Shown here piece by piece: positions 1-53,778 of a stretch of 53,778 nucleotides of DNA. Under the pieces are notes generated by a model. That model had not been told where the DNA came from and made no database searches. It was given only the letters and a program-made list of their open reading frames with translations. The translations under genes were made by a program, and so were the position numbers. How positions within the stretch are numbered: position 1 is the first letter of the stretch; each line of letters opens with the position of its first letter. The stretch comes from Oscillospiraceae bacterium (GTDB lineage: Bacteria; Bacillota; Clostridia; Oscillospirales; Ruminococcaceae): the NCBI GenBank assembly GCA_017545185.1, contig JAFWQJ010000066.1, positions 1-53,778 of the forward strand. The letters are read 5' to 3'.

Positions 1-961
1 CCCCCTGTGAAGGGGGTGACATGGCACATCCGATATCACCGCGGAGACCGGCAAATTTCAATCCACACCCCCTGTGAAGGGGGTGACGTTGTCGAAGCTG
101 TACCCGTAACAAGCCTGGCAATTTCAATCCACACCCCCTGTGAAGGGGGTGACGCTGTCAACGCCTGCAACACTCACTACAAACGGTATTTCAATCCACA
201 CCCCCTGTGAAGGGGGTGACGTACTTCCACGTGCTGGCGGTGCTGTCATACGTATTTCAATCCACACCCCCTGTGAAGGGGGTGACGCAGTATTTACGGT
301 AGCTTGTCCGACAGAGGTATTATTTCAATCCACACCCCCTGTGAAGGGGGTGACTTGACTTTCTGAGCCGTCCGGATTTTTGCGCGTGTATTTCAATCCA
401 CACCCCCTGTGAAGGGGGTGACGGCATCGCCGCTGATATTACGGCTAAAGTTGTAATTTCAATCCACACCCCCTGTGAAGGGGGTGACCTTCCATGATTC
501 TAACTTGCTGAGAGCGAGATGTATTTCAATCCACACCCCCTGTGAAGGGGGTGACGCCGGCTACCGTTATCCGCAGTTTGCCACGGACAAATTTCAATCC
601 ACACCCCCTGTGAAGGGGGTGACTGATGCTCAAATGGAAGCCGCAAACAGGCTTGCAATTTCAATCCACACCCCCTGTGAAGGGGGTGACGGAGTTACTA
701 TTCTAACATCTGAGATCAATCAGATTTCAATCCACACCCCCTGTGAAGGGGGTGACCTAGCGCGTTTCAGGTATCAGAGGGCAGACAAAAATTTCAATCC
801 ACACCCCCTGTGAAGGGGGTGACCTTTTGATGAGGGAGTGAATACAGATGATTGAAAATATTTCAATCCACACCCCCTGTGAAGGGGGTGACGTGCGCCT
901 GCTTATGCTATGCCTACGGTGTTGTCTGATTTCAATCCACACCCCCTGTGAAGGGGGTGAC
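1..961 (-). CRISPR. Type I-C CRISPR array, left end cut by window
   Basis: Fourteen complete 33-nt repeats start at 55, 121, 188, 254, 322, 390, 456, 523, 591, 658, 724, 791, 860 and 929, and the last 20 nt of another sit at 1-20. They enclose 14 spacers of 33-36 nt. Read on the minus strand, which is the crRNA sense, each repeat starts GTCACCCCC, forms the hairpin CACCCCC/GGGGGTG around the loop TTCACA, and ends with the 11-nt handle TGGATTGAAAT, typical of type I-C. All complete repeats look identical, so no degenerate distal end is visible and the array continues past the window edge. The leader-proximal repeat is at 929-961, next to cas2. All spacers appear different. The short ORFs inside the array are artefacts of the repeat. 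Confidence 0.99.
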
Positions 962-1122
962 AGCAAAAATGCCGAAAATAAAACCGGATCTCCGCGGATC
1001 CTATCAGCATTTTTGACAAATATTCCGTTTTGTATGCCGGCGGAACCACCGGTTCGCGCGCGGAACCACCGGAAAACCCGGTGCGAATCCCCGTGGCTTT
1101 TTCTGTTTGCTTCCGGTTCGCA
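962..1122 (-). promoter_or_regulatory. CRISPR leader
   Basis: This is the gap between the cas2 stop and the first repeat, where the leader of a minus-strand array must lie. Immediately next to the first repeat is an inverted repeat, GCAAAAATGC (963-972) and GCATTTTTG (1007-1015). Further out the 12-mer CGGAACCACCGG occurs twice, at 1041-1052 and 1061-1072, with a 20-bp period. I do not see a convincing -35/-10 pair for the array; transcripts may read through from cas2. The repeats could be sites for the adaptation complex or a regulator, which is inference. Confidence 0.7.
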
Positions 1123-1413
1123 CTAGAGCACCAGCGGCTCATCAACCGCAAGCGTCTCCTTGGAACCGTGATGCTCCGCTTTTGCACGCTGATTGTCATT
1201 CAGAAAGTAAAAACGGAGAGAATCCTTTTCCGGGTTGATCTCGCCGAGCAGCTTCGCTTTCAGCATCCGCCACTGCGCCGCATCGGCCTGACATTCAAAG
1301 ACGGAATTCTGCACGCGGATTCCGTAATTCACACAGGTTTTTGCGATCCGCCGCAGCCTTTTTCTGCCTGCGGCATCCTCGGTATTGACATCATAGGTGA
1401 TCAGTATAAACAT
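1123..1413 (-). CDS. cas2: CRISPR-associated endoribonuclease-like Cas2
   Basis: A 96-residue protein, the usual Cas2 length. It opens with the ferredoxin-like first strand (MFILITYDV), whose Asp is the conserved Cas2 residue. The stretch RRIAKTCVNYGIRVQNSVFEC is the typical Cas2 helix and second strand, given here as two pieces: RRIAKTCVNYG and IRVQNSVFEC. In type I systems Cas2 bridges two Cas1 dimers in the spacer-integration complex. It lies 3 nt after cas1 and is the last cas gene before the leader, as expected for a I-C locus. Confidence 0.97.
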   Translation of the reverse strand: MFILITYDVNTEDAAGRKRLRRIAKTCVNYGIRVQNSVFECQADAAQWRMLKAKLLGEINPEKDSLRFYFLNDNQRAKAEHHGSKETLAVDEPLVL

Positions 1414-1416
1414 CGC

Positions 1417-2448
1417 TTATTTCCATAAAAAGGGCGGATATGCGTCCAGATCGCCGCGCAGATACCGCGCAAGCAAAAGTGCCTGTACATATGGAAGCAT
1501 GCCCCACTGTACCTTCTCATCCAGGAACGGATGCCGGATCTCATCGTCCTTGCGCTTCTGCCATGCGGTGAGAAATGCTTTGCGGCCGTCGTCATGCAGC
1601 AGAACGGCTCCGTCTTCCCGCACATCGAACTGCTCCGGTGAAATTGTTCGCTTGTTGATAAGCGTCAGTACAAACCGGTCGCACATCAGCGCGCGGAATT
1701 CCTCGACCAGATCCAGCGCAAGAGAACGTCTGCCCGGTCTGTCTGTATGCAGAAAACCGACATACGGGTCAAGCCCGACGGCTTCCAGCGCGGATGTACA
1801 CATGCTTGTGCAGAGCGAGTACGCAAACGAAAGCAGCGCATTGACGCGGTCAAGCGGCGGACGGCGGTTTCTTCCGGTGAACCGGAACACTTCCTTCTGC
1901 TGCAGGATCATGTCGTCGAATACGGAGAAATACACGCTGGCTGCCTCACCCTCAATGCCGCGCAGACTGTCGGCATCCGGGGCGGACACAACCGTCTGGA
2001 TGCTGCTCTGCAGATAGGCGGATTTTTCTTCAAATTTTGCAAGGTCGATGCGCATTCCGTGATCCCGCATGGTGCGTTCAAGCGTCCACCTGCTGTTGTA
2101 AAGCTTTGCCGCGATCATGTTCCGCGCAATGCCGAGGCTCTGTTCCGGGCTGTCCGCGATGCGGTACTGTGTCCGCCGCAGCAGGACATTGCCGCTGACC
2201 TCGCCCTCTGCACGCGCAAGGAATCTGCCGGAGCGTGACATGAACACCAGCTCCCGCGATTCGGAGACGCATTTTCCCATGAGTGCCGGGCTTGCGCCTG
2301 CACAACCGAATGCCATGATGCGTTCCAGATTGTGCAGCGGCATTCTCGCGATCTCTTTATGATTTTCAGAAACAACAACATTTTCGCCGTCCAGCGAAAG
2401 ATATCTGTCCGGTGTTGTGATATAAAGTGTATTGAGCAGCTTTTTCAT
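1417..2448 (-). CDS. cas1: CRISPR integrase Cas1 (type I-C)
   Basis: A 343-residue Cas1. It starts MKKLLNTLYITTPDRYLS, the usual I-C Cas1 opening with an N-terminal beta domain. The C-terminal helical domain carries the metal-binding residues, with the His and acidic positions in GFLHTDRPGRRSLALDLVEE followed by FRALMCDR. It catalyses insertion of new spacers at the leader end with Cas2 and, in this subtype, Cas4. Its ATG overlaps the cas4 stop (ATGA), so the two are translationally coupled. Confidence 0.97.
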   Translation of the reverse strand: MKKLLNTLYITTPDRYLSLDGENVVVSENHKEIARMPLHNLERIMAFGCAGASPALMGKCVSESRELVFMSRSGRFLARAEGEVSGNVLLRRTQYRIADSPEQSLGIARNMIAAKLYNSRWTLERTMRDHGMRIDLAKFEEKSAYLQSSIQTVVSAPDADSLRGIEGEAASVYFSVFDDMILQQKEVFRFTGRNRRPPLDRVNALLSFAYSLCTSMCTSALEAVGLDPYVGFLHTDRPGRRSLALDLVEEFRALMCDRFVLTLINKRTISPEQFDVREDGAVLLHDDGRKAFLTAWQKRKDDEIRHPFLDEKVQWGMLPYVQALLLARYLRGDLDAYPPFLWK

Positions 2449-3110
2449 GGATCACCGCCTTTCAGTGCTTCAGCCAGATAATCCGCCGCACTGCGCTTTT
2501 TTTCCAGCACCGGCAGACAGACATCCTTCAGAGAGCAGGCATTGCAGGCTTTGGTGCGTCTGGCCTTCGGTGTATGCTGCCGCCGGAACAGCTCGTGCAT
2601 TTCCGCGATCATATCGGCTGTACGCTTTCGGAGCACCGCATCCAGTGCAACGGTCTGCCTTCTGCGGGTCTCGCCGTAGTACAGATAAGCCTGCGGGATT
2701 TCACAGCAGAGCATTTCCTCAAGGCAGAGTGCCTGCGCACAGAGCTGCACGGCATCGCAGTCATCTTCTTTCGGCTTCCCGCGCTTATACTCCACCGGGA
2801 TCACCTGATATGTGCCGTCCAGACCGTTTACGCGGATGCCGTCCGCTGCTTTGTGAAATTCCACGATATCGCATTCACCGCTGATGCCCAGCGCCGCAGA
2901 CGATACCTGCATGGCGCGCGTGATGATAACGTCCCCGCGCTTTTCGCGGAAATCGCTGTCATGCGCACGGTCATGCATCAGTCTGCCGTCGGCGGTGCGG
3001 AAATTTTCCGCCCATTGCTGTTCAATGTGGATCAGCGCCCACTGCCGGCGGCAGAACGCAAAATGCTGCAGTCCGGAGAGCATCAGGTAATCCTCTTCGC
3101 GGAGCATCAC
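2445..3110 (-). CDS. cas4: Cas4 exonuclease for PAM selection
   Basis: A 221-residue RecB-like Cas4. The N-terminus has FAFCRRQWALIHIE, with the first cluster cysteine. The nuclease core is visible as the acidic stretch around GECDIVEF and the VIPVEYKRGKPK motif (E-x-K). The C-terminus has CNACSLKDVC, which with the N-terminal Cys gives four ligands for a 4Fe-4S cluster. In I-C systems Cas4 trims prespacers and enforces the PAM. It overlaps both neighbours by 4 nt (ATGA), giving tight coupling cas7-cas4-cas1. Confidence 0.96.
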   Translation of the reverse strand: MMLREEDYLMLSGLQHFAFCRRQWALIHIEQQWAENFRTADGRLMHDRAHDSDFREKRGDVIITRAMQVSSAALGISGECDIVEFHKAADGIRVNGLDGTYQVIPVEYKRGKPKEDDCDAVQLCAQALCLEEMLCCEIPQAYLYYGETRRRQTVALDAVLRKRTADMIAEMHELFRRQHTPKARRTKACNACSLKDVCLPVLEKKRSAADYLAEALKGGDP

Positions 3111-3961
3111 ATCAGCTCAATGATCTCCGGTTTTACACCGTCGATCTTGGCAAGCGTAATCTCGTAATCGTCAAAGCTGCGCGGCGCGGAAACGCCGTCT
3201 TTCAGCGTGATGTTCAGTGCACGGTGTACCTTTGCGGAGCTGACCTTCGGCGTTTTGCAGTCATGCTCCCACCAGTACACGCGGCAGACCTCCATGCTGC
3301 CCTCGGGTCTTGCAGAGGATGCGTCGTTCTCGAACAGCGTGCAGAGTGCCTCTTTGATCTTCGCGGCGTCCTCGTCGGAGAAGCCGGTCTTTTCCGCAAG
3401 CTGGCAGTTGATGCTGCCGTGGATCACATACAGCCCGAAGGATACGCGGTGCTTCATGCCCATGGTATCAGAGGCTTTGCTCTCCTTGCCGCTCTCACCG
3501 TTGACGCTCTTGGTGATCTGCATACTGATGATATCGACCGGAGAAACGCTGACCGCCTGCTGAATGCTGACCGGGCCGCGCACACCGACGGAAACCGGGT
3601 CGCCCTTGAACGCAAACACCTGCCCGAAGCTGCGGACGTCGATCCATTCTTCACAGGCAGCCTTTGCAAAGGCGTCGCGGTCTGTGTTTTTGCCGTTCAT
3701 GATCGCTTTGAGCGCCGCATTCTGACCGGCGCGGGCGTGCAGGGAATCGCAGCCGTCATCGCAGCGGTCGTCGGACTGCACAAAGATCTTCTCGCCCATA
3801 TCCTGCAGGCGGTTTCTGATCTTGCGCTTGATGCAGACATCGGAGATCTCGCCGCAGCCGTCGAAGGCCTCGCGGGGACGGTTGCCGTTGAGCGGGTCGC
3901 CGTTGGGGTTCGCGTTCGTCGCGGTGATAATGACCGAAAAATCAATCTTATGATTCAGCAT
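3107..3961 (-). CDS. cas7: Cas7c (Csd2) Cascade backbone subunit
   Basis: A 284-residue Cas7 of the Csd2 family. The hallmark N-terminal motif TATNANPNGDPLNGNRPR is present near residue 13. The protein forms the helical backbone that wraps the crRNA spacer in six-nucleotide steps. A GGAGG sits just before the ATG, and the gene begins 3 nt after the cas8 stop. No disruption is seen. It is the fourth gene of the cas5 operon if internal cas11 is counted. Confidence 0.97.
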   Translation of the reverse strand: MLNHKIDFSVIITATNANPNGDPLNGNRPREAFDGCGEISDVCIKRKIRNRLQDMGEKIFVQSDDRCDDGCDSLHARAGQNAALKAIMNGKNTDRDAFAKAACEEWIDVRSFGQVFAFKGDPVSVGVRGPVSIQQAVSVSPVDIISMQITKSVNGESGKESKASDTMGMKHRVSFGLYVIHGSINCQLAEKTGFSDEDAAKIKEALCTLFENDASSARPEGSMEVCRVYWWEHDCKTPKVSSAKVHRALNITLKDGVSAPRSFDDYEITLAKIDGVKPEIIELM

Positions 3962-3964
3962 GGT

Positions 3965-4330
3965 TTAATCCTCCTCTTTTTTCTTATAGATCTCAGCATT
4001 GAAATGGTGATAACCGAGCAGATAGTTCGATGTCAGCGGGCTGTTGTCCGCAAACGCATTCAGATCGAATCTGGACATAACTTCATTCAGCATTTTTTCG
4101 TAGTAAATGCTCTTGGTGCCGAGCTTGATCATGTACACGCGAAGCTGTGATTCGATCTTCGCCCATGTAGTGGACGGGCGGCTCGCAAACATACTCCAGT
4201 AACGCTTGGCATTGGTGACGCGCTTGCCTCTGTCCGCTTCGTCGTAGGATGCATTTTCCGCTGCATCCGCGATCGCCAGCAGGCAGCCGAACAGATAGCT
4301 GCGGTCGGTTTCATTCGGATCAAAAGCCAT
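3965..4330 (-). CDS. cas11c: Cas11c small subunit, internal start within cas8c
   Basis: An in-frame ATG at 4330 is preceded by AAAGAAAGGAG with 8 nt spacing, one of the best ribosome binding sites in the locus although it lies inside cas8c. The product would be 121 residues (MAFDPNETDRSYLFGCLLA... ending KKKEED), helical and the size of the small subunit. In other type I-C systems the small subunit Cas11c is known to be made by internal translation of cas8c and to stabilise Cascade on the non-target strand. The Shine-Dalgarno and start are seen; the product is inferred from that precedent. Confidence 0.85.
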   Translation of the reverse strand: MAFDPNETDRSYLFGCLLAIADAAENASYDEADRGKRVTNAKRYWSMFASRPSTTWAKIESQLRVYMIKLGTKSIYYEKMLNEVMSRFDLNAFADNSPLTSNYLLGYHHFNAEIYKKKEED

Positions 4331-5809
4331 AGAGGTGACTCCTTTCTTTTGCTCAATATTTTGCTTGCGGATCATGCCGCAGGCGGTTTCCAGAACGGTG
4401 CGGTGATTGTAGCCGTGCTCATAAGCGAGCGGGTTGGATGCTTTTTTCACAAGATTCTGCACGATGTCTGCGGGAATATGCCGTCCCTGTGTGATGCAGG
4501 GAAGCAGCCGCAGCACATTGTCCTTGACGATCTCCGGCTTCGCTTCTAAAAAGCCCTTGCCGTTTTCCATGCCGTATGCGCAGTTGATGATTTCCCTGAC
4601 GGCAAAGGAATTGGGAATGCTCTTTTTCTGCTTCGTATAATACCGCAGCGCAGCCGTTTCTGCGTGCCATGTGACAAGCTGTTCCAGCAGGCGGGAGTGT
4701 TCCAGTTCTTCGTACATTGCAATCGAGAGCCGTCCGGTCGTTGCGGCATCCACGCCCATGAGCATGACCTTGCTGTCGATCGCGAAATCCTTTGTGCCGA
4801 AAATCTGCCTGCGGAGAAAATCTCTGTAGAGCGGCTCGGTGTCCGGCCTGATCTCCTGCGCGAAGTATTCTTCAACATCCGGGTCGCAGGCCTCACCCAG
4901 AATACCGGGCGGGTCTGCAAGGCTGCTTGTCCAGACAAGCAGCGTCATGGTATCAAACGGAATACCCTGCCGCTGAATCAGCCAGCGGACCGCATTGTGC
5001 ATCTTCTGGGAGAAGTCGTAGCTGACGGAAATCGCTTCCGTTTTATCGGCAAACCTTCCGCGGTAGGTAAAGCCGCTTTCATCGTTTGCAGAGATCAGCT
5101 TTGCCTTGTCTCCGGTATTCCGGATTTTGGACGGATGCTTATACGTGATCGGCTCTGTATTGCCGGTCGCATAACAAAGATCTGTCTGTTCACTTTCGCT
5201 GCCGTTCCATGCAATGAAGCTGTCATAGAGCGAGTTATCCAGCCATGTTTCCTGTATTTCTCCGCCCCACACCCGGAACCGTACAAACGCATCCGCCTGC
5301 GCAATGCCGGCAATCATGGCCTTATCGGCAAGCTGACCGGTTTCCTCATCAAGTGTCAGGACATGGCAGTCGATCAGGTCTTTCATCAGCGTTCCCTGCG
5401 AGATATATGTATAGACCGCATCAACGGCCGGGTGCGTATACGGGCTGTTGTGCCAGCGGCCGAGCTGTTCGAGATATGCCTGATAAAACAATCTGTTATC
5501 TGCCCTTTTTCCGGTAGCATATTGAGGATAATCGCCTGCAATATATAGCAGTTTATCTGCAAACGGCATTGGGAACACACCATTTGCTCTTGCACCGGAA
5601 TCCTCTGTGACAGGAATGATTGTATTTTTTCCATCGTCTTTGGTCAGCGCCTTTGCAGAAACAAAGCTCCCGTCCTGTTTCAGTGTGACCTCGATCTGAG
5701 CATTGGCGGTCGAATGCGAAACCGGGAGCAGTACATTTCCGTCATTGTGCTCGATGCCGCACTGCTGCTCATAAACCTTATAAAGCTCCTGCGTCCAGCT
5801 CAAAATCAT
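3965..5809 (-). CDS. cas8c: Cas8c (Csd1) Cascade large subunit
   Basis: A protein of about 614 residues of the Csd1 family, which recognises the PAM and recruits Cas3. Recognisable Csd1 pieces include WTQELYKVYEQQC at the N-terminus, a conserved middle stretch (FPMPFADKLLYIAGDYPQY) and LVWTSSLADPPG. I placed the start at the ATG at 5809, but GGGAGG ends only 1-2 nt upstream of it. A TTG at 5803 has ideal spacing (7 nt) to the same Shine-Dalgarno and may be the real start. Either way the gene overlaps the end of cas5 by about 30 nt. The last 121 codons are also translated separately as Cas11c. Confidence 0.95.
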   Translation of the reverse strand: MILSWTQELYKVYEQQCGIEHNDGNVLLPVSHSTANAQIEVTLKQDGSFVSAKALTKDDGKNTIIPVTEDSGARANGVFPMPFADKLLYIAGDYPQYATGKRADNRLFYQAYLEQLGRWHNSPYTHPAVDAVYTYISQGTLMKDLIDCHVLTLDEETGQLADKAMIAGIAQADAFVRFRVWGGEIQETWLDNSLYDSFIAWNGSESEQTDLCYATGNTEPITYKHPSKIRNTGDKAKLISANDESGFTYRGRFADKTEAISVSYDFSQKMHNAVRWLIQRQGIPFDTMTLLVWTSSLADPPGILGEACDPDVEEYFAQEIRPDTEPLYRDFLRRQIFGTKDFAIDSKVMLMGVDAATTGRLSIAMYEELEHSRLLEQLVTWHAETAALRYYTKQKKSIPNSFAVREIINCAYGMENGKGFLEAKPEIVKDNVLRLLPCITQGRHIPADIVQNLVKKASNPLAYEHGYNHRTVLETACGMIRKQNIEQKKGVTSMAFDPNETDRSYLFGCLLAIADAAENASYDEADRGKRVTNAKRYWSMFASRPSTTWAKIESQLRVYMIKLGTKSIYYEKMLNEVMSRFDLNAFADNSPLTSNYLLGYHHFNAEIYKKKEED

Positions 5810-6551
5810 CACCTCCCAGCAGATCAAGCCCCGGCTCAAGCAGACCGGAGAAGTTTCTGTGCGCCTGACCGAACGGCTTGATCTCCATTTCCTTGATATG
5901 CCGCTTGACGGTGCAGTCCTTCGGCGGCAGGAATTCGATCACGCCGTTTTTCATGACCGGCGTCCAGAACCGGACGGTCAGAAGCCCCTTGTCGTCCTCG
6001 TTTTCGGCTTCGTCCGCATAGGTGAAGCCGTGCAGCATCAGGCTGTAGGGAATGTCGCCGGTGTTGTCGTATGCACCTTCTCCTTCACCGAATACGCATG
6101 GTTCCGCATAGCCCTGACACTCCCGTGTCCCGAGGAAAATGTCGCGCCGGCCGCCGCGTGCGATCATGCGCCTTGCAATGTTGTGGTGCTTGTGCTCATT
6201 GCGGTCGCATTCCAGCTCCGAATGGTTCCGGTTCCACTCAAAATGCGCCCGCACCTGATAGCACACATCTTCGAGATAGGTGTAATAGGCGAGGTCGTTT
6301 CCGCCGCTGTATTTGATCGGGCGGATGCCCTTCCGCACGGTGCGGATCGGCTTCATAACGCGCACGGCATCAATATACCAGATCAGGGTCGGTTTCCAGT
6401 AGATGCTGTGCAGGACGCCTTTCAGTGCTTCGTAGGTCGGGATCATATAGGTGCAGCGTTCGCCGCCCGTGCGCGTGAGCACATCGGTGAACAGTGCATA
6501 TTTCCCGCTTACCTGAAACTCGACAGTATTGCGGTGCTTCGGGTTGTCCAT
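5778..6551 (-). CDS. cas5c: Cas5c (Cas5d) pre-crRNA endoribonuclease
   Basis: A 257-residue Cas5 of the I-C type. This subtype lacks Cas6, and Cas5c itself cuts each repeat just 3' of the stem, leaving the 11-nt handle. Visible family features are the N-terminal strand NTVEFQVSGKYALFTDVLTR, PTYEALKGVLHSIYWKP, and HKHHNIARRM, which contains the Lys-His pair expected in the catalytic region. AAGGAG precedes the ATG. It is the first gene of the operon and follows its own promoter (6588-6616). Its mRNA start is the apparent target of the regulatory RNA at 6679-6781. Confidence 0.96.
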   Translation of the reverse strand: MDNPKHRNTVEFQVSGKYALFTDVLTRTGGERCTYMIPTYEALKGVLHSIYWKPTLIWYIDAVRVMKPIRTVRKGIRPIKYSGGNDLAYYTYLEDVCYQVRAHFEWNRNHSELECDRNEHKHHNIARRMIARGGRRDIFLGTRECQGYAEPCVFGEGEGAYDNTGDIPYSLMLHGFTYADEAENEDDKGLLTVRFWTPVMKNGVIEFLPPKDCTVKRHIKEMEIKPFGQAHRNFSGLLEPGLDLLGGDDFELDAGAL

Positions 6552-6572
6552 AACGGATCACTCCTTTCTTGT

Positions 6573-6592
6573 TTCTAGTACGATTTAATTAT
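6573..6592 (+). promoter_or_regulatory. PAM-flanked target of the pseudo-spacer in the cas5 promoter
   Basis: TTC at 6573-6575, the usual I-C PAM, is followed directly by TAGTA-C-GATTT-A-ATTAT (6576-6592). The pseudo-spacer at 6713 reads TAGTA-T-GATTT-T-ATTAT. Fifteen of 17 positions match, and the two mismatches fall at positions 6 and 12, with the next at 18. In Cascade every sixth crRNA base is flipped out and does not pair. Downstream of 18 the match stops. The site covers the -10 box and likely start of the cas5 transcript. Confidence 0.8.
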
Positions 6593-6616
6593 AGCATCCA
6601 ATTTTTGAAATGTCAA
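6588..6616 (-). promoter_or_regulatory. Promoter of the cas5-cas8-cas7-cas4-cas1-cas2 operon
   Basis: On the minus strand TTGACA (6616-6611) and TATAAT (6593-6588) are separated by exactly 17 nt, a perfect consensus. Transcription should start near 6581, about 30 nt before the cas5 ATG. So strong a promoter for Cascade genes makes the overlapping pseudo-spacer target all the more likely to be a control point. Confidence 0.9.
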
Positions 6617-6641
6617 GCCGTTTTTGAAAATTCACAGAATG

Positions 6642-6672
6642 TTCACAATTCGCCGCCGGAATATGGTATAAT
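6642..6672 (+). promoter_or_regulatory. Promoter of the CRISPR-resembling RNA
   Basis: Plus-strand TATAAT at 6667-6672, preceded by TGG (extended -10). A weak TTCACA lies at 6642-6647, 19 nt upstream. The expected start, about 7 nt after the -10, falls at 6679, exactly where the pseudo-repeat GTCAC begins. Confidence 0.7.
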
Positions 6673-6678
6673 ATCTTT

Positions 6679-6781
6679 GTCACGCTGATAGATTCAGTGT
6701 GTGGATTGAAAATAGTATGATTTTATTATGTCTCATATTTTGTCTTGCCGCATGGTGTACGCGCACCATGCGGCTTTTTTT
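6679..6781 (+). ncRNA. CRISPR-resembling regulatory RNA (CreR-like), pseudo-repeat plus pseudo-spacer
   Basis: A transcript of about 103 nt. It starts GTCAC like the repeat. The hairpin CACGCTGA (6681-6688) / TCAGTGTG (6694-6701), with one G-U pair, replaces the repeat stem CACCCCC/GGGGGTG. It is followed by TGGATTGAAAA (6702-6712), which matches the 11-nt crRNA handle except for the last base. A 34-nt pseudo-spacer (6713-6746), the same length as array spacers, then runs straight into a terminator. There is no second repeat. Cas5c should cut after the stem and load the product into Cascade. The pseudo-spacer pairs with the cas5 promoter through 17 positions only, enough for binding but unlikely to license Cas3. 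Such RNAs (CreR/CreA) are known in other CRISPR types; the function here is inferred. Confidence 0.8.
6747..6781 (+). terminator. Intrinsic terminator of the CRISPR-resembling RNA
   Basis: GCCGCATGGTG (6747-6757) and CACCATGCGGC (6764-6774) form a perfect 11-bp stem with loop TACGCG, followed by seven T. It works on the plus strand. The T run overlaps the cas3 stop codon on the other strand. Confidence 0.92.
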
Positions 6782-9167
6782 ATAAGCAGAGTACTTCGTG
6801 TTCGCCGCCTTCCAGCGTGATGCCGTGATCTGCATGGTAAAAACGCTTTTCAAGCACCTGAACGGTGCAGCTCTGCAGATTCCCGCAGCACAGCGTATAG
6901 ATCGCGGATTCCTGTTCAAGCTTCTGCTTCGTTCCTTCGTAGATGCTGACGGCATATTTCTGCGCCTGCCGCAGCAGTCTGACGGTTTCTTTCGGGTTCT
7001 GCTCGCTGCCGAGCGCGGCAATGATCGCTTCCGCCTCCTCGTTGTACGGAACGATCACATTGGTCGTGCTGGAGTCAATCACCTTAAATTCACTGCCCGC
7101 CTTTTTGAAGGCCTGTCCGCAGAATGTCAGAGCCTTATTTCTTGTCATTCTGACGCGGATCTGATTCAGCGACAGCAGATTCAGAATGTCCTGATCTGCG
7201 GTTTCCTTCAGGGGATACCGCAGCAGATTTCTCGTTTTGCCGTGAACATTCCGCTTCTGCGCATTCTGATACAGCTTCCGGAAATAGTCCGACATCAGCG
7301 GCACGCTGAGAAAATCGGTATCATCCGGCATAGCAAGAAGCTGCTCAGAAATCTTCTGCGCCTCCCCGATCTCCGCAAGGCTGCCGAGCTTTTCTTCAGA
7401 CAGATGCAGAATATACACCGGGCATTCCCTGTGATATTCGCCGTTCCGGTTGCAGCGGCCTGCCGCCTGTGCCGCATTGTCCATGCCTGCCAGCGAGCGC
7501 ACCACGCAGCCGAAGGAAATATCCACGCCTGCCTCGATCAGTTGTGTTGTGACGCAGATTACAGATTCATGGGCGGAAAGCATCTGTTTCATTTCGCGGA
7601 TTCTTTCGCGCCGGTGCTGCGGGCACATATTGGTGCTCAGGTGAAAGACCGATGCGCGTTCCGTTTCCCGCAGCCGCTGATACAGCTCTTTGGCAGCGGA
7701 TTTCGTATTGACCACCAGAAGCAGACTGCCGTTTTCCGCAAACTGCTCCCGGCAGAAATCAGCGGCTTCATCATAGGAATACCCGCCCTTTTTCTGCTGA
7801 CAGATCAGCTTGGTGCGGCGGAATGCTTCAAAGTCCGCTGCGGTATCGCCTGTCATGCTGCTGTTTTCATCCAGCAGCAGCGGGAATGTATCCAGCAGAT
7901 CAAACGGCGGCTGTGTTGCCGAGCAAAGCACGACGGTGCTGCCGCAGATCTGCGAAAGGAAATTTATTGCCAGGTTGAACAGGTATACGCATTTCAGCGG
8001 TATGGACTGTACCTCGTCAATGATAATCACTGCGCGGGAGAGCCGATGCATACGCCGGACGGCACCGGTCTGACTCGAAAACAGCGCATTGAGAAACTGC
8101 ACCATGGTTGTTGCAATGACCGGCGAATCCCATTTTTCTGTCCGCAGCTCATAGTCCTGCAGGCGGTCATCCGCTTCGGAAACCTCTGCGAGCATATTGG
8201 AGTGATGCTCCAGAAATGCCGCATCGCCTGCAATTCCCCGGATGACGTCGCTGTTCTGCTCCAGGATCGACATGAACGGCGCAATATAGAAGATCTTTTC
8301 GACAGGGTGCTGCGCTGCATATTCGATCGCAAAGCGCAGCGAGGAAAGCGTTTTGCCGCCGCCTGTCGGAACAATCAGCTTGCAGATATGCACATCATGT
8401 GCGGCAAAGGCAGCACAGCGGTCGGAAATGCTTTTGCGCTGCAGAGAGATCGGGTCTGTTTTGTCCGCGAAGGAATCCAGTTTCTGCTGCATCCGTTCCT
8501 GCATTTCCTGCCAGAGCTGCAATGTATCAAATTCCGCTTCTGTCGCTGTGCCGGCCATAAAATCAGCGGTGTCTGTCCGGTCGGCATCGATCAGGACAGA
8601 CTGCAGCAGGCGTTCCAGCATCCCGAGATAAAACGCAAATGTTTCGGCATCGGGAGAGAGCGCTTTCAGCCTTGCGCGGATCTCCGTGAGTTCGGCAGAA
8701 GCATCCGGAAGTGCAGCCTGCACATCCGGCAGCCATTCCGCATTCCGCAGATTCTGCATGATTTCCGCATAATATGTTTCTTTTTCGGTGCGTTTCCGGA
8801 ACACATCCTCGGCATCGTCATTGACCCAGTCATGCAGGCCGTGATGCGACAGGATCACCCGTCCGAGCAGTCCGGCTGTTTTCTGCATATTGATATCCTC
8901 GCTCTGTGCTGCGATCGCCTGAAGATATTTCGCACCTGCAAAGCTGTGATCGAGTTCCCCTCGGCGGAAATCTGCTGTCTGATGAATATAGGCATCGAAG
9001 TCAGCAGTCAGCTTTCCGATGTCGTGCAGAAGTGCAGAAAGCTTTGCAGTTTGGGCGAGTCCTGCTTGTTCTGCGTATTTTGCTGCGAGTTCAGCAGTTT
9101 CGAGGCAATGATCTTTTACAGTCTGTTCCCGTTTGTCAAGGGGACGGATATGTGCTGTATACTGCAT
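6780..9167 (-). CDS. cas3: Cas3 HD nuclease-helicase (type I-C)
   Basis: A 795-residue fused Cas3. The HD nuclease is N-terminal (His20, then LLHDIGK with His48-Asp49). The SF2 helicase follows: PTGGGKT near residue 265, IIIDEVQ near 383 (DExx box), SATQP, TQLIEAGVDISF and QAAGRCNRNGE (motif VI). It unwinds and degrades the DNA bound by Cascade. AAAGGAG stands 7 nt before the ATG. The gene has its own promoter and is separated from cas5 by 228 nt holding the regulatory RNA, so effector and nuclease can be controlled separately. Confidence 0.98.
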   Translation of the reverse strand: MQYTAHIRPLDKREQTVKDHCLETAELAAKYAEQAGLAQTAKLSALLHDIGKLTADFDAYIHQTADFRRGELDHSFAGAKYLQAIAAQSEDINMQKTAGLLGRVILSHHGLHDWVNDDAEDVFRKRTEKETYYAEIMQNLRNAEWLPDVQAALPDASAELTEIRARLKALSPDAETFAFYLGMLERLLQSVLIDADRTDTADFMAGTATEAEFDTLQLWQEMQERMQQKLDSFADKTDPISLQRKSISDRCAAFAAHDVHICKLIVPTGGGKTLSSLRFAIEYAAQHPVEKIFYIAPFMSILEQNSDVIRGIAGDAAFLEHHSNMLAEVSEADDRLQDYELRTEKWDSPVIATTMVQFLNALFSSQTGAVRRMHRLSRAVIIIDEVQSIPLKCVYLFNLAINFLSQICGSTVVLCSATQPPFDLLDTFPLLLDENSSMTGDTAADFEAFRRTKLICQQKKGGYSYDEAADFCREQFAENGSLLLVVNTKSAAKELYQRLRETERASVFHLSTNMCPQHRRERIREMKQMLSAHESVICVTTQLIEAGVDISFGCVVRSLAGMDNAAQAAGRCNRNGEYHRECPVYILHLSEEKLGSLAEIGEAQKISEQLLAMPDDTDFLSVPLMSDYFRKLYQNAQKRNVHGKTRNLLRYPLKETADQDILNLLSLNQIRVRMTRNKALTFCGQAFKKAGSEFKVIDSSTTNVIVPYNEEAEAIIAALGSEQNPKETVRLLRQAQKYAVSIYEGTKQKLEQESAIYTLCCGNLQSCTVQVLEKRFYHADHGITLEGGEHEVLCL

Positions 9168-9210
9168 AATTGTACTCCTTTCCTGTTTTTATTCCATACT
9201 GATGATTATA

Positions 9211-9239
9211 ATTATAACATATTACTGTGGGTTTGTCAA
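9211..9239 (-). promoter_or_regulatory. cas3 promoter
   Basis: Minus-strand TTGACA (9239-9234), 17 nt spacer, TATAAT (9216-9211): a perfect consensus about 43 nt upstream of the cas3 ATG. I found no PAM-flanked match to the pseudo-spacer here, unlike at the cas5 promoter. Confidence 0.9.
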
Positions 9240-9309
9240 TAATCCGGTGTGCAGACTTTTGCGCATCAGTATTCTGATAATACTGAATTCCAAGTTCAGG
9301 TTTTTCTTG

Positions 9310-9509
9310 AGCCCCGGCGGGCATCCGGATGAACCATCTAAAACGATCTATCCAAACGGGTTTACAACCTCGAAACAGGTGAGAACTACCATCAAGCTGT
9401 TCTTGCAATAGTAATATTTGCCAATGAAGCAGATATTGCTTTACAGCATGCAAACTTTGGTGACTTACAAGCAGCAATGCGTTCTAGCAATCCTTTCATA
9501 CTGAAATAA
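9310..9509 (+). pseudogene. Frameshifted C-terminal gene remnant, family unknown
   Basis: A reading frame with protein-like composition ends at 9509 (RVYNLETGENYHQAVLAIVI, then FANEADIALQHANFG and ending NPFILK). Upstream the frame is blocked at 9339, but an adjacent frame reads SPGGHPDEPSK, and the two would join across the near-duplicated bases around 9336-9360. There is no start codon or ribosome binding site. I read it as a decayed gene at the left edge of the island. The rest of 9240-9554 holds nothing else that I can support. Confidence 0.3.
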
Positions 9510-9554
9510 AAGCATATTATAACATGGCCCCAACTTCTCTGGTACTAATCCGCA

Positions 9555-10073
9555 TCAACAATCGTTTGAAGTTTCCGCCACTGAATACCCGTTAGATGTT
9601 TTGAGTTCAAATTCAAACCGAACCTTTTGATTAGTAAGCTTTGAAATATACTTGCTGTATGCGTTCATTTCACCAATATCTCCATGGAACATCTTTCCGT
9701 TCACATAGCTGACGGAGTTTATGATAAGATGGACATGGAAACGTGATACGCCACGTTTTTTTTCGTGAACAGCCCAGATCACTTGATACTTATTTTTGAA
9801 ATAGCGTGCGAATTTATCTGCATATTCGCACGCTTTTTCTGCTGCTTGGGCACATTGATCCAGTGAAATCATGATATGAATCAGAGGATTGCTGCTCACC
9901 TTTCCGTAGCACACCTTTATGAACACCATTTGTGAGTTGGCAAGATTCGTATCAAACGGATTTACCCCATATCCGCCAATTCCACGCAGTTCCCCCTTAA
10001 AAACATATTGATGCAGCTGCTTTAAGTATGCCAAATTCCCATAAGTGTTTCGTATCAATTTGACATAAACCAT
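9555..10073 (-). CDS. Compact MobA/VirD2-like relaxase
   Basis: A 172-residue relaxase core. NPLIHIMISL is the first strand motif and RFHVHLIINSV near residue 115 is the HxH metal motif of the relaxase fold; the protein ends soon after (ETSNDC). An N-terminal Tyr (VYVKLIRNTYGN) could be the nicking residue. Family members are usually over 350 residues, so this is either a minimal relaxase or one missing its C-terminus. It overlaps the MobC-like gene by 19 nt. It would nick an oriT so that the island can be mobilised by a helper. Confidence 0.75.
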   Translation of the reverse strand: MVYVKLIRNTYGNLAYLKQLHQYVFKGELRGIGGYGVNPFDTNLANSQMVFIKVCYGKVSSNPLIHIMISLDQCAQAAEKACEYADKFARYFKNKYQVIWAVHEKKRGVSRFHVHLIINSVSYVNGKMFHGDIGEMNAYSKYISKLTNQKVRFEFELKTSNGYSVAETSNDC

Positions 10074-10336
10074 ATCTCTGCCTCCTCTTCCTGTATTTCT
10101 TTCAATAATTCGGGCTGATGCTTGCGTGCAAGCTCCCTGGCTAGGTTCAATATATTTTGCGTATGCACCGCGATAACCGGATCAAATCCGGAATTTGCAT
10201 TCATTGCTGAGAACACCATGAACGATCCCATCGACATGTGATGCATATCCGCTTTTCTCTGAATCTCTTCACGCTGTCTCTCTGATAATCTGACTGATGT
10301 CACAATGCAACGCATTTCATCTTGACTTTTCATCAT
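10055..10336 (-). CDS. MobC-like mobilization accessory protein
   Basis: A 93-residue protein with a ribbon-helix-helix-like N-terminus (TSVRLSERQREEIQRKADM) typical of MobC relaxosome factors. Two adjacent ATGs (10336, 10333) follow GAGGAGG at 4 and 7 nt; the ORF can be extended upstream but only past this Shine-Dalgarno. It directly precedes and overlaps the relaxase, the standard mobC-mobA order. Confidence 0.75.
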   Translation of the reverse strand: MMKSQDEMRCIVTSVRLSERQREEIQRKADMHHMSMGSFMVFSAMNANSGFDPVIAVHTQNILNLARELARKHQPELLKEIQEEEAEIWFMSN

Positions 10337-10385
10337 ACTTACCTCCTCTTTTTCGCCTATGCTACCATTGTTTATATAATAGCAG

Positions 10386-10421
10386 GCGCTCACTTCGTTC
10401 GCTCATTAACACATAGTGTTA
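10386..10421. other. Candidate oriT region
   Basis: This lies upstream of the mob genes, where oriT is usually found. It has the perfect inverted repeat TAACAC-ATA-GTGTTA (10407-10421) next to GCGCTCACTTCGTTCGC (10386-10402). The location fits; the nic site cannot be identified by eye. The remaining sequence to 10620 is AT-rich and shows no gene. Confidence 0.25.
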
Positions 10422-10620
10422 CATTTTTAACTTCTCGGACGAATTTTATTCTTGATTCGTCATATGCACTATTTTGTTGTTGGGCTTCTTTCGCTTTCCA
10501 TAGAAAAAACACTCCTTTTGACAGATAATAACTCTCGAATGAGATTATATATGTACTACATTTTGTCGTCTTCTTAATGAAGGCGATTTTTTTGTTTTTT
10601 CATATATATATTATTAAACA

Positions 10621-10651
10621 GAAGCAGGAACGCTGCATATGTTTCTGCTTC
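10621..10651 (+). other. Hairpin in the leader of the DUF960 gene
   Basis: GAAGCAGGAA (10621-10630) and TTTCTGCTTC (10642-10651) pair with one mismatch around an 11-nt loop, ending 12 nt before the AAAGGAGG of the next gene. It could modulate its expression or terminate an upstream transcript; no T run follows. Confidence 0.4.
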
Positions 10652-10679
10652 AAATCTAATCGAAAGGAGGACTTTTTTC

Positions 10680-10964
10680 GTGTTCAAATCCCAGCGCTAC
10701 GTGACTCGTGGTGTCAATGATAGCATATCTCAGCTGATTCAGACTTTTATCTGGAACTGTATTGACCGTTTGCCGGAAAACTGTGACTACCTTCAAGTGT
10801 TCCGGTTGGAACCCTTCGGCAGAATGCAGCAGATCCGGCACACATCCGAGCAGCCGGAGCATCAGATGCTCTATATGCTGCCGACGGATGAACTCGTCTG
10901 TGCCAGGGTTTATGTTATCGACAGCGACGATTACTCAACGATGTTACTCGCAGAAGAATACTGA
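10680..10964 (+). CDS. DUF960 family protein
   Basis: A 94-residue protein starting at GTG 10680 after GAAAGGAGG. The N-terminus RYVTRGVNDSISQLIQTFIW, the middle DYLQVFRLEP and the C-terminus VYVIDSDDYSTMLLAEEY match the DUF960 pattern, common in Firmicutes and their mobile elements. Function unknown. The ORF ends directly in a GC-rich hairpin. It is the first gene of a plus-strand run through the amidoligase cassette. Confidence 0.75.
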   Translation: MFKSQRYVTRGVNDSISQLIQTFIWNCIDRLPENCDYLQVFRLEPFGRMQQIRHTSEQPEHQMLYMLPTDELVCARVYVIDSDDYSTMLLAEEY

Positions 10965-10984
10965 GACCCGCCGTAAGGCGGGTC
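10965..10984 (+). other. GC-rich hairpin between DUF960 and amidoligase genes
   Basis: GACCCGCC (10965-10972), loop GTAA, GGCGGGTC (10977-10984). The following bases are AAACTGTTTT, a poor T tract, so it may be a weak terminator or processing site that lowers downstream expression. Confidence 0.6.
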
Positions 10985-11008
10985 AAACTGTTTTATGGAG
11001 GATAAAAA

Positions 11009-12100
11009 ATGGAAGAACAAAGAATCTGCTCGATGTGCGGCTGCGTACTGGACGATGACGAGCACACCGAAATCGACGATGAGCTGATATGTGACAGCTG
11101 TGCAGAAGAGCACACTGTACCGTGTGACCATTGCGGAGAAACGATCTGGCGCAATGATGCGATTACGGATGAACACACGGCACTTTGCCCTTGCTGCTTT
11201 GACGAGCATTATCGCAGGTGTGAGGATTGCGGCAGAATCCTGCACGATGATGATATCCTGTGGAGCGGCGATTACCCATATTGCTCAAGCTGCTACGATC
11301 GCATCGAAACTGAGATCGAGGACTATTCATACAAACCCGAGCCGATCTTTTACGGAGACGGGGACCGCTATTTCGGCATCGAGCTGGAAATCGACGGCGC
11401 GGGAAAGTATGATGAAAGTGCTGCCCGCATTAAGAAGCAGACCAATATCCGGTGTGAACATATTTACTGTAAATCGGACGGCAGTCTTGATGATGGGTTC
11501 GAGATTGTGACGCATCCTGCCACACTGGATTACCACATGAGCTGTATGTACTGGGAGGATGTATTGCAGGAGGCGGTTCGCATGGGATACCGCTCCCACA
11601 TGACAAATACCTGCGGCTTGCACATCCATGTCAACCGCGATGCATTCGGAGATACTCCCGAGGAGCAGGAGAAGGTGATTGAGCACATCCTGTTTTTCAC
11701 GGAATTACATTGGAATGAGCTTTTCACATTCTCGCGCAGAAGCCCGCACAGTATGAACCGCTGGGCAGCGCGGTATGGCATCGAAAAGACCGGCAAGGAG
11801 ATTTTGAACAAAGCAAAGAAAGGCAATGTGGGGCGCTATGCCGCGGTCAACCTCTGCAATTACAGCACAATCGAGTTCAGACTGTTTCGCGGTACTCTCA
11901 AACTGAACACCTTATTTGCGACGTTACAGCTTGTAAACCGCATCTGTGACACAGCACTTTATATGTCTGAGGAGGAGATTGCTCGGCAGTCATGGCGGGA
12001 TTTCGTCATGACGGTCACTGAGCTAGAGCTGCTCCAATACTTGAAAGAGCGTCGGCTCTATGTTAATGAAAAATGTGAAACGGAGGACGAGGACTTATGA
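11009..12100 (+). CDS. Putative amidoligase with N-terminal zinc-ribbon repeats
   Basis: A 363-residue protein. Residues 5-105 hold repeated CxxC pairs (CSMCG, CDSC, CDHCG, CPCC, CEDCG, CSSC), three or four zinc-binding ribbons. From about residue 120 it matches the amidoligase (COOH-NH2 ligase) fold: YFGIELEIDG, then FEIVTHPATL, CGLHIHVNRD near 202 and EFRLFRGT near 289. Such enzymes join a carboxylate to an amine using ATP and are usually encoded with a glutamine amidotransferase, as here. A TGGAGG precedes the ATG; the stop overlaps the next start (ATGA). The substrate is unknown; the zinc ribbons may bind a protein or nucleic acid. Confidence 0.8.
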   Translation: MEEQRICSMCGCVLDDDEHTEIDDELICDSCAEEHTVPCDHCGETIWRNDAITDEHTALCPCCFDEHYRRCEDCGRILHDDDILWSGDYPYCSSCYDRIETEIEDYSYKPEPIFYGDGDRYFGIELEIDGAGKYDESAARIKKQTNIRCEHIYCKSDGSLDDGFEIVTHPATLDYHMSCMYWEDVLQEAVRMGYRSHMTNTCGLHIHVNRDAFGDTPEEQEKVIEHILFFTELHWNELFTFSRRSPHSMNRWAARYGIEKTGKEILNKAKKGNVGRYAAVNLCNYSTIEFRLFRGTLKLNTLFATLQLVNRICDTALYMSEEEIARQSWRDFVMTVTELELLQYLKERRLYVNEKCETEDEDL

Positions 12101-12249
12101 ACGATCTTTTCGATCCGCGACCGGAAGAGCTCTCGGTCAGCGAGAACCTCAATGACTTGGTCAAAGCGATTGCTGCGGTTGCAATGCTTATCAGTGCGAT
12201 TGCGTCGATTATCGGACGGTATGAATCTAATAACGAAAGGAATGAGTAA
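12097..12249 (+). CDS. 50-residue single-pass membrane protein in the amidoligase cassette
   Basis: The ATG at 12097 overlaps the amidoligase stop, and the TAA at 12247-12249 ends 2 nt before the amidotransferase ATG. The product has a soluble acidic N-terminus (MNDLFDPRPEELSVSENL), one hydrophobic helix (IAAVAMLISAIASIIG) and a short polar tail. The tight spacing and the GAGGACGAGG ribosome site show it belongs to the operon. It may anchor the enzyme pair at the membrane or be a small effector; I know no family for it. Confidence 0.7.
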   Translation: MNDLFDPRPEELSVSENLNDLVKAIAAVAMLISAIASIIGRYESNNERNE

Positions 12250-12251
12250 TA

Positions 12252-13220
12252 ATGTGTGCTCTTTTTGGATTTCTCGACTATGGAAAGCGCGTCCCTTGGC
12301 GCGTTCTGCAAAAGCTGGTGCAGGCACTTGCCAATGCATCCGAGATGCGCGGTCATCATGCTGCCGGAATCGCATATAACCGGGATGACGCCCTGACGAT
12401 TTTCAAGCGTCCGAAGCCCGCGCACAAGCTGCATTTCCGTATACAGGAGAACACGACAGTTGTGATGGGACATACCCGTCTGACCACACAGGGCGATCAG
12501 AAGCATAATTTCAATAATCATCCTTTCCGCGGAAAAGCCGGAACGGAGTTTGCGTTGGCGCATAACGGCGTACTCTATAATGATGAGCTGCTCCGTTTTC
12601 AGCTGCAACTGCCTGACACCCAGATCGAGACCGATTCCTATATCGCAGTGCAGCTGCTCGAATCGCAGCATGAGCTGACCTTTGACTCCATGCGATATGC
12701 TGCGGAAAAGGTAAAAGGTTCCTTTACCTTTACGCTTCTGGATCGGCAGGACAATCTCTATTTCGTGAAAGGTGAAAGCCCGCTGTACCTTATTCACTTC
12801 CCGTCGCTCGGACTATACATCTATACCTCAACAAAGGAAATCCTGACTGCGGCGTTTAAGCAGATTCCGGTACGATTTCCGAAGTACGAGGGCATTGATG
12901 TGAAAGAGGGCGAGCTGCTCCGCATTGCACCGAACGGAAAGATCACCCGCAGCAGCTATACCGTGCAGGACGATTATTCTATATATAGTAACCGATGGTA
13001 CGGACTCGGCAGCAGCTTCTATAACTGGGAAAAAGCAGTTCCCACCAGCTGCTCCGACGATTCGGATTATCTTATCCTGATCGAGTTGGCGGGGTACTAT
13101 GGTGTGGATCCGGAAGACATTCGCTATATGCGCGAGATGGGCTACAGTTACGATGAGATCGAAGGATTCCTCTGTGATCCGGAAAGCTACGGCGCGGAAC
13201 TCGCATTTGCGGAATTATAA
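12252..13220 (+). CDS. Class II glutamine amidotransferase-like protein
   Basis: A 322-residue N-terminal-nucleophile amidohydrolase. Cys2 follows the initiator Met (MCALFGFLDYG), and the conserved series RGHHAAGIAYN, GHTRLTTQGD, NNHPF, LAHNGVLYND and ETDSY is complete, so glutamine hydrolysis should be intact. The C-terminal 100 residues are acidic and unassigned. AACGAAAGG precedes the ATG. With the amidoligase it would supply ammonia or modify a gamma-glutamyl amide; this pairing recurs in mobile elements. Substrate unknown. Confidence 0.88.
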   Translation: MCALFGFLDYGKRVPWRVLQKLVQALANASEMRGHHAAGIAYNRDDALTIFKRPKPAHKLHFRIQENTTVVMGHTRLTTQGDQKHNFNNHPFRGKAGTEFALAHNGVLYNDELLRFQLQLPDTQIETDSYIAVQLLESQHELTFDSMRYAAEKVKGSFTFTLLDRQDNLYFVKGESPLYLIHFPSLGLYIYTSTKEILTAAFKQIPVRFPKYEGIDVKEGELLRIAPNGKITRSSYTVQDDYSIYSNRWYGLGSSFYNWEKAVPTSCSDDSDYLILIELAGYYGVDPEDIRYMREMGYSYDEIEGFLCDPESYGAELAFAEL

Positions 13221-13227
13221 TATGAAA

Positions 13228-13255
13228 GCCCTGCCGGTACTGAAATCGGCAGGGC
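13228..13255 (+). terminator. Hairpin after the amidotransferase gene
   Basis: GCCCTGCCG (13228-13236) and CGGCAGGGC (13247-13255), a 9-bp GC-rich stem starting 8 nt after the stop. No strong T run follows, so termination may be partial. Confidence 0.55.
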
Positions 13256-13276
13256 GATCATGTGCCATAAAGTATA

Positions 13277-13339
13277 CTTTTCGTGACACCCGAAAAGCAG
13301 CAAAAACAGCGTGCCAAAAGGTCCGGTTTTGACTTTTGG
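13277..13339. other. Candidate recombination (res) site of the small serine recombinase
   Basis: Two 7-bp inverted repeats with related arms lie just upstream of the recombinase: CTTTTCG/CGAAAAG (13277-13283, 13291-13297, spacer 7) and CCAAAAG/CTTTTGG (13314-13320, 13333-13339, spacer 12). Small serine recombinases commonly bind such paired half-sites next to their own gene. Assignment by position and symmetry only. Confidence 0.35.
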
Positions 13340-13386
13340 GGCGTCTCGAAAGTCACACCCACATTTTGAAACGGAAAGGATCATAT

Positions 13387-13989
13387 ATGGAACAAAGAAC
13401 ATACGGATATGCCCGCGTGTCTACACGTGAGCAAAATGAAGACCGGCAGATTGAGGCGCTGACTCGGTTCGGTGTACCGGAAGCAAATATCATCATTGAC
13501 AAAGCATCGGGCAAGGATACCGAGCGTGAGGGATATCAGTATCTCAAGCGGCAGATACTTCGCCGAGGCGATACGCTCGTCATCAAGGAGCTGGATCTCC
13601 TGAGCCGCAGTAAGGGAGATGTCAAGCGGGAACTTGAATCCTTTAAGGAGATGGGCGTTCGCGTGAAGATTCTTGACATTCCGACGACGCTCACAGACTT
13701 CCCACCGGAGCAGCTGTGGGTGCAAGACATGATCAATAGCATCCTCATCGAGGTGCTCGGCAGCATCGCTGAAGTTGAACGGCTCAAAATTCGCACCCGA
13801 CAACGTGAGGGCATTGAGGCTGCCAAAAAGAAGAATGTGCGGTTCGGTCGTCCGCCAGCACCTTTACCCGATAACTGGCGCGAGGTCATGGCGGCAGTCA
13901 AGCGCGGCGAGTTGCGCCCGGTCGATGCGATGCAGGTTCTGAGATTGTCAAGGTCGAGTTTCTACCGGCTATACCGTAATATATTATAA
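13387..13989 (+). CDS. Small serine recombinase (resolvase/invertase family)
   Basis: A 200-residue resolvase. The N-terminal catalytic domain has YGYARVSTREQNEDRQIEAL with the nucleophilic Ser, followed by ELDLLSRSKGD. The canonical motif is DRLSRS; here the Arg before Leu is replaced by Leu, which occurs in some relatives. The C-terminus is a helix-turn-helix (VDAMQVLRLSRSSFYRLYRN). I start at ATG 13387, preceded by AAAGGA; the longer ORF upstream covers the candidate res site. It could resolve cointegrates or invert a segment of the island. Confidence 0.9.
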   Translation: MEQRTYGYARVSTREQNEDRQIEALTRFGVPEANIIIDKASGKDTEREGYQYLKRQILRRGDTLVIKELDLLSRSKGDVKRELESFKEMGVRVKILDIPTTLTDFPPEQLWVQDMINSILIEVLGSIAEVERLKIRTRQREGIEAAKKKNVRFGRPPAPLPDNWREVMAAVKRGELRPVDAMQVLRLSRSSFYRLYRNIL

Positions 13990-13996
13990 ATAGTAT

Positions 13997-14019
13997 GCCT
14001 GCCCCGTTATGGGGCAGGC
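13997..14019. terminator. Bidirectional hairpin between convergent genes
   Basis: GCCTGCCCC (13997-14005), loop GTTAT, GGGGCAGGC (14011-14019). It sits between the convergent recombinase and the coiled-coil gene; neither side has a long T run. Confidence 0.6.
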
Positions 14020-14031
14020 AATGGATACACA

Positions 14032-15018
14032 TCAGAGGTTTGCAATATCTTTTTTAAGACGTTCATAGTTCTTCTGAAAGTTCGTGATCACCAAAGCAAG
14101 AGCAGAATAGCTGAAAGTAGCAGGACAGGTGCTCTTCAACTTTTCATCGCCGATCTGACTGGCAATCTCATATATCGCTTTAAAGCTTGGATGAAGATGT
14201 TGCTTGTTCAAAAGCAATTCGGTCAAATCAGCGCAATATTTATCCAATTTGGAATATAGCTCCTTAACGGCTTTATGCAGCGCCTTCAATTCATATTCGA
14301 GGTATTCCTTCCACCGCTGTTGGGATGTATCTTCGGATATGCTTGCAAGCTCATGCTGTTTTCGGTCTATCACTTCGGTTTTCTGTTTTATGCTTTCAAG
14401 TGATCTCTTTATTATCTCACAGATATTCATTACAGCTCGTTTTTCGTCATCTGTTATGGTATAGGAGAGCGCAATGTCGCTCTTGTTTTGCGCGTCAACT
14501 ATAGTAGTGCTGTTTGCTGTCTGCTGTAAAGAAACGGAAGATGCATTTTGTTCCGCCTCCGATTGTCTGGAATGACCATTCCGCTGGTTTCTGTATCCGT
14601 CTCCCGCTTCCTTCAGCATGGTTGTGAACAGAGCCAACAACAATGTGACACCTTTCTTTTTCAGAATCTTGGTTCCTTCCATGTTTTGTAACTCAGTACA
14701 ATACTTTCCGAATGCTGCCTTAGTTCTTGCAATGCGTTCATTGTTACAGAAGCATTGCTCGCAAAGATACTCTTTCAAATTGTTTTGATTCTCTTTTGTT
14801 GTATTAAAGGCCTCAAGAATATCCTTGGCAAGCGACTTTTTCAGATTGCGCTCACTTCGTATATATGCTTTCATGTTTGCTTCAACCTTTTTATTTGGAA
14901 ACAAAGTTTGAACAGCATCTTCACCGATTGCTTCTTTAAGCAGCGTCAGCGCTGCCGCCACCGTAATCTCTTCATTGCTGACATCGCACAAAGCTTCCAC
15001 AAAATCCCGAAATATCAT
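14032..15018 (-). CDS. Unrecognised helical/coiled-coil protein divergent from a HerA-like ATPase
   Basis: 328 residues, not recognised. I start at ATG 15018, which has AAAGGAG 8 nt upstream, rather than at the earlier in-frame ATG. Residues 1-150 are mostly helical with a cluster YLCEQCFCNNERIARTK. A polar Ser/Gln/Asn-rich linker of about 40 residues follows. The C-terminal half is rich in Lys/Glu heptads (KAVKELYSKLDKY) and probably coiled coil. No signal peptide, membrane helix or catalytic motif. It is divergent from the large ATPase across 280 nt full of palindromes, so the two may be co-regulated partners. Confidence 0.65.
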   Translation of the reverse strand: MIFRDFVEALCDVSNEEITVAAALTLLKEAIGEDAVQTLFPNKKVEANMKAYIRSERNLKKSLAKDILEAFNTTKENQNNLKEYLCEQCFCNNERIARTKAAFGKYCTELQNMEGTKILKKKGVTLLLALFTTMLKEAGDGYRNQRNGHSRQSEAEQNASSVSLQQTANSTTIVDAQNKSDIALSYTITDDEKRAVMNICEIIKRSLESIKQKTEVIDRKQHELASISEDTSQQRWKEYLEYELKALHKAVKELYSKLDKYCADLTELLLNKQHLHPSFKAIYEIASQIGDEKLKSTCPATFSYSALALVITNFQKNYERLKKDIANL

Positions 15019-15298
15019 AGGTTTTTCTCCTTTCGATGACAAATAGTGAAATGTCATTGACTGTCATCCCGTGTCACCGGCATTATGGTATCATATTGGT
15101 GTGAACCGAAAGGATCCGTCGGTTCACGGGATGCTTACCCTCATAAAAATGCAAAAAACGAAGGCCAATTACGTTTTTCGGGCAGCAGCCTATCAAATAG
15201 AGCGAAAAAACAGCTGGTTTTCCACTTTTATCAGAGTAGGGTGTTCCAAAAAACGTGATGCTACAAAAAATTTCTGATTTTCTAGGAGGTGCTTTATC
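15019..15298. promoter_or_regulatory. Divergent control region with nested inverted repeats
   Basis: It holds ATGACA (15035) and TGTCAT (15052) as an inverted repeat. CATCCCGTG (15065-15073) pairs with CACGGGATG (15125-15133), and GTGAACCGA (15101-15109) pairs with TCGGTTCAC (15119-15127). The last two share CAC, so their stems compete. An extended -10 (TGG-TATCAT, 15086-15094) reads toward the ATPase and would start transcription at the GTGAACCGA hairpin. This looks like an operator or attenuator. No gene is supported here. Confidence 0.45.
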
Positions 15299-18200
15299 GT
15301 GGCAGATTATCTGCTCACTTCCCCATATCTCCCTTATAGTTGCAGCTACGGGTTTGGCCCGCCGTACACTATTTTCGACCGGCTTCCGTACGGTGGATAC
15401 TGGATTCAACCGCGACAAGTTATCTACAATGTGTTTGAACAGAGAAAGCCTAGCTACGAATGCAAAAAGCTGTCGAAGCGCTGCGGGCGATACTACATGA
15501 CAGAGAGAAACGGCCGCGAGGTTGTTATCGGCGAAATGAATATCAGCAATGCGCTGGTTGTCAATCCCCGCGCTGACGGCTCATTTGATTGCATCTACTG
15601 CGATATTAAGGGCGAAGGTATGCCCGAAAAGCGCGCCTGTCAGTTCCCGATTGATGCAATCCGAAAGCATAACCCACTGCCCTATATTCTTGATTACCAT
15701 CGGAATCCAGACTGCCCGCCGGAGTATATTATTGCCGCTTTTTTCGAGGAGTTGTTCAACAACAACGACCTTAAGTTCCTCAGTCTGCCGCCACACTCAG
15801 GCGGGAATCTGCTAGAAGGTCGCTGGGGGTTTGTGTCGGCGGAGTCCGTGATTCCGCAGCTTGAAGAGTACTACGAGTCCGACATTCCTCTGCGGCATCT
15901 GCTGCAGACCGACAAATCACTTTGCGATGCATCTGAAGAGCTTGCCATGCTTTTGCCCGACAATAATGCATGTCGTGTTCTGCTTAACGCGAATGTGTCA
16001 AGCATCCTGCTGGGGCTTTATGAGGAACAGCAGTTCAAAACGGATCGAATGTTTGTCGTGTGTGTCGAGTGCGAACGGGACGCTAAGCTTGCTACTGTTC
16101 TGCTGCAAAACCGCAGTTTTACGGATACATACGCGTGCTCGCTTCTTGAAAGCAAGTCAGTGCTTCAAGGCGAACTGGATTCAATCTGGGACGGCACAGT
16201 CATTTTTCGCGATTCATCGTACGTGGAAGACAAAAAAAGACGCGATGCCGGAGTTAATATTATTTTGCAGAATCTGCATCGTAGCCAGGGAATCAATGAA
16301 GCGAACCGGAAGATCATCGCCAGTATCACCGACAATCCATCCGCATACTCCTCTGAACTGCCTGCAGTTTACGTAGAAATGACAGGATGTCCCGAGGTTG
16401 AGAGACTCGACAAGCTGCAACAGGCAATCGGAACTTTTCTCGCTGCCCTGATTCGGACACTTGCAAATTCCGATGCGACTGAAAACCTCGTGACTGCTGC
16501 AATCAAGCATACCCCGCTTCCTCAGAAAACGGTCGAGAACGGCGGTGAGATTGGCACCGAAGCCATCATGCGATGCACTGCTACGCTGCTTTCGGAGATG
16601 GGAGTGTTTGACCGCACGCATATTTCGCAGCTTGATGAACTGTTCCGCCGCGGTGCTGACGCAGTATGCGATCAAGACCTGGCAATCGTCAACGATTTTC
16701 GGACAGTGCTATCCGAGATGATCGAAAAGGATGAGCTTCGGATTGCAAATCAGTTTTCCTCGCCATACTATTCGGCACCTGATGCAATGATCATGCTCGA
16801 CTGTGATTGTGTTAACTTTTCGGCCGAGGTGCTCAACAGTATCGTGACTAGGATGAAATCGACCCAACGGCGAAATGTCGTGCTGCTTGCGCTGAAAGGT
16901 TGCGGCAAGATTCATGCCAACAACGCTTACAAGCGCCTCCTGGATGTAGAGGTTGAACAAGGTAGGGTTGAGACTCTTAACTTCTACAGTGTGCCGCGAA
17001 CGATGCTGACACCATCTTGCCAGGCAAAACTAAACGAGATCCGGTACAAGGAATATCTCTTCCTACAGAGCGATTATCCTGAATGCTTTGTGCCCATTAT
17101 ACAGGGAAAAAACGGGTTCGTTGCCGGGCGAGTGATTAATGATGAAACGGATGAAGCAGAGTCGATTTATGCAAGTGGGAAAACGCGATCAGGAAAGACA
17201 AATTTCGAAGTGAATCATGCTGTTACCCGCGCCAATTGCGGTGATCTCATCATCATCTTTGACCAGACGGGTGCGTTCTCACAGGATGAACTGCGAAAGC
17301 ATCTCCCCGAGGAAATCATTGATAATTTCTTTTCTCAGTGGGAAATCGGCGAGCAAGGACTCCCGGTCAACATGTTGTCTCTGGAAAACTGCAAATCGCT
17401 GCCAGACAAGAAGCAGCGTCTTGCGAATGTCCTTTCGGTTCTTGCGCGACTGACAGGAGAAGTTCAGCTGAAGGTTCTCCGTAGCCGTCTTGCCAAGGTC
17501 GTCCATGCAGTCGAAGCTGGTCAAGTCCGCAGCCTTGCTGGTACACTGCGTTTCTTCAACGCGGACGAACCAGATCAGGCTGAAATCCTGGAACGGCTGG
17601 AGGAGGCTGTTGAGGACCTTGAAGGCCTTCCGATCAGTCAGATGAATTGGAATGAGTTTCTTTCTTCTCAAGGAAAAATCATCATCATTTCCACCGCGTC
17701 GGATGGAATAAGAAAGAGCTCACAGTACATCGACGCACTGCTTGCCTCACTTTACGCTTGGAAGCAGCACAATCGCACAGAAAGGATGACAGTTGTACTC
17801 GACGAGATTGAGGAACTCAGTCTTGAACGGGATGGTCCGGTGAATACAATTCTTCGCAAGGGCAGCAAGCATCGTATGTCGATGCTGCTTGCTTCGCAAG
17901 AATTTTCTGCTGAAAAGGACAAACTCGGCAGACTCATCGGGAATTGCGGGATGCAGCTTATATTTCATCCGAAGGACGCTTGTATCGACGAAATCGCAAA
18001 AAGGTTTGGCATTGACCGACAGCAACTCGCAGGTTTGGAGCAGGGCGAATGCTTTGCTGTTGGCGGTTTCTTCAGCAAACGGCACGGCAAAAACAAGCAG
18101 GTAACGATTCGCGGAAAGACCTATTCTGTGGCAGCACTTTTTGCTCCGGTCGAGCAGCCGATTGAAACACAGGATGTTTCAGATGAGTCTTCAGAGCTTT

Positions 18201-18799
18201 CCAGAGAACCATTGCTTGAAGGAACGGCAGATCTGAATGATGATACAATATCAGAAACAGAGGTGCTTTCGTTCGAGCAGCTGTCTTTACCAGATCTGGA
18301 TGAAACGGAACGTGTGGAGATTCTCTCTGAAGCGCAAAAAATCGCATGTGAGCAATCAACCGGAACAACCGATGATGTGCCGGAAACGGAGGATGTCACA
18401 GAAGAGGCACCCCATGAAGAGTTGGCAGCACCGACATCTTCAGATACGATATTACCGGAATCGGATAATGCTGAGCCAGAGGAAGCACCCTCAGAAACAA
18501 CGGACTCGATGCCTGTAGAAGTGACATCTCCGGATGCAGATGAAGCAGACCTTCAGCATCAGTTTAAACAAATCTTGCACAAATATAACCCCGATGCCCC
18601 ATATTATCAGACGGATCTGAATGATCTTTTGACGCAGATACTGGAGAAGCATCATTTTGCGAACCAAAACCAGCGTGAACATCTGCAATGGCGGTTTGAA
18701 TCTCTGATTGCATACTGTAATTCAGAAAATTATCTGGCATTCTGTGAAGAATGGAAATGCATATTTAACATCCTTTGGCCATCTATCAACGCAAATTAA
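15299..18799 (+). CDS. Large HerA/VirD4-like P-loop ATPase
   Basis: 1166 residues, GTG start at 15299 after AGGAGG. Residues 1-600 are not recognised. A P-loop ATPase of the FtsK-HerA superfamily follows: Walker A GKTRSGKT near 627-635, then the superfamily-typical LIIIFDQTGAF near 655, Walker B TVVLDEIEEL near 830 and a sensor-like MSMLLASQEF. Residues about 960-1080 form an acidic, Glu/Thr-rich disordered linker, and the last 80 residues are a small folded domain ending NILWPSINAN. No membrane helix, so it does not look like an ordinary coupling protein. HerA-like ATPases on islands often work in DNA translocation or phage defence. Its exact role is unknown. Confidence 0.75.
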   Translation: MADYLLTSPYLPYSCSYGFGPPYTIFDRLPYGGYWIQPRQVIYNVFEQRKPSYECKKLSKRCGRYYMTERNGREVVIGEMNISNALVVNPRADGSFDCIYCDIKGEGMPEKRACQFPIDAIRKHNPLPYILDYHRNPDCPPEYIIAAFFEELFNNNDLKFLSLPPHSGGNLLEGRWGFVSAESVIPQLEEYYESDIPLRHLLQTDKSLCDASEELAMLLPDNNACRVLLNANVSSILLGLYEEQQFKTDRMFVVCVECERDAKLATVLLQNRSFTDTYACSLLESKSVLQGELDSIWDGTVIFRDSSYVEDKKRRDAGVNIILQNLHRSQGINEANRKIIASITDNPSAYSSELPAVYVEMTGCPEVERLDKLQQAIGTFLAALIRTLANSDATENLVTAAIKHTPLPQKTVENGGEIGTEAIMRCTATLLSEMGVFDRTHISQLDELFRRGADAVCDQDLAIVNDFRTVLSEMIEKDELRIANQFSSPYYSAPDAMIMLDCDCVNFSAEVLNSIVTRMKSTQRRNVVLLALKGCGKIHANNAYKRLLDVEVEQGRVETLNFYSVPRTMLTPSCQAKLNEIRYKEYLFLQSDYPECFVPIIQGKNGFVAGRVINDETDEAESIYASGKTRSGKTNFEVNHAVTRANCGDLIIIFDQTGAFSQDELRKHLPEEIIDNFFSQWEIGEQGLPVNMLSLENCKSLPDKKQRLANVLSVLARLTGEVQLKVLRSRLAKVVHAVEAGQVRSLAGTLRFFNADEPDQAEILERLEEAVEDLEGLPISQMNWNEFLSSQGKIIIISTASDGIRKSSQYIDALLASLYAWKQHNRTERMTVVLDEIEELSLERDGPVNTILRKGSKHRMSMLLASQEFSAEKDKLGRLIGNCGMQLIFHPKDACIDEIAKRFGIDRQQLAGLEQGECFAVGGFFSKRHGKNKQVTIRGKTYSVAALFAPVEQPIETQDVSDESSELSREPLLEGTADLNDDTISETEVLSFEQLSLPDLDETERVEILSEAQKIACEQSTGTTDDVPETEDVTEEAPHEELAAPTSSDTILPESDNAEPEEAPSETTDSMPVEVTSPDADEADLQHQFKQILHKYNPDAPYYQTDLNDLLTQILEKHHFANQNQREHLQWRFESLIAYCNSENYLAFCEEWKCIFNILWPSINAN

Positions 18800-18819
18800 T
18801 AACAAGCAGATTGATAAGC

Positions 18820-18835
18820 GGCACCTTCGGGTGCC
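18820..18835 (+). terminator. UUCG-capped hairpin after the ATPase gene
   Basis: GGCACC-TTCG-GGTGCC (18820-18835), a stable tetraloop hairpin 20 nt after the stop. There is no clear T run, so it may act as a 3' stabiliser instead. Confidence 0.55.
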
Positions 18836-18932
18836 CGCCTATCATAACTATACATCAGTTTCGCTGCAATGTCAAGCATTTCAGCATAAGATTGTTCGCG
18901 GATCCATACTATTTTCTGGGAGGAGGATTAAT

Positions 18933-19052
18933 ATGAAAGAGTCAATCAAGATCCGGAGCAGCTTCTACGCGCAGAACAAGGAGCAGCTTCGTAAAGCGGT
19001 CACGAAGAAGGTCGAAAAGATCGCAAATGACAAGCTGAAAAAGGCAAGCTGA
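18933..19052 (+). CDS. 39-residue basic protein upstream of the large serine recombinase
   Basis: ATG 18933 follows GGGAGGAGG, a very strong ribosome site, and the frame ends at TGA 19052. The product is Lys/Arg-rich and helical (MKESIKIRSSFYAQNKEQL, then RKAVTKKVEKIANDKLKKAS). It ends 35 nt before the recombinase start and is probably co-transcribed. Small basic proteins next to large serine recombinases can be directionality or accessory factors; this one I do not recognise. Confidence 0.6.
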   Translation: MKESIKIRSSFYAQNKEQLRKAVTKKVEKIANDKLKKAS

Positions 19053-19087
19053 TTCGTACATCAGTAACAGGAAAGGAGGTGCGGTCA

Positions 19088-20656
19088 GTGCCAAAGGTTG
19101 GAATATACTGCCGCCTGTCCATTGAGGATAAGGACAAGGATGGCGACGACAGCCAGAGCATCCAGAATCAAAAGGCAATGCTCCGGGAATACTGTTTAGA
19201 GCGCAACTGGGAGATTTTTGACATCTATACGGATGACGGGTTCAGCGGCATTGACCGCACCCGTCCTGCATTCACCCGGCTGCTCCGCGACTGCGAGCAG
19301 GGCAATATTGACATTGTTCTGTGCAAGGATCAGAGCCGCTTTTCGCGGGATACCGTCATCATCGAGCAGTACCTCAATGACAGATTTCTGGAATGGGGTA
19401 TCCGTTTCATCGGTGTCGCGGACAACGCGGACACGGACAACGAGAGCTACGGAACCATGCGCCTTTTCACGAGCGCATATAATGAGCTGTATGTGAAAGA
19501 CATCAGCGCGAAGATTCGCCGCACGCTGTCCTACAAACGCGAACAGGGGCAGTTTATCGGCTCCTTTGCACCCTACGGTTACATGATCGACCCCGCCGAC
19601 AAGCATCACCTCATCATTGACGCAGAAACAGCGCCAATCGTGCGCATGATCTTCGACCTCTATGTCAGCGGCGAAGGTTATCGGCATATCGTGCAGAAGC
19701 TGAACGGCGAGGGCATTGTCAGTCCAACAGCGTATAAGCGGCAGCATGGCTCCAAATACACCAACTGCAATGCTGACAGCAGCAATGCCCGCGGGTTATG
19801 GACGCAGTCAACGGTTGCCCGGATGCTTGCGAATGAAATGTACACCGGCACGCTGGTGCAGGGCAAATCGCATCATATCAGCTACAAAAACAAGCGGCGC
19901 AAAAAGGTTGATCCGGCGGAGTGGGTACGCATCCCGAACGCACACGAAGCGATCATTGACGCAGACACATGGGCGCGGACGCAGGCGCGTCTGAACAGCA
20001 ATACGCGCGTCGGCAGCCGGATGCAGGAGCTCTCGCCGCTGTCCGGCAAAGTGCGCTGCGCGGTCTGCGGCAGACCGATGAAGCGGAATGTGTACTACAA
20101 CAAAGCGCGGACGATCAAGTATTACGGGCTGCAATGTGCGACCTATAAGACCGGTGCGATGAACTGCCCGAACACCCGCACGATCAGCGGGAAGGTGCTG
20201 GAACAGACCATTCTTGACGAGCTGAACAACATTGTTTCGCAGTACTGTCAGGCGGATGAGATCCGGTTCACGGATCACTATGCGGAGCAGCTCCGCACAC
20301 TGGAAAGCAGTCTTGCAAAGCTGATCGAAAAGCAAGCATCTGCGAAGAACCGGCTTGTGCAGACGTATAAGGACAAGCTGGACGGCATGATCTCCGAGGC
20401 GGATTATGCGCTGTTCCGGCAGACTCTTGCGGATGAGGAACAGGCGCTCACGCAGCGCATCGACGAGGTGCGGCAGCAGATCACCGAAACTCGCGAACGC
20501 ATGGAAAATGCTGCGGGACAGAAAGCCTTGATCGAGCAGTACACGCATTTTGATAAGCTGGATCGTACAGTCGCGGACGAGTTTATTGACTGCGTCGAGA
20601 TCGGTATGACGGATGAAAACGGCGAACGCGAAATACATATCCACTGGAAAATCTAA
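19088..20656 (+). CDS. Large serine recombinase (TnpX/TndX type), island integrase
   Basis: 522 residues. I start at GTG 19088, 8 nt after GAAAGGAGG; the GTG at 19079 lies within the Shine-Dalgarno. The N-terminal catalytic domain has VGIYCRLSIED (nucleophile Ser) and CKDQSRFSRD. The recombinase domain includes EGYRHIVQKLNGEGI, and the zinc ribbon is VRCAVCGRPM with a second Cys pair around LQCATYKTGAMNC. A C-terminal coiled coil follows (EEQALTQRIDEVRQQITETR). Such enzymes excise and insert conjugative or mobilizable elements. It is at the right part of the island and followed by a strong terminator. Confidence 0.95.
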   Translation: MPKVGIYCRLSIEDKDKDGDDSQSIQNQKAMLREYCLERNWEIFDIYTDDGFSGIDRTRPAFTRLLRDCEQGNIDIVLCKDQSRFSRDTVIIEQYLNDRFLEWGIRFIGVADNADTDNESYGTMRLFTSAYNELYVKDISAKIRRTLSYKREQGQFIGSFAPYGYMIDPADKHHLIIDAETAPIVRMIFDLYVSGEGYRHIVQKLNGEGIVSPTAYKRQHGSKYTNCNADSSNARGLWTQSTVARMLANEMYTGTLVQGKSHHISYKNKRRKKVDPAEWVRIPNAHEAIIDADTWARTQARLNSNTRVGSRMQELSPLSGKVRCAVCGRPMKRNVYYNKARTIKYYGLQCATYKTGAMNCPNTRTISGKVLEQTILDELNNIVSQYCQADEIRFTDHYAEQLRTLESSLAKLIEKQASAKNRLVQTYKDKLDGMISEADYALFRQTLADEEQALTQRIDEVRQQITETRERMENAAGQKALIEQYTHFDKLDRTVADEFIDCVEIGMTDENGEREIHIHWKI

Positions 20657-20692
20657 ATGCAAGCCTTCTGACAGAACGGCTTGCATTTTTTC
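20656..20692 (+). terminator. Terminator of the large serine recombinase
   Basis: AATGCAAGCC (20656-20665) and GGCTTGCATT (20678-20687), a perfect 10-bp stem followed by T residues to 20692. Its first base is the last base of the recombinase stop codon. Confidence 0.9.
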
Positions 20693-20709
20693 CTGCTGTA
20701 TGCTATAAT
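20681..20709 (+). promoter_or_regulatory. Promoter of the AAA-ATPase gene
   Basis: TTGCAT (20681-20686), 17 nt, TATAAT (20704-20709). The -35 overlaps the second arm of the upstream terminator. Confidence 0.75.
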
Positions 20710-20745
20710 ATCAATAGTTGGACCTAAGAGAGAGGAAGTGAGCCT

Positions 20746-22308
20746 ATGCCAAAGGTATTCAACATCACCGGCAACTGCATTCCGCGGCTGCATTACATGG
20801 TAAATCTCGACAGCCGTTTGCAGGCGATCCGCAAGCTGGTCGATGCGGGGCAGTATATCACAATCAACCGCGGCCGCCAGTACGGTAAGACGACCACGCT
20901 GAAAGCCTTGACCCGCGCATTCAGTGACAATTACTATGTGCTGGATATGGACTTTCAGACTGCCATGAGCGGTGCTGCATTCCAGACCGAAGAATCGTTT
21001 GTGCGTGCATTTGCGGAATCATTCTGCTTCCTGTTTGAGATGACTGATACAAACGGAGAACTGGATGAACTGCTTGCAGCAATGCAGAAAGCCGCATCCG
21101 AAAAGATTAAGCTGGTGCAGCTTTTCCGCTTCCTTGCGAAAATATGCAAAGCTGCTGATAAACCAATCGTTCTGCTGATCGACGAAGTGGACAGTGCCTC
21201 CAATAACCAGGTGTTTCTGGATTTTCTGGCGCAGCTTCGCGGGTATTATCTCAACCGCGATACTGTGCCGACCTTCCATTCGGTCATTCTGGCAGGCGTT
21301 CACGACATCCGCAATTTGCAGCTCAAGATCCGTCCGGATGCAGAGCATAAGCTCAACAGTCCTTGGAATATCGCAACGGCACTGGAGATCGACATGAGCT
21401 TTTCCCCGGAAGATATTGCCGGTATGCTCCGCGATTACGAAACCGACCACAGCACCGGCATGGACATTGCCGCGATCTCGCAGATGATTTACGATTACAC
21501 ATCCGGTTATCCGGTTCTGGTTTCGATGATCTGCAAATTCATAGATGAAAAGGCAAATGCCGCGTGGACAGGCGAAAGCATCGCGGAAGCGGTCAAATAT
21601 ATCATCAACGAGCCGACACCGCTGTTTGAGTCGTTGATCAACAAGATCGAAGATTATCCGGAGCTGCGTGAAATGCTCTATGCAATGCTCTTTTCCGGAA
21701 AGGAGTATTCGTTCAATGTGGACAATCCGACGTTCCGGCTGATGCACATGTACGGCTTTGTGACAAAGCGCGGCGGAAAAGCAGTCATTGCAAACCGCAT
21801 TTTTGAGACAAGGCTTTACAATTATTTCCTGTCTGTGGAAAAGACATCCAGTCCGATCGCACAGGACGGTGCATTGCACAAGTCCGAGTTTATCGAAAAC
21901 GGGAAGCTCAATATGGAGCGTGTTCTGGAACGGTTTGTTGCTGTTTATACAGACCTCTACGGCGATCAGCCGGAGGCGTTTCTCGAAGATGCTGGCAGAC
22001 GGCTGTTTCTGCTGTTCCTGCGCCCGATCATCAACGGCACGGCCAATTATTATGTTGAGGCACAGACGCGCAATCAGCGCCGCACAGACCTGATCATCGA
22101 CTATCTCGGCGAACAGTATATCATCGAAATGAAGATTTGGCGCGGACAGGAATACAACGAGCGCGGTGAGCAGCAGCTTGCTGAGTATCTCGACTATTAT
22201 CACATCGACAAGGGCTATCTGCTGAGTTTCAATTTCAATCAGAGCAAGCAGATTGGGACAAAGACCGTTCAGGTCGGGGACAAGACCGTTTTTGAAGCAG
22301 TGGTATAA
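20746..22308 (+). CDS. AAA-ATPase with C-terminal PD-(D/E)XK nuclease-like domain
   Basis: 520 residues. The N-terminal AAA-type ATPase has Walker A GRQYGKTT near residue 50 and Walker B VLLIDEVDSAS near 145. A winged-helix-like middle follows (YDYTSGYPVLVSMIC). The C-terminal domain carries RRTDLIIDY and QYIIEMKIWRG, an Asp plus E-x-K pattern of PD-(D/E)XK nucleases, then a pattern (GEQQLAEYLDYY) typical of this family. These proteins are abundant in gut anaerobes, often in multiple copies, with no settled role. The gene has its own promoter and terminator, so it is a self-contained unit near the island's right edge. Confidence 0.85.
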   Translation: MPKVFNITGNCIPRLHYMVNLDSRLQAIRKLVDAGQYITINRGRQYGKTTTLKALTRAFSDNYYVLDMDFQTAMSGAAFQTEESFVRAFAESFCFLFEMTDTNGELDELLAAMQKAASEKIKLVQLFRFLAKICKAADKPIVLLIDEVDSASNNQVFLDFLAQLRGYYLNRDTVPTFHSVILAGVHDIRNLQLKIRPDAEHKLNSPWNIATALEIDMSFSPEDIAGMLRDYETDHSTGMDIAAISQMIYDYTSGYPVLVSMICKFIDEKANAAWTGESIAEAVKYIINEPTPLFESLINKIEDYPELREMLYAMLFSGKEYSFNVDNPTFRLMHMYGFVTKRGGKAVIANRIFETRLYNYFLSVEKTSSPIAQDGALHKSEFIENGKLNMERVLERFVAVYTDLYGDQPEAFLEDAGRRLFLLFLRPIINGTANYYVEAQTRNQRRTDLIIDYLGEQYIIEMKIWRGQEYNERGEQQLAEYLDYYHIDKGYLLSFNFNQSKQIGTKTVQVGDKTVFEAVV

Positions 22309-22354
22309 AGACTGCGGAAAATGATTGACAAAAGCAATCGAATATATGATAGTA

Positions 22355-22397
22355 AACAGGTCTGAAAGCATCTGCTGACAGACCTGTTTTTTTTCGA
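22355..22397 (+). terminator. Terminator of the AAA-ATPase gene
   Basis: AACAGGTCTG (22355-22364) and CAGACCTGTT (22379-22388), a perfect 10-bp stem, followed by a run of T. Confidence 0.93.
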
Positions 22398-22628
22398 AGA
22401 GGTAAATGCTGTTGCCGTATTTTTTCACAGATCATGCCGCAAACACGGCGAACCATGTGCTTCCGGATACCGTTGTTTATCGAAAGTTTGCTCGTTTTAT
22501 GCGACGAGAAATCGAATTTATAAGAATTTTAGAAGACAAATCCGCATTTTATAAGACTGATCTCTTGACATTTTCTGATAAAAGAGAGAGCGATCCAATA
22601 CAGCCATACATTCAACCGACTTTCATGC

Positions 22629-22657
22629 TTGACAAAAACAGAAGATTGTGCTATAAT
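22629..22657 (+). promoter_or_regulatory. Outward-reading promoter at the island's right edge
   Basis: TTGACA (22629-22634), 17 nt, TATAAT (22652-22657), perfect consensus, about 40 nt before the truncated amidase frame. The 22398-22628 stretch before it holds no supportable gene; a 98-codon frame there has neither a ribosome site nor protein-like composition. Confidence 0.8.
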
Positions 22658-22697
22658 GAAAACGACGAAATTACGAGGAAAACAGAACTTAGTTTAA

Positions 22698-23288
22698 GTT
22701 GATTCGCCGCACGGCGGCATTGACGGCGGCTGCTCCACGGCAGACGGCGTTCCGGAAAAGGGGATCAATCTTGCGGTGATGCTGGAGCTGCGGGAGCTGC
22801 TGACGCTTTCGGGCTACGAGGTGCGCGTCACGCGGGACAGCGACCGCTCCGTGCATGACAAGGGCGTAGAGGGGATCGCCGCGCAGAAAAGCTCCGATAT
22901 GGATAACCGGCTTGCGGCGATGAACGCGCCGGATGATGCGGTCTGCCTGTCGATCCACCAGAACCAGTTTACCGACCCGAAATACAGCGGTGCGCAGATG
23001 TTCTATGCCGAGACGAACGACAGGAGCGAGTCTCTGGCGGAGGCGCTGCAGCAGGCGTTCCGCAGTCAGCTGCAGCCGGAGAACGCCCGCGGGATCAAAC
23101 GCTGCGGCAAGGAACTGTTCCTCTGCTATTTCTGCAGGCACCCGACGGTCATGGCGGAATGCGGTTTTCTCTCGAATCCGGAGGAGGCAGCGCGCCTGAC
23201 CGATCCGGACTATCAGAAGCAGGTCGCATTTACGCTGTATGCCGGACTGACCGGCTGGCTGGCGGAGCAGGAGCAGAGCCCTGCGTAA
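22698..23288 (+). pseudogene. 5'-truncated N-acetylmuramoyl-L-alanine amidase (Amidase_3)
   Basis: The frame codes for most of an Amidase_3 catalytic domain. VDSPHGGIDGG corresponds to the DPGHGG zinc motif, EKGINLAVMLELRELL carries the first Glu, SIHQNQF the second His, and MAECGFLSN the catalytic Glu. It ends at GWLAEQEQSPA. A TAA at 22695-22697 directly precedes the domain, and no start or signal peptide remains, although these enzymes need an N-terminal export signal. An internal ATG at 22776 would lose the first zinc His. I read this as a gene cut by island insertion or deletion at about 22690-22700. Its intact form hydrolysed peptidoglycan amide bonds (CwlD/LytC type). Confidence 0.75.
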
Positions 23289-23305
23289 ATATCTCTCCGG
23301 CGTAC

Positions 23306-23334
23306 TTGCTTTTTTTCGGGAACTGTGCTATAAT
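23306..23334 (+). promoter_or_regulatory. Promoter of the lipoprotein gene
   Basis: TTGCTT (23306-23311), 17 nt, TATAAT (23329-23334), 60 nt before the start codon. Confidence 0.75.
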
Positions 23335-23393
23335 AAGGAAGAATGCATCGAGAGGGTAACTGATGCTAAAATTATTCTGGAGGAACGATATCA

Positions 23394-24032
23394 ATGAAAC
23401 AATTTCGTCAGTATGCTGCGCTGGTGCTTGCAGCAGCACTTACCTGCGCGGCAGGCGCCGGACTGACCGGCTGCGGCAGCAAGACCAATGTCAGTTCGGA
23501 GGAAGAATTTATCGACAGTGTCTATACGCCGGAGGTTCCGGAGAATCCGATCTCTGACAGCGCGCCGGGCAAGGACATTGATGCGAAAGTCGGCGAGCAG
23601 ATCAATTTTGAGGATAAGCTGACCGTGAAAATGGATCAGGCGATCGAGCTGGATGACGTCAACAAGGCGGCATACCGCGTGCTGGTCTGTGAGATGACCG
23701 TGTCCAACAATACGGACAAAAAGATCGACTGCCAGACGCTGACGCATTTCAAGATGCTGATCGACGGCGAGGAGTCGTACAACGCCTGCCGCGATGTCTC
23801 TGCGGCGGTCCTTGCGAGAAAATACTACACCAAGACCGGCAGCGATCTGACGAGCTTCAATCAGGAGGTCGCACCGGGCGAGACGATCAAGGGTTATGTG
23901 TATGTGTACGCACCGACCGCATGGAAGGAAATGAAGCTGGTTTACACGCCGTACAGATACTATTCCAATGACCGGATCCTGTTCGATCTGCCGGAGGACA
24001 GCCTGACGCATTACAGCGAGAGCCTCGGCTGA
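23394..24032 (+). CDS. Lipoprotein with DUF4352-like domain
   Basis: 212 residues with a lipoprotein signal: KQFRQY, a hydrophobic core (AALVLAAALTCAAGAGL) and the lipobox LTGC. An acidic linker follows. The rest looks like a DUF4352-type immunoglobulin-like beta-sandwich (YRVLVCEMTVSNNTDKKIDC, then EVAPGETIKGYVYVYAP), found in secreted proteins of Gram-positives and of unknown function. A GGAGGAACG precedes the ATG. Single-gene unit with its own promoter and a bidirectional terminator. Confidence 0.8.
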   Translation: MKQFRQYAALVLAAALTCAAGAGLTGCGSKTNVSSEEEFIDSVYTPEVPENPISDSAPGKDIDAKVGEQINFEDKLTVKMDQAIELDDVNKAAYRVLVCEMTVSNNTDKKIDCQTLTHFKMLIDGEESYNACRDVSAAVLARKYYTKTGSDLTSFNQEVAPGETIKGYVYVYAPTAWKEMKLVYTPYRYYSNDRILFDLPEDSLTHYSESLG

Positions 24033-24051
24033 TGCCGTAAGCAAAGAAAAA

Positions 24052-24087
24052 AAGCCCGGATGCGGTCTGCGAACCGTGTCCGGGCTT
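24052..24087. terminator. Bidirectional terminator between lipoprotein and GNAT genes
   Basis: AAGCCCGGA (24052-24060) and TCCGGGCTT (24079-24087), preceded by an A run and followed by T-rich sequence, between convergent genes. Confidence 0.8.
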
Positions 24088-24092
24088 CGTGT

Positions 24093-24641
24093 TTACAGCT
24101 TTTTCATCATCCAGTAGGCGTCCGCGAAGCTGCCGTCTGCATAGCGGATATTGTCGGGCATCCGGCCGTAAATGCGGAAGCCGAGCGATTCGTACAAGGC
24201 GATCGCGTTCTGATTCTCCGCGATGACCTCGAGCTCCGCCTGCTGATAGCCGGCATCCATGGCGGCGTCGAGCACGGCGTTCAGCATGGCTCTGCCGATG
24301 CCTCTGCCGCAGGCTTCCTGATACAGCGCGATCGCGATGCCGCAGCGGTGTCTGCATCTCTGCAGGTCGGCGATCTGCATGAGTGCGCAGTTCCCGAGGT
24401 GCTTTCCGTTCGCTGACGCGATCAGCAGAAGCTCCCGTTCGGATGCGAGCTTTGTGCGTATGAAATCCGCTTCCTGTTCTGCCGTGAGCGTGATCTCATC
24501 CGGCTCCCGCACGAGAAACGGCGTTTCGGCGGCTGTGATCCGGAGATAGCGCAGAAGCTCCGGCGCATCTGCTGGCTCGGCGTTCCGGAGAACGATCTCC
24601 CGTCCGGTTTTATCTTTCACGGTTTTCGGCCCGTACCGCAT
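24093..24641 (-). CDS. GNAT family N-acetyltransferase
   Basis: 182 residues. A GNAT fold with IVLRNAEPADAPELLRYLR at the start, the acetyl-CoA pyrophosphate loop in EACGRGIGRAML, and the C-terminal VIAENQNAIALYESLGFRIYG. I start at ATG 24641, which has GGGGGA upstream; longer versions lack one. Promoter TTGACA-17-TATCAT lies upstream. Substrate unknown. Confidence 0.9.
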   Translation of the reverse strand: MRYGPKTVKDKTGREIVLRNAEPADAPELLRYLRITAAETPFLVREPDEITLTAEQEADFIRTKLASERELLLIASANGKHLGNCALMQIADLQRCRHRCGIAIALYQEACGRGIGRAMLNAVLDAAMDAGYQQAELEVIAENQNAIALYESLGFRIYGRMPDNIRYADGSFADAYWMMKKL

Positions 24642-24692
24642 TGCAATTCCCCCTGATATCGGATTCGCGGATATGCCGATCCGCATATTCAG

Positions 24693-24721
24693 ATGATATC
24701 ATAGTTTCGCCGATCTGTCAA
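24693..24721 (-). promoter_or_regulatory. Promoter of the GNAT gene
   Basis: Minus-strand TTGACA (24721-24716), 17 nt, TATCAT (24698-24693). Confidence 0.75.
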
Positions 24722-24726
24722 GAGAA

Positions 24727-24768
24727 CAGCCGCCGCATTCCGGATATGGCCCGGAGATGCGGCGGCTG
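24727..24768 (-). terminator. Hairpin after the M23 peptidase gene
   Basis: CAGCCGCCGCAT (24727-24738) and ATGCGGCGGCTG (24757-24768), a perfect 12-bp stem just downstream of the peptidase stop; on the minus strand TTCTCTT follows. Confidence 0.75.
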
Positions 24769-24775
24769 TGTTTGC

Positions 24776-25561
24776 TTATTGTTCCGTCTGCGGTGCGGAG
24801 AGTGCGCCTGCGAAATAGCTGTCCGGGTCAATATAGCGGTCGTTCTGCAGCACCTCAAAATGAAGATGCGGCTCCAGACAGCGTTCGGCTTCATTCGTAT
24901 CGCCGATCGTGCCGAGCACGGCGCCGCGCTGTACAATATCGCCCGCCTGCACGTTCAGGCTCTCGTTCAGGCCGCTGTACCGTGTGACGGCACCGTTTTC
25001 ATGCAGGACGGCAACGGTCACGCCGAACAGCGCGTCTCTGCCTGCAAAGGTGACGGTTCCGTCCTCCGTGCAGAGGATCTCCGTGCCGAGCGGGGCGGCC
25101 AGATCGGTGCCGTTGTGCGTGGACCAGATCCCGGTCGTGCCGGATTTGACCAGTTCGCCCTGACTGAACGGCTGTACCGTTTTGCCGGAGACAGGCAGCA
25201 GCGGCGCATTCCGTGTGATTTCCGGTACGGGCGCCGCTGTGGTTTCGGCGGTGACGGCAGGTGCCTCCGTGACAGGCAGCGTCTGATGCCGCAGGATCGC
25301 GGCGGCCTTTTCCGCGCCGTCGGCGTCCCGTGCGGGCTGCGTGACCGGCGGCTGCGTGAGGACGGGTGCGGTCTGTGCCGGCGCGGTCATCCGCGGGCTG
25401 CGTTCCTCTGCAGCGATGCTGCTCTGCTGTTTCGCGTCCGGACGCAGTCTGTCCGCCTCCGACCATGCGTACCAGCAGGCTGCGCCGACCATTGCGACGC
25501 TCAGGGACAGCGCGGCGTAAAATCCCTTGCCGGACATTCCGGCTTGCTTTGCTTGTTTCAT
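24776..25561 (-). CDS. Membrane-anchored M23 (LytM) peptidase, SpoIIQ-like
   Basis: 261 residues with one N-terminal transmembrane helix (GFYAALSLSVAMVGAACWYAW), given here as its core AALSLSVAMVGAACW. A Thr/Pro/Ala-rich linker of 70 residues precedes a C-terminal LytM domain. THNGTDLAAP and PHLHFEVLQN supply the zinc ligands, both His present, so it may be active. This layout resembles SpoIIQ, the forespore protein that pairs with SpoIIIAH during engulfment, but other anchored M23 enzymes look the same. The next gene downstream on this strand has its own promoter. Confidence 0.75.
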   Translation of the reverse strand: MKQAKQAGMSGKGFYAALSLSVAMVGAACWYAWSEADRLRPDAKQQSSIAAEERSPRMTAPAQTAPVLTQPPVTQPARDADGAEKAAAILRHQTLPVTEAPAVTAETTAAPVPEITRNAPLLPVSGKTVQPFSQGELVKSGTTGIWSTHNGTDLAAPLGTEILCTEDGTVTFAGRDALFGVTVAVLHENGAVTRYSGLNESLNVQAGDIVQRGAVLGTIGDTNEAERCLEPHLHFEVLQNDRYIDPDSYFAGALSAPQTEQ

Positions 25562-25689
25562 AGATATCGCCTTTCTTCGTAAAAAATCCCCGTTTCGGGC
25601 GGTTTTCAGCGGATCGGCCGTTTTACCCGACCGGCTTTCAGCGATAGTATGGATCGGTTTCCGCAGTTTTATGCATGAAGTTGTCTTGT

Positions 25690-25811
25690 ATTATATGAAC
25701 AAAAAATTGCAGACAGTAAACATGAATCCGCACTTTGTACGGTGCGTTTTTTATGCAAATGCACAAAGAACGCCAAAAAACTTGCTTATCTTCCGCATTT
25801 TGTGCTATAAT
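25690..25811. promoter_or_regulatory. Promoters in the 25562-25869 gap
   Basis: Plus strand: TTGCTT (25782-25787), 18 nt, TATAAT (25806-25811) for the LRR-dockerin gene, followed by a leader hairpin GTTCCGG/CCGGAAC near 25818-25843. Minus strand: TATAAT (25695-25690) toward the M23 gene with only a weak -35 (TTACTG). Nothing else is seen in this gap. Confidence 0.6.
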
Positions 25812-25869
25812 CATGCTGTTCCGGTTTGCGTTTTTCCGGAACAACGCAAGAAGGGAAGGGAATTGAAAC

Positions 25870-28215
25870 ATGATAAAGGCAAGGAACCTCGCTGCCGTGC
25901 TTACGGCAGCAGTGATGCTGTCCTCTGCCGGCGGCTTTGTGCTGCCGCAGAACGGTGGCATCGGGATCGGGCTCTCTGCCGCTGCCGCAGATTATGAATC
26001 CGGCGCGGAAGGAGCATTTACGTATCAGAAGTATGCTGACCGTGCCGTTCTCACCGGCTGTGACAAAAACACTGTCGGTGTTGTCAGGATTCCTGAACAG
26101 CTCGGCGGCCGGCCCGTTGCAGCGATCGCTGACAATGCGTTCAGCGGCTGCAGAAAGATCACCTCTGTAGAAATGCCGGACAGTCTGAACGCAATTGGGG
26201 AAAATGCGTTTACAGACTGCGAAAGCCTTGCAGCGGTGCAGCTGAACGATCAGATCGCGCAGATCGGTTCGGGCGCATTCCGCGGCTGTATCGCACTGAC
26301 GCGCATCTCCATGCCGGACAGTGTGAAGCAGATCGGAAAGGAATGCTTCAAAAACTGCAGCAGCCTCGCGACCGTCGGCATCGGGGGAGGACTGACGGTG
26401 ATCGCGGAGTCCGCATTTGAAAACTGCACCAGCCTTGTCAGAATGGAGCTGCCGAAATCGGTCAAAGCGATCGGAAAGTCCGCGTTTGCGGGCTGCTCGA
26501 CGATGACCGCGGCCAACCTTTATGACGGACTGGAAACCATCGGGTCCTCTGCATTTTGCGGCTGCAGCGCCATGACGAAGATCTCGCTGCCGGCATCCGT
26601 GACGTCGGTCGGACAGAGCGTTTTTGAGGACTGCTCCGCGCTGACGACTGCAAAGCTCTCTGCAAAGCTGACGGAGATCCCTGTCTCCGCGTTCAGCAAG
26701 TGCGGCAGCCTCCGTGAGATCACGCTGCCGGAAAAAATCGAAAATATCGGCGCATTTGCATTTTATCAGTGCGGCAGCCTGCAGAAGGCTTCGCTGCCGG
26801 ATGCCCTGACCGGGATCGACTCCTGCGCATTTCAGGAGTGCAGAGCGCTGAAGAATATCACGGTGCCGGATAAGGTCGTGAACATCGGCAATGCCTGCTT
26901 CTCCGACTGCACCGAGCTGGAAAGCTGCAAGCTCTCGGAAAGCCTGACCGCGATCGGCGCAAATGCCTTCAACGGCTGCGCAAAGCTGACTGCGATCAAG
27001 CTGCCGCGTTCTGTCGTGAAGCTCGATCAGTGCGCGTTTTCCGGCTGTACTGCGCTGAAAACCGCGGAGCTCTCCGCAAGCCTGACCGCGATTCCGTATC
27101 AGGCATTCTATCAGTGCGGCGCGCTGACGGAAATCAAAATCCCGGACAATGTGACGAACATCGGCGGATATGCATTCTATGAATGCGATGCGCTTTCAAG
27201 CCTGACGATCGGCGACGGCACGGTTCTCGTCAGAAACAGTGCGTTCCAGAACTGCGGCGCGCTGAAAACGGTCAGCTTCGGCCGGAACCTGACCAAGATC
27301 GAGGAAAACGCATTCCGCGGCTGCAAGTCTCTGACAGAACTGGATCTGCCGGACGGACTGGAGCAGCTCGGCAAATATGCGTTCCTCAGCTGCGCAGCGC
27401 TGGAAAAGCTCACGCTGCCGGAAACGCTCAGCACACTGCCGGAGCAGGTCTTCTACGGCTGCTCAAAGCTGGCAAGCATTGACCTTCCGAAGGGCGTCGA
27501 TAAGATCGACACGGAAGCGTTCTACAACTGCACGGCGCTCAGAACCGTGACGATCCGCAACCCGGAATGCGAGATTTTCCAGAATGATCTGGTCTTTGCC
27601 AACAAGTACGGCGTGCGCGGCGCAGAGATCTGCGGCGACAGGCAGTCCACGGCAAAGAATTATGCAGAGAAGTACGGCTATTCCTTCCGCACGATCGGTG
27701 AGGCGGCACCGGCACCTGCCGTGACGACCGCTGCACCTGTTACCACGACGGCTGTCACCACGACGACGGCTGTGACATCCGCACCGGTTACAACGGCTCC
27801 GCAGGCAACGACCGCAGCGACAACGGCTGCACCGGAAACCACGGCGGCGGCGACGACGACCGAGGCCGCAGCGACGACTGTGGTCACCACGACCGAGGCC
27901 GTAACGACGACCGAAGTGACCACGACTGTTGCGGCTGCGACCGCACCGCTGGCGCGCGGCGATCTCGACGGCGATAATGCCGTTTCGGTCGAGGATGCCC
28001 AGCTTGCACTGAAGGCTTATGTGGAGCAGCTTGCATTCGGCAAGAGCAGCCTCGGTACCTATGAATTTGATGCGGTGGACGTTGACCGCGACGGTGCGCT
28101 GTCGGTCAAGGACGTTCAGCTGATCCTGCGCTACTATGTTGTCAACACGCTCGGCCGCATGAATGTGTCATGGGATGTGTTCCTTGCGCTGATCCGGCTC
28201 TCCGGAATCAATTGA
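25870..28215 (+). CDS. Secreted BspA-type leucine-rich repeat protein with dockerin
   Basis: 781 residues. Signal peptide (ARNLAAVLTAAVMLSSAG). Residues about 60-575 are more than 20 BspA-type (LRR_5) repeats of 23 residues with the pattern IG..AF..C..L..I.LP. Residues about 615-690 are a Thr/Ala/Val linker that was probably glycosylated or extended. The C-terminus is a type I dockerin with two calcium loops, GDLDGDNAVSVEDAQLAL and DVDRDGALSVKDVQLILR, then a tail NVSWDVFL. Dockerins plug into cohesins of a cellulosome-like or amylosome complex; LRR parts usually bind surfaces or glycans. Confidence 0.95.
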   Translation: MIKARNLAAVLTAAVMLSSAGGFVLPQNGGIGIGLSAAAADYESGAEGAFTYQKYADRAVLTGCDKNTVGVVRIPEQLGGRPVAAIADNAFSGCRKITSVEMPDSLNAIGENAFTDCESLAAVQLNDQIAQIGSGAFRGCIALTRISMPDSVKQIGKECFKNCSSLATVGIGGGLTVIAESAFENCTSLVRMELPKSVKAIGKSAFAGCSTMTAANLYDGLETIGSSAFCGCSAMTKISLPASVTSVGQSVFEDCSALTTAKLSAKLTEIPVSAFSKCGSLREITLPEKIENIGAFAFYQCGSLQKASLPDALTGIDSCAFQECRALKNITVPDKVVNIGNACFSDCTELESCKLSESLTAIGANAFNGCAKLTAIKLPRSVVKLDQCAFSGCTALKTAELSASLTAIPYQAFYQCGALTEIKIPDNVTNIGGYAFYECDALSSLTIGDGTVLVRNSAFQNCGALKTVSFGRNLTKIEENAFRGCKSLTELDLPDGLEQLGKYAFLSCAALEKLTLPETLSTLPEQVFYGCSKLASIDLPKGVDKIDTEAFYNCTALRTVTIRNPECEIFQNDLVFANKYGVRGAEICGDRQSTAKNYAEKYGYSFRTIGEAAPAPAVTTAAPVTTTAVTTTTAVTSAPVTTAPQATTAATTAAPETTAAATTTEAAATTVVTTTEAVTTTEVTTTVAAATAPLARGDLDGDNAVSVEDAQLALKAYVEQLAFGKSSLGTYEFDAVDVDRDGALSVKDVQLILRYYVVNTLGRMNVSWDVFLALIRLSGIN

Positions 28216-28230
28216 CATTCTGCAAAAAGA

Positions 28231-28262
28231 AGCAGCCTGACGGTCTGTCAGGCTGCTTTTGT
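28231..28262. terminator. Terminator between LRR-dockerin and kinase genes
   Basis: AGCAGCCTGAC (28231-28241) and GTCAGGCTGCT (28247-28257), an 11-bp stem with a T tail on the plus strand and A run before it, so it can serve both convergent genes. Confidence 0.92.
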
Positions 28263-30364
28263 TATTTCTGCTTCTTTTTTTGCATCCGGATGCGCCGGAA
28301 CAGCAGCGGCTTGTCGCTGAGCAGAGCCGTGAACGAGTGCCCGCTGCTCTCAATGCTGAACCGCAGCTTGTTGAGCTTCGCGGCCTGCGTCACGACGGAG
28401 AGCCCCAGTCCTGTTCCTTTCCTGTTGCTGCGGGCGCTGTCACCCTTGACGAACGCTTCGCAGAGCTCGTCAATGCGGTTGACTTTTTCCTCTTTGATAT
28501 CATTGACGACGCGCAGGGCGCGCTCCTCTCCGGTGACGGTGATGCTGCCGCCGTCCGGCGTATACTTGAATGCGTTGTCCAGCAGATTGCACACCGCCTG
28601 TGCCATCATCTGCGGGTCTGCATAGAGGAAGCAGCAGCCGGTGACCTGTATCTGCAGCTCCCGGTCTGCGATCTCGTCCTCGCGGTAGGAGAGCTGATCC
28701 TTCGCCAGTGTGATGAGCTCGACCCATTTCCGCTTGGCGACGGAATCCTGTTCCAGTCTGGAAAGCTCCAGCACATTCGTGATGATGCTGTCCATATACT
28801 GCGAATTTTCGAGGATCGACGCGGTATAATGCTTCTGCTTTTCCGGGTGCACGCCGCTGTCGAGATTTTCCGCATAGCCGGAAATTGCGGTCAGCGGGGA
28901 TTTCAGGTCATGCGCGAGTGCGGCGGTCAGGCTGCGGCGGTATTCGTCCTTTTCGTATTTCCGCAGCGCTTTCAGCCGTGCGATTGTCGCCCAGAGCAGC
29001 GCAAGCAAAACTGCCGCAAGGAAGGCCTGGAAGCTTTCGATGATGTTGCCGGGGCGAACCGTATTCTTTACGTCCACGCTCTGGGCGCTGAGCAGGATAT
29101 AGTTTTTTCCCTTCAGCGTGACCTCTCTGGAATCAATATAAAACTGATACCGGCTCGGTTCGTATCCGAATGTGTCATAATTCAGGGTATTCCATACTAT
29201 TCCCCGCGGTTTTGATATCCACTCTTTGTTTAATTCTTCGATCTTTTCCTCCGGAGAGGGAACCTTTGCCTGTACCTCGGAATAGACCTGTTCGCCGCGG
29301 CGCTTTGTTTCATCCTCATCCTGCATCTGCATGACGATCAGATCAAACTGTTCTCTGTAGTATTTCTGCCGCAGTTTTCCGGTCGGATCGTCAATGATCT
29401 CCTGATAATGCGCGACCTGCTTCTGGTACATAGCCCACGAACCGGAAATCTGGTCGGCTGACCGCCGCATGAGCTGTCCGGACGGACAGTTGGCCGGATA
29501 GCCGGAAAAGTAGATGCTGTTCAGATCCGTGACGCCGGGTGCCCGGTCCTTGTACCAGTTGGCTTTATCGCGGTAATACGTGTCACCGATCCGGTAAAAA
29601 TTATGGTTCGTGATCTCCTGCCATTCGCCGGACGGGACATTGCCGAAGAACGTGATGTCATGAAGCTGCTTGATATTCCGGTTCCAGCCGTATTCCACAC
29701 CTGCGAGCTGATCGCCGTTCACGTAAGCGTGCGTTGCAAACATATAAGGGTAATACCTTCCGATCAGCATCTCGAACGGTTCGAACTCCGTGAGTGCGTA
29801 AAAGAGATAGGATTTGCCGAAGAACTGCGTCCAGAAACCGAAACGGAAGGAATGCTGCTGCGCATAAGCAAGGAGTTCGTCCGAGATCTGTTCCGATTGT
29901 GCCGTATCTGCAGTGTATGCGCGGTTTTGGGTTTCCCCGTTTTCACCGTATTCGCATGCGTACAGGCGCACCTGCGGCTCCGAGATCACATATTTTCCGG
30001 TGTCCGGCTGAATCAGCATTGCGGAGATATCCTTGTACGGCTGGAACGGGAGTTCCGAAAGCATATTATGCTGGTTCGTCAGATTGCGCAGAACGGCCGG
30101 AAGTCCGCCGCTCTGCATGATCTCGTCTGCCCATGTGTGTCCTTCCGCATCAAAAAAGTATCCTTCCTCATCAAAAATGTCGAGCTTGTCCTCCAGATCC
30201 TCTTTCGCATACTTGTCGAAATCCTCCCAGTATTTGTATGAGGAACGGATCCGGATGATGCAGACCGTACCGGCGGCCAGCAGGCAGGGGATCAGCCTGC
30301 GGAGAAAGAACCGTGAAAACCGCAGCCGCTTCGGCCTGCTCTGACGCTGCTTTTTGTGTTTCAT
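28262..30364 (-). CDS. Sensor histidine kinase, third of a paralogous set
   Basis: 700 residues. N-terminal transmembrane helix (RLIPCLLAAGTVCIIRI), a large extracytoplasmic sensor region of about 400 residues, and a second helix (FQAFLAAVLLALLWATIA). There is no obvious HAMP. The kinase core is intact: AHDLKSPLTAISGYAENL (phospho-His near 480), LLDNAFKYTPDGGS (N box) and GTGLGLSV (G box). The signal is unknown. It follows the sensor-only paralog with its own Shine-Dalgarno (GAAAGGAG) and is the last gene of the regulator operon. Confidence 0.93.
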   Translation of the reverse strand: MKHKKQRQSRPKRLRFSRFFLRRLIPCLLAAGTVCIIRIRSSYKYWEDFDKYAKEDLEDKLDIFDEEGYFFDAEGHTWADEIMQSGGLPAVLRNLTNQHNMLSELPFQPYKDISAMLIQPDTGKYVISEPQVRLYACEYGENGETQNRAYTADTAQSEQISDELLAYAQQHSFRFGFWTQFFGKSYLFYALTEFEPFEMLIGRYYPYMFATHAYVNGDQLAGVEYGWNRNIKQLHDITFFGNVPSGEWQEITNHNFYRIGDTYYRDKANWYKDRAPGVTDLNSIYFSGYPANCPSGQLMRRSADQISGSWAMYQKQVAHYQEIIDDPTGKLRQKYYREQFDLIVMQMQDEDETKRRGEQVYSEVQAKVPSPEEKIEELNKEWISKPRGIVWNTLNYDTFGYEPSRYQFYIDSREVTLKGKNYILLSAQSVDVKNTVRPGNIIESFQAFLAAVLLALLWATIARLKALRKYEKDEYRRSLTAALAHDLKSPLTAISGYAENLDSGVHPEKQKHYTASILENSQYMDSIITNVLELSRLEQDSVAKRKWVELITLAKDQLSYREDEIADRELQIQVTGCCFLYADPQMMAQAVCNLLDNAFKYTPDGGSITVTGEERALRVVNDIKEEKVNRIDELCEAFVKGDSARSNRKGTGLGLSVVTQAAKLNKLRFSIESSGHSFTALLSDKPLLFRRIRMQKKKQK

Positions 30365-30406
30365 GTTCTGTCACTCCTTTCTTGACGGATTTGGTCTGCT
30401 GCGCGG

Positions 30407-31714
30407 TCATGCCTGTTTGCGGAGATATTCCTCGATCGCTTCCTGCTTCCGGTATGCCTTCGGGTACACGATCAGCGTCCAGAGCAGCGCGGGGATCATG
30501 GATGCCAGCAGGAACTGGAAACTGTTGATGACCGTTATGGGGAACAGATACTTCTGCATATCCAGCGTCTGAACGGCGAGCACCTTGCACGGCTGATCCT
30601 TCACGGTAAATTCCGCCGTTCTGAAATAATAGCGGATCCGGCGGTTTTCCGGCTGTTTTTTCAGCTCGCCGATGATCTGACCGGCGTTTTCCGGCAGTGC
30701 GCGGAGACTGTTTTCCGTGAGACTCAGCAGCTTTTCCTCTGCCGTGCCGCCGTTTTGCTTTGCTTCCTCCCGTGCCTGTGAGAGCGCTGTCTGATAAAAC
30801 GCCATGCGGTCTGCAATTTCCTGTGTGACCGCACCGGCTCTGCAGTCTGTCGGATAACCGATAAGCTGGAGCTCTGCGGTGTCATCCGACCAGCGGCTGC
30901 CGGGCACGCGGGTGACGCGGCTGCCCTTCCGGAGATAGGAATCATTGGAGACCGTTTTCCAGCGCCCCGGTGCCGTCCGGCCGTCGGATTCAACTGTTCC
31001 GATGCTGAGCCGGCTCCTGCCGATCCATGTATATTCCAGCGCCGTGAACTTCAAGCCGCTGACTGCGGCCTGAAGCGGGACCGCATCCACAAAGAGCGGT
31101 GCCGTCAGCCCGGACTGTGTTTCATTCAGAGACATTTTCTTTTTAAGGCGGCGCATCAGTTCGATCCGGATGCTGTGCGCGCTGCAGTAGTCCCGTATCT
31201 GCTCCGCGATCTGCTCCGATTCCGCTTCTCCCGCCTCGTAATCCTGTTCCCCGATATCTCCGTTCTGATTCCGGAGCTGATACGTATGCAGCAGAACGGT
31301 CGGTTTGGAGATCAGAAGCTCGCAGGTCTCCGGCCTGAACACCAGAACGGAGAGATCGAGATACGGCTCTAAGACATTTTTGCGTTCGAGCTGGACGCTG
31401 CCGGACGTTTCAGTCATGCTGGTCAGCGGCAGCATGATTGCCGAAAGTCCGTTGTCTTCGGCGATATGATGCGGCATACCGGAATCAAGAAAGCTGCGGG
31501 TTCTGCTGTACCAGCTCTGAACATCCGGCAGGGTACCGTCCGCGGAGAATTGTTCCGCCTCACGGTATGCTTTGAATGTCAGCGATGTGACGCAGCAGGC
31601 TGAAATCAGCAGAAACGGGATCAGCCGCTTGAGAAAGAGCCGTGTAAACAGCAGCGGCTTCGGCTTTTTCGGGCGCGTCTGCTGATCTTGCTTCTGTTCT
31701 TTATTCTGTTTCAT
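30407..31714 (-). CDS. Sensor-only paralog of the flanking kinases, lacks kinase core
   Basis: 435 residues. It has the same plan as its neighbours up to the second transmembrane helix: FTRLFLKRLIPFLLIS at the start, extracytoplasmic region, then SFQFLLASMIPALLWTLIVY. It ends 20 residues later (EYLRKQA) where the other two continue into YRRSLTAALAHDLKSP. The stop is followed within 43 nt by the next gene's ribosome site, so no kinase remnant exists. The frame is open and the ribosome site good (AAGGAGTG), so it is probably made. It could dimerise with the kinases or titrate their ligand. Confidence 0.85.
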   Translation of the reverse strand: MKQNKEQKQDQQTRPKKPKPLLFTRLFLKRLIPFLLISACCVTSLTFKAYREAEQFSADGTLPDVQSWYSRTRSFLDSGMPHHIAEDNGLSAIMLPLTSMTETSGSVQLERKNVLEPYLDLSVLVFRPETCELLISKPTVLLHTYQLRNQNGDIGEQDYEAGEAESEQIAEQIRDYCSAHSIRIELMRRLKKKMSLNETQSGLTAPLFVDAVPLQAAVSGLKFTALEYTWIGRSRLSIGTVESDGRTAPGRWKTVSNDSYLRKGSRVTRVPGSRWSDDTAELQLIGYPTDCRAGAVTQEIADRMAFYQTALSQAREEAKQNGGTAEEKLLSLTENSLRALPENAGQIIGELKKQPENRRIRYYFRTAEFTVKDQPCKVLAVQTLDMQKYLFPITVINSFQFLLASMIPALLWTLIVYPKAYRKQEAIEEYLRKQA

Positions 31715-31720
31715 AGGTTG

Positions 31721-33802
31721 TCACTCCTTCCGGGTGCGCAGTCCTTTTTTCCCGCGCAGGATCACGTTGAATCTGTGGCCGCTGCTCTCAAGGCTGAAAT
31801 GCAGCCGGTTGAGCTCTGCGATCTGTCTGACGACGGAGAGCCCGAGTCCGGTGCCCTTTCGGTTGCTGCGGGCGCTGTCTCCCTTGACGAATGCCTCGCA
31901 GAGCTGTTCGACATTGGCGGCCTTTTCCTCTGCGATGTCATTGGAGATGCGCAGCGTGCTGCCTTCTCCGGTGACGGTGATGCTGCCGCCGTCCGGCGTG
32001 AACTTGACGGCGTTGTCCAGCAGATTGCGGAGTGCCTGCATCATCATCAGCGGGTCGGCACGGACGGTGCAGCTGCCCGTGATCTCGACGTTCAGCTTCC
32101 GGCTTTCGATCTCATCCTGCCGGTTCGCGTTGATCTCCTTCAGCAGCGCGATCAGTTCGATTTTCTGCTTTTTCGCTTTGGTATTCTGTTCCAGTCTGGC
32201 AAGGTCTAGCACATTCGTGATGATGTTGTCCATGTACTGCGTGCCTTCCAGAATGGAATCCGAATAATGCGCCTGCTTTTCCGGATGCACGCCGCTGCTC
32301 AGGTTCTCCGCATAGCCGGAGATCGCGGTCAGCGGGGATTTCAGGTCGTGTGCAAGCGCGGCGGTCAGGCTGCGGCGGTATTCGTCCATTTCGTATCTGC
32401 GGCGGGCGCGGAGATAAGACACCAGTGCCCAGAGCAAAGAAAGTAGGATAGCAATCGACAAGAGCTGAATGCCGAAAGCAACTGTAAGCGGAATGCATTT
32501 TTTCAGCGGCTCTCTGCTCATGCATACAAACAGAGAGTAGCCCTTTCCGTTTATCTGTACCTCACGGGCATTCGCATAATACTGGACAAGCTTTTCCGTG
32601 TAGCTTCCCTGCGGTATGATTTGAATGTATATATCATCGTTCAAATCGTTTGCGTATGTGAACCGCTTATCAGTTGCTTTTGAAAACGGCGAATCTTTCA
32701 GTTTACCGCAGCAGATGCCCGGCAAGCTCCAGATCAGTTTGAACTGTTGATCCGGCCGGAGCTTTTGCAGCGGCCAGCCGTTCTCTAAAGCGTCCTGTTC
32801 CATTATGTGATATTCAATTTCTTGTGTTTGGCTGTTATCATCCTGTGATTCTGCAGAACTCCGGTAGGACTGCAGCAAAGCCGGCATCTCACTGTCCACG
32901 AGAGCAGCGACTTGCTGCATCGCATTCCCGGAACGGGTATTGGCGGGCCGTCCCAGAAGATACATCCCCGTGAGATACTCTTCGTGCGTTTGTCGATATT
33001 CAAGATCCGTGTCGAGTGAGTTGTCATATACATAGCTGTCGCCCTGCGGTATGTACATATCCCGCAGCAGGCTGCTCCATTCTGCAGGAGCGCTGGTTTC
33101 GCGGTGATAAACGGAACGCAGTTTGCCGTTGACAAAAACCCCGTACTCCAGCCCCCGGAATGAATCACCGTGAACATAGGCGTGCAGCGGCATATAATCG
33201 AATCGGGAATATGAGTACAGGAAGTTCCGGATAAGGTCTGAATGCTCCAGAAGCTTATCGTCGTTAGCAGCTTCGTAAATCTGTTTCATCGCGTAATTCT
33301 TTCTGTAATTACGCAAAAGCTCTTCGGCAATCTCTTCACTTTCTTCCGGCTCTGTATACCGTTCGATTTCTTCATCTGTTCCAATGATGTTTTTTGAACG
33401 AAGAATAACAGAAGGCTGTGAGACGGTATATTCTCCGGTCGCGGTATCCATTAGCATCACGGAAACATCTGTATACAGATCAATCTCAGATTCAACCTCA
33501 ACGCTGGCTTGGGAAATTCTTTGCAGGAGAACAGGAATGCTGTCTTTTTCTGCAATCCGGTCTGCTTCTGATTGATCGCCGTAAAAAGGCATGAAAAAGT
33601 ATTCGCATTGGTCATGCCAGATTTCTGAACAGCTCTGCTCTGTTTCCTGCATGTATTTTGTTTGAAGAAAAGCTGCGTCGAAAATTGTGCAGACCAGTGT
33701 CAGCACCAGAAGCCTGCGGAAAAAGAATCTTGAGAATCGCATTTGCTGCGGCGCTTTGTTACGACTTGGCGTTGTATTCTTTTTCATTTTTCCTTCCTCC
33801 AC
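31721..33802 (-). CDS. Sensor histidine kinase, first of the set
   Basis: 693 residues. Helix one (FFFRRLLVLTLVCTIFDAAF), a diverged 400-residue sensor domain, helix two (LLSIAILLSLLWALVSYL) and an intact kinase core: AHDLKSPLTAISGYAENL, LLDNAVKFTPDGGS and RKGTGLGLSVV. The kinase half is nearly identical to that of the gene at 28262, even at DNA level, while the sensor halves differ, which points to gene duplication with conversion or purifying selection on the kinase half. It begins 3 nt after the regulator stop. Confidence 0.94.
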   Translation of the reverse strand: MEEGKMKKNTTPSRNKAPQQMRFSRFFFRRLLVLTLVCTIFDAAFLQTKYMQETEQSCSEIWHDQCEYFFMPFYGDQSEADRIAEKDSIPVLLQRISQASVEVESEIDLYTDVSVMLMDTATGEYTVSQPSVILRSKNIIGTDEEIERYTEPEESEEIAEELLRNYRKNYAMKQIYEAANDDKLLEHSDLIRNFLYSYSRFDYMPLHAYVHGDSFRGLEYGVFVNGKLRSVYHRETSAPAEWSSLLRDMYIPQGDSYVYDNSLDTDLEYRQTHEEYLTGMYLLGRPANTRSGNAMQQVAALVDSEMPALLQSYRSSAESQDDNSQTQEIEYHIMEQDALENGWPLQKLRPDQQFKLIWSLPGICCGKLKDSPFSKATDKRFTYANDLNDDIYIQIIPQGSYTEKLVQYYANAREVQINGKGYSLFVCMSREPLKKCIPLTVAFGIQLLSIAILLSLLWALVSYLRARRRYEMDEYRRSLTAALAHDLKSPLTAISGYAENLSSGVHPEKQAHYSDSILEGTQYMDNIITNVLDLARLEQNTKAKKQKIELIALLKEINANRQDEIESRKLNVEITGSCTVRADPLMMMQALRNLLDNAVKFTPDGGSITVTGEGSTLRISNDIAEEKAANVEQLCEAFVKGDSARSNRKGTGLGLSVVRQIAELNRLHFSLESSGHRFNVILRGKKGLRTRKE

Positions 33803-33805
33803 ATG

Positions 33806-34492
33806 TCATTCTGTGATCTGATACCCCTTTGTGATCACCGTGCGGATCTGCTTTCCGGCATTGCCGAGGGCGTGGCGCAGCTTTTTGATATGGTTGTCCA
33901 CGACGCGGTCGCTGCCGAAGTAATCCTGTCCCCATACGCGGTCTAAAAGCTGGTCGCGGCTGAGCACCCAGCCCTTGTGCTCCAGCAGATAGCGGAGCAG
34001 CTCAAATTCCTTCGGTGCGAGCGTGACGGGTCTGCCGTTTGCCGTGACGGCCAGCGTTTTCAGATCCATGCAGACCGCACCGCAGACAAGGCTCTGCGTA
34101 CAGACGGTGCCGTTCGCGCGCTTGAGCAGCGCCTGTACCTTTGCGAGCAGCGCGGCCAGCGAAAACGGCTTGATGATGTAGTCATCGCAGCCGAGAGAAT
34201 AGCCGTACAGCACATCCTCCTCGCGGGCGCGTGCGGTCAGGAACAGGATCGGGACGTCGCTGTCTGCGCGGATCTCCCTGCAAAGGGAAAAACCGTCGAT
34301 GTCCGGCATCATGACGTCCAGCATCAGCAGGTCGTATTCGTTCTGCCGGATGAGGGCAAGTGCCTGCGAACCGTTTTCGGCGGTCGTCAGGTGGATCTGT
34401 CCCTCGCTTTTGTCGGAGAAGTAATCCTCGATGACCTCGCGGATCTGCGCGTCATCCTCTGCCAGCAGGATTTCGGATATCATGTCATTCAC
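33806..34492 (-). CDS. OmpR/PhoB-family response regulator
   Basis: 228 residues. Receiver domain with ILLAEDDAQIREVIEDYF (acidic pocket), phospho-Asp in LLMLDVMMPDIDGF, the conserved Thr in FLTARAREED and Lys in DDYIIKPFSLAAL. The C-terminal winged helix ends in VWGQDYFGSDRVVDNHIKKL. It is the only regulator for two kinases and one sensor protein, so several signals may converge on it. Three GTATC repeats in its leader are candidate binding sites. Confidence 0.96.
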   Translation of the reverse strand: MNDMISEILLAEDDAQIREVIEDYFSDKSEGQIHLTTAENGSQALALIRQNEYDLLMLDVMMPDIDGFSLCREIRADSDVPILFLTARAREEDVLYGYSLGCDDYIIKPFSLAALLAKVQALLKRANGTVCTQSLVCGAVCMDLKTLAVTANGRPVTLAPKEFELLRYLLEHKGWVLSRDQLLDRVWGQDYFGSDRVVDNHIKKLRHALGNAGKQIRTVITKGYQITE

Positions 34493-34522
34493 CTCTCTGT
34501 GATTGTATTGTACGATGCGGAT

Positions 34523-34550
34523 GTATCCTTTGTGTATCCTTCGGGTATCA
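34523..34550. promoter_or_regulatory. Three GTATC direct repeats with 11-bp period
   Basis: GTATCC (34523), GTATCC (34534) and GTATCA (34545), spaced exactly one helical turn, between promoter and start of the regulator gene. OmpR-family dimers bind tandem direct repeats of this period, so autoregulation is likely. They lie downstream of the predicted start site, which suggests repression or a second promoter. Confidence 0.6.
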
Positions 34551-34597
34551 CTTTGATATATCCGGAGGAAAAGCGGATACTATAATTATTATCTGTT

Positions 34598-34626
34598 ATT
34601 ATAACATATTTGCAGATAGAGTTCAA
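34598..34626 (-). promoter_or_regulatory. Promoter of the regulator-kinase operon
   Basis: Minus-strand TTGAAC (34626-34621), 17 nt, TATAAT (34603-34598). Confidence 0.7.
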
Positions 34627-34659
34627 TAGGAGAGGGGAGAAAAGGTTTCGGGCATAAGA

Positions 34660-34687
34660 AAACCGCCTTGATTACTCAGGGCGGTTT
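34660..34687 (-). terminator. Terminator of the small-gene pair
   Basis: AAACCGCC (34660-34667) and GGCGGTTT (34680-34687). On the minus strand TTCTTATGCC follows the stem. It overlaps the stop codon of the 76-residue gene. Confidence 0.7.
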
Positions 34688-34916
34688 AGTCTTCATCATC
34701 AGGCAACGGTTCCAATTCACCGTCACGAATCATTCCGAGTTCGGCTGACAGCAAAATTATGTCTGAAACTGTAATATCCGGATGTGCGAGAATATACTGA
34801 TACATATACTCCCTATCATCGTCATGTGGTGCATTATAAAGAATACCTGAAATATACTCCTGATTATCTGTAAGCGTATTCAGCAATTCTTTCAAACGTG
34901 ATTTAATATCAGCCAT
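34686..34916 (-). CDS. Small acidic protein, unknown
   Basis: 76 residues, not recognised. I start at MADIKSRLKEL (ATG 34916), preceded by AGAGGAAGATC; a longer in-frame version has no ribosome site. It is helical, strongly acidic at the C-terminus (ELEPLPDDED). Its start overlaps the stop of the small upstream frame (ATGGCTGA), so the two are coupled. A basic upstream partner with an acidic downstream one resembles toxin/immunity or toxin/antitoxin pairs, but this is only a guess. Confidence 0.55.
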   Translation of the reverse strand: MADIKSRLKELLNTLTDNQEYISGILYNAPHDDDREYMYQYILAHPDITVSDIILLSAELGMIRDGELEPLPDDED

Positions 34917-35058
34917 TTCTGATCTTCCTCTTTGCAATGATTCGGTAATACCCGAATCCGTTCTTTTCAACTGTATACTGATAATTTGCGATGCGCTTTA
35001 CAAAAACGGGGCTTGTTTTGTCGCTGTCCGTCAGATGTGAAGCTATTTCGCATTGCAA
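34909..35058 (-). CDS. Small basic frame coupled to the downstream acidic gene
   Basis: A 49-codon frame from TTG 35058 to TGA 34909. Its composition is protein-like and basic (SPVFVKRIANYQYTVEKNGF, then GYYRIIAKRKIRNG). There is no ATG/GTG in frame before an upstream stop and no clear Shine-Dalgarno. It may be a genuine short gene with a TTG start or the 3' remnant of a longer one. A perfect-spacing promoter reads into it and its end overlaps the next start, which argues for real expression. Confidence 0.4.
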   Translation of the reverse strand: MQCEIASHLTDSDKTSPVFVKRIANYQYTVEKNGFGYYRIIAKRKIRNG

Positions 35059-35096
35059 AGAATTGCATACTAATCCGGATGCCGTGTCTTTCTGTC

Positions 35097-35125
35097 ATTG
35101 TACCACTTTCAGCCTGTCTTGTCAA
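35097..35125 (-). promoter_or_regulatory. Promoter of the small coupled pair
   Basis: Minus-strand TTGACA (35125-35120), 17 nt, TACAAT (35102-35097). Confidence 0.7.
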
Positions 35126-35164
35126 TCCTTGTTTTGCCTGTAGTTTCTTCACCCGCATTCCCGC

Positions 35165-36721
35165 TCAATCGCAGCGTGACGAATAATCCCTTTTCCCCCG
35201 AACAGTCAGATACCCCGCAAAATAAACCGCCGCGCCCGCAGTAGCAGCAGCCAGCGGCGCGATCCGCAGCGGCAGCCGGCAACGAAGCACGGGACAGAGC
35301 AGATACGCCGTTCCCGCGCAGAGCACTCCGGCAAACAGACTTCTCCCGCAGAGCCGGAGCAGTCTGAGCCGGATGCCGGTGCGCAGCCGGAACCGCCTGA
35401 CGGCCAGCAGCAAAATCACCGCGTAGCAGAGCAAAGTGGAGGCCGCGATCCCGCGCAGGCCGAGGCAGGGGATCAGCAGCAGATTGCCCGCGAGCTTTAC
35501 CGCCGCGCCCGCAAGCATGATCCGGACGGTGTCGTCCGCGTGGCCGGATGCCTGCAGCATACAGAACAGCGGGTAACAGAGCGCGGAGAAGATGACCGCG
35601 ATCCCGAGCACCGCGAGTGCGGGCGCAGCGGCGGCGGTCTCAGCCGGACGGGCGGGGAACAGAACAGTCAGCAGCGGCGCGGCGAGTGCCGTCATGCCGA
35701 GTCCTGCGGGTACCGCGAAAAACGCCGTCCGCCGGATGACCGTTTCGGCAAGCTGACCGGTCTCCGCGGTGCAGCTCCGCGCATAGCTTTCCGCGAACGC
35801 CGGGAATACGCCCTTGCCGAACATATTGGTCACGGACGGCACGAGGTTGAACACCGTGACCGCCATGCCGGTATAGGCGCCGTAGAGGAAATTGGCGGCA
35901 TCCGCTTTCTGCGGGAGCAGCCGCATTGCCGAGGCGAGGTCGATCAGCGTGGTGAGGTTCGTCACGAGCGACGCCGCCGCGACCGGCAGCAGCGTCCGGA
36001 GCAGTGCCTGCCGGAGCATACGGTCGTCCTTTCGGCGGTGCGCGGGCGGGAGCTTCGGTGCAGACCGCCGCGGCGGGGGGAACAGCAGCAGCGTCAGCGT
36101 CCCGATCGCCGTTGAGAGCGTCACGCCGAGGATCGCGGCGGCAGCGGCAGCCTCCGGGAGCAGCATCCCCTGCGGGAGCATTGCCGGATGCCGGCAGACG
36201 AATCCGCAGAGCCCCAGCCCGCAGACCGCGCGGCCGATGCCCTCCGCGACATGTGAGACTGCCGTCGGCTGCATGGTGCTGTGCCCTTCGCAGATGCCGC
36301 GCAGCACCGCGTTCACGCAGCAGAACCAGACCGCAGGCGCAAAGCATCGGACAGAAAGCGCCGCCCGCGGGTTATGCAGCAGCAGCGTGCAGAACGGCTC
36401 CGCGGTCAGAAACAGCAGCAGGCTGAACAGGATCCCGCCGAGGCCGAACATCCGCATGGCCAGCGATGCGGTGCGGCTTGCGGTCTGCGGGTCGTTTTTG
36501 GCGAGTGCCTGTGCCGTCAGTGCGGAGACCGCCGTATTGATGCCCGTCACCGACAGCGCGAACACCGGCAGGAATAAGCCGTAGGCACAGGAAAAATAGC
36601 CCATGCCGGTCCCGCCGAGCATCGCGGTCAGCGGGAGCCGGAACACCGCACCGAGTATCTTTGCGAGCAGCGCGGAGCCGATCAGCCAGACCGACCCGCG
36701 CAGAACAGACTGCCGTTTCAT
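35165..36721 (-). CDS. MOP-superfamily flippase, SpoVB-like
   Basis: 518 residues, about 14 predicted transmembrane helices. It starts KRQSVLRGSVWLIGSALLAK and continues LGAVFRLPLTAMLGGTGMG, the SpoVB/polysaccharide-export pattern. This family flips lipid-linked precursors; SpoVB acts in spore cortex assembly. I start at ATG 36721 with CGGAGGG upstream; the frame extends further but without support. Very GC-rich and Ala/Arg-rich compared with neighbours. It could equally be a MurJ-type or capsule flippase. Confidence 0.85.
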   Translation of the reverse strand: MKRQSVLRGSVWLIGSALLAKILGAVFRLPLTAMLGGTGMGYFSCAYGLFLPVFALSVTGINTAVSALTAQALAKNDPQTASRTASLAMRMFGLGGILFSLLLFLTAEPFCTLLLHNPRAALSVRCFAPAVWFCCVNAVLRGICEGHSTMQPTAVSHVAEGIGRAVCGLGLCGFVCRHPAMLPQGMLLPEAAAAAAILGVTLSTAIGTLTLLLFPPPRRSAPKLPPAHRRKDDRMLRQALLRTLLPVAAASLVTNLTTLIDLASAMRLLPQKADAANFLYGAYTGMAVTVFNLVPSVTNMFGKGVFPAFAESYARSCTAETGQLAETVIRRTAFFAVPAGLGMTALAAPLLTVLFPARPAETAAAAPALAVLGIAVIFSALCYPLFCMLQASGHADDTVRIMLAGAAVKLAGNLLLIPCLGLRGIAASTLLCYAVILLLAVRRFRLRTGIRLRLLRLCGRSLFAGVLCAGTAYLLCPVLRCRLPLRIAPLAAATAGAAVYFAGYLTVRGKRDYSSRCD

Positions 36722-36872
36722 CCGGGTTTTGCCCTCCGTTTCCTGCGAAATAATCCGCTGTATGTCCGAAAATATGCTGCAAAACGGGAAAATATGTGCG
36801 GTCAGCGGGAAGTGCCCGGCTCCATTTTTGTGCGCATACAGCGTAAAATCTAAAATTTTCACGCATTCCCCA

Positions 36873-36925
36873 TTGAAATTTACCGAATTATATGCTATAA
36901 TAGATTGGTACGGCCTGTCCGTACC
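36873..36925 (+). promoter_or_regulatory. Promoter and 5'-terminal hairpin before the 36982 gene
   Basis: TTGAAA (36873-36878), 17 nt, TATAAT (36896-36901). The hairpin GGTACGG-CCTGT-CCGTACC (36907-36925) begins 6 nt after the -10, so the transcript should start with it. The same stem recurs at the same place before rpsF. Confidence 0.75.
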
Positions 36926-36981
36926 AAACCGTTTGATTCGGTCATTATCCCGCAAGGGTCACAGGAAAGGATTTTTTCATC

Positions 36982-37530
36982 ATGGCAAACGCAAACCAGA
37001 GCTTTTACCGGAGAGTCCCGGTCAGCAAGCCGTATCTCGTCACGAGAAATCAGGCGCTGCGCCTTTCTCCCTCCAATTTCACCCAGTTTATGACAGAGAG
37101 CACCATTTACGGCGTCGTCGTGGACATGCCGATGGCACCGACCGTCATCACGACGCTGGCCTGCTACATCAACGGTGCTGCAAACCTGTATTTCAGCAAC
37201 GGTGAGGATTATTCCGGTGCCGCACAGCGCTATCCGGGCGTCGTGCAGGCTGCAAGAATGTTCGTTTCCAATGCGGCGCGCTTCATCAGCGATGACAACA
37301 AGGTCAGCACGCTCGAACTGCCGAACAGCAGATCGCATTTCGTGTACCTGCTGACGACCAAGGGCATCCACCGCGTAACGGTCAATCCGCTGTCCGGCCA
37401 GCAGACCCCCGAGGAGCGCGTACTGCTTTCGATGTATCAGCGCGTGATGTCGGAGCTCCGCACCGCACAGATGAAGGACAAGGCTGCGGGCAATGAGCCG
37501 ACAGCAATGCTTGTTCCGAGCAAGCAGTGA
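36982..37530 (+). CDS. Conserved-looking hypothetical protein upstream of trpS
   Basis: 182 residues, not recognised. No signal peptide or membrane helix (MANANQSFYRRVPVSKPYLV). The middle has alternating strands and helices (STIYGVVVDMPMAPTVITTL, GAANLYFSNGEDYSG) and the C-terminus is helical (VLLSMYQRVMSELRTAQMK). CAGGAAAGGA precedes the ATG. It lies 15 nt before trpS, probably in one transcript. Confidence 0.8.
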   Translation: MANANQSFYRRVPVSKPYLVTRNQALRLSPSNFTQFMTESTIYGVVVDMPMAPTVITTLACYINGAANLYFSNGEDYSGAAQRYPGVVQAARMFVSNAARFISDDNKVSTLELPNSRSHFVYLLTTKGIHRVTVNPLSGQQTPEERVLLSMYQRVMSELRTAQMKDKAAGNEPTAMLVPSKQ

Positions 37531-37545
37531 TAAAGGAGCGGAAAC

Positions 37546-38562
37546 ATGGCAGAACAGACCACTGAGCAGAAGAAGCAGCGCATTTTCAGTGCGATCCAGC
37601 CGACCGGCGTTTTTACGCTCGGCAACTATATCGGCGCGGTGCGGAACTGGGACAAGCTGCAGGAGCAGTATGAATGTATCTACGCGATCGCAGATCTTCA
37701 TGCGATCACCGTGATGCAGGAGCCGGCCAAGCTGCGGCAGAATACGATGCGCGCCTTTGCGCTGATGCTCGCATGCGGCATGGATCCGGAGCGCAGCATC
37801 ACCTTTGTCCAGAGCCTGAATCCGCATCATGCGGAGCTGAGCTGGGTGCTCTCCTGCTCGACCATGTTCGGCGAGCTGAGCAGAATGACCCAGTTCAAGG
37901 ACAAGAGCCGCCGGCATTCGGATAACATCAACGCGGGCCTGTTTACCTATCCGGTGCTCATGGCCGCAGATATCCTTGCATACAATGCGGATCTTGTGCC
38001 GATCGGCGCAGACCAGAAGCAGCATCTGGAGCTTGCCAGAAACATCGCGCAGCGGTTCAACCAGCGCTACGGCGACACCTTCACCGTGCCGGACTGCTAC
38101 ATTGCACCGCAGGGCGCAAGGCTGATGTCGCTGCAGGATCCGACGAAGAAGATGTCCAAGTCTGACGAGAACGCGAACGGCTGCGTCTTTATCCTTGACG
38201 ATAAGGACACGATCCTGCGCAAGTTCAAGCGCGCCGTCACGGATTCCGAGACCGAGGTCTGCTTCCGCGAGGGCAAGGACGGCATCAACAATCTGATGAC
38301 GATCTACAGCGCCGTGACCGGCAAGACCTTTGCGGAGATCGAGGCCGAGTTCGCAGGCAAGGGCTACGGCGATTTCAAGACCGCGGTCGGCGAGGCAGTC
38401 GCGGATCATCTTGCACCGCTGCAGGCGGAATACAACCGTCTGATCGCGGACAAGGCGTATCTGACTGCGTGCATGAACAACGGCGCAGAGCAGGCGTTCC
38501 GGCTCACCAGACGCACGCTGCAGAAGGTTTACCGCAAGGTCGGCTTTGTTGACCGGAAGTAA
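37546..38562 (+). CDS. trpS: Tryptophanyl-tRNA synthetase
   Basis: 338 residues, normal for the family. Class I signatures: IFSAIQPTGVFTLGNYIGAV (HIGH-like region, given in part as TGVFTLGNYIGA), and KKMSKSD near residue 200 (KMSKS loop). SLNPHHAELSWVL and YPVLMAADILAYNADLVPIG are TrpRS-specific. AAAGGAG precedes the ATG. It charges tRNA-Trp. No T-box leader is apparent upstream of the operon. Confidence 0.98.
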   Translation: MAEQTTEQKKQRIFSAIQPTGVFTLGNYIGAVRNWDKLQEQYECIYAIADLHAITVMQEPAKLRQNTMRAFALMLACGMDPERSITFVQSLNPHHAELSWVLSCSTMFGELSRMTQFKDKSRRHSDNINAGLFTYPVLMAADILAYNADLVPIGADQKQHLELARNIAQRFNQRYGDTFTVPDCYIAPQGARLMSLQDPTKKMSKSDENANGCVFILDDKDTILRKFKRAVTDSETEVCFREGKDGINNLMTIYSAVTGKTFAEIEAEFAGKGYGDFKTAVGEAVADHLAPLQAEYNRLIADKAYLTACMNNGAEQAFRLTRRTLQKVYRKVGFVDRK

Positions 38563-38682
38563 AATCCATAAAAAACAATGACCGATTCTATAAAGTTTCG
38601 GGTATAAATTACCAGTTTGGAAAACCGAATCGGCGCGGATTTTGGATGAATGCCGAAAGTTTTGGAAAAATGCCAAAAACAC

Positions 38683-38711
38683 TTGCATTTTACGTGAAAA
38701 AGAGGTAAAAT
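38683..38711 (+). promoter_or_regulatory. Promoter of mazG, apparently leaderless
   Basis: TTGCAT (38683-38688), 17 nt, TAAAAT (38706-38711). The predicted start (about 38718) is within 3 nt of the mazG ATG at 38721. Confidence 0.6.
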
Positions 38712-38720
38712 AAACAATAT

Positions 38721-39536
38721 ATGAGAACGAGTGAAGAAACGCTTGCCGCCCTGCGCAGCCGTCCGCATTATTCTATGGACGATCTGCTGCTCATCATGCA
38801 GGTGCTGCGGAGCGAAAACGGCTGTCCGTGGGATAAGGAGCAGACGCATCAGAGCATCCGGCAGGATTTCCTCGAGGAATGCTATGAAGCGGTCGAGGCG
38901 ATCGAGGCGGACAGTGTTCCCATGATGCGCGAGGAGCTCGGCGATGTGCTGCTTCAGGTGGTGTTCCACTGCCAGATCGAAGCGGAGCAGTCGCATTTCA
39001 CGTTTGACGATATCTGCGACGAGGTCTGCAGAAAGCTCGTGGTCCGGCATCCGCATGTCTTCGGAGATGTGAACGCCGATACCAGCGAGGAGGTCCTGAA
39101 GAACTGGGACAGCATCAAGCAGGAGACCAAGCAGCAGAAAACCGCGGCGGAAACGCTCGACGGCGTCTGCAGGGCGTTGCCTGCACTGATGTATGCGCAG
39201 AAGCTCGGAAAGAGAGCCGGCAGAGCAGGCATGGACTGGCGCTCGGCGGAGGACGCTTTTCAGTATATCCGCAAGGAGACCGACGAGCTTGCCGAGGCGA
39301 TGCAGTCCGGGCAGCAGGAACAGATCGAAGAAGAACTCGGCGATCTGCTGTTTTCCTGCGTGAATACGGCAAGGCATCTGCATATCGACGCGGAAACGGC
39401 GCTGCGGGCTGCAGCGGAAAAATTCCGCAGACGCTTCGCGCAGACGGAGCAGCTTGTGACAGCGGACGGCAAGGAAATGTCCGCCCTGCCGATCGAGGAG
39501 CTCGACCGGTACTGGGATATTGCAAAACAGAAATAA
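38721..39536 (+). CDS. mazG: Nucleoside triphosphate pyrophosphohydrolase MazG
   Basis: 271 residues with two MazG domains. The first has GCPWDKEQTHQSIRQ, EECYEAVEAIE and EELGDVLLQVVFH (EExxE..ExxD metal site); the second has KETDELAEAM and EELGDLLFSCVN. It hydrolyses non-canonical or excess NTPs, and ppGpp in some bacteria. No Shine-Dalgarno at normal distance precedes the ATG (AGAGG is about 15 nt away), consistent with a leaderless message. The next ATG would remove part of the first domain's N-terminus, so I keep this one. Confidence 0.95.
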   Translation: MRTSEETLAALRSRPHYSMDDLLLIMQVLRSENGCPWDKEQTHQSIRQDFLEECYEAVEAIEADSVPMMREELGDVLLQVVFHCQIEAEQSHFTFDDICDEVCRKLVVRHPHVFGDVNADTSEEVLKNWDSIKQETKQQKTAAETLDGVCRALPALMYAQKLGKRAGRAGMDWRSAEDAFQYIRKETDELAEAMQSGQQEQIEEELGDLLFSCVNTARHLHIDAETALRAAAEKFRRRFAQTEQLVTADGKEMSALPIEELDRYWDIAKQK

Positions 39537-39666
39537 AGACCAACAGAGAGAACACCATCAGGAAGTATTACGGCGCAACCCCGGATCTCAGAAGGATGCA
39601 ATCCGCGCATCAAACCGGCGCGGTGCATAATAAATGTAAAAGAGATGCAATGTGGAGGATCTAACA

Positions 39667-39945
39667 ATGACCAAGATTGAACTGATTACTGCACTGGCGC
39701 AGAAGGGTAACTGCACCAGAAAAGAGGCTGATGATGCACTGGAGCTCGTCACTTCTGTTATCGTGGAATCACTGATCGCGGGTGAAAAGGTACACCTGAC
39801 CGGCCTCGGTACATTTGAAATCCACGACCGGAAGGCGAAGGAAACCAAGAATCCGCGCACCGGAAAGCCCATGACGACTCCTGCAAAGAAGGCTCCGGCT
39901 TTCCGCGCATCGAAGGCTCTGAAGGAAGCTGTCAACAAGGAATGA
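39667..39945 (+). CDS. hup: HU-type DNA-binding protein
   Basis: 92 residues. Start at ATG 39667 with GGAGG 9 nt upstream. HU features: MTKIELITALAQKGNCTRKE, LTGLGTFEIHDRKAKETKNP and the DNA-intercalating arm with RTGKPMTTPAKKAPAF. Nucleoid protein. It overlaps the rqcP start by 4 nt (ATGA). Confidence 0.96.
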   Translation: MTKIELITALAQKGNCTRKEADDALELVTSVIVESLIAGEKVHLTGLGTFEIHDRKAKETKNPRTGKPMTTPAKKAPAFRASKALKEAVNKE

Positions 39946-40184
39946 GACTTGACAAATATCTCAAGGTATCCCGTCTGATGAAACGGCGCACGGTCGCGAA
40001 TGAAGCCTGCGACGCAGGGCGTGTTTCGGTCAACGGGAAGCCTGCGCGCGCCTCTTATGATGTGAAGATCGGGGATGTGATCGAGATCGCATTCGGTCAG
40101 CGCACCATGAAGGTGAAGGTCGCTGCCGTATCCGAGGTCGTGACCAAGGACAAGGCGGCGGAGCTTTATACCGTAGAAGCATAA
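39942..40184 (+). CDS. rqcP: S4-domain RNA-binding protein RqcP
   Basis: 80 residues, a lone S4 domain: MRLDKYLKVSRLMKRRTVAN, GRVSVNGKPARASYDVKIGD. This is the RqcP (YabO) type that helps RqcH add Ala tails on stalled 50S subunits. Gene order mazG-hup-rqcP is standard for Firmicutes and supports the name. Translationally coupled to hup. Confidence 0.92.
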   Translation: MRLDKYLKVSRLMKRRTVANEACDAGRVSVNGKPARASYDVKIGDVIEIAFGQRTMKVKVAAVSEVVTKDKAAELYTVEA

Positions 40185-40634
40185 AAAAGACGGCAGGCAC
40201 GGAGCGGACAGCTCTGCGCCTGTTGTTTGTTTATGGTGTTAATTTGTAAGAAGGTACTGGCTTTTTCCGGCCGGTGCCTTTTTTTCTGCGCGCTGCGGGT
40301 GCTGCGAATCCCTCCGGGATTCGCTTGGGGGAGCCCTCTATCGCAGGGCTCCCCCCGTGTTCCCCCTTTCGGAGCTCCTCCGTATGCAGGGGATTTCGCG
40401 CTCTGCGGAGCGCGACGAGGGCTCCGCCCCTCGACCCTGCAAACTTTTGAAAAAGTTTGATCAAAACTTTTGTGAGGCTGCAAACGGTTAGCCTACCGCT
40501 TGACCGGCAGCGTAAAAAAGGACGCCGATTTTTACATCAGCGTCCTTTCTGTTCTTCATAACGGGGTCTGGGGACTAGTCCCCAGCGGGGTTTGGGGCGG
40601 AGCCCCATTTCGGATACATCGCGAAGCGATACCG
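40185..40634. repeat. Intergenic block of stacked palindromes
   Basis: No gene is seen. Successive hairpins: GCGAATCCC/GGGATTCGC (from 40306), GGGGGAGCCCT/AGGGCTCCCCC (from 40326), CGCGCTC/GAGCGCG (from 40399), GAGGG/CCCTC around the CTCCGC loop, CAAACTTTT/AAAGTTTG (from 40439), GGACGC/GCGTCC (from 40520, with T tail), GGGGACTAGTCCCC, and GGGGCGGAGCCCC. Some act as terminators for rqcP (plus) and the GGDEF gene (minus). The rest look like a repeated intergenic element. Confidence 0.6.
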
Positions 40635-42536
40635 CTAAATCTTCTCAGACTTGCGGGCGCGCTTTTTTTTGCGTTTGATCTCGTACATCTTTTCGTCCGC
40701 CTGCTTGATGATGCTGTACAGCGAATCGTCCTCCTCCGCCGCGATTACCACGCTGCCGAGGCTCGCCGAGATCGCATACGGCTTGCGGATCAGGTCATTG
40801 ATCGCCTGCAGCTCTGCCGCGAATTTCCGCGCCAGCACGATGTCGTCATTGCGCTCCACATTCACGCTGAGGATCAGGAACTCGTCACCGCCGAAGCGCG
40901 CACAGATGCTGTTCTTGTCGCAGCAGTCCTGAATGACGCCCGCCAGACGCTGGATCGCGAAGTCACCCTCATGGTGACCGTAATTGTCGTTGATGTATTT
41001 CAGCCCGTCCATGTCGATGAAGCTGAGCATCACGCGGCGGTGCTGCTCGATGCTGTCGCGGAACATGTCATCCGCAATGTTGAAGAAGCCGTTGCGGTTG
41101 TAGATATTGCAGAGCGGGTCGATGATATACAGCCGGTTCAGCTCGTCCATTGCTTTGTTGATGTGCAGCAGCTTGCGGATGTTTTCCAGCGAGTTGCTGA
41201 GGTTCATTGTCAGCGTATGGCAGAGCAGGCTTGTGATCGGGAAATCGCCGTTTGTGATGATGTAATAGCCGAGGCAGCGTTCACCGAAATGCAGCGGCAG
41301 AAAATAGCTGATGTTGCCGCCGGTATGGAGCGGCTCCGGATACATGCTGCTGCTCGGGAACATCGCCACGCTGCGGCGTTCGCCCTTATCCCAGATCAGC
41401 GGCGCGGTCATGCGCTCGGAATACGCCGAGGGATCCGGCAGCGGCATTCCCGCCTGAAATGCGTCCTCCCAGTCCTTTGTCAGACAGAGACTGAATTTCT
41501 CGCAGCCGAGGTCGCGGATGACATGCTCGATCACATCGAAGCATTCGTCGGCGGTCTCTGCTTCGGCCAGTCCCGCCGTCAGACGGTTCAGCAGATGAAT
41601 ATTCGTATTCGTCGTTTCCATGCGGCGGTAGGCGATCTTGGCGAAATCGTTGAGATCGTCCTGATGCTTGGCCTTGCAGCCGCAGCTCTGCGTAAAGACC
41701 GGTGTTGCGTCCAGCACCGTGCTGGTCGGCAGCTCCTCGCCGCGCAGGATCCTGCACAGGATATCGGCGGCCTGATAGCCGGAATCAAAGAGCGGTCTGC
41801 TGACGGTCGTCAGCGCGGGGAAGGAATTGCGCGCGTTCAGCGTATTGTCAAAGCCGGTGACGATGATGTCATCCGGAACGCGGTAGCCGAGCTTTTCCAG
41901 CGAGGAGATCACGGTCAGAGCCATGCTGTCATTCGAGCAGATGATCGCATCGGGCATCGGCAGGCCGGAGGCGACAAAGTCCTCGACTGCGCGGATGCCG
42001 TCATAGCTGCGGAATGTGCCCGGATAAATGCGCGCTTCCTCGATCTTGAGGTGATTGTCCCGCATTGCGCTGAGAAATGCGTTATAGCGGGCGCGGCCTT
42101 CCGGGTTCGCGAGCGGGCCGGATACGAAATTGAGCACGCTGGCACCGTGCTCCCGGATCACATGATTGACCAGCGATTTCATGACAGAGAAGTTGTCGAT
42201 GCTGATATCATGGAAGTCGGGGTAGTCCTTCGTCTCAAAGACGACCGCGGGAATCTCCGCCTCCCGCACGCGCTCCATGATGCGGGTGCGGATCTTGGCG
42301 TCACCGAAGGTATTGGTGATGACAAGTGCGCCGTCAAACTTTGTGAAGTCGGTGAGGCTGTAAATGCTGTATTCACCGATATCGAAGCGCTTGCTGTCCA
42401 CCATGCCGCCGAACGCTGCAAAATATGAGATATTGATCCGGTGTTCGCTTGCATACTGATTGATGCCGCTGATAATATGGAATTGGTACTCCTCATCAAG
42501 TCCGGAAATAATGACCGCAAAATTCTGAATGTCCAT
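40635..42536 (-). CDS. Diguanylate cyclase with LacI-type sensor domain
   Basis: 633 residues without a membrane helix or signal peptide. Residues 1-310 match the effector-binding half of LacI-family regulators (QNFAVIISGLDEEYQFHIIS, CSNDSMALTVISSLEKLGY, VTGFDN) but with no helix-turn-helix. A GAF-like middle follows. The C-terminal GGDEF domain is intact: FGGDEFLILSV, SFIDMDGLKYINDNYGHHEGD. It should make cyclic-di-GMP in response to a small cytosolic ligand, possibly a sugar. TAAGGGGAT precedes the ATG. Single-gene unit. Confidence 0.92.
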   Translation of the reverse strand: MDIQNFAVIISGLDEEYQFHIISGINQYASEHRINISYFAAFGGMVDSKRFDIGEYSIYSLTDFTKFDGALVITNTFGDAKIRTRIMERVREAEIPAVVFETKDYPDFHDISIDNFSVMKSLVNHVIREHGASVLNFVSGPLANPEGRARYNAFLSAMRDNHLKIEEARIYPGTFRSYDGIRAVEDFVASGLPMPDAIICSNDSMALTVISSLEKLGYRVPDDIIVTGFDNTLNARNSFPALTTVSRPLFDSGYQAADILCRILRGEELPTSTVLDATPVFTQSCGCKAKHQDDLNDFAKIAYRRMETTNTNIHLLNRLTAGLAEAETADECFDVIEHVIRDLGCEKFSLCLTKDWEDAFQAGMPLPDPSAYSERMTAPLIWDKGERRSVAMFPSSSMYPEPLHTGGNISYFLPLHFGERCLGYYIITNGDFPITSLLCHTLTMNLSNSLENIRKLLHINKAMDELNRLYIIDPLCNIYNRNGFFNIADDMFRDSIEQHRRVMLSFIDMDGLKYINDNYGHHEGDFAIQRLAGVIQDCCDKNSICARFGGDEFLILSVNVERNDDIVLARKFAAELQAINDLIRKPYAISASLGSVVIAAEEDDSLYSIIKQADEKMYEIKRKKKRARKSEKI

Positions 42537-42694
42537 AATATCCCCTTACCGTTCAGAAAATGATACAGTTATATATATTATAGCACATTTACACGAAAAA
42601 TGGAACCCTGCGAGAAAATTTTGTCAACTTTCACATACAAGAGAAAGACGGATTGTGCAGATAACTGAAAATGCACACAGGCTTCCGGTCGGAT

Positions 42695-43210
42695 TCACAG
42701 CGCGATGCTGTAGATATCGGCGGGCTCGCCGGAAAAGACAAAGCTGCGCAGATATTCCCCGCCGTTTTTGCGGATCGTCCGCACGGATGGTTCGTTGTCC
42801 CGCATGACGGAGACCTGCAGCGCGGTCATGCCGATGCTTTTGGCGTGCGCGCAGACCTGCCGGAGCATTTCGCTCGCATAGCCGCGGCAGCGGGCATCGG
42901 GGCGGACGCTGTAGCCGCAGTGGCCGAAGTCCAGCAGAAACCGGTTCAGCGTATGCCGCAGGTCGATGATCCCGACGAGGGCATCGCTGCTGTCAAATGC
43001 AAAAAACGTATCGGTCACGACCCAGTCCGGGCTGACCGTTTCCGGTTCGGTGTTCGCCGTGACGGTGAGCAGCCACGATTCGTAATTTTCAGCACGGTCA
43101 AGCAGCTCGCTGCCGTGAATGACGGTTTCGCCTGTATCCAGGAAAGCCTGCCGGAAGGCGAGCGCCTGCTGCTTGTGGGTGCTCTCCGGCCGGACCAGTC
43201 TGATCTGCAT
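42695..43210 (-). CDS. GNAT family N-acetyltransferase
   Basis: 171 residues. GNAT pattern: IRLVRPESTHKQQALAFRQA at the start, the core strand FLLDFGHCGYSVRPDARCRG with the CoA-binding loop RCRGYASEML, and ALQVSVMRDNEPSVRTIRKN. The type resembles YjdJ/GNAT enzymes that modify small molecules. Substrate unknown. It is followed by a long gap to rpsF's promoter. Confidence 0.88.
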   Translation of the reverse strand: MQIRLVRPESTHKQQALAFRQAFLDTGETVIHGSELLDRAENYESWLLTVTANTEPETVSPDWVVTDTFFAFDSSDALVGIIDLRHTLNRFLLDFGHCGYSVRPDARCRGYASEMLRQVCAHAKSIGMTALQVSVMRDNEPSVRTIRKNGGEYLRSFVFSGEPADIYSIAL

Positions 43211-43368
43211 GATATTCCATCCTTTATCCTGATTTCCTTACGGGGCAGCCGCGGGATGTTCCTCCGCATCCGTTCTGCGTCTGCCGATACGATTATTATA
43301 CATCATTTGACTTTTTTTGTCAAATCGGCGGGCGGAAAACAACGCCCCGGATTTTTTTGCATTTGCTC

Positions 43369-43499
43369 TTGACAAATCCGCCTTTTTCTGCTAAAATAGA
43401 TAGGTACGGTTTCCGTACCGGGTATAACCATGCCCGCCGATTCCTTGTCCGCCCGAAATCTGAACGGACGGGCTTTATCCAGAAGGAGGTGTATCAAAC
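43369..43499 (+). promoter_or_regulatory. Promoter and structured leader of rpsF-ssb-rpsR
   Basis: TTGACA (43369-43374), 17 nt, TAAAAT (43392-43397). The leader opens with GGTACGG-TTT-CCGTACC (43403-43419). Then come GGGTAT/ATGCCC (from 43420) and a hairpin with CGGACGGGC before the AGAAGGAGG. The S6:S18 dimer autoregulates many such operons through a leader RNA; this leader is the right size, but I cannot confirm the motif by eye. Confidence 0.65.
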
Positions 43500-43793
43500 A
43501 TGGCGAAGGTTTCTGCAAAGTACGAGCTGATGATCGTCATCAGCGTCGCGAAGGGTGAGGAGGCTGCTCAGGCTGTCTGGGAGAAGTTCAAGGCACTCAT
43601 CGAAAAGAATGCAGAGCTCGGCGAGGTTGATGACTGGGGCAAGCGCAAGCTGGCTTATCCGATCAACTATGAGACCGAGGCATACTACATCGTTGCACAG
43701 TTCGCATCCGCTCCGGAATTCCCGGCTGAGCTGGATCGTGTCCTGAACATTACCGACGGTGTGCTGCGCTCCATGATCACGGTCACGGAGTAA
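43500..43793 (+). CDS. rpsF: 30S ribosomal protein bS6
   Basis: 97 residues, typical length. YELMIVISVAKGEE at the N-terminus and DDWGKRKLAYPINYETEAYY are diagnostic. Binds S18 on the 30S platform. First gene of the classic rpsF-ssb-rpsR operon, with AAGGAGG before the ATG. Confidence 0.98.
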   Translation: MAKVSAKYELMIVISVAKGEEAAQAVWEKFKALIEKNAELGEVDDWGKRKLAYPINYETEAYYIVAQFASAPEFPAELDRVLNITDGVLRSMITVTE

Positions 43794-43817
43794 TCCAGAA
43801 AAGAGGAGGTTCGGTTT

Positions 43818-44384
43818 ATGCTGAACAAGGTTATTTTAATGGGACGTCTGACCCGTGATCCCGAGTTCCGGCAGACGACCTCCGGTGTTGCGGTTTGCAG
43901 ATTCTCCATTGCGATCAGCCGTCAGTTTGCAAATAAGCAGACGGGCGAGCGTGAAGCGGACTTCGTGGATTGCGTTGCATGGAGACAGACCGCTGAATTT
44001 GTTTCCCGCTATTTCAGCAAGGGCAGCATGATTCTGGTCGAGGGTCAGCTCCGGAACGACAACTATACCGATAATAACGGTGTGAAGCATTATCGCATGA
44101 ACGTGTTTGTGGATAATGTCAGCTTCTGCGAGTCCAAAGGAAACGGCGGACAGGGCGGCGGCTACCAGCAGCAGGGCGGATATGCCCAGCAGGGCGGCTA
44201 CCAGCAGCAGGGCGGCTACGGTCAGCCTGCACCGCAGGGCGGCTATCAGCAGAACGGCGGCGGTTATCAGAATAACGGCTACCAGAATGCACCGGCTCCC
44301 GCGGCACCCCCGCAGGATGCGCTTTCCATCGGTGACATCGGTGAATTTGAAGAGATCCTCAGTGACGGCGAGGTTCCGTTCTGA
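43818..44384 (+). CDS. ssb: Single-stranded DNA-binding protein
   Basis: 188 residues. OB-fold at 1-108 (MLNKVILMGRLTRDPEFRQT, then VEGQLRNDNYTDNNGVKHYR). A Gly/Gln/Tyr-rich linker built of GGYQQQGGY-type repeats (about 115-160) and the acidic C-terminal tip DGEVPF, which recruits replication and repair proteins. The low-complexity linker is encoded by near-repeated DNA at 44150-44280. Confidence 0.98.
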   Translation: MLNKVILMGRLTRDPEFRQTTSGVAVCRFSIAISRQFANKQTGEREADFVDCVAWRQTAEFVSRYFSKGSMILVEGQLRNDNYTDNNGVKHYRMNVFVDNVSFCESKGNGGQGGGYQQQGGYAQQGGYQQQGGYGQPAPQGGYQQNGGGYQNNGYQNAPAPAAPPQDALSIGDIGEFEEILSDGEVPF

Positions 44385-44422
44385 GAACAACAATGATTTC
44401 CTGAAAAGGAGGGAAATGTATC

Positions 44423-44671
44423 ATGCCTATGGATCATGAGAGACCGCAGCGCGGCAGCAAGAGACCGCGCAGAAAGGTTTGCATGTTCTGCGCTGACAAG
44501 GTCCAGAACATCGACTACAAGGATATCAACCGCCTGAAGAAGTGCATGACCGAGCGTGCAAAGATTCTGCCCCGCAGAGTTACCGGCACCTGTGCATTCC
44601 ATCAGCGTCAGCTCACCACCGCGATCAAGCGCTCCAGATACGTTGCACTGATCCCGTACACCGCTGACTGA
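44423..44671 (+). CDS. rpsR: 30S ribosomal protein bS18
   Basis: 82 residues. [20 protein letters not shown], and the C-terminal [20 protein letters not shown] are bS18 signatures. The Cys residues (CMFC ... C, H) keep the zinc-binding C+ form. AAAAGGAGG precedes the start. End of the operon. Confidence 0.98.
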
Positions 44672-44683
44672 TTTCCGGTCATC

Positions 44684-44720
44684 AAAACGCTGTGTCCCTT
44701 TCGGGGATGCAGCGTTTTTT
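44684..44720 (+). terminator. Terminator of the rpsF operon
   Basis: AAACGCTG with TCCC, loop TTTC, GGGGA with CAGCGTTT, followed by six T. Confidence 0.9.
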
Positions 44721-44748
44721 GCGTATGCAGAAAAATTGAAATTGCCTC

Positions 44749-44794
44749 TTGACATTTCACGGATTTGTGGTATAATAAATGAGAATGATTTTCA
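44749..44794 (+). promoter_or_regulatory. Promoter with overlapping Fur-family box
   Basis: TTGACA (44749-44754), 16 nt, TATAAT (44771-44776). TGAGAAT-G-ATTTTCA (44780-44794) is a 7-1-7 palindrome with one mismatch, close to the Fur/PerR box TGATAAT-N-ATTATCA, sitting on the start site, where a metal-bound repressor would block transcription. Confidence 0.75.
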
Positions 44795-44821
44795 ATTTCA
44801 ATTTGGTACGGAGGCATCAAT

Positions 44822-45805
44822 ATGCAGAATACAAAACGGGCACTTGCGGCATTGCTGACGGCAGGCGCAATTCTGCTGACCGGCTGCGGCAGCGGAAATG
44901 CGCGTCAGACAAACAGGCACCGCATTGTCTGCTCGGTGTTCCCGGAATATGACTGGACAAGGCAGATCCTCGGCACCCATGCGGATGATTTCGAGCTCTG
45001 CTATCTGCTGGAAAGCGGTGCCGATCCGCACAGCTTCCAGCCCTCTGTCGAGGATATGATGAAGGTCGCGAACTGCAATCTGTTCCTGTATATCGGCGGC
45101 GAATCCGACGAGTGGACGGCGGATGCGATCGCGGAGGCCGTCAACCCGGACATGCAGACCGTCGCGCTGCTCGATGTCCTCGGCGGCGAGACCGTGACCG
45201 AGGAGGTCAAGGAGGGAATGCAGGCGGAGGACGAGGCGGAAGAAGCAGAGGACGGCGAAGAAGCGCCGGAATATGACGAGCATGTCTGGCTTTCACTGCG
45301 CCGTGCAAAGACCGTCTGCGCGGAGATCACGGAAAAGCTCTGTCAGATCGACAGTGCCAATGCAGCGGATTACCGCGCCAATCTCACAGCGTATACGCAG
45401 AAGCTGGACGCGCTCGATCAGGATTTTCAGGCGCTGACGGACAGCGCATCGCAGAAAACGCTGCTGTTCGGCGACCGTTTCCCGTTCCGCTATTTTACCG
45501 AGGACTACGGCCTTGATTACTACGCGGCGTTCGTCGGCTGTTCGGCGGAGACGGAGGCCGGCTTTGAAACGGTCGTATTCCTTGCGAATAAGCTGGACGA
45601 GCTCGGGCTCGATACGGTCTATACGATCGAAAGCTCCGACGGTTCGCTTGCGAGAACGATCATTGAGAATACGAAGGACAAGAATCAGCAGATCGCCGTG
45701 CTCAATTCGATCCAGTCGGTGACGGCGCAGCAGGTCGCGGACGGTACGACGTATCTGTCGCTGATGCAGCAGAATTACGATGTGCTGAATGCGCATCTGA
45801 AATAA
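44822..45805 (+). CDS. Metal ABC transporter substrate-binding lipoprotein (ZnuA-like)
   Basis: 327 residues, cluster A-I binding protein. Lipobox LLTGC after a short signal. Binding-site motifs: GADPHSFQPSVEDM and EYDEHVWLSLRRAKTVC. Between them is an acidic loop (AEDEAEEAEDGEEAPEYDE) at the place where zinc proteins usually carry a His-rich loop. The first His of the usual trio is not obvious near the N-terminus (VFPEYDWTRQILG has none), so specificity may differ. Captures Zn or Mn outside the cell. Confidence 0.9.
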   Translation: MQNTKRALAALLTAGAILLTGCGSGNARQTNRHRIVCSVFPEYDWTRQILGTHADDFELCYLLESGADPHSFQPSVEDMMKVANCNLFLYIGGESDEWTADAIAEAVNPDMQTVALLDVLGGETVTEEVKEGMQAEDEAEEAEDGEEAPEYDEHVWLSLRRAKTVCAEITEKLCQIDSANAADYRANLTAYTQKLDALDQDFQALTDSASQKTLLFGDRFPFRYFTEDYGLDYYAAFVGCSAETEAGFETVVFLANKLDELGLDTVYTIESSDGSLARTIIENTKDKNQQIAVLNSIQSVTAQQVADGTTYLSLMQQNYDVLNAHLK

Positions 45806-45835
45806 TTGCAGAGAATGCAGAAAGGAGAACCGGCT

Positions 45836-46543
45836 ATGGGTGTGCAGATCACCTGCAAAAATGCCGCGCTCGGCTATGAAAACCGCATTGTCGCGGAGAA
45901 TCTGAATTTTACGGTCAGTGCCGGGGATTATCTCTGCATTCTCGGGGAAAACGGTTCCGGCAAGAGCACACTGGTCAAGGCGCTGCTCGGCCTGAAGCCG
46001 CAGGTCTCCGGCGAGATCGTCTGTGCACATCAGGGCATCGGCTATCTGCCGCAGCAGACGGTCGTGCAGAAGGATTTTCCGGCGTCCGTGCGGGAGATCG
46101 TCCGCTCGGGCTGCCTCGGCAAAACGGGGCTGTGGCCGTTCTATACGAAAGAGGAAAAGGCACTTGCGGCGGAGATGATGCAGAAGCTCGGCATCACGAA
46201 GCTGGAAAAATGCTGCTACCGCGACCTTTCCGGCGGACAGCAGCAGCGCGTCCTGCTGGCAAGAGCGCTCTGCGCGGCGAAGAATATGCTGCTGCTGGAC
46301 GAGCCGGTCACGGGACTGGACCCCCGTGCGCAGACCGAGCTCTACGAGCAGATCGCGTCACTGAATAAAAGCGGCATCACGGTCATCATGGTCTCGCATG
46401 ATGTGCAGGCTGCAGTGAAATACGCGTCGCATATCCTGCAGATCGGCAAAAAGCAGCAGCTGTTCTACGGAACAACTGCAGAGTATCAGAGCAGCAAAAT
46501 CGGCCGGGCATTTCTGGAGACGGGAGGTGCGGCGCTTGCATAA
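45836..46543 (+). CDS. Metal ABC transporter ATP-binding protein (ZnuC-like)
   Basis: 235 residues, start at ATG 45836 with AAAGGAGA. Walker A GENGSGKST, signature LSGGQQQR, Walker B MLLLDEPVTGLD and the His-switch VSHD are intact. Drives uptake with the permease, whose start overlaps its end. Confidence 0.95.
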   Translation: MGVQITCKNAALGYENRIVAENLNFTVSAGDYLCILGENGSGKSTLVKALLGLKPQVSGEIVCAHQGIGYLPQQTVVQKDFPASVREIVRSGCLGKTGLWPFYTKEEKALAAEMMQKLGITKLEKCCYRDLSGGQQQRVLLARALCAAKNMLLLDEPVTGLDPRAQTELYEQIASLNKSGITVIMVSHDVQAAVKYASHILQIGKKQQLFYGTTAEYQSSKIGRAFLETGGAALA

Positions 46544-47387
46544 CTTTGCAAAACTGGCGGAGTATTTCAGCAATTATCCGTTTGTGCGCTATGCATTCGT
46601 AGTCGGGCTGCTGATCGCGCTCTGTGCGTCGCTGCTCGGCGTGACGCTGGTGCTGAAGCGCTTTTCGTTCATCGGCGACGGCCTTTCCCATGTGGCCTTC
46701 GGCGCAATGGCGGTCGCGGCGGTCACGGGTCTGACGAACAAAATGGTCATTGTGCTGCCGCTGACGGTGCTTTCCGCGATTCTGCTGCTCCGCACGGGGC
46801 AGAACACGAAGATCAAGGGCGATGCCGCCGTTGCGATGATCTCGGTCGGGGCGCTGGCGGTTGGCTACATGCTGATGCATTTGTTCCCGTCCTCGTCCAA
46901 TGTGTCCGGTGATGTGTGCAGCACGCTGTTCGGCTCCACATCGTTCCTGACGCTGCGAAAGTCGGATGTGGTGCTCTCTATCGTCATGGCGGCAATCGTT
47001 CTGCTGACGTTCCTGCTGTTCTATCACAAGATCTTTGCGGTCACCTTTGACGAGAGCTTCGCACAGGCGAGCGGCATCAACGCGAACGGATACAATCTGC
47101 TGATCGCGGTCATCACCTCGCTGATCATCGTGCTGGCGATGAATCTGGTCGGCTCACTGCTGATCTCCGCGCTGATCATCTTTCCGGCGCTCTCCGCGAT
47201 GCGGCTGTTCCGGAGCTTCCGCAGCGTGATCGTCTGCTCGGCGGTGATCTCCGTGGTCTGCGCCGCATCGGGCATTATCCTCTCGATCCTGTTCTCGACG
47301 CCGGTCGGTGCAACGATCGTTGTCGCGGATATGGCCGTCTTTTTCCTGTTCAATCTGATTTCCTTCTGCAGGGGCGGCACAAAATGA
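46536..47387 (+). CDS. Metal ABC transporter permease (ZnuB-like)
   Basis: 283 residues, about eight membrane helices (YAFVVGLLIALCASLLGVTL, LKRFSFIGDGLSHVAFGAMA). ABC-3 family. I start at TTG 46536, 8 nt after GGGAGG; the GTG at 46527 overlaps that Shine-Dalgarno. Overlaps the ATPase gene by 8 nt. Confidence 0.93.
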   Translation: MHNFAKLAEYFSNYPFVRYAFVVGLLIALCASLLGVTLVLKRFSFIGDGLSHVAFGAMAVAAVTGLTNKMVIVLPLTVLSAILLLRTGQNTKIKGDAAVAMISVGALAVGYMLMHLFPSSSNVSGDVCSTLFGSTSFLTLRKSDVVLSIVMAAIVLLTFLLFYHKIFAVTFDESFAQASGINANGYNLLIAVITSLIIVLAMNLVGSLLISALIIFPALSAMRLFRSFRSVIVCSAVISVVCAASGIILSILFSTPVGATIVVADMAVFFLFNLISFCRGGTK

Positions 47388-47402
47388 AATTCGTGCATAC
47401 AA

Positions 47403-47433
47403 AACGGGCGCTGATATCGCATCAGCGCCCGTT
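47403..47433. terminator. Bidirectional terminator between permease and dockerin genes
   Basis: AACGGGCGCTGAT (47403-47415) and ATCAGCGCCCGTT (47421-47433), a perfect 13-bp stem with A run before and T after. Confidence 0.92.
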
Positions 47434-47449
47434 TGTGATACTGTTTGGT

Positions 47450-49099
47450 TTATGTCTTGCTGCCGCTGAGGAGCTGTTCCCATGTGATGTTCTTCTTGGA
47501 AACAGTGTTGTTGACGTAGTACATCAGCGTGAGCTGAACGTCCGCAACGTCAAATGTGCCGTTCGCATCGACGTCCGCGATCGGCAGGAGCTCGTCGCCG
47601 AAAACGCCCGGATTGCCGGCAAATGTCTCGACATAATGCTTCAGACCGATCTGCACATCCACGATCGAGACCTCACCGTTTCTGTCAATGTCGCCGAGCA
47701 GGCCGACGATGACATCGCAGCTGTATTCCTTGCCGTTGTTGGTCGCAGTGACCTTCGTGGTGCCGAAGCCGACCGACTTGACAAAGCCGTTGCGGTCAAC
47801 CGTTGCAACAGAAGGATCCTCGCTCTTCCACTCGACCGGACCCGTAACATTGAACAGGGTCAGGTTTGCGTACTGGTCAGCGCCGGAAAGCGAAACGGAG
47901 CTGCGGTTGATGCTGGTCTGATCGTCCGCGACGATCGTGATGCTGCCGTCATAGAATGCGACGTCCAGCTTCTCGCCGTCGATGTCAACGACCTTCAGGT
48001 CGCAGCCGTTCTGACCCTCGTGATAGAAGGCGGTCTTATAGATCTCACCGGCCTTTGCATCCGACGGAACCGTGATGTTCAGATAGCAGAGGATGCCGCC
48101 GTCTTCAGCCTGCATCGTGTCGGAGCCTGCGTACACAGTGGACGGATACGGGGTCTTTTCGGGGTCGATATTGATCGTCGGCGCTGCTCTGTATGCGCTG
48201 CCGCGGTCGATCTTGTTCAGTGTCAGCCGCTTATCGAGATCAAAGAACGCCTGATAGCCGGCTGTGCCGGTGTCGTTGAACACATAGACCGGGACCTTGA
48301 CGGTATCGCCGACCTTGGCACAGACATCGCCGAGGATGTAGTAATGACCCGCATCCGCGATCTCGTAGGTGTCTGTCCAGTCGCTGGTGTCCGCTTCCTC
48401 GACCTTGATCGTCAGCGGAACGGATTGGAAGCTCAGGTCAGACGTCTGTGTGCCGGAGCAGGCGGAGCAGGATTCCTTGCTGCTGCCCGGAACGATGCTC
48501 TGCGAATTGACATAGGGATCCTTGCGGATATCCAGCTTGTATTCGCCGGAGGGGGTGTCCTTCGGAACGACGAGCGTCGCGGTCGCAAAGGCATTCTGAT
48601 ATGCCCACTCGACATTGGAATCCCATGCGGTCGTCTTGGCCTCGGAAGCTGAATCCGGCAGCTTGTCGGGGTCAGCGGAATATACCCAGCTCAGGTTCAT
48701 CTTGGACGGTGTGAACACATCCGAGAACGCGGAGCTCGCATTGCCCTTGCTGGCGCTGTCAAAGCAGTAAGGCGAAGCCATTGCGCCTTCTGTCATGTAG
48801 AGGCCGTAATTGCCGAAGGCACCGGTCTCCGCATCAAGCTGGCCGTCATTGACCTGCAGCTTCAGGTTGATGCCGTTGACGCCGGGGTTCGACGGAATGA
48901 AGATCTTGACCGGAACGGAGATATCTCTTGCGGCAATGTCCTCCGCCTTGATCGAGACGACATTCTTTCCGTCAGAGCGGATGTCAAAGGTCAGAATCGG
49001 GGCTTCTGCGGCAGCGGACGGAAATGCGCCTGTGCCGAGCAGAGAGCCGGCTGCCAGGATTGCTGCCGTAAAAGCAGAACAGAGCTTTTTTGTTTGCAT
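47450..49099 (-). CDS. Secreted cohesin-like / Ig-like / dockerin protein
   Basis: 549 residues. Signal peptide (KKLCSAFTAAILAAGSLLG). Two beta-sandwich domains with cohesin-like features: VPVKIFIPSNPGVNGINLKL near residue 60 and VGDTVKVPVYVFNDTGTAGY near 260. A bacterial Ig-like (BIG2) domain follows near 390-450 (SEDPSVATVDRNGFVKSVGF). The C-terminal type I dockerin has GDIDRNGEVSIVDVQIGL and DVDANGTFDVADVQLTLM, then NITWEQLL. It may be a scaffold-like cellulosomal component. No promoter is clear between it and rex. Confidence 0.88.
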   Translation of the reverse strand: MQTKKLCSAFTAAILAAGSLLGTGAFPSAAAEAPILTFDIRSDGKNVVSIKAEDIAARDISVPVKIFIPSNPGVNGINLKLQVNDGQLDAETGAFGNYGLYMTEGAMASPYCFDSASKGNASSAFSDVFTPSKMNLSWVYSADPDKLPDSASEAKTTAWDSNVEWAYQNAFATATLVVPKDTPSGEYKLDIRKDPYVNSQSIVPGSSKESCSACSGTQTSDLSFQSVPLTIKVEEADTSDWTDTYEIADAGHYYILGDVCAKVGDTVKVPVYVFNDTGTAGYQAFFDLDKRLTLNKIDRGSAYRAAPTINIDPEKTPYPSTVYAGSDTMQAEDGGILCYLNITVPSDAKAGEIYKTAFYHEGQNGCDLKVVDIDGEKLDVAFYDGSITIVADDQTSINRSSVSLSGADQYANLTLFNVTGPVEWKSEDPSVATVDRNGFVKSVGFGTTKVTATNNGKEYSCDVIVGLLGDIDRNGEVSIVDVQIGLKHYVETFAGNPGVFGDELLPIADVDANGTFDVADVQLTLMYYVNNTVSKKNITWEQLLSGSKT

Positions 49100-49141
49100 G
49101 ACGTTAGATCCTTTCTGTGATTGGATTTTGGTAGCGCAGGA

Positions 49142-49807
49142 TTATGAATCCGCAGTCCCCGCTGCGGTTTCATGCGGAGAATCATGCCCCAGCCCGTAGG
49201 TCAGGGTGAGCAGGCTGTCAGCGAGATGCACGTTTTCGACAAGGATCGCGGGGTCTTCAAAATGGAGATCGCCGTGACTGAAATTCCAGAATGCGCGCAC
49301 GCCGAGCTCCACAAGCTTTTGGGCGATCCGCGGTGCGGCATTTTCCGGCACGCAGAGCACTGCCAGCTCCGGATGCTCCTGGTGACAGAAGCCCGAGAGC
49401 GTATCGGTGTGGTGGATCGGCATACCGTCCAGATCCCTGCCCGCGACAAACGGGTTGGAATCAAACAGCCCGATCAGCTCACAGCCGCATTCCGGGAAGG
49501 AAACATGTGTCGCGATCGCCCTGCCGAGATTGCCGAGCCCGATCAGAACGGTGCGCCGGTGCTCCGAAACACCGAGGATCTGCCCGATCTCATCGCGGAG
49601 CGCGCAGACATTGTAGCCGTAGCCCTGCTGTCCGAAGCCGCCGAAGCAGTTGAGATCCTGCCGGATCTGCGAGGCGGTCATGCCCATTTGCTGGGACAGC
49701 TCCTTCGAGGAGATCCGGACGGTGCCTTTTTCGGCCAGCTCACCGAGGAAGCGGTGATAGCGCGGAAGCCGCCGGATCACGGACGGAGAGATCTCCTGTT
49801 TTGACAT
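49142..49807 (-). CDS. rex: Redox-sensing transcriptional repressor Rex
   Basis: 221 residues. N-terminal winged helix (SPSVIRRLPRYHRFLGELAE, SSKELSQQMGMTASQIRQDL) and C-terminal Rossmann domain with VLIGLGNLGRAIATH for NAD(H). It represses fermentative and redox genes when NADH is low. AAGGAGG before the ATG. Lies 15 nt after icd, in the oxidative citrate branch operon. Confidence 0.97.
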   Translation of the reverse strand: MSKQEISPSVIRRLPRYHRFLGELAEKGTVRISSKELSQQMGMTASQIRQDLNCFGGFGQQGYGYNVCALRDEIGQILGVSEHRRTVLIGLGNLGRAIATHVSFPECGCELIGLFDSNPFVAGRDLDGMPIHHTDTLSGFCHQEHPELAVLCVPENAAPRIAQKLVELGVRAFWNFSHGDLHFEDPAILVENVHLADSLLTLTYGLGHDSPHETAAGTADS

Positions 49808-49822
49808 TTCTGCTGCGCCTCC

Positions 49823-51034
49823 TTATTGCAGCTTTGCCGCAAGGCGCGTGCCGATCTCTTTGAGGAACTGCTCCGAATTGACCTTCTGCTTGTTCTCCAG
49901 CGTGGAGAGCAGATAGAGGTCGCCGGTCATGATGCCGTCCTCGATCGTCTGGATCGTTGCAGCTTCGAGCTTGTCCGCGAAGTCGCAGAGTGCGGGGATA
50001 TTGTCCAGCTCACCGCGCTTGCGGAGGGCGCCCGACCATGCAAAGATCGTCGCAACGGAGTTGGTGGAGGTTTCCTCGCCCTTCAGGTACTTATAATAGT
50101 GCCGCTGGACTGTGCCGTGTGCTGCCTCGAACTCGTAGACGCCGGACGGGGACACGAGCACGGAGGTCATCATCGCGAGAGAGCCGTAGGCAGTCGAGAC
50201 CATGTCGGACATGACGTCGCCGTCATAGTTCTTGCACGCCCAGATATAGCCGCCGTTCGAGCGGATGACGCGTGCAACGGCGTCGTCGATCAGGGTATAG
50301 AAATACTCGATGCCCGCAGCCTCAAACTTCTCCTTATACTCATTTTCGTATATTTCGCTGAAAATATCCTTAAATCTGTGGTCGTACTGCTTGGAGATGG
50401 TGTCCTTCGTAGCGAACCACAGATCCTGCTTGCTGTCGAGCGCATAGTTGAAGCAGGATCTGGCAAAGCCTGCGATCGAATTGTCGCGGTTGTGCAGACC
50501 CTGAATGATGCCGTCATCGGTGAACTCATGGATCAGCTGACGGGTCTCGTTGCCGTCCTTGTCCGTCCAGACGAGCTCTGCCCTGCCGCCGCCCTTGACC
50601 TGCATCTCGGTGTTCTTGTACACATCGCCGTAAGCGTGACGGGCGATCGTGATCGGCTTTGTCCATGTCGGGATATACGGGGTGATGCCCTTGACGAGGA
50701 TCGGGGTGCGGAACACGGTGCCGTCCAGAATTGCACGGATCGTGCCGTTCGGCGACTTCCACATCTCGGAAAGACCGTATTCGTCCACGCGGGCTGCGTT
50801 CGGGGTGATCGTTGCGCACTTGACCGCGACGCCGTATTTCAGGGTCGCATTTGCGCTGTCAACCGTGATCTGATCCTTGGTCTCCTCGCGCTTTTTCAGG
50901 CCGAGATCGTAATACTCGGTCTTGAGATCGACATACGGGCAGATCAGGATATCCTTGATCCACTGCCAGAGGATTCGCGTCATTTCGTCGCCGTCCATTT
51001 CGACGAGCGGCGTTGTCATTTTGATCTTGTCCAT
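49823..51034 (-). CDS. icd: NADP-dependent isocitrate dehydrogenase
   Basis: 403 residues, homodimeric eukaryote-like type. Start at ATG 51034, GGAGG upstream; the upstream extension of the frame is not translated. Signatures: [16 protein letters not shown], the substrate Ser/Asn region [18 protein letters not shown] and [20 protein letters not shown]. Converts isocitrate to 2-oxoglutarate, giving NADPH and a glutamate precursor. Confidence 0.97.
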
Positions 51035-51108
51035 TGGGGTGTACCTCCTTATTTTCTGCCGGGCGGACAGGTTTCTGCAGCATCCGTCCGGCTGTTTGCG
51101 CATTGCAG

Positions 51109-51333
51109 TCAGGGCATAAAGAAGAATATGCTGATAAACACCACGATAAATACGACAGCTGTGCCGATGAGCTGACGGTCCTGCTTCTGCAGCTTCGGAG
51201 CCAGCCTGGCCAGCAGTGCTTCGGCCAGTTTTCCGGCGATGCACCCTAAAAGCACGGCAAACAGCATCGGTTTGCTGTATTTATAAGAACGGTGGCGTAA
51301 GAAAGCGGTCAGATACGAAACAGTCAGGTACAT
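51109..51333 (-). CDS. Small membrane protein
   Basis: 74 residues, unknown. Start at ATG 51333 after AAAGGA. Two hydrophobic helices: [17 protein letters not shown] and [16 protein letters not shown], with a positive loop between ([12 protein letters not shown]). In the operon between aconitase and icd. Confidence 0.7.
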
Positions 51334-51358
51334 GATGTCAATCCTTTCTCTGTTTGTG

Positions 51359-51580
51359 TCAGCTTTCTGCGGCAACGGAAATGATGATGATGACGATCAC
51401 CAGCACAAAGAGTATGGCACCGGCGACACCTCGGGCTTTCTTTGTGCTCCAGCCGAGCTTGTCCTCGAAAAAGGTCTGGAGCGCATACAGAGCCAGAACC
51501 GCGATGATAAACAGCACAAGTTCCTTCGCAGAGTTGATGCGGATCCGTCTGTACTGCGCTGCTGCAATTGTCAGTAACAT
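51359..51580 (-). CDS. Small membrane protein
   Basis: 73 residues, unknown. AAGGAG precedes the ATG. Two helices (LVLFIIAVLALYALQ and GAILFVLVIVIIIISVA), with a basic loop (WSTKKARG). Same plan as its neighbour, perhaps forming a hetero-oligomer. Confidence 0.7.
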   Translation of the reverse strand: MLLTIAAAQYRRIRINSAKELVLFIIAVLALYALQTFFEDKLGWSTKKARGVAGAILFVLVIVIIIISVAAES

Positions 51581-51605
51581 GATGTCTTCTCCTTATGTTG
51601 AATGA

Positions 51606-53543
51606 TTATTTCAGTGCTTCTCTGGTGTAATCGAGCAGGCCGCCTGCCAGCATGATATCCTTGGTGCGGCCGGTCAGCTCGCAGAGCACCGGGATCTCCG
51701 CGCCGGAAGTCTTGTTGACGACTGTCAGCTCGGTCTTGCCGTCCTCGACAGCCTTTCTGACGCCTGCCAGCACGAGCTGATCGCCCTGTGCGATCTTGTC
51801 GTAGTCCGCCTCATTGACAAAGGTCAGCGGCAGAATGCCTGCATTGATGAGGTTTGCGCGGTGGATACGGGCGAAGGACTTGACCAGCACTGCCTTGACG
51901 CCGAGATACAGCGGGGCAAGGGCAGCGTGCTCACGGGACGAGCCCTGACCGTAGTTCGCACCGCCGACGATGATGCTCTGGCCGAGTGCCTTTGCGCGCT
52001 TCGGGAATTCCTCGTCGCAGACTGCGAAGCAGTGCTCGGAGATCTTCGGAATATTGGAGCGCAGCGGCAGGATCTTCGCGCCCGCCGGCATGATGTGATC
52101 GGTGGTGATGTTGTCGCCGACTTTCAGAGAGACCGGTGCGTCGATCGTTTCGAGCAGCGGGTGGGTCTCCGGATACGGCTTGATGTTCGGGCCGAGTTTG
52201 ATCTCAACGCTGTCCATATCCTTTTCGTCCGCCGGCAGCGTGACCATGTTGTCGTTGATCGTAAAGACATCCGGCAGCTTGAACTCCGGCATATCGCCGA
52301 GGGTGCGCGGGTCGGTGAGGTAGCCGGTCAGTGCGGAAGCCGCAGCCGTTTCCGGCGAGACCAGATAGATCTGACCGTCCTTTGTGCCGGAGCGGCCTTC
52401 AAAGTTGCGGTTGAAGGTACGCAGGGAGATACCCGCGGAATTCGGGGACTGTCCCATGCCGATGCACGGGCCGCATGCGGATTCCAGAATACGGGCACCG
52501 GCGTCGATCATATCGGAAAGGCAGCCGTTTGCAGCCAGCATATTGAGCACCTGCTTGGAGCCCGGTGCGATCGCCAGCGAAACATCCGGATGCACGGTCT
52601 TGCCCTTGAGGATGTACGCGACCTTCATCATATCGAGCAGAGAGGAGTTCGTGCAGGAGCCGATGCAGACCTGGTCGATCTTCAGCTTGCCGATCTCGCT
52701 CATGGACTTGACATTGTCAGGGGAGTGCGGACATGCAGCCAGCGGCTCCAGCTTGGAAAGGTCGATCTCGATGACCTCGTCATAGACAGCGTCCTCGTCT
52801 GCGGCCAGCGGGACCCACACTTCCTCGCGCTGCTGCGCCTTCAGGAAGGCTCTGGTCATCTCGTCGGACGGGAACACGGAGGTCGTTGCGCCGAGCTCTG
52901 CGCCCATGTTGGTGATCGTTGCGCGCTCCGGAACGGTCAGGGTCTTGACGCCCTCGCCGGTGTACTCGATGACCTTGCCGACGCCGCCCTTGACGGACAT
53001 TCTGCGGAGCACCTCAAGGATGACGTCCTTTGCAGCGACCCACGGGCTGAGCTTGCCGGTCAGTTTCACATTGACGACCTTCGGGCAGGTGATGTAATAA
53101 GCACCGCCGCCCATTGCGACCGCAACGTCCAGACCGCCCGCGCCGATCGCCAGCATACCGAGGCCGCCGCCGGTCGGGGTGTGGGAGTCGGAGCCGATCA
53201 GAGTCTTGCCCGGAATGCCGAAGCGCTCCAGATGCACCTGATGGCAGATGCCGTTGCCCGGACGGGAGAAGTACAGGCCGTGCTTCTTCGCGCAGGAGCC
53301 GATGAAGCGGTGGTCGTCCGCATTCTCAAAGCCGTTCTGCAGCGTGTTGTGGTCGATATACGCAACGGAGCGTTCGGTGCGGACACGCGGTACGCCCATT
53401 GCCTCAAACTCGAGATACGCCATGGTGCCGGTCGCATCCTGCGTTAAGGTCTGGTCGATGCGGATACCGATCTCGGTGCCGCGGACGAGCTCGCCCTCCA
53501 CGAGATGCGCAGAGAGGATTTTTTCAGCCATGGTAAGTCCCAT
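51606..53543 (-). CDS. acn: Aconitate hydratase
   Basis: 645 residues. 4Fe-4S ligands in CIGSCTNSS and ACGPCIGMG. The swivel domain includes GGANYGQGSSREHAALAP. Isomerises citrate to isocitrate. A second ATG four codons in (MAEKILSAH) is possible; I keep 53543. First gene of the acn-small-small-icd-rex operon. Confidence 0.97.
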   Translation of the reverse strand: MGLTMAEKILSAHLVEGELVRGTEIGIRIDQTLTQDATGTMAYLEFEAMGVPRVRTERSVAYIDHNTLQNGFENADDHRFIGSCAKKHGLYFSRPGNGICHQVHLERFGIPGKTLIGSDSHTPTGGGLGMLAIGAGGLDVAVAMGGGAYYITCPKVVNVKLTGKLSPWVAAKDVILEVLRRMSVKGGVGKVIEYTGEGVKTLTVPERATITNMGAELGATTSVFPSDEMTRAFLKAQQREEVWVPLAADEDAVYDEVIEIDLSKLEPLAACPHSPDNVKSMSEIGKLKIDQVCIGSCTNSSLLDMMKVAYILKGKTVHPDVSLAIAPGSKQVLNMLAANGCLSDMIDAGARILESACGPCIGMGQSPNSAGISLRTFNRNFEGRSGTKDGQIYLVSPETAAASALTGYLTDPRTLGDMPEFKLPDVFTINDNMVTLPADEKDMDSVEIKLGPNIKPYPETHPLLETIDAPVSLKVGDNITTDHIMPAGAKILPLRSNIPKISEHCFAVCDEEFPKRAKALGQSIIVGGANYGQGSSREHAALAPLYLGVKAVLVKSFARIHRANLINAGILPLTFVNEADYDKIAQGDQLVLAGVRKAVEDGKTELTVVNKTSGAEIPVLCELTGRTKDIMLAGGLLDYTREALK

Positions 53544-53581
53544 TTTGAATTCCTGCCTTTCGGATATAATTATACTCTTAT

Positions 53582-53610
53582 ATTGTACATCAAAACCGTG
53601 ATAATGTCAA
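53582..53610 (-). promoter_or_regulatory. Promoter of the aconitase operon
   Basis: Minus-strand TTGACA (53610-53605), 17 nt, TACAAT (53587-53582). I see no full Rex box between it and the gene. Confidence 0.85.
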
Positions 53611-53700
53611 GCGGAAATTCTCTCCGCGGCGCAAAATGCCTGTAGGAATGTCAATGATAGGTGACAGATTCCTTCCAAAAAAATACGAAGCACCAGAATT

Positions 53701-53755
53701 GGAAAGCCCAGCCTATGGAGGGAGCCACAGGCGACCGGAACAGGCTGGGCTTTCC
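53701..53755. repeat. Perfect 14-bp inverted repeat at window end
   Basis: GGAAAGCCCAGCCT (53701-53714) and AGGCTGGGCTTTCC (53742-53755) with a 27-nt loop. Just left, TGTCA and TGACA (53650-53666) form a smaller palindrome flanked by GGAA/TTCC. It could be the end of an insertion sequence or a structured RNA that continues outside the window. Confidence 0.5.
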
Positions 53756-53778
53756 GGCACTCACATGACTGCCAGATA

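Follow-up and report, generated by a model that had tools for sequence, protein, structure and literature searches.

The window, the whole 53,778-nucleotide stretch of DNA that we analysed (contig JAFWQJ010000066.1 of an Oscillospiraceae bacterium), opens with a CRISPR array followed by a run of cas genes (Table 1). The sequence-only reading from which we started had placed a plus-strand transcription unit among these genes, opposite to them in direction; all seven flanking genes do lie on the minus strand, and profile matches identified them as a complete type I-C set. The 13 spacers between full array repeats measure 33–36 nt. Between cas3 and cas5 is a gap of 228 nt, which is occupied by the element described here together with the cas5 promoter; cas3, read by eye, seems to be served by a separate promoter. 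Beside the locus (window 9555–10393 and 13336–13989) are a relaxase, a resolvase and a mobilization protein resembling NikA, and the locus may therefore travel on a mobilizable element.

Table 1. Coordinates of the type I-C locus, the candidate guide-RNA element and its target site in the window
Feature	Position	Strand	Basis or remark
CRISPR array, repeat GTCACCCCCTTCACAGGGGGTGTGGATTGAAAT	1–961	−	14 full copies and one cut at the contig end
cas2	1123–1413	−	TIGR01573
cas1c	1417–2448	−	TIGR03640
cas4	2445–3110	−	TIGR00372
cas7	3107–3961	−	TIGR02589
cas8c	3965–5839	−	TIGR01863
cas5c, first gene of the targeted operon	5778–6551	−	TIGR01876
PAM TTC of the target	6573–6575	+	guide-target comparison, assembly search
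Protospacer in the cas5 promoter; matched part 6576–6592, 34-nt footprint to 6609	6576–6609	+	guide-target comparison
cas5 promoter TTGACA-17-TATAAT, 12/12 consensus, TG before the −10	6588–6616	−	sigma-70 scan
Extended −10 (TGgTATAAT) of the putative guide-RNA gene	6664–6672	+	sequence; predicted start near 6679
Pseudo-repeat: GTC, 8-bp hairpin 6681–6701, handle TGGATTGAAAA 6702–6712	6679–6712	+	sequence, array comparison, fold
Pseudo-spacer, 34 nt; nt 1–17 (6713–6729) pair with the target	6713–6746	+	guide-target comparison
Intrinsic terminator, in place of a second repeat	6747–6781	+	terminator scan: 12 pairs, run of 7 T
cas3	6780–9167	−	TIGR01587 and TIGR01596; upstream of the gap

Our analysis confirmed the element that had been noticed at 6679–6781. 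The extended −10 reported for this unit is present in the window sequence, with TATAAT at 6667–6672 and TG at 6664–6665. By our own count its −35, TTCACA, lies 19 nt off; this −35 is poor, for which reason a sigma-70 scan of the window did not call the promoter, and the case for a promoter here is made by the extended −10 and by the relatives described below. The repeat-like 5′ end likewise proved to be real, consisting of a hairpin whose arms CACGCTGA (6681–6688) and TCAGTGTG (6694–6701) pair, followed by the handle. In an ungapped comparison with the repeat of its own array, the handle is identical at 10 of 11 positions and the remaining pseudo-repeat at 7 of 22; the stem has been rewritten relative to the array, and the type I-C handle has been kept. 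Across the 3.6-Mb assembly, GTGTGGATTGAAA has 15 exact copies, 14 in the array and one in the element. The pseudo-spacer had been described as 34 nt and of array-spacer length, as we also found, and the terminator stood as well, with the earlier count of 11 pairs giving way to 12 in the scan (hairpin span 6747–6774, then the T-run). Both hairpins form in the predicted RNA fold (z −5.5), and none of 200 shuffles was equally stable. At gathering score, 4227 Rfam models gave no match in the window. A block of 21–23 nt around the element's −10 (window 6652–6677) has exact copies at two other places in the assembly (C40 and C79), the C40 copy lying directly behind a perfect TTGACA; a tRNA scan of both of these loci found none.

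The sequence-only reading had supposed that the guide is aimed at a cas promoter and left the target unnamed. We found this target in the cas5 promoter: nt 1–17 of the guide (TAGTATGATTTTATTAT) differ from TAGTACGATTTAATTAT at 6576–6592 only at positions 6 and 12, which gives 15/15 at the pairing positions behind a TTC, and the site covers the −10 of this minus-strand promoter. In type I Cascade every sixth base is flipped out, and in type I-C positions 6 and 12 take no part in pairing. The match is specific, in that TTCTAGTANGATTTNATTAT at no more than two mismatches has a single site in the 3.6-Mb assembly, the one in the cas5 promoter, and the reversed control of this pattern has none; at the same tolerance, cas3 offers no site to the window guide. 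When 200,000 shuffles of the 17-nt guide were compared with the gap's 11 TTC sites, six reached 14/15 and none 15. TTC is a type I-C PAM in Xanthomonas (PMC8406640) and, together with TTT, in Neisseria lactamica (PMC10865793), and positions 6 and 12 also lie outside the pairing of CreA (PMC8501985).

To compare the locus with relatives, we assembled a first survey of 196 records holding 164 distinct cas5c loci, drawn from the family (Cas5c relatives in 46 of 297 genomes), a genome collection at species level (the 80 best among 264 confirmed stretches), the class (65 of 393 genomes, with 14 places that had shorter profile matches left out) and plasmids (six loci taken from 14 matching records). 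Solo handles were defined as TGGATTGAAA with at most one mismatch, ending in GAAA, anywhere in a record. The 17 nt after each handle were matched against every 17-mer of either strand up to 1.5 kb away and scored at 15 positions (all but 6 and 12), with no PAM required. Among 208 solo handles, 44 had a partner at 13/15 or better, and 37 of these partners stand behind TTC. Taken from the same handles, shifted (offset 40), shuffled and reversed guides had 14, 6 and 11 partners, of which 0, 0 and 1 stand behind TTC. Two more loci, L197 (15/15, PAM TTT) and L104 (12/15, TTC), were added by hand because they are located at the right place, bringing the count to 39 elements in 38 of the 164 distinct loci; 126 have no such element. 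The seven non-TTC partners at 13/15 or better are that of L197, two in L070 and one each in L047, L093, L099 and L138; leaving aside L197 and the first L070 partner, these resemble chance matches or local repeats. L070 carries its element upstream of cas3 (2100–2420; 14/15 behind TTT), with the target block present twice in tandem, and L099 has short tandem GTGTGGATTGAA copies upstream of cas3 near 3376. Neither L070 nor a displaced case, L018, is included among the 39.

For a second survey, the criteria were fixed beforehand and applied to 80 loci, mostly chosen by score, from other classes of the phylum (102 genomes with Cas5c). Here 63 handles gave eight partners at 13/15 or better, six of them behind TTC and counted as elements, as compared with 11, 1 and 1 partners for shifted, shuffled and reversed controls, none behind TTC. 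The six targets lie 14–606 nt upstream of cas3 or cas5; identity is 0% at position 6, 17% at position 12 and 33% at position 17, and none of the guides reaches 15/15. The other 74 of the 80 loci have no such element. The design thus occurs outside the class as well, though less often or in a shorter form.

The pattern of pairing in the window recurs across the 37 TTC cases of the first survey. Identity is 100% at positions 1–5, 97–100% at 7–11, 95–100% at 13–16 and 78% at 17, values that the threshold of 13/15 partly selects for at the 15 scored positions, leaving only positions 6, 12 and 18 onward free. At these unselected positions identity falls to 27% (position 6), 30% (position 12) and 27% (position 18), ranging from 16 to 41% across 18–36. 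Selection did not use these positions, so neither the dip at 6 and 12 nor the stop past 17 is a product of the search.

All targets of the 45 elements from both surveys (39 + 6) lie upstream of cas3 or cas5, those of the first survey 12–384 nt from the start of the gene. For 26 of 39 elements, the 34-nt footprint with its PAM shares sequence with the best sigma-70 match, where random placement would give 7.1; for the other 13 it misses the best-scoring promoter. In 145 loci the view extends 350 nt or more upstream of cas3, and 37 of these have an element; this figure is a minimum, the search having used a fixed handle. Among 99 loci with cas3 directly upstream, the cas3–cas5 gap reaches at least 199 nt in 13, and 11 of these hold the element in the gap. 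L018, another of the 13, has between cas3 and cas5 a promoter-like guide displaced by 2 bases from its handle, as if damaged or shifted, and in L049 (684-nt gap) no element was found. The remaining loci of the 99 have gaps of at most 132 nt, and the elements found there sit upstream of cas3.

Related loci differ in whether they have the cassette. L005, L006, L007, L008, L035, L037 and L040 (Cas5 83–90%) have cas3–cas5 gaps of 17–30 nt with no element in them. In L034, L035, L037 and L038 (Cas5 85–90%; L034 and L038 being L005 and L006 in longer form), gaps of 19–30 nt leave no room for promoter and element, and the records contain no counted element. The cassette appears to be gained or lost as a whole. 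In none of the six plasmid-borne I-C loci taken from the 14 records (Paenibacillus, Monoglobus, Lysinibacillus, L. paracasei, Zymomonas and N. vulgaris) was the element found; the Lysinibacillus plasmid (L205) carries at 16393 a solo exact I-C handle with no target at 12/15 or better within 1.5 kb. Viral contigs searched with Cas5 gave two pattern matches, none of which was confirmed.

Taken together, these observations support, at the level of sequence, the earlier reading of a guide aimed at a cas promoter, and we consider it very probable that the element is a CreR-like guide-RNA gene that acts as an autorepressor of type I-C Cascade. We infer a transcript, its processing and loading, repression and feedback as follows. 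Transcription would run from near 6679, at the pseudo-repeat, to the terminator. Cas5c would cut below the hairpin, leaving an RNA that begins with the 11-nt handle TGGATTGAAAA, continues into the guide and has the terminator hairpin at its 3′ end, and this RNA would be loaded into Cascade (Cas5c–Cas8c–Cas7). Cascade would then be directed to TTC-TAGTACGATTTAATTAT, over the −10 of the cas5-cas8-cas7-cas4-cas1-cas2 operon. Because positions 6 and 12 are unpaired, the duplex would consist of 15 pairs in three blocks, after which pairing stops. Incomplete pairing does not license Cas3, and Cascade might block the promoter without the full R-loop that Cas3 needs. The outcome would be negative feedback on the cas5 operon that eases when crRNAs or an anti-CRISPR occupy Cascade. 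Two published results bear on these steps: Cas5 is the crRNA-processing enzyme of type I-C (PMC10651486), and in Neisseria a designed spacer that placed I-C Cascade over a −10 behind TTC repressed transcription (PMC10865793).

The same anatomy would serve an element that guides Cascade to the cas5 promoter mainly to sense free Cascade or to prime cas induction, rather than for steady autorepression, with derepression when anti-CRISPRs or many crRNAs take Cascade up. In reviews, CreR is said to respond to crRNA abundance and to anti-CRISPRs (PMC12737573; PMC12948488). By sequence, such a role is inseparable from plain autorepression, of which it is a refinement and not a different mechanism; as the main role we consider it improbable.

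Considerably less probable still is a decayed mini-array, that is, a leftover repeat and a dead spacer. The repeat is indeed single and has diverged from the array outside the handle, and L018 looks displaced, so decay may happen. In the 26 loci with an array in view, the element's handle is identical to that of the array at 10–11 of 11 positions and the rest at 3–15 of 22 (ungapped), and L182 shares an unusual TGGATAGAAAT with its own array. The stem, however, keeps its pairing while its sequence varies. Under a fixed rule (GTC upstream, five pairs), by which 33 of 39 elements qualify and six were dropped, 153 of 165 stem pairs are formed, whereas permuted arms form 96.3 on average and 114 at most in 2000 runs; for the inner pairs the figures are 88 of 99 and 42.3. 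Stem sequences vary widely, and pairing has therefore been kept through change. Decay would also not account for flanking signals that keep their places. Of the 45 elements, 36 have a GTC at this place, and in 24 of these a TATAAT with at most one mismatch ends 6–7 nt before it; among all 11212 GTC of these records, those of the elements counted in, 205 are so preceded. Looked for from guide nt 18 onward, a terminator-like hairpin is present behind 41 of the 45 elements, as compared with 74 of 900 shuffles. When the scan began at guide nt 1, the hairpin started after nt 18–51 in 35 of the 41 cases and inside nt 10–17 in six (L150, L151, L153, L163, L165 and the second element of L181).

A dead spacer would not be expected to change together with its target, as these guides do. 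We compared loci pairwise where Cas5 identity was 75% or more and the guides could be aligned; over the 15 such pairs listed, 40 positions differ together in guide and target and 4 differ apart (our own sum, over pairs that are not independent and under a threshold that favours matches). L082 and L097, whose Cas5 proteins are 89% identical, show five compensated differences and no uncompensated one, and L108 and L111 show three and one. Between the window and L036 the 17-nt guide is unchanged, and their targets are alike except at positions 6 and 12. Overall, the 45 elements carry 43 distinct guides and fall into 27 Cas5 clusters at 75% identity. The handle, pseudo-spacer and target that the sequence-only reading had expected to be conserved in relatives thus recur, along with hairpin and PAM, and guide and target co-change; the comparison shows signs of selection on both the guide and its promoter target.

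Two further readings are scarcely credible. One would make the element only a terminator, or an antisense RNA, for cas3 read-through, with the likeness to a repeat arising by chance. The element does lie just behind cas3 and on the opposite strand, but the sole terminator called is on the plus strand, so that by this criterion cas3 transcripts are not ended by it; moreover, the handle is unique outside the array in the 3.6-Mb assembly, and the same design is found upstream of cas3 in other loci. The other, equally implausible, takes the identity of guide and target for a local duplication without function, as their same orientation and spacing of 137 nt in the window could suggest, but the arrangement of mismatches at 6 and 12, with TTC next to one copy and the handle next to the other, is found again where the sequences are different, and the copies are inverted in nine loci (L083, L101, L104, L106, L108, L111, L150, L151 and L153).

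As a candidate autorepressor, the element can be compared with known crRNA-like regulators. Liu et al. reportedly described CreR, in 2023, as cas-regulating RNAs of types I-B, I-E and V-A. Like CreR, the element would yield a crRNA-like RNA of a CRISPR-Cas system with a guide of limited complementarity to a cas promoter: a single pseudo-repeat keeps the processing hairpin (8-bp stem) and the array handle (10/11), the partial complementarity to the cas5 promoter (15/15) lies beside a TTC PAM, and the gene lies within its own cas locus. It differs from CreR in belonging to type I-C, where Cas5c is expected in place of Cas6. Shmakov et al. are said to have predicted in 2023, across type I and V-A, crRNA-like regulatory elements and standalone repeats partly complementary to cas promoters, and the element resembles these in both its standalone repeat and its partial complementarity.

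The sequence-only reading had spoken of a CreR- or CreA-like RNA, directed to cas or toxin promoters. The cas-promoter half held, given the site in the cas5 promoter, and the toxin half fell; we rejected a CreA of the CreTA or CrePA kind, as the 228-nt gap is filled and has no space for a toxin, and the target is the cas5 promoter. With the CreA of CreTA, found in type I-B of haloarchaea, the element shares a pseudo-repeat, a TTC PAM and the skipping of position 6, and with creA of H. hispanica the combination of one pseudo-repeat and a terminator (PMC8501985). CreA, however, pairs at 1–5 and 7–11 and represses a toxin gene (PMC8501985), whereas here pairing continues through 13–17, making three segments over 17 nt, and the target is a cas promoter. 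In H. hispanica, a CreA with one repeat is less abundant than one with two (PMC8501985).

Other comparisons were less close. The Racr RNA anti-CRISPRs, including RacrIC1, also have a solitary I-C-like repeat unit, but viruses and plasmids are their carriers, and they inhibit Cas proteins and have no DNA target (PMC10651486); we rejected this assignment for an element that lies within a cas locus and has a promoter target. A canonical CRISPR array was rejected too, since two near-identical repeats are absent: in all 39 elements of the first survey, no second TGGATTGAAA with fewer than three mismatches occurs 20–94 nt past the guide start. The tracr-L of type II-A resembles the element in its short guide match at a cas promoter and in repression without cleavage, and differs in using Cas9 and a long tracrRNA (PMC8616872). 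A literature search, based on partial texts and with the two main catalogues of such RNAs outside its reach, returned no description of a CreR of type I-C, and we provisionally regard a type I-C element of this design as new within I-C.

If the element works as proposed, self-regulation by a crRNA-like guide extends to type I-C, and a tiny gene within a CRISPR locus appears to let the immune system turn itself down. The 45 natural guides would then display the pairing that selection keeps for promoter binding, namely three blocks that leave 6 and 12 free and go no further than 17, and this 17-nt pattern would give I-C a boundary, open to testing, between binding by Cascade and attack by Cas3. 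A broader reading, which we put forward tentatively and as one joint proposal whose chances we place a little short of even, is that type I-C has its own class of autoregulatory guides, with one pseudo-repeat and a functional part formed by the first 17 nt in three five-base blocks. Cas5c would stay on the 5′ handle and no Cas6 would be present at the 3′ end, so a terminator could replace the second repeat. Seventeen nucleotides may be a natural length of pairing for I-C Cascade, enough to bind a promoter and too little to license Cas3, and guide and promoter may come and go as a unit. The same principle might apply to the Myxococcus dev I-C operon and its autoregulation. There, DevTRS (Cas8c–Cas7–Cas5) repress their own operon by a mechanism noted as unexplained (PMC8616872), and the present design supplies a testable candidate. 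Under the same joint proposal, guides would sit at whichever promoter drives the operon, be it that of cas5, that of cas3 or, as in L181, both. L181 has its two elements at 6017 and 8404, and each of these two promoters is the target of one of them.
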